Shown in pieces: positions 1 to 20,420 of a stretch of 20,420 nucleotides of DNA. Location: IMG/VR virus record IMGVR_UViG_3300010354_000877, positions 1-20,420 of that record. One strand, 5' to 3'. The notes under the pieces were generated by a model, which made no database searches, was not told the origin of the DNA, and saw only the letters and a list, made by a program, of their open reading frames with translations. Position 1 is the stretch's first letter; every line of letters begins with the position of its first letter. The translations under genes were made by a program, and so were the position numbers. The DNA is from a virus.

Positions 1-231
1 CAGTGCTTCCCTTACTAGCTGTTGCAGATTTTGTTGAGTCTCGCGTTCAGGCTCGGCGTGCTCTTCGCGCTGCGGAAGTTCAACCTGTGGCGTGCCAGCG
101 TCAACAGCCTGCGGAATGATGATCGGCGCATAAGACGGCAAAACCGCCCTTGGTAATTCCAAAGGCGGCGCCGGTATCAACGGAGGTGGCGGGATTGTAA
201 TGCTTGGGATCTGGAGCGATCCGGGTTGCAT
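1..231 (-). CDS. Proline-rich protein, C-terminus beyond window
   Basis: This open frame starts at ATG 231-229 and stays open for 77 codons to the left edge, so the protein is truncated here. The first 53 residues contain 15 prolines, including a PPPP run at residues 14-17, alternating with Ile, Leu and Val. Residues 55-77 change to a charged, Gln/Glu-rich stretch that looks helical. The start overlaps the stop of the upstream 44-aa gene as TGATG. A good ribosome site (AAGGGAAGG) lies just upstream inside that gene, so translation is probably coupled. No enzyme motif is visible. The pattern resembles proline-rich hypothetical proteins I recall from cyanophages, which is an unchecked memory. 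Function is unknown. Frame, ribosome site and overlap make the gene itself likely. Confidence 0.65.
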   Translation of the reverse strand, partial: MQPGSLQIPSITIPPPPLIPAPPLELPRAVLPSYAPIIIPQAVDAGTPQVELPQREEHAEPERETQQNLQQLVREAL

Positions 232-365
232 CAGCCCTTCCCTTGACCCCTGAGGCGCTTGCGGTTACGCGGGCGTGAATGTTGACCCTGCCCGATGCTG
301 GTGCGCTTGGGTTTGCCGGGTTTGTGCTCGACACGCCCCAGCGCGGTCTTGGATTTTGTTGCCAT
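231..365 (-). CDS. Small basic conserved phage protein, 44 aa
   Basis: This 44-codon gene runs from ATG 365-363 to TGA 233-231. The product begins MATKSKTALGRVEHKPGKPK and ends in a Lys/Arg/Gly-rich tail (RKRLRGQGKG). At least 14 residues are Lys or Arg, and there is no hydrophobic segment. The N-terminal GRVEHKPGKPK pattern looks like a small basic hypothetical protein that recurs in cyanophage genomes; I recognise the pattern but cannot search for it. Its stop overlaps the start of the proline-rich gene by one base. No convincing ribosome site precedes it. The role is unknown; basic charge would allow nucleic-acid or virion binding, which is inference only. A longer frame on the same strand (427-101) covers the same DNA but has no family character. 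Confidence 0.65.
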   Translation of the reverse strand: MATKSKTALGRVEHKPGKPKRTSIGQGQHSRPRNRKRLRGQGKG

Positions 366-430
366 GTCGGTGTAAAATTGTGCGAGCGGCGTGCGTCAAC
401 ACCCGCTCTCGACCACTTTGCACGCAAGTG

Positions 431-940
431 ATGATTAAGTTTAGCCCTTTGCCTCCTATTGAGGAGCTGCGTACCTTGCTTGAATTATCCGCCGATTCCC
501 CTACGGGACTTAAGTGGCGGAATAACGGACCGGGGATAAGAAAAAACAGAGTGGCTGGCTGGTGGAAAGAGGGCGAATGGGGGAAAATACGCATCGCTAG
601 CAAGTACTACAAGACCCACAGAATTGTCTGGGCTTTGCATACTGGCGAGGATCCTGGCAATAACTTAATTGATCACATCAACAGAAGACCGCACGACAAC
701 AGAGTCGAAAATCTGCGTTTGGTTAAACATGGCGAAAACCGATACCACAGCAGTACCGATAAAAACGCGACAGGCTACAGAGGCGTGACAAAGCTACAGA
801 GATGCGCTAGATGGTCGGCGCACATTAAAAAAGACGGAAAAAATTATTACCTAGGATGCTTTGACTCTCCTGAGAAAGCACACAGGGCTTATTTGAAAGC
901 GTGCCAAGAGCTGTATGGGTACATTCCCGGCACGCTGTGA
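431..940 (+). CDS. HNH endonuclease with AP2 DNA-binding domain
   Basis: This 169-aa protein matches free-standing phage HNH/AP2 homing-type endonucleases. Such enzymes cut DNA with a metal-dependent HNH fold and recognise the site partly through the AP2 domain. An N-terminal region (LPPIEELRTLLE, residues 7-18) leads into the HNH core: IDHINRRPHDNRVENLRL at residues 80-97, with Asp81-His82, Asn90 and Asn94 as expected key positions. An AP2-like domain follows at about 114-163 (TGYRGV at 114-119, LGCFDSPEKAHRAY at 141-154). ATG 431 is preferred over the in-frame ATG at 275, because the extra residues lack family similarity and that DNA overlaps the 44-aa gene. GTG 428 is also possible. The ribosome site is weak. 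It is the only plus-strand gene accepted, it ends three bases from the convergent 106-aa gene, and it has lower GC than its flanks, all suggesting later insertion. Confidence 0.9.
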   Translation: MIKFSPLPPIEELRTLLELSADSPTGLKWRNNGPGIRKNRVAGWWKEGEWGKIRIASKYYKTHRIVWALHTGEDPGNNLIDHINRRPHDNRVENLRLVKHGENRYHSSTDKNATGYRGVTKLQRCARWSAHIKKDGKNYYLGCFDSPEKAHRAYLKACQELYGYIPGTL

Positions 941-943
941 CAC

Positions 944-1264
944 TTACCAGGGCACCCCAGCAGCCTTGGACGGAGCACGCTGCTCGTCGAGCTGAGCTTG
1001 CAGAGCGGCTTCGATTTCGGCAACTTTTTCATCGCCGAATTTCTCTTTGACCCAGCCGACCACGATCTCCTCGGTCAGATCGGCAAAGGGGATCATGTCA
1101 CCTTCTGGGCGTTCCAGTCCTTGGCTGCCATAAGCGCCGCTGGAATAGGTGCCATCGTTGGCGTTGACGGTGTAGTGCGCGGTGAACACAAAGCCATCAG
1201 CCGTTTCTCTTTCGAGGTTGGCGATAGCCCAAGTAAACGTGGTGGTCGGGGTAGCGGCGGGCAT
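944..1264 (-). CDS. Conserved phage protein downstream of tail fibre, 106 aa (DUF7936-like)
   Basis: This is a complete 106-aa protein. The core reads TTFTWAIANLERETADGFVF, then AHYTVNANDGTYSSGAYGS, then PFADLTEEIVVGWVKEKFG, and it ends with AALQAQLDEQ and a terminal GVPW. This order (beta-rich start, acidic middle, helix with GWVK, QIDEQ-like helix, final P-W) matches a small family common in phages that I believe is named DUF7936; the name is from memory. Family function is not established. It lies 91 bases after the 1155-aa fibre stop and in the same direction, so it may be a fibre-associated or assembly protein, but that is inference. No strong ribosome site is visible before ATG 1264. 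The HNH gene converges on it with only three bases between the stop codons. Confidence 0.8.
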   Translation of the reverse strand: MPAATPTTTFTWAIANLERETADGFVFTAHYTVNANDGTYSSGAYGSQGLERPEGDMIPFADLTEEIVVGWVKEKFGDEKVAEIEAALQAQLDEQRAPSKAAGVPW

Positions 1265-1299
1265 GGTAGTAGCCGGTTCTGATTGAGGTTAATGGAGTT

Positions 1300-1325
1300 G
1301 CAACCAGTTGGGAATGGCCGGTTGC
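1300..1325 (-). other. Hairpin between fibre and 106-aa gene
   Basis: Read on the minus strand, GCAACCGG and CTGGTTGC can pair as an 8-bp stem (one G-U pair) around a 10-base loop. The plus-strand copy has an A-C mismatch instead, so the fold favours the minus-strand RNA. There is no T tract after it, so it is not a standard terminator. It could be an mRNA processing or 3'-end stabilising structure for the 1155-aa fibre transcript. Confidence 0.35.
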
Positions 1326-1355
1326 CCGCCTATTGAAGGTGACTAGCGAGTAGGA

Positions 1356-4300
1356 CTACGCGCCCATCCCGATGCACCTTACGTCGTAAGTCCCGCTTGC
1401 CATTGCGAGTTGCAAGGCACTGCCAGATCTAGTGTATGTTCTTGCTGCAGGAGAGCCGATAGCGGTAAAACTTTGTACGACAACTGGCGCAGCGGCTGTT
1501 GATGCCATAACTAAATCGCAAAATCTATTATTACTTGCTGCACCGTTAATAACCCAAAGCCTACCTTGGAAGCCTGCGTCAGCAACAATTGTAGTAGCAG
1601 AAGTGCTAACGGAAGTTGTTTGGCTATTACTCACATATGCGCCGTTAGTATTTCTGACTTCTATATTTGTGCCAGCCACCGTAAAAGGCGCAGTTCCAGC
1701 GGTTGTGCCTATATAAACATTCCCCGATGAGCTTATCCTCATCCGCTCCGTCGGGCTGCTCTCTCCGTCGGCAGTAGTGGAGAACACTAACCTGCCCGGC
1801 ATGTCGTTAGCGCCGGGGGTGCCGTCGACATCTGCGCGAATTTCAGCGGCCTGAACAAATTCAGTGCCATCATTACCTTGGAAGGCGATGCGTCCAAGAT
1901 TTACGTTGATGCCAACTAGAGTATTTGAACCAACTGCAGTACCCGCAGATTTGCCAAAAACCAACTGTGGAGCGTTGGCGTTGCTGCTTGTATTTGCGAC
2001 GATTGATAAAGCTGCAGTATTGTTATCAATTCCCTCTACTTGCAAAGCTGCCGTTGGGCCAGAAGTATTGTAAAAGTTTGTACGCGCAGTAGACGTGCCA
2101 ACTAACAACCTGCCGGAGCTATCGATGCGGGCGCGTTCAGTGCCTGTAGCAGTAGTGTTATTAGCTGCAGTAAGAAACTGAATGTTTGTTGCGGCTGTTC
2201 GGCCTGAAATGCCGCCCCCTAAAAATAATGTGTTGTCTGTAGAGTTTGACAGACCAACAACAAGTCCAAAGGGATTTGAAGCGGTGCTGTAATGTGCTGT
2301 ACTTAATATGCCGTATTTGATGGTGGAGTTCGAGCGATCCGTTCCAAGAAGTAGTCCATCTAATCCCACCACGTCAAGTGGATAACTAGGGCTAGTAGTA
2401 CCAATTCCTACTCTTCCAGAACTGTCAATACGCAGACGTTCAGTAGGTGAAGATGCTCCATCCGCAGTGGTGGAGAACACTAACCTGCCTGGCATGTCAT
2501 TAGCGCCGGGGGTGCCGTCAACTAAAGCGGAAATAGTGGCGGCTTCAACAAACTCTGCGCCGTCAGATCCCTGGAATGAGACGGTCCCCAGTATGTCATT
2601 TGTCTGCACAATAGTGTTGTCGCCAACAGCGGTGCCTCTTGTCTTAGCTAAATACAGTTGAGAGCCGCCAGCATTTGCAGAGTTCCTAGTAATACTTGCA
2701 ACGCTGTTGTTTGCATCAGTACCTTCTACCTGTAATCGTGCAGTGCCTGTGGTATTTAAGAAGTTAGCACGCGCACTAGACGTGCCAACTAACAGGCGTC
2801 CCGAGTCGTCAATGCGGGCGCGTTCGGTGCCGGGTTGTGTTCTAAAAATATGCTTATTTGCGTCAATATAAAGGTTGTCATTGTTTGCAGAGAGATATGC
2901 TTCACCATCGGTGTTTTCCAGCCTAATGACTGCTCCATTTGTGGAACCCTCATAGATATGCAGCCTGTCTGCAGGACTCGTAGTCCCCAGACCTAAGCGG
3001 CCGTCGTTGTCGATGCGGGCGCGTTCACTGCCGTCTACATTGAAAGAAATGGAGGAACTTGCTGTTGCATTGCTTGGGTCCGCGTTGATAATAAAATTGG
3101 CATTGCTCGATTGAATTTGATGGTATCCAGTTGTATTTGTATCGGAGAAACGCAGAATAGGAGTTGCTGTTCCTAATTCAAGCAATACCCCAGGAGTAGT
3201 GGTTCCCAGACCCACCAAACCAGAGGATGTGACACGGAGGCGTTCGCTGGCAGATGCCGCAGTAGACGAGCTAGCAGTTCCTCCAGTCCATAAAGAAAGT
3301 TCGCCTCCTTCAGATCGGATTCGTGTGGAACCCGTGGTATCTGCTCCAATGATGTCAGCATTAAAATCACTGCTCTCTAGAAAGAGCATGTTGTTTGAAC
3401 TACTGTTGAGATGGAGCGGTGCGCTAGGGCTACCAGTTCCCAGACCTAAGCGGCCCGATGTGTCAATCAGCGCTCTTTCAGTGCCTGCAGTGACAAAACG
3501 TAGCGAATGACTGGTAGTAGAACCAATAGAAAATGATGACGACGTGCCATCCATTCCGACGAAACCGTTCCCCGTACCTGTAAGGGTCGAGCGAATATAA
3601 GCGTTCCCAGCGGGAGACACTACCGAAAGATAGTTTCCAGGATTGCTATCGTTTATTCCAACTTTTCCGGTCTCGTCAACAAACAAGCGCCCAGTGCCAT
3701 TAGTCGAGATGGCTACTTGGTCTGCGCCAGGACTATAGATGCCGGTGTTGGTGTCGCCGGTGAAGGTGACGGTGGGTGCGCCAGCCGTACCAAGCGCATG
3801 ACTGATTACGCCGGTGGTTTGGACAGTTTGGCTGCCGAAGTCGGGGCTGATCTTGGTGCCAGCGATTGCGGCAGAAGCGTTGACATCGGCGTTGACGATA
3901 GTGCCGTCTGCAATCTTGTCACTAGTAACTGCACCATCGGCTATGTAATTTGTTGCGATCTGGGTGCCGTTCCAAGTGCCAGACGTGATAGTTCCAACGC
4001 TGGTCAAACTGGAGCCGGTAACACCGGAGCCAAGCGTGGTGCCGCTCAGTACATCCGTGCCAGCAATTTTGTAGGTCTTGCCGCTAGCGAGATCGACGTT
4101 TTCGCTGCTGGTCCAGCTATCGGTGCTATTGACCCAGTTCAGGGTTTTGTCGGTGGTGCCCTTAAGTGTGATGCCGCCGCCGTCTGCAGTGGTGTCAGTC
4201 GGGGTGGCAACCGCACCCATCTCAATGTTCTTGTCCTCAACGATCAACGTTGTGGTGTCAATCGTGGTGGTCGTGCCATTGACAGTTAGATCACCGCTGA

Positions 4301-4823
4301 CCGTCAGATTGCCGCTGATCGTTCCACCTGCGGCAGGCAGCGCAGCATCAGCAACATCCTTGGCCGACTTAACTGCCGTACTGCTGGCAATGGTGGTTGA
4401 ACTGGTCGTGCTGGTCGAGTCCGAAATCTTGGACTGGAGCGATGCCGGAGTTACGGCACGCAGCGTATCGGCACCAGTCTGAGTTTCAAGGTTGGTGGCA
4501 AGCTCAACAATGCCAGCTGTCGTCGTCGAGGCGACCGGCACTGGAATTGTGTCGATCCAAGTGTCGGTGCTGTCTTTGTAGACCTTGAGCTTGGCAGGTG
4601 TGGTGTTGGTGTCGAGCCAGAACTCGCCGGGTTGCGGACTGGTCGGAGCAGTAGTGTTGATCCAGACGCCTGCAATACGACGAACGACTCCGGCGGTATC
4701 CTTGCAGGTCAGAAATGGGCCGTTGGCGTGGTAATTCAGCGCCAGTTCGCCGTTAGCCAGCTGACTCGCTGTGGGCTCCTGGCCCGATACAGACGAGTTC
4801 TTCAGGATGATCTGAAGGGACAC
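1356..4823 (-). CDS. Tail fibre with GIGTTSP-type repeats, 1155 aa
   Basis: This is a virion fibre that probably contacts the host surface. Residues 1-50 (ILKNSSVSGQEPTASQLANG) form an anchor typical of cyanophage fibres, and residues 98-130 (TTTAGIVELATNLETQTGAD) are a common fibre segment. The stretch around 170-260 contains GNLTVSGDLTVNGTTTTIDT and the DKNIEMG segment. From about residue 380 to 1040 there are eight copies of a motif of the type ERaRIDssGRlgiGTtsP. Two copies sit inside a larger duplicated module of about 125 residues (about 679-803 and 908-1032). The last 110 residues carry no repeat and may be the receptor-binding tip. No S74 intramolecular chaperone is seen. The start is GTG 4823, set by a strong GGAGG at 4831-4835. 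A hairpin lies just upstream. The repeat region is less GC-rich than the N-terminus. Confidence 0.88.
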   Translation of the reverse strand: MSLQIILKNSSVSGQEPTASQLANGELALNYHANGPFLTCKDTAGVVRRIAGVWINTTAPTSPQPGEFWLDTNTTPAKLKVYKDSTDTWIDTIPVPVASTTTAGIVELATNLETQTGADTLRAVTPASLQSKISDSTSTTSSTTIASSTAVKSAKDVADAALPAAGGTISGNLTVSGDLTVNGTTTTIDTTTLIVEDKNIEMGAVATPTDTTADGGGITLKGTTDKTLNWVNSTDSWTSSENVDLASGKTYKIAGTDVLSGTTLGSGVTGSSLTSVGTITSGTWNGTQIATNYIADGAVTSDKIADGTIVNADVNASAAIAGTKISPDFGSQTVQTTGVISHALGTAGAPTVTFTGDTNTGIYSPGADQVAISTNGTGRLFVDETGKVGINDSNPGNYLSVVSPAGNAYIRSTLTGTGNGFVGMDGTSSSFSIGSTTSHSLRFVTAGTERALIDTSGRLGLGTGSPSAPLHLNSSSNNMLFLESSDFNADIIGADTTGSTRIRSEGGELSLWTGGTASSSTAASASERLRVTSSGLVGLGTTTPGVLLELGTATPILRFSDTNTTGYHQIQSSNANFIINADPSNATASSSISFNVDGSERARIDNDGRLGLGTTSPADRLHIYEGSTNGAVIRLENTDGEAYLSANNDNLYIDANKHIFRTQPGTERARIDDSGRLLVGTSSARANFLNTTGTARLQVEGTDANNSVASITRNSANAGGSQLYLAKTRGTAVGDNTIVQTNDILGTVSFQGSDGAEFVEAATISALVDGTPGANDMPGRLVFSTTADGASSPTERLRIDSSGRVGIGTTSPSYPLDVVGLDGLLLGTDRSNSTIKYGILSTAHYSTASNPFGLVVGLSNSTDNTLFLGGGISGRTAATNIQFLTAANNTTATGTERARIDSSGRLLVGTSTARTNFYNTSGPTAALQVEGIDNNTAALSIVANTSSNANAPQLVFGKSAGTAVGSNTLVGINVNLGRIAFQGNDGTEFVQAAEIRADVDGTPGANDMPGRLVFSTTADGESSPTERMRISSSGNVYIGTTAGTAPFTVAGTNIEVRNTNGAYVSNSQTTSVSTSATTIVADAGFQGRLWVINGAASNNRFCDLVMASTAAAPVVVQSFTAIGSPAARTYTRSGSALQLAMASGTYDVRCIGMGA
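1771..1829 (-). repeat. DNA repeat copy B inside fibre gene
   Basis: This 59-base stretch matches 2464-2522 at 55 of 59 positions by hand alignment. It encodes the GTPGANDMPGRLVFSTTADG segment of the second duplicated fibre module (about residues 908-1032). DNA identity here exceeds that of the surrounding module, where the protein match is only moderate, so it is a likely site for recombination or gene conversion. Confidence 0.85.
2464..2522 (-). repeat. DNA repeat copy A inside fibre gene
   Basis: This is the partner of 1771-1829, with 55 of 59 bases the same. It encodes GTPGANDMPGRLVFSTTADG in the first duplicated module (about residues 679-803). Both copies are direct repeats in the same reading frame, so recombination between them would delete 693 bases, a multiple of three, and keep the frame open. 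Confidence 0.85.
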
Positions 4824-4830
4824 CGGAATA

Positions 4831-4835
4831 CCTCC
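4831..4835 (-). promoter_or_regulatory. Strong ribosome site for the 1155-aa fibre GTG start
   Basis: GGAGG (continuing as GGAGGT) lies seven bases before the GTG at 4823-4821. It decides the start, since the frame otherwise lacks an ATG at this point. It is stronger than the sites before most of the overlapping genes upstream in the cluster. Confidence 0.75.
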
Positions 4836-4843
4836 GAACGCAA

Positions 4844-4868
4844 AAGCAGGGCTATACCAACCCTGCTT
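4844..4868 (-). terminator. Terminator-like hairpin before the 1155-aa fibre
   Basis: On the minus strand AAGCAGGG pairs perfectly with CCCTGCTT (8 bp) around a 9-base loop, and the stem runs into a short TTTT. The structure sits 15 bases after the stop of the 1573-aa fibre and 8 bases before the GGAGG ribosome site of the next fibre. The T tract is short, so it may be a weak or leaky terminator that lowers transcription of the second fibre, or a stabilising 3' end. Its closeness to the ribosome site would also allow an effect on translation. Confidence 0.5.
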
Positions 4869-4883
4869 CTACATTAACGGCGA

Positions 4884-7800
4884 TTACCCGTAGAACCCAA
4901 GTCCGCCACCAACGGAGGCATCAAGGTCGCCGCCGACTGCCTGGCCCGTCGCAACATCGACCCCCTTGTACCAGATAGACGAATTGATGTTTAGCACATT
5001 GTTAGACGAGTCTGCGTATGCGGTTTGATCAACCCCGTTTCTGAAATTTGGCGTGGCCGTGATTGTGGTCGAACTTACAGTTTGCGATGCACTGACTGTG
5101 TAAGTGCCCGTACCCCCAGTACCAGTGCCTAGTGCGGTAATCGTGGTGCCAGCAGTTACCCCTGTTCCTGTGATCAGCGCACCGACGGTTACGTTTCCTG
5201 AGGTCACGGCCGACACCGTCATTGTCGTGCCGCTTATCGATGCAGTAACAACTGCGGATAAATTGTGTTCAACTCTCGTTCCGGTTCGCGCCTGTTGCCA
5301 CAAGGAAGCGTGATAGGAGTCGAGCCTAAACAGGCTGATCGGGTCACGGTCTAATCCGATGCCTACGGGACCTAAGGTTGAAGTACCTACATCACCGAAC
5401 GCACCAGCAATTCCGTGGTGCCCATTGGCCAACGCAAAAGAGCTTTGGTAGAAGGAATAGCCGCCCATCGTAAAAGTGGATCCGGGCGTGAGAAGCCCAA
5501 TTAAATGTGTGAATGTTGCACCTCGGGTTCCGTCGGTAGCGGCGCGGTTTGCCAACAAACCGTAATTGCCGTTGTTATCCAGTACGTGCAGACAGTTGCG
5601 ATCAAAGTCCATATCAAAAATGCCGCCTACCGTATTAGCCGTTTCCCTGTAATTCATACGGAAAATTAAATTAACAGGTGTCGATGTAGTAGTTCGTTGT
5701 GTGACTAAACTTTGGCAATTACGGGTGCCGTAAACGTTACTTCCTATAACTGTGATACCTTTCGCTTCTGCATCTGCAAACTGTGTGATAGTTATATTAC
5801 CCATGAGGTAGATACCATTCATATCTACTGTGCAGTCTCCGGCCGTGACACGAACAATGCCATCAACTACGCCGTACCCGATATTTCCAACACCACTTGC
5901 TTTCGGACCGAACACACAATCACGAACAATAAGAGTACCAGTGCCCAGTATTAAGGTATCAAACCCGTAGAACTTATCGTACTGGTAGGAAGAGGCAAAC
6001 TGGTCCGTAATATAGCTGTCGATAAAATCCTCAATAGTTACAGAGCTAGTTCTGTAGGTGGTAATGTCTGTAAAACTGCTGTAAAGACTATCGGGGAAGT
6101 GTGTAGTGTAATTCAGTGTCTTGTCGGCACCTAGCCAGACACATCCAGCTACCGAACCACCGAAATTAAAGCTGAGCGACGTTGGTCGGGCTGTATTAAC
6201 TATACGCTCAATATCTGTATTAGCACTAACGGTTAGTATGGTCGCAAAGGTAGGTGCGTTAAAAGTCGACGTATATAGAGCAGCTACACCAGTAGTAGGC
6301 GTAGTGCTGGATGCGGTGAAATCAGCTAGGTGTTGCACAGCAGGAAACTGAGCCTGCGCACCAGTGACGTTGGCGATGTGGTTGAAACTCACCGCAGTCC
6401 AGTACGGTCCGTTTGCTAATTGATAATTGACGGTCTCCAGGGAACTGAACGTCGAGTTGGCATAGGCAACGGCGCGACTGAAGAAGACAGCTTTTGCGCG
6501 AGTTGTCGGTGGATCGGCAGCAAGCGTATCGCCACTACGATTAGGATCTCCGGCCAAAGTTGCAGTGGTGCCGTTGAAGTTGTAGCTGCTCCCATTAGTT
6601 GCATTATCGGGAACCACGTAAAGGGTGGTCGTACCAGTGCGTTGTGTGAGTACCTTGGCCCACGAGGCCCAGTACTTAAGACCAGCAGCGGTAATGAACT
6701 TATTGCCCGCGCTGTTCAGACCGTTATCGGTCGTCGCAAGTCCGGTGTTTTGAATCTCACTGATGCTCGCAATCTCACCAACGCCTGCATTAGTGGTTGT
6801 GGCAGAAAGCGCGTCAGGGAACGTAACGTTGGTCGCATTGACGATTAGCGTGTCGTTGATTGTGGTCGTACCAGTCAACGTCAGGTCGTTCAACTCAGTC
6901 GGTTGATCAATCGTGATGTCATTGGCACCGAGATTCTCAACACTCAGGGTCTGGCCCGTGCTTACGTCTTCCAAGCCACGAGGGGTAACTTGGTAGCCTT
7001 CCTCGTTAAAGCCGGTGGCGTAAACGCGACCGCCGTCGACGTTGGTGAAGTAGTAGGTGAACCTGTTTTGCGCGGAGAGGTTGCCCTGGTATTGAGGAAT
7101 CGCTTTGGTGTAGTTGAGATACCCGGCCCATTCCCACGCATGACCGAAGAGGCGGATAACGCTGGGACGACGGAACTCGATCGGCCAGTTGGCCAGCGAA
7201 TTGGCAGCACCACTTGGTACGTAGCTGCTCATGTCCGCGCTGCTGCTTGGATCGCGGTCTCGACTTGCCTCAGCCTTAGGCGTCAACAGAGTATGCGCTT
7301 GCGCCGATGTGAATCCGAGAGCGGTAAGCAACAGGTGCATACCGAGGTAGTCGGTTGCACTTCTGTATTGCGCCTGAATGAGTGTGTCAGTTCCCCAGAG
7401 CGTTGAAAAGTTGTACCCGAGTGTTGTGGAGTCTTCGGATCCGCTGGTGTCGTTGTCAAAAGTAAGAATTGGGGCTTCGTTCTTGTAGAAGTCCTCGGGA
7501 TTAAAGGCCGAGGGCATGTGTACGTAGCTCTCGTCCCACTTATTTGCGTCGAATGCAGTGTCTGAGTTGTCTTCGATACAGGTGTAATGTTTTTCAGCAC
7601 GCTTTACGGTTTGACCCTTCTTATACATCGTGCCGCTGGTCCAGCTGACCGACGCATTACCACGACGCAGCGTGATCTCAGCCGCGTTGCTGACTCCGCT
7701 AAGTGTCGTCTTACCGGAGCTGTTGATTAGTAGGGCAGATGCAGAGCTGATCTCAGTGTCAATACTGGCGCCGTCAGTATTGGTCTGCAGAACGTAATCG

Positions 7801-9605
7801 CGGATCGGCAGGCGTGCCGTTCCAGTGTTCGAGAGCTTGAGGCTGTAACGGCGCTGAGCGGGAGTACGGGTGTCGACAAAACGGCGGATATAAACGCGCT
7901 TGCCAACCGCGTTGCTTACACCGGCCTCGGTATTTCCAGGAGCGGTGCCATCCTCGTCAGCAAGTGCGGCATTGATGTTGAGTAGGTCGGTATCTCCGGT
8001 TGACCATGCGGATGCAGTAAACGTGCTGCGCCAGTCTTGACCCAGAGGGTTTTCAACCCAGACATAGCTGTCTTCACGCAGGGTGTAGCCGTCCTTTGCA
8101 ACGACGTCGGGTACACCGGGAACCGTTACTGATTCGCCCAATGCCGTGGTCAGTGTGATCGAGCTGCTGGTTACGGCGCTGACAGTACCCAGATAGATCC
8201 GACGGATATTGCTGGACAGCTCGCTCAAATTGTTAGCGACACGGAATCGGCTGACGTTCCAGTCGCTGTCGGCGGTAAAGCTGGTTCCGCGATAGCCCTC
8301 AGAGATTGCAGCACAGCCACCAAAGTTGGAATTACTGTTGGTGATTGTGATTTCGCCGCCGTTTTGAGTCCAGTGATGGACGCCTTGGCCAATAGCGAAG
8401 ACAGAAACTTCCTGAATAACGGCGTTATTGACGGCGCGGATGTGGAATGACCGGCGGTTCGGGTTCATCCGAACACTGTCGGGACCAGTGCTAATTAGAT
8501 CGGCGTAGTCGGTAAAGGAGCCCCAGGCGCCGCCGCTGTACTTTTGCCAGCAGCTCAGATCGCGTTGCAGGCTGACAGCGGTGAACTGCGCCAGCACAAT
8601 TGACTTAAAGCCGCTTGGCTTGTTGCCATCTGCGTAAACGCCGCACATCCCGTAGTTACTACGGGTCGAGATGTTGAAGATATAGGGGCTAGCCGAGGTT
8701 GTGGTATCGGTATCAATGGTTTGCGAACCAGCCGCAGGTTGCGGACCAGTGATTTGATACTCGTTGACGTTGGTGACCGCTAGATCATTATCGAGACCAC
8801 CAGTGTTGTTCGTGCCGCCAAAGGCTTGACGGATCTTGGTGTAAAACTCGTCGAGTTCGGCTTGGCTGGCAAAATGGAAGCCGTCGAGCAGATGGTGGCT
8901 GCTGGTGCTGCCGGCTTTATCCATGAAGGTAAAGCCGAAGTAGTAGCCCGTACCAGTGACTTTGAAGATGGCACGACGATTACTCGCATCGGCGGCTTCG
9001 TTGGCTACCGCTGGAACGACATCAGGACGCAGGATGGTCTTGCGCAGATCCAGGCCGCACAGAGACACACCCCTGGGCAGAATCACACCGCCGGTTGCGT
9101 TGGGGTTGAACTCGGTCAGCTCGGCATTAGTGGGTTCCTTGTTCGTAGCCCACTCAGAAACAGATGCCGCGCCAGTGCCGTTGTAGATCGTGGTGACACC
9201 AGGCATCATCACGATGCTGACTAAGTCCGTATTGGTTAGTGGGCTTTCGTAGTACGACTTAGCGGTGATGATGCCCGCTTCGATGATGGCTCGGTTGATC
9301 GTCTTGAAGGGGCGAGCTTCGGTGTAACCGCACTCCAGGCGCTGTAGCTCAATACGCTGAGTAGCGGTGCCGCTGGTGCTGTAGCTCCCCGAAACAAAGG
9401 TGTCTTTGCCGGTAAACGGATTGACGTAAAGGACGTAAGGGGCGCTAAGGGGGTCGTTAATTACTGCGCCGGAGCCGATTTCGGCTGCGCCACTCAGCTG
9501 GCGAACGGCATCGGTCAGTGCCGCAATCTGCGTGCGGAACGTGGCCTGTGAACTGTCAATGTGATCCAGCGAGCCGGACTGACCACCGCGAACGATCTCC
9601 GTCAC
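4884..9605 (-). CDS. Large cyanophage-type tail fibre / adhesin, 1573 aa
   Basis: This is the largest gene here, probably a trimeric fibre or baseplate-attached adhesin. Residues 57-119 ([20 protein letters not shown], then [20 protein letters not shown]) match the N-terminal pattern I know from cyanophage fibres, and [13 protein letters not shown] is how parallel beta-helix, pectate-lyase-like folds often begin. Around residue 410 the segment [20 protein letters not shown] continues that pattern. Residues 649-697 resemble a chitin/cellulose-binding module ([20 protein letters not shown], then a KWDE). Around 930-950 is a fibre-shaft segment with [20 protein letters not shown]. Residues 1452-1517 hold a portable [14 protein letters not shown] module. 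The C-terminus is glycine-rich. The start is GTG 9605 with a weak ribosome site. The C-terminal half has lower GC than the N-terminal half, suggesting exchange of the host-contact part. No catalytic residues are identified. Confidence 0.85.
5055..5252 (-). other. Portable [16 protein letters not shown] module within fibre
   Basis: Residues 1452-1517 of the 1573-aa fibre read [20 protein letters not shown], then [20 protein letters not shown], then [17 protein letters not shown]. This self-contained segment occurs in many unrelated phage and environmental surface proteins. It begins and ends abruptly between the flanks VEHNLSA and [10 protein letters not shown]. The role is unknown; it is probably a small beta-rich surface module. 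Confidence 0.6.
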
Positions 9606-9624
9606 TGCCTACGAGCGCACCGAT

Positions 9625-9642
9625 GGGTTCAGTATAGAACCC
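9625..9642 (-). other. Perfect 6-bp inverted repeat before the 1573-aa fibre
   Basis: GGGTTC and GAACCC flank a six-base loop in the 48-base gap between the 365-aa gene and the fibre. No T tract follows on the minus strand, so a standard terminator is unlikely. A processing site, weak attenuator or protein-binding site is possible. It is the first real gap after a long run of overlapping genes. Confidence 0.35.
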
Positions 9643-9653
9643 GTGTTAAGCCG

Positions 9654-10751
9654 TTAGTTCGTACCCATCCTTAGGGCTATTTCACCAACCGTCACAAAAT
9701 TCATAGAGCCTGCAATGATGTCGCCAGCTCTAGTGTTGATAGCCACAGAGGTCACGAGTATTTCAGTGTCGTAGAACAGGTCGCCCGGCAGTAAATCCCC
9801 AGTAGCAGTGCGGTTATCGATCATCCAGAACTGCGCATCAGTGCGGCATCCCTTTTCGGTCAACAGCAAAAGCCTCATAAGGATTGTGGGGTCCTCGTTG
9901 TCGGTGTAGGTTTCGCGCTCCACGGTGAAATCCATGGTGCCGCCTCCACTGACAATCGACTTAACGGCTTCCCCAAACCGTTCTCCAATGGATGTCGTAT
10001 CCACCTCGGGGGCACTTAGGTTCAGCGTCCACTGGCTTAACTCGCACTGAACGCGCCAGAGCGCTCCGCTCTCGCCGGCGTTAATGTAGTACCTAGGTTC
10101 AAAATTAGCGTTGTTGTATTCCGCTGTATCAGCGGCGGGCTCTTCGTAGTTAGGCGCAAAATCGCAGATCGATTCCAGGGTCACCTCATCCTGGCCGTCA
10201 CTAAAGGCATAGGTGCCGATGTCAGCAGCACATTCCGTAATTGCGTTCTGGTAGTCGGTCGTACCAGCGGCCGCAATAATCAAAGAGCGGAAGTCGACGC
10301 GATACAAGGTGGTGCGATTAACCGCGGCGCCAGTCAGAGCAGCGCTGCGCGTCGTGTAAAAACTCACTCGATCTAATTGGTCCCTATAGATGAAGTAGGT
10401 GGCGCTGGTCGTAAGACCGCACTCCTCCTCCCTCATGTAGAAGGGATCTGTATTGGTTGCGCTGTAGAAAGGATCGCTTGCGCTTGTGATGTGGTCCCTG
10501 TTTGATCCAAGTGTCCACTTGGACTGGTAGTACATCGCATGTCCGTCGGGACAATCTGGCTGCGAATCTCCATCGACGTCAATCGGAAGACCGTTGACGC
10601 TCGTAAGTGTTACCTGATCTCCGCTCCAGAACGCAGGATTGCGAACATAAATCGCATTGCTGCCTAGGTTGATGTTGTCTGGGCTTAAAACAGTGGGCTC
10701 TGGAGCCTCACGACGAAGGCGAACCTTACCGCCTGTACCGAGAACAGCCAT
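9654..10751 (-). CDS. Virion structural protein, tail-tube-like C-terminal region, 365 aa
   Basis: The protein begins MAVLGTGGKVRLRREAPEPT, a start I associate with marine phage structural proteins. A cysteine-containing N-terminal region follows (PDCPDGHAMYY near residue 67, EECGLT near 109). Residues from about 225 onward (WRVQCELSQWTLNLSAPEVD, TTSIGERFGEAVKSIVSGGG, DFTVERETYTDN) resemble the beta-sandwich of phage tail tube proteins, including the GxGxxxFTV-type strand. It overlaps the upstream 131-aa gene by one base (TAATG) and precedes the fibres. A place in the distal tail, or as a special tube ring, is inferred. The tube similarity is a fold-level impression, not a proven family match. 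Confidence 0.75.
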   Translation of the reverse strand: MAVLGTGGKVRLRREAPEPTVLSPDNINLGSNAIYVRNPAFWSGDQVTLTSVNGLPIDVDGDSQPDCPDGHAMYYQSKWTLGSNRDHITSASDPFYSATNTDPFYMREEECGLTTSATYFIYRDQLDRVSFYTTRSAALTGAAVNRTTLYRVDFRSLIIAAAGTTDYQNAITECAADIGTYAFSDGQDEVTLESICDFAPNYEEPAADTAEYNNANFEPRYYINAGESGALWRVQCELSQWTLNLSAPEVDTTSIGERFGEAVKSIVSGGGTMDFTVERETYTDNEDPTILMRLLLLTEKGCRTDAQFWMIDNRTATGDLLPGDLFYDTEILVTSVAINTRAGDIIAGSMNFVTVGEIALRMGTN

Positions 10752-11146
10752 TAGAAGGTCCCATCAAACGATCCGCTGGCTTGGAAACTGACGCTGCAGG
10801 TCGTAACTGCTCCGACGGATACCGGAGTTGATACCTGCGTCACAAATGCGTCGAGCTCTAGTAAGGTGTTATCCGAAGTATTAAATACAAAAGTAAGTGA
10901 GCCAATATCAGTACTATTAGTAAAGATACTGTTTAGTATGGCTACGGTGCCTGCGTCGTCACGGTCATAGATGACAGTGGCTGTTCCACTGGTTCCGCGA
11001 ATACCTGGTACGTAACTACGGTCGTATGCGCCAAGGGTAGTGGTCTCTAGGCTTTCACGCGCAATCTCAAGCGAGTACTCACGGCACTTGGCAATGCGCA
11101 AACCGTTATAGCGCAGCTCCCCGTTTGAGCCCGTAAGTACTGCCAT
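10751..11146 (-). CDS. Tail-tube-like protein, 131 aa
   Basis: This small protein reads MAVLTGSNGELRYNGLRIAK, then YSLEIARESLETTTLGAYDR, then PGIRGTSGTATVIYDRDDAG, ending in SVSFQASGSFDGTF. The order of a short GELRYNG strand, an S-L-E-I-x-R-E-S-L-E-T-T strand, a G-x-R-G-x-x-G loop and a final beta strand agrees with phage tail tube or tube-cap folds. A reasonable ribosome site (GAGGG) lies about 8 bases before the start, inside the upstream gene. The start overlaps that gene's stop (TGATG) and its own stop overlaps the next start (TAATG). It could be the major tail tube, but its place after the hub gene is unusual for that. Confidence 0.75.
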   Translation of the reverse strand: MAVLTGSNGELRYNGLRIAKCREYSLEIARESLETTTLGAYDRSYVPGIRGTSGTATVIYDRDDAGTVAILNSIFTNSTDIGSLTFVFNTSDNTLLELDAFVTQVSTPVSVGAVTTCSVSFQASGSFDGTF

Positions 11147-11529
11147 CAGCCGTCCCTCTGGCCACTCAGTCTTACAGAGATACTACTCACACCTGGACGC
11201 ACAGATGTCAAACGCGGCTGCTCCGCAAAACGCCATAGGTACGTACCAGCGATCAAAACTCTTAGTTCCTCTGACATTCCGGCCCAAAAGACATCGGGTA
11301 ATGCCAGATCGTCGGTGCTTCCTCGTGCCTGGTCATAGGCACTTGCAATGCTTAGGGCTTGTGCGTCAGTCAGATTTTCAAACTGCAAGTCAAGCTCAGC
11401 GTTGAAGGGCCTGGTGCTGTACGCACGCGTCGTGCCCGTTCCAGCGATTGAGGTGAACCGCTTGGTGGCGTATTGGCCTTGAGTGATCTGCCGTGAACTC
11501 GGGGTCAGGGCGGGAAACGCGGTACTCAT
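11146..11529 (-). CDS. Minor tail protein, 127 aa
   Basis: The sequence starts MSTAFPALTPSSRQITQGQY, and the middle reads LDLQFENLTDAQALSIASAY. The C-terminal part is TYLWRFAEQPRLTSVRPGVS followed by SISVRLSGQRDG. This pattern (FPALxPSSR at the start, ENLTDAQA helix, WRF...P.LTSVxPGVSSISVxL end) recurs in marine siphophage tail operons, where it is called a minor tail protein. It has a general likeness to the lambda gpM / distal-tail group, but I cannot assign a family. It begins in an ATGA overlap with the end of the hub gene and is therefore probably translated by coupling. Confidence 0.7.
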   Translation of the reverse strand: MSTAFPALTPSSRQITQGQYATKRFTSIAGTGTTRAYSTRPFNAELDLQFENLTDAQALSIASAYDQARGSTDDLALPDVFWAGMSEELRVLIAGTYLWRFAEQPRLTSVRPGVSSISVRLSGQRDG

Positions 11530-14500
11530 GTCACAACAACGGTATGCGTATCGGACTGGGGACTGTCGCTGGCTGATGGCGAACTGACGGTACAGGTAAG
11601 GGTGTACGTACCAGCTGTATCAAATGTAATCGTGGCGCGTGGTGCGCTTGAGTTCCCAATTGAAGCTGAGGCGTCTGTAGTTGCGGATTCCCAGCTCCAG
11701 CTTGTGAAGGCTGCAGATAGTGCATCCGCCGTGCCAGTTCCCGTGCCCGCGCCGGTGGCGGTAAAGACTACGCCGACCGTGTTGGCGGAGGCGCCGATTG
11801 CGGTGAAATTGGTTGTGCCGACACTGACGATTTGATAAGTCTGTCCCGTAATGAACGAGCCTGCGGCTGTAGCGGCAGGTTTGCCGGTGTAGCTGACGGT
11901 ATACGCCTTGGTGGCGCCGACGGCAGCGGTTGTATCGCCACTAATCGTTGCCGTACCAATGGTGGTTACTGTGGGCGCTGTAACGGCTGCGATGGTTTTG
12001 CTGTCAGAACGGGACTGACCGTCACGGGTTACGGTGCAAGTGATGGTTTTGTTTCCGCTGCTGGTTGCGGTGACCGTTGTTGTAGCGGAAGTGCTGCTGC
12101 CAAAAGTGACGCCAGCTCCTGACCATGCGTAGGTATACGTGCCAGCGCCACCACTAATTAGGGCGCTGTAGGTCTCTGCTGTGTCCACAGTCACGCTGCC
12201 TGGACCGATGATCGAAACGCCGGTAAAGGCACTGGTCGTGGTGCCGCTGTCTTCGCTGGTGCCAATGCGGCCTTCAATTGTCCAGTTTGTTGCCACGTCC
12301 CAGCCGTCAACTACAGCGCTGTAGCCGTTGTCGCTGAGCGGGAAGTACAGCGCATCGACCTGGATATTGCCGTCTTCGTCGAAACCCAGACTCTGCACTT
12401 TGTATGCGCGGGTTTCGGCGCTGGCCTGCTTTAAGCAGAAGGCTGCGCTGGTGTACTGAGTAGTGCGCCCATTACTGACGTTGAGTGTGACCTCTTGTAT
12501 GGAATTGGTCGTACCAGTCCAGAGCAGCACGGTATAGGCGCCGTCGGCTAAGGGTTCGGTGGTCGTGATGTAGCCGTTGGAATCGATCGCACCATTGTTG
12601 GGTTGTGCGTACGACACTGTCTCCAGACCCAGCTTGAAGCAGCGGCCCACTTCGAGTGCAGCTTGCGTTGGTGTGGTTTTGAACCTGATCGAGTGCGTAA
12701 TTAGGCGCTTTCCACGGCAGATGTACTTGGCTACGTCGATTGCGTGGGTTTCGCTTGTGCAGAAATCGCTAAGGTCGATCGTTTCGAGTGGTGCATTTGC
12801 TGGTGTGCTGGCCTCGCGAACTGTCACCTCACGGATGACCGGGAATAAGCCCTTATTGCTGTCGGTGCTTGTCTCTTTTTCCTGCCGCCATTTCACCGAT
12901 ACTCGGTTGGGGATGCGTTGCTCAGAATCGACGTAGACCAGCTCAAACGAATCTTCAAGGATGTTGCCCGCTGTATACAGGTTAGTAATTGGTTCAGCGC
13001 GATCGAAGTAAACCGCTGGCTGGAGCGCAAATTTGCCGTTGCGGATCACCAAGTCGAGCAGGAAGTATGCAGCGGTCTGACTGCCCCATTCCCGTAGGTT
13101 GATCGGTTGAGAAAGCGCACCATCGAAGAAGTAACGGCGCTCTCGAGTCCATTGGGCGCACTCAGCGAAGCTGATGTCATCGACCTGCTGTGCGCTGAGG
13201 ATTGAACCCGTTCCGTAGCGCGTATTCGTTAATAGGTCCTTGAAAACCTCGGGGAAGGTGTGGATGCTGTTGATGCCCTTGTTGACATAGACACTGAGCT
13301 GATTAAGTTGCGTGGCTTCGGTGCTGCTGCGCAGGTTCATTCCAACCAGCGCCATGTTGTCGTACAGCGGTGTAGTGGCGTTCGGGTTGATGAGATTGAT
13401 GTAAACAACCTCGTGCTCGGGGTTAGTAGCCGAGTTTGTGATTTCCTCGAATACGTAGTCCTCAGCTAATTTGCCCCAGGAATCTGCGTAGCTATTGCCG
13501 TCTTGGAGTGTTACGCCTAGGTTTTGATCGCGGGTTGCTGCAATTCCGAACGTACTGGAATCGCGGGAAACTGGCTCGCCTGTGAATACAACAGTAACTA
13601 CGTCATCACCGCTGCCCGAGGTGACGGTGCGCGTACCGCTTAGATGGGCGTCGAGTACTTCCAAGTTGCCGGTTGCGGCACTGCTGCGAATCTCGTAACC
13701 CGTAAGCGGTTCAATGCGGAACTCCCAGCGTGCCGAAGTAGGCATCTGTAACCGCAGGTAGGTATATGTCGATTGCTGGGTCAGGCTGCGGGTGCCAAAG
13801 CACTGGCTTAGGTAGGTGTATTCCTGATCGCTGCCTGCTTCTCTGTACCCGAGTTTGAAAAAGCTGTAGCGGGTTTCGGAGCCGCTAAACGTGCCTGATT
13901 GATAACTGCTGACTTCGAGGCTTTGATCGGGGCGATAGGTTTTGTTGTCGTAGTACGTGCAGGCACGACCGTCGATCTCGCCCTGACTTAGCGAATCGCG
14001 GAAATTGCAAAGACCGCCTATGCGGATACCAAGAGTGCTGCGGAAGCCGATTTCAAGTACTTGAGCTGCACGGGGCAAGGCAAAACTGGAAATCGCAACC
14101 TTGAATAGGTGGCTGGTTGCAGTGGCAGAAGCTGTACCTGAAATGCCGTTTAGGACAGCATTGCCAGCCTTTACGCAGCGAAGGGTGACTTCAATGGCCT
14201 GCCCGCCGCCGATCGGCTCCTGGTCCATTTCAGAAGAAAAGACCACGGTGTCCGGTGAACGTGATTCGCAGATGAATAGCGCTGTACCAAACTTATACAG
14301 GTCGCCAATCGTCAGGGAGTCGTCCCACGAGTGCTGTCTACCTGCGACAGCTTGCGCCACATCACGGCATTTCTCCTCGTGATCTGGACCCTCTTGCGCA
14401 CCAACGAATACGGTATTGGCGTCACTGCCGTTGCTTAGTTGGTACGTTATTGTGTCGCCAATAGCGAAACTCTGTGAGCCACTTGCTGATGATCCGTTCT

Positions 14501-15476
14501 TTTGAGTGACGCCTGAACGGCTCGAAAATATAGTGTTGTACTTATTGCGCTGTGCAGTGGCTACGCCATCGGTATTGCACCTGATTCGGGTGTCCGTCTT
14601 ACCAGCGGGCTCCGTCTTGATTACTACGGCAGGGCGGAGCTGCGGATTGACTCGATAGCCAAACCCATTGCCGATTAGCTGGTATACCCCGAATTGGGTT
14701 TGGGTGCTGGGTTTGAAGGCGTAGCAAAAATCGGTCGTGTAGGCGTTATTGAGACCGCGAATCTGGAAGACATCTCCACCTCCGTCATTCTCGGCGTTGC
14801 CCGCATCATTAGCAGCACTGCGACCTGCAATACGGTCCGCCCCCACAATCCGTCCACCATCTCTGCTCGCGTAGAACGTCACACGACTGGATGCTGAGTT
14901 TCCCGTGGTGAAGTCGTAGCCGCCGAGTACGTTGTCGCCTAGCGCGAATTGAGTTGCGTCAAGCTCATCAATCGTTCCTTCACCGATTAGGAAGATGGCG
15001 CGGAGCATTTGACCGCCCCCTTCACTCATCATTTGAGACCACAACAGGTTCGTGTTAATGCGGACCCCGCCATACGTCACACCGTCGATTGTTTCGCGCT
15101 TTGCGTAAACCAGTGGGATGATGCTGCCGAGTTCGACGACGTTCTGTAGCGAATCAAAGCCGGCTTTCGGTGCAAATTCGTTGCGATTAACGACGTTCTG
15201 ACCAGGCTCTGAAGTCTGTCTGATCTCAGTGGGACGCCCTGGTTGCTTGGGTCTAAATAGAAGAATCGAGGCTGCGCTAAGTATTATACCGATTACTAAG
15301 TTAATTAGAATAATCTCAAAGCCGGATAAATTGACAATTGTTCCCGGTTCAATGCGACTGCGTTTAGCGCATTCGCGTACAAATCCCCGGTACTCGGCCT
15401 CGCTCATGCCGAGCAGGCTCATCAGCTCACGGTCCTGAGGAAGGAGAGCAATGGGATGGCCTTTCGGATTCAGCAT
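11526..15476 (-). CDS. gpJ-like tail tip / central hub protein, 1316 aa
   Basis: This is the central tail-tip protein, by position after the tape measure and by architecture. Residues 53-74 form a glycine-containing hydrophobic segment (FEIILINLVIGIILSAASIL) followed by PKQPG, a hallmark of lambda gpI/gpK/gpJ-type tip proteins. Residues 105-190 resemble the hub entry domain (ELGSIIPLVYAKRETIDGVT). Around 800-860 is AQWTRERRYFFDGALSQPIN and the following strand-rich hub region. Residues about 1081-1165 and 1166-1316 are two Ig/PKD-like domains, each with a YAWSG or WSWES tryptophan strand and an ITCTV strand. A foreign-looking module at 1206-1253 splits the second. The start overlaps the preceding stop (TAATG) without a ribosome site, so translation is coupled. 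No separate gpK- or gpI-like genes precede it. Confidence 0.85.
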   Translation of the reverse strand: MLNPKGHPIALLPQDRELMSLLGMSEAEYRGFVRECAKRSRIEPGTIVNLSGFEIILINLVIGIILSAASILLFRPKQPGRPTEIRQTSEPGQNVVNRNEFAPKAGFDSLQNVVELGSIIPLVYAKRETIDGVTYGGVRINTNLLWSQMMSEGGGQMLRAIFLIGEGTIDELDATQFALGDNVLGGYDFTTGNSASSRVTFYASRDGGRIVGADRIAGRSAANDAGNAENDGGGDVFQIRGLNNAYTTDFCYAFKPSTQTQFGVYQLIGNGFGYRVNPQLRPAVVIKTEPAGKTDTRIRCNTDGVATAQRNKYNTIFSSRSGVTQKNGSSASGSQSFAIGDTITYQLSNGSDANTVFVGAQEGPDHEEKCRDVAQAVAGRQHSWDDSLTIGDLYKFGTALFICESRSPDTVVFSSEMDQEPIGGGQAIEVTLRCVKAGNAVLNGISGTASATATSHLFKVAISSFALPRAAQVLEIGFRSTLGIRIGGLCNFRDSLSQGEIDGRACTYYDNKTYRPDQSLEVSSYQSGTFSGSETRYSFFKLGYREAGSDQEYTYLSQCFGTRSLTQQSTYTYLRLQMPTSARWEFRIEPLTGYEIRSSAATGNLEVLDAHLSGTRTVTSGSGDDVVTVVFTGEPVSRDSSTFGIAATRDQNLGVTLQDGNSYADSWGKLAEDYVFEEITNSATNPEHEVVYINLINPNATTPLYDNMALVGMNLRSSTEATQLNQLSVYVNKGINSIHTFPEVFKDLLTNTRYGTGSILSAQQVDDISFAECAQWTRERRYFFDGALSQPINLREWGSQTAAYFLLDLVIRNGKFALQPAVYFDRAEPITNLYTAGNILEDSFELVYVDSEQRIPNRVSVKWRQEKETSTDSNKGLFPVIREVTVREASTPANAPLETIDLSDFCTSETHAIDVAKYICRGKRLITHSIRFKTTPTQAALEVGRCFKLGLETVSYAQPNNGAIDSNGYITTTEPLADGAYTVLLWTGTTNSIQEVTLNVSNGRTTQYTSAAFCLKQASAETRAYKVQSLGFDEDGNIQVDALYFPLSDNGYSAVVDGWDVATNWTIEGRIGTSEDSGTTTSAFTGVSIIGPGSVTVDTAETYSALISGGAGTYTYAWSGAGVTFGSSTSATTTVTATSSGNKTITCTVTRDGQSRSDSKTIAAVTAPTVTTIGTATISGDTTAAVGATKAYTVSYTGKPAATAAGSFITGQTYQIVSVGTTNFTAIGASANTVGVVFTATGAGTGTGTADALSAAFTSWSWESATTDASASIGNSSAPRATITFDTAGTYTLTCTVSSPSASDSPQSDTHTVVVT
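11719..11861 (-). other. Portable GTTNFTAIGAS module inside a PKD-like domain
   Basis: Residues 1206-1253 of the hub protein read GSFITGQTYQIVSVGTTNFT, then AIGASANTVGVVFTATGAG, then TGTADAL. This short module recurs in many unrelated phage surface proteins. Here it lies between AVGATKAYTVSYTG and FTSWSWES, which would otherwise be consecutive strands of one Ig/PKD-like domain. Confidence 0.65.
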
Positions 15477-15949
15477 TAGACGAAGGAGATCGTTCCAGTA
15501 GAAGGAAGGGAGCCGACTAGATACTGGCTCAATGTCCGCCTGGGCGCTTGGCCTGCAACAGCATCAAGCGGACTCCCAAGATCTAAGCCCAGCCTACTTC
15601 CATCGTGCTGGTACGCCGTGATCTGGAAGATTTCGTCCGTGTAATTTCCTGTCTCCTCGTAGGTATCGGGGTCAAGCCAGACGGTGCGGACCTGGATGAT
15701 CCACCGCTCGTCGGCCGCTTGCTGTACGAAGTTCAGGGAAAGCTGGTTAACAGCAAACACAAGCTGCGAACTTATGTTGTTGCCCTGTAGTGACACTGTC
15801 GTACCAGTGAAACCAAAGCCGGAAAACGTGTAGGTCACGCCGCCGTACTCGCGGGTCTCGCCTACGTGAAAGTTTTGGAAGGCGTAGGTGGTGGCACCGC
15901 CGCGTGGAAGGAAAAAGCGGATGTAGGTGCCGATCGCAACTTCAGCCAT
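15476..15949 (-). CDS. Minor tail protein between tape measure and hub, 157 aa
   Basis: This is a beta-rich protein with no membrane segment: GTYIRFFLPRGG near the start, HVGETREYGGVTYTFSGFGF at about 28-47, TDEIFQITAYQHDGSRLGLD in the second half, and SPLDAVAGQAPRRTLSQYLV near the end. The last segment resembles the SPFDL...PRR stretch of lambda gpL-type tip proteins, and the place between tape measure and gpJ fits such a role. The cysteine-rich iron-sulfur part of lambda gpL is absent, so the match covers at most the N-terminal domain. It starts two bases after the tape-measure stop, and its stop shares one base with the hub start. Confidence 0.65.
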   Translation of the reverse strand: MAEVAIGTYIRFFLPRGGATTYAFQNFHVGETREYGGVTYTFSGFGFTGTTVSLQGNNISSQLVFAVNQLSLNFVQQAADERWIIQVRTVWLDPDTYEETGNYTDEIFQITAYQHDGSRLGLDLGSPLDAVAGQAPRRTLSQYLVGSLPSTGTISFV

Positions 15950-15951
15950 CG

Positions 15952-18900
15952 TCAGATACCGATCGAGCGGCGAGCACCGGGGTTATTCTTCAGCGCTGCC
16001 AACGTGCGTGCCTGCCCCAAGCGTGCGCCCTCTTGTGCTGCAACTCGTGTTGCCTGCAGCATATCCTCCTCAGTCACAAAGGGCAGGTCACCCGAACCAA
16101 CGCGGCTGTAGCGAATCTCAGTACTGCCCGCTCCCGATGTAATTAGACGCTCCATGCGCCGCTCGCGTTCAATCGTTGCAGCCCCTTCCATGCTCATGCG
16201 GTTTTCATCGAAGGCTGATGCACCCGCACCAGCGGAGCGGTTACCGAGCGCAGCACGCGAATCAGCGAAATAGGCTGAGACGCCTAGGCGACCGTCCGGT
16301 CCACGGCGAAGCGGGATGATTGCTTCCGGGCCAGCTTCGCCCATCAGGCCAAAGCTGCCAGTGCCACCATCGGCGTACTTGAACATCGTGGGTTTGTTGA
16401 CGATGCCGCCCATGGCGTAACGCTTGAGGCCTTTGTTGAAGACGTTGCCTTTTGCGTTAGGTGTGTACTGGGAGACGCTGGCATTGAACTGTTCAACACC
16501 TCCACCTCCACCAGTACTTGGTCCGCCCAAGGCTTTGATAATTGCTTGAATAGTGGCGATGGCGATCATCTGAGTGATCAGCTTGGCCGCATAGTCAATG
16601 AAGTACTGCCCCAAATTTTGAAGGAACTGCGCCATTGCTTGATCAGCGCTTTGGCTACCCGTAACAACGCTTGTAAAGGCCGCGCTGAACGCACTGCCAA
16701 AGGCCTGGGCTCCTTCCTTTAATTGGTTGATCGGTTTGAGCATCTTTTCTAGATCTTGCTGCATCCGAGCAACTTCGGTCTCACCAGCCTCTCTAAACGT
16801 GGGGTCGATTTCGCGGCGATACAGTTCGGCACCTGCTGCAATGCGCGCTTGTGCATCCGGCAACCCTCGGTACGTTTCCTCTAGTCGCTGGCGTTCACGT
16901 AGTAAGAGGATATTAGTGTAGTCTTTTTCGTTAACAATGCCTAATCTGTAAGCTCTATCCTCCAGTTCTTTATTCAGATCTTGGTCTAATTTTGCCATCT
17001 CTTTACGTCTATCGACCAGATCATCGAAAATAGCTTCGGTGTCTACCAGCATTTTGTTGTATGCTTCTGCTAGCGCTACGCGCCTTTTTTCGGGACTTTC
17101 ATTGAGCTTATTAGCTTCAAAAACGTCTAAAGAGTATTGGGCTTTGATTTGCTCTAATGTGTTGCCTTCACGCTGTGCTTCCAGAATTTGTATGCGTATA
17201 TCTGCTTCTGCTTTTGTGTAGTCTTCGACTTCTTTGCCTTTTTTGCCTTTTCCATCTGTTCCGGTGCCTGCGCCCTCACCTGTAGGAGGTTTGAAATTAG
17301 TTCGTTCTGGTCGTGCGGGAGCATTTGGAACAGGTAGGCCTAAAACGCCACGAGTAAAGTCAAGTTCAAGTTGCTTCTGCTGGTATTGACGTTCTAGTCT
17401 CTCTAAATTAGCCAGGCCGGAAGCACCTATTTGCGCTATTGGATTACGCTGAAAATCTTCATACGCTTTTTTAGCATCTTTTGCGGCTTTTTCAATCTTG
17501 GGTAAATACGCTTTCTGCGCTTTTTGCGCCCCTAATACGGTCTCTCTAGACGCACCCTCAAATGCGGCAGCAGCTCCGCCTTTTTCTTTGCGTTGCCTAA
17601 TTTTGTCCAACTCTTGACGGGCTTGAATCAGCGTCTGTAAACCAAAAACAGCGACACTTATGACGATCGGAGCAGCGGCAGCGAGTGCAAACGCACGTAG
17701 CGAAGCCGCGGCAGCCTTGATACGCATTTCAGCGACAATAGCTTGCTGAGATGTACGAGCAAATCCAGCTTGTAATGCTAGAAATGCTGTGCTAATCGGA
17801 CCATTCATCGCAATGAACGCCTTCATAGCTAGATTGACTAATGCAAACGTTGCCGCAAACTTGGCAATAGCGGCGATATTACTTGCGTTATCAATAATAA
17901 ATTTCAGTCCTTCCCCAATCTTTCTAGCGGCCTCGACTGCAGCAGGGGTGATGTCGGTAATGAACTTAGCGAAGGCTGCTTGGAATTCGGCGCCGATCGG
18001 CTGGAGCGCCTTACCTACCGCAAGGCGCATGTCGTTGAATGCAACAGTCAGACGCGCACCAGCGTCTGCACTACTCCCTGAGATATCTAAGGCAGTCTTA
18101 TTAAAGCGAACGCCCAGTGCCTCGACGAAGTTCATCAGCTCGTTCAAGCCGACTTCGCCTTTCTTCAATGCTTCCTGCAGTTCGGGGAGCGACATCTTGT
18201 TCGCTTCGGCGAACATCGTGACCGCACCAGGCAAGCGCTCACCTAATTGGCCGCTTAGTTCTTCTGCGCTTACCTTGCCTTTGGAGAAGACCTGAACCAT
18301 CGCAGTGATGGCGCCTTGAACGTCTTCCGCACCACCGCCTGTCGCCTTGATTGCAGAGGTGACGTTCTTAAAGACGAGCTCGGCATCAGTTACGTTGCCG
18401 CCGGCGCCTTTAACTGCGGCGCTGAGTCTCGTCATGCCCGCAATCGCCACGTCCTGTGGGACGTTCAGCGTTTTGGTTACATCTGCTGCGGCCTGGACTG
18501 CACGGGTGTATTCAGCCTGCGAACCAGCGACCCCGCGAAGCGCAATCTGCAATTTGCTGATCTGAGCCGCGTAGTCGGCGGTGCCTGCAAGCTGCTGCCT
18601 AAGGGCGCTGACTTGCGCACCAGCGGCTGCACCGGCAAAAGCGCCTCCAACGCCGCCTAATGCACCACCGGCAACACCGCCTAAGAAACCCTCGGGGCCG
18701 CCGAAAATACCGCCTGAGATGGCCGCGCCTGCGACTTGGGCGTATCCACGGGCACCTAAGGGTGGGCGAGCAGCTTGGCGAGCAGCGCCAGCCCGCATCA
18801 CATCGACGGCGCTACTGATCGGGAAGATGTTGTCGCCTCGACGGGGAGGAGGAAGCGGAACAATTCCAGCCCGCGTACCACCGGCGATCATTGCTCCGGT

Positions 18901-19746
18901 GACTGGATCTCTGAACCCGCCTACTCCAGGAGCTAATGGACCTTGGGTGCGGTAGTACTCCTGGATATTGGCCAGTTTTTCGGCCCGACGAATGGCCCCA
19001 TCTTCACGGCGCTGTAACTCGTCGTATGCCGCTGAAGTTTGCCCTAGTACCTCATTAAGTTCCCGTTGCGCGCCTATAAGTTCCTGTTGTGTACGACGCA
19101 ATTCGTCGCTACCGATCTCTAAGTGATCGACTTCAGCAGTTAATTCAGTAATTCGTTGGCGGAGACCAGCCACCGTATCTGGTAAGCCAACGGCAAGTGC
19201 CCGCTCAGGCATTGCCCGACGTGCCGCAGCTGCTGCTGCAGACACTTCTTGACGACCAGTAATAAAACCTTGACGGCGCTCATAGGCACGAATACCCGTA
19301 AGAAGCTCAAGATATTCCTGGCTATCTACGGCCAGGCCCTGCAGTTCTTTACGTCTCGCTTGAATAGCAGAAGCAAACTGCTCACTTCCATAACCGGGAA
19401 CAGTAAAAGATCCAAGATTATTCTTTACCTTGGTTACTGAGCCATCTAGCTGCCCAAGCTCCGCGTTTAGTTTTTCAATGTCTCTGGTTAATTTGTTATA
19501 CGTACCGCTGTTTATTGTGGTTTGCGCTTGTAGACCTTTTAGTGCCTGGATCTGCCCATTTATTAATTGCGTACTCTTAGCGCTCTGATTGCCAAACTCG
19601 AGGACCCCGCGTCGTAATTCCTGAATACCCTTATCGGTTACGCCTACGGTCTGCTCAAGAGCCCGAAACTGACCCTTCAGGCGCGAAAACGTAGCTTCAC
19701 CTTCAAGGCTGACCTTGATTTTGATGTCGCTTACCGTCTTAGCCAT
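15952..19746 (-). CDS. Tape measure protein, 1264 aa
   Basis: This protein sets tail length and fills the tail tube. Residues 1-110 and about 193-263 are heptad-rich coiled coils (LRQRITELTAEVDHLEIGSD). A Gly/Ala-rich hydrophobic stretch lies near 341-378. A conserved tape-measure domain follows at about 383-560 (AADVTKTLNVPQDVAIAGMT, GKVSAEELSGQLGERLPGAV). Two hydrophobic segments at about 622-656 and 681-706 could act in membrane passage of DNA. The C-terminal part, near 1100-1160, is lambda gpH-like: NKGLKRYAMGGIVNKPTMFK, LMGEAGPEAIIPLRRGPDGR. No lysozyme or peptidase motif is seen. The start overlaps the chaperone stop by eight bases. About 190 nm of tail is expected at 1.5 angstroms per residue. 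The stretch 16900-17660 has lower GC than the rest. Confidence 0.95.
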   Translation of the reverse strand: MAKTVSDIKIKVSLEGEATFSRLKGQFRALEQTVGVTDKGIQELRRGVLEFGNQSAKSTQLINGQIQALKGLQAQTTINSGTYNKLTRDIEKLNAELGQLDGSVTKVKNNLGSFTVPGYGSEQFASAIQARRKELQGLAVDSQEYLELLTGIRAYERRQGFITGRQEVSAAAAAARRAMPERALAVGLPDTVAGLRQRITELTAEVDHLEIGSDELRRTQQELIGAQRELNEVLGQTSAAYDELQRREDGAIRRAEKLANIQEYYRTQGPLAPGVGGFRDPVTGAMIAGGTRAGIVPLPPPRRGDNIFPISSAVDVMRAGAARQAARPPLGARGYAQVAGAAISGGIFGGPEGFLGGVAGGALGGVGGAFAGAAAGAQVSALRQQLAGTADYAAQISKLQIALRGVAGSQAEYTRAVQAAADVTKTLNVPQDVAIAGMTRLSAAVKGAGGNVTDAELVFKNVTSAIKATGGGAEDVQGAITAMVQVFSKGKVSAEELSGQLGERLPGAVTMFAEANKMSLPELQEALKKGEVGLNELMNFVEALGVRFNKTALDISGSSADAGARLTVAFNDMRLAVGKALQPIGAEFQAAFAKFITDITPAAVEAARKIGEGLKFIIDNASNIAAIAKFAATFALVNLAMKAFIAMNGPISTAFLALQAGFARTSQQAIVAEMRIKAAAASLRAFALAAAAPIVISVAVFGLQTLIQARQELDKIRQRKEKGGAAAAFEGASRETVLGAQKAQKAYLPKIEKAAKDAKKAYEDFQRNPIAQIGASGLANLERLERQYQQKQLELDFTRGVLGLPVPNAPARPERTNFKPPTGEGAGTGTDGKGKKGKEVEDYTKAEADIRIQILEAQREGNTLEQIKAQYSLDVFEANKLNESPEKRRVALAEAYNKMLVDTEAIFDDLVDRRKEMAKLDQDLNKELEDRAYRLGIVNEKDYTNILLLRERQRLEETYRGLPDAQARIAAGAELYRREIDPTFREAGETEVARMQQDLEKMLKPINQLKEGAQAFGSAFSAAFTSVVTGSQSADQAMAQFLQNLGQYFIDYAAKLITQMIAIATIQAIIKALGGPSTGGGGGVEQFNASVSQYTPNAKGNVFNKGLKRYAMGGIVNKPTMFKYADGGTGSFGLMGEAGPEAIIPLRRGPDGRLGVSAYFADSRAALGNRSAGAGASAFDENRMSMEGAATIERERRMERLITSGAGSTEIRYSRVGSGDLPFVTEEDMLQATRVAAQEGARLGQARTLAALKNNPGARRSIGI

Positions 19747-20412
19747 CGGAGCGCTTACGCAGTTCGCTTAATGCCGTTGACTCCATGATCTGGAGACCTT
19801 CAAGCATGTCGCGGCGGTTCTCCACATTGTAGAGGTCACACAAGCCCCCGTTACTAAGTAGGACCTCGTATTTGAGGCCTACATAGCCGGCCATGCTGAC
19901 GGTCCATTGCGTCTGCATGCGTAGGAACATCATCACGATGTCCCAATTCTCGTCCCAGACTTCGAAGTCGCTGCTGGTCTTGTCCGACTTGGGCGATGGC
20001 AGGACAATGCCAAGTGCTTTGGCATCGTCCTGCGAGTTGTCCTCGACCCGCTTACCGCCGCCGGCCCAGTAGATCGCAGCGTCCTTTAGTTTCCCGCACG
20101 AGCGCCTTCGAAGGTGTCGGTGTAAGCCTTGAGGACTCCGCGGATCCAGTAAGGATCGTCGCTAAGTTCGCGCACAGCCTCGAGAGAAAAAGGTACAGGC
20201 TTACCAGCCTCATCGTCGATGCCGTCCCAGCCGGCCAAGACCGCCTTGAGCAGGTCGAATTCACTTTTCTCACTCAGTTTGAGAAACTCTGCACGGCCCA
20301 GGCGCTTGAACACTGCGTCGAAGGTCGTGGTTTCAAAGGTGCCACCGTCAGCCGGCTCCTCGACGTTGACGGGCCACTTGAAAGTTTTGACCTTCTTGCG
20401 AATGAACGCCAT
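19739..20412 (-). CDS. Tail assembly chaperone G-T fusion by -1 frameshift, 224 aa
   Basis: This is the long form of the tail chaperone, which in lambda binds the tape measure (T part) and recruits tube subunits (G part). It reads 20412-20089, slips back one base on GGGAAAC, and continues 20089-19739. The new frame opens straight after the G stop and adds 116 residues beginning LKDAAIYWAGGGKRVEDNSQ. The T part has the DUF1799/gpT-type signature VWDENWDIVMMFLRMQTQW, then AGYVGLKYE and a final GLQIMESTALSEL. An internal ATG at 19936 in this frame exists, but the frame is open and family-like far upstream of it, so the fusion is the better model. The stop overlaps the tape-measure start by eight bases. 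Confidence 0.88.
20086..20412 (-). CDS. Tail assembly chaperone G, 108 aa
   Basis: This is the short, unshifted product. It begins MAFIRKKVKTFKWPVNVEEP, then TFETTTFDAVFKRLGRAEFL and a helical C-terminal half with LLKAVLAGWDGIDDEAGKPV and YWIRGVLKAYTDTF. The lysine-rich start followed by a KWPV strand and a FKRL strand is the usual gpG-like pattern of siphophage chaperones placed just before the tape measure. The gene ends GCG GGA AAC TAA, and the slippery heptamer is the last seven bases before that stop. Only eight bases precede the ATG in the window, so its ribosome site cannot be judged. Making more G than G-T is what the family needs. Confidence 0.88.
   Translation of the reverse strand: MAFIRKKVKTFKWPVNVEEPADGGTFETTTFDAVFKRLGRAEFLKLSEKSEFDLLKAVLAGWDGIDDEAGKPVPFSLEAVRELSDDPYWIRGVLKAYTDTFEGARAGN
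20089..20095 (-). promoter_or_regulatory. Programmed -1 frameshift heptamer GGGAAAC
   Basis: The seven bases read G GGA AAC in the G frame and GGG AAA after slipping, a canonical X-XXY-YYZ site close to the GGGAAAG of lambda. The zero-frame stop TAA follows directly. Nine bases downstream of the heptamer CTGCGA can pair with TCGCAG across about 38 bases, a possible long-range stem or pseudoknot element that might stimulate slipping; that part is tentative. Confidence 0.88.
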
Positions 20413-20420
20413 AAGTGGGA

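Follow-up and report, generated by a model that had tools for sequence, protein, structure and literature searches.

Two overlapping reading frames with the appearance of tail assembly chaperones precede the tape-measure gene in the window analysed here, a stretch of 20,420 nucleotides that spans positions 1 to 20,420 of IMG/VR virus record IMGVR_UViG_3300010354_000877. Are these frames separate genes, or does the ribosome pass from the first into the second? The first-pass annotation had proposed that a -1 frameshift joins them. Domain matches, gene order, invariant slip codons, frame-specific selection and 231 relatives support this proposal, and a programmed -1 frameshift yielding two tail assembly chaperones from one message is the reading to which we assign a probability of about 0.93. 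Directly observed are the heptamer and its conservation, selection on the -1 frame as coding sequence, and RNA folding beyond what the protein requires; from these we infer the slippage itself, its rate, the stimulatory role of the RNA and the chaperone functions.

Organisation of the proposed frameshift locus

The features of the locus are listed in Table 1. The G frame is the first minus-strand open reading frame at the end of the contig, of which 8 nucleotides remain upstream of its start codon, and it encodes a protein with the carboxy-terminal sequence TFEGARAGN. Its 3' end reads GCT CGT GCG GGA AAC TAA; the heptamer GGGAAAC is therefore located directly before the stop codon, as had been claimed, and in the slippery phase. 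The T part, from LKDAAIYW to KRSDG, is open in the -1 frame from the slip to a TAA codon at 19741-19739, which overlaps the tape-measure gene starting with the ATG at 19746, again in agreement with the earlier description. The predicted G-T fusion has 224 residues (108 plus 116). A gene finder unaware of the frameshift would start T at the GTG codon at 19936 and report a protein of 65 residues, losing 51 residues of the T part; these numbers, given in the first-pass annotation, are correct. A second in-frame start candidate, ATG, is located at 19933.

Table 1. Features of the G-T locus, with positions in the window
Feature	Position	Strand	Basis or remark
G-type tail assembly chaperone ORF, zero frame, 108 aa	20086..20412	-	Pfam Phage_TAC_4, PHROG 569, relatives
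Slippery heptamer G_GGA_AAC (P-site GGA to GGG, A-site AAC to AAA)	20089..20095	-	In the register that allows tandem -1 slippage
Zero-frame stop TAA directly after the heptamer	20086..20088	-	TAA or TGA follows GGGAAAC in relatives
T part, -1 frame, 116 aa after the joint, DUF1799	19739..20089	-	
Earliest canonical start of the -1 frame (GTG)	19934..19936	-	Not conserved, probably not used
Predicted stem-loop of about 115 nt, starting 7 nt after the heptamer	19969..20081	-	Folding z, codon shuffles
Perfect 15-bp apical hairpin inside the stem-loop	19999..20033	-	Local folding z -3.8
Tape-measure protein gene	15952..19746	-	Pfam TMP_3, E=5e-21; overlaps the T stop by 8 nt

A count over the ten main genes of the window (6292 codon positions) gives six slippery heptamers in phase. 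Five of them are away from any zero-frame stop and open between 6 and 31 codons in the -1 frame, whereas the one in G abuts its stop and opens 118.

Protein families and gene neighbourhood

The G protein belongs to the Pfam family Phage_TAC_4 (PF08748; E=4e-5, 24.2 bits against a gathering cut-off of 21.1), while the T part, described beforehand as gpT- or DUF1799-like, indeed matches DUF1799 (PF08809; E=1e-14, 54.8 bits against a cut-off of 26). In the Pfam scan, with E-values up to 1, nothing beyond these two families was found for either protein. Matches to PHROG 569 for G (E=5e-20) and PHROG 680 for T (E=2e-21) both agree with a tail function. Relatives of G with 74-97% identity are present on 80 viral contigs, and the T part as modelled by AlphaFold (pLDDT 78) resembles tape measure chaperones of other phages in a viral structure library. 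Sequence searches of the PDB with G and T profiles gave no credible match, Foldseek comparison of the G and T models with the PDB gave none, and scans of the window for Rfam families and tRNA genes were likewise negative.

The G-T pair sits between the tail-tube and tape-measure genes, the latter seen in the window and the former in the close relative L003, from which its position was taken since the upstream gene falls outside the window. In L003 the gene order is tail terminator, tail tube, a gene for a C39-like peptidase and then G; the peptidase gene (L003:2169-2939) has a PHROG endolysin match. Elsewhere in the window, an open reading frame on the opposite strand (275-940, plus strand) combines an HNH_3 match with a weak AP2 match and is probably a homing endonuclease inserted among the tail genes, and the minus-strand gene at 11526-15476 encodes a large tail protein whose carboxy-terminus gives a weak PKD-like match.

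Conservation of the slip site

Relatives were gathered by scanning viral contigs with G and T queries and by adding cultured phages, giving 231 distinct T proteins for which the upstream junction is readable. In each of the 231, the final codons of G contain a -1 slippery site and the T part is in the -1 frame, although these relatives are related to each other and the counts are not independent events. GGGAAAC followed by TAA or TGA is found in 143 relatives and AAAAAAC in 87, in 72 of them directly before the stop codon and in 15 one codon before it; an A-rich variant, GGGAAAAAAAAG, is present in one.

The frame change might also be a sequencing error or the trace of a degenerated fused gene, as one base would be enough to merge the two frames. 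The same stop codon and -1 relation are, however, present in all 231 distinct relatives, which come from many samples and include cultured phages. With heptamer, adjoining stop and frame relation recurring in this way, we reject this explanation and regard its probability as negligible.

In 52 non-redundant relatives the slip codons GGA and AAC show 100% codon identity, compared to a mean of 47% for codons of the same residues elsewhere in G and T; since these relatives were chosen as carriers of GGGAAAC, the 100% arises partly by construction, while the tally of 231 sequences is unselected. Elsewhere in G, GGA is a minority glycine codon (146 of 1094). Over the structured stretch downstream as a whole, synonymous-site conservation shows no increase; the increase is confined to the slip codons and the one beside them.

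A few relatives deviate in detail. L193 is the sole one of the 231 without GGGAAAC or AAAAAAC near the stop, and contains an A-rich run, G_GGA_AAA_AAA_AGA, a few codons upstream. The G stop lies one codon past AAAAAAC, as TTA TAG, in 14 loci (L198, L201, L202, L207, L208, L210-L212, L216, L219, L220, L224, L226 and L234) and as TCC TAG in L236. A distant relative from a Klebsiella phage (L356, 1507-1531) has no heptamer but the sequence CAA AAG CAC TAA and an upstream in-frame GTG codon, and may use another route to T, either the A_AAG motif or the GTG start. The scan of genome contigs gave one relative, L164, a related G-T pair with a T part 63% identical, located on a contig of a Maricaulis MAG in the GTDB species genome set; it hints at alphaproteobacterial hosts for some relatives.

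Translation of the T part

If G and T were separate genes, T would need its own initiation, either at the GTG at 19936 or by ribosomes that re-initiate once they have terminated at the end of G. The GTG and the ATG at 19933 are in frame, and public annotations of the Synechococcus phages S-CBS1, S-CBS3 and S-LBS1 do start T internally. Against this, selection on the first 12 codons after the slip, all upstream of the GTG, is purifying only when they are read in the -1 frame: over 137 sequences, dN/dS is 0.16 there, compared to 1.9 and 1.2 in the two alternative frames. In addition, the first canonical start codon of T ranges from codon 4 to codon 54 among the 231 relatives, with no internal start shared between them, and the window contains no start codon near the G stop. 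Purifying selection right behind the joint, combined with the lack of a common start, is a strong argument against two separate genes, and independent translation would leave the invariant GGA and AAC codons unexplained. We therefore consider separate translation very improbable.

A peptide from LKDAAIYWAGGGK, or one spanning the joint, would be incompatible with separate genes. The only tryptic peptide of the fusion that spans the joint is AGNLK, which is too short, so another protease is required for mass spectrometry.

Comparison with phage lambda

In phage lambda, ribosomes that slip back by one base at low frequency close to the end of G produce G-T beside G, and the pair precedes the tape-measure gene. 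The arrangement in the window is alike in that two products would share one start, through a similar low-level slip near the end of G, and in that the T extension is in the -1 frame, upstream of the tape-measure gene. The term lambda-type used in the first-pass annotation is thus appropriate for the mechanism and gene order, but not for the sequence family, Pfam placing the two parts in Phage_TAC_4 and DUF1799; the G and T proteins of lambda presumably belong to other Pfam families, so both parts would differ. Other differences are that the heptamer ends in C here (asparagine codon AAC) and in G in lambda (GGGAAAG), and that here the stop follows the heptamer directly and a conserved 3' RNA structure lies downstream of the slip site.

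The two heptamers had also been likened to each other, which is right with regard to their arrangement; they are not equivalent, as G_GG.A_AA.C is listed among the low-efficiency heptamers in E. coli, together with the A_AA.A_AA.C of other relatives (PMC4066793). This low efficiency makes a weak slip site combined with a 3' stimulator the likely design, in contrast to lambda with its stronger GGGAAAG.

RNA structure downstream of the slip site

The conserved RNA folding after the slip site was not part of the first-pass annotation. Structured 3' stimulators of -1 frameshifting are found in dnaX and in IS elements. Stimulatory structures generally begin 5-8 nucleotides downstream of the heptamer (PMC4066793). 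The stem-loop predicted in the window starts 7 nucleotides downstream and is more stable than coding constraint requires. It is closed by a basal helix of residues 20081-20076 with 19974-19969 (CGCUGC/GCAGCG) and carries the apical hairpin 55 nucleotides from the slip. Compared with dinucleotide shuffles, the z-score of the post-slip stretch with this 15-bp hairpin is -3.7. In a coding-aware control, where shuffles keep the protein and the codon set (dinucleotides are not preserved), the 126-nucleotide stretch of the window has a folding z of -3.8. The window's own short hairpin beside the slip is weak, with a z of about 0 to +0.5.

The same stretch stands out in the relatives. In the 52 GGGAAAC relatives, 126-nucleotide windows from the slip have a mean z of -2.35, with 36 below -2, compared to -0.68 and -0.62 further along T; 45-nucleotide windows give two signals, one right after the slip (-0.8) and one at codons 17-31 (-1.2). 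In the 40 non-redundant AAAAAAC relatives, 45-nucleotide windows give one clear signal, right after the slip, with a mean z of -1.8 and 19 of the 40 below -2; the structure in these relatives is a short hairpin. Within the window's own clade, formed by WIN, L010, L021, L024, L099 and L252 (support 99/99), a long, irregular stem-loop is common to the folds, with the CGCUGC/GCAGCG helix at its base and the 15-bp hairpin at its tip. Several other lineages have a stem of comparable length, closed at the same position by other base-paired sequences, such as GCGGCGCU/AGCGCCGC and GCGGCGG/CCGCCGC, and some relatives have a short hairpin there instead of the long stem. No anticorrelation between near and far hairpins, which would suggest simple replacement of one by the other, was found across the relatives. 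Over 26 close relatives the apical stem is paired in 93% of cells, compared to 29-53% when the partner strand is slid. The test of long-range pairing with own versus swapped partners used clades picked for such pairing. An upstream Shine-Dalgarno-like stimulator was also considered; the signal is modest in the AAAAAAC relatives (mean z -0.8) and unsupported in the GGGAAAC set and in the window.

The frameshift could be real and the downstream folding still be no stimulator, reflecting codon or protein constraint or another role, with the rate determined by heptamer and stop alone. Compensatory base changes are few in the clade of the window, and pairing is partly dictated by protein, the motifs DDA..GIV and AA..GG supplying complementary bases. 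The structure is weak in a number of relatives, several GGGAAAC carriers having neither a strong hairpin nor a long stem, the apical hairpin is far from the slip, and the upstream signal just described is absent from the window. On the other hand, codon shuffles that preserve the protein fold clearly worse, mainly in this post-slip stretch. In the GGGAAAC set, pairing mostly begins 7-9 nucleotides past the heptamer, at the distance expected of a stimulator; an onset at 3-6 nucleotides is common, however, in the AAAAAAC set. The hairpin recurs in the distant phages Silvanus and Henu8, and the weakness of the heptamer in E. coli also speaks for a stimulator. On balance, folding without a stimulatory role is unlikely, and the 3' stem-loop is likely to be the stimulator of a weak slip site.

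Conserved 3' structure was not found for this chaperone family in the literature searched; as hairpins have been predicted for some phage clusters (PMC4066793), priority for it is uncertain.

Proposed mechanism

Most ribosomes would terminate at the TAA codon and release the 108-residue G protein. A minority would slip back by one base on G_GGA_AAC, with the glycine and asparagine tRNAs pairing again in the -1 frame, and continue into the 224-residue fusion. The stem-loop, beginning about 7 nucleotides downstream, would compensate for the weak heptamer, and the 3' RNA probably sets the frequency of slippage. Both lambda products, gpG and gpGT, bind the tape measure, and the partner of T is the tail-tube protein (PMC5009743). 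By analogy, many copies of G and few of G-T would coat the tape-measure protein, the T part recruiting the tail-tube protein.

For the family at large, we lean towards the view that a large group of aquatic siphophages pairs a weak XXXAAAC heptamer with a conserved stimulatory 3' RNA that starts about 7-9 nucleotides away and is, depending on the lineage, a hairpin of about 30 nucleotides or a stem-loop of about 115. The ratio of G to G-T would then be set by the RNA and not by a strong GGGAAAG. This opens a testable question, namely by what means phages adjust the ratio of the chaperones if their slip site is weak. The short hairpin and the long stem-loop, at the same RNA position in sister lineages, offer a natural comparison that bears on how 3' structures drive frameshifting on bacterial ribosomes.

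Related systems in cultured phages

Frameshifted chaperones of tailed phages are well known, and GGGAAAC itself has precedents. It was reported as the slip site of the pre-tape-measure chaperone of Caulobacter phage CcrColossus (PMC3556154), which the T model of the window matches with E=4e-4, though the two are distant in sequence. For gp18/gp19 of Burkholderia phage KL1 it was predicted directly before a first-frame TGA (PMC3483164); unlike in the window, the chaperones are separated from the tape measure by an additional gene. It is also listed for HCTV-1 (PMC5009743).

The T1-like Stenotrophomonas phage Silvanus and Escherichia phage Henu8 have T parts that are detectably related to that of the window. 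In both, the heptamer is directly before the G stop and a hairpin follows about 7 nucleotides downstream, but the heptamer is AAAAAAC and the hairpin short, where the window has GGGAAAC and a stem-loop of about 115 nucleotides. Silvanus is annotated as a joined gene.

The closest cultured relatives of G, with 29-34% identity, are those of the Synechococcus siphophages S-CBS1, S-CBS3 and S-LBS1 (L160, L161 and L162). They have the same -1 arrangement, with AAAAAAC then TGA in place of the heptamer and stop of the window. In their public records G and T appear as two genes, with T shortened, although all three carry the AAAAAAC frameshift site, so that gene models are corrected both for the contig of the window and for cultured cyanophages with a truncated, separately annotated T. 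In these records, G is labelled as hypothetical in S-CBS1 and S-CBS3 and as an ABC transporter ATPase in S-LBS1, and the truncated T of S-CBS1 and S-CBS3 bears the name tail length tape measure protein.
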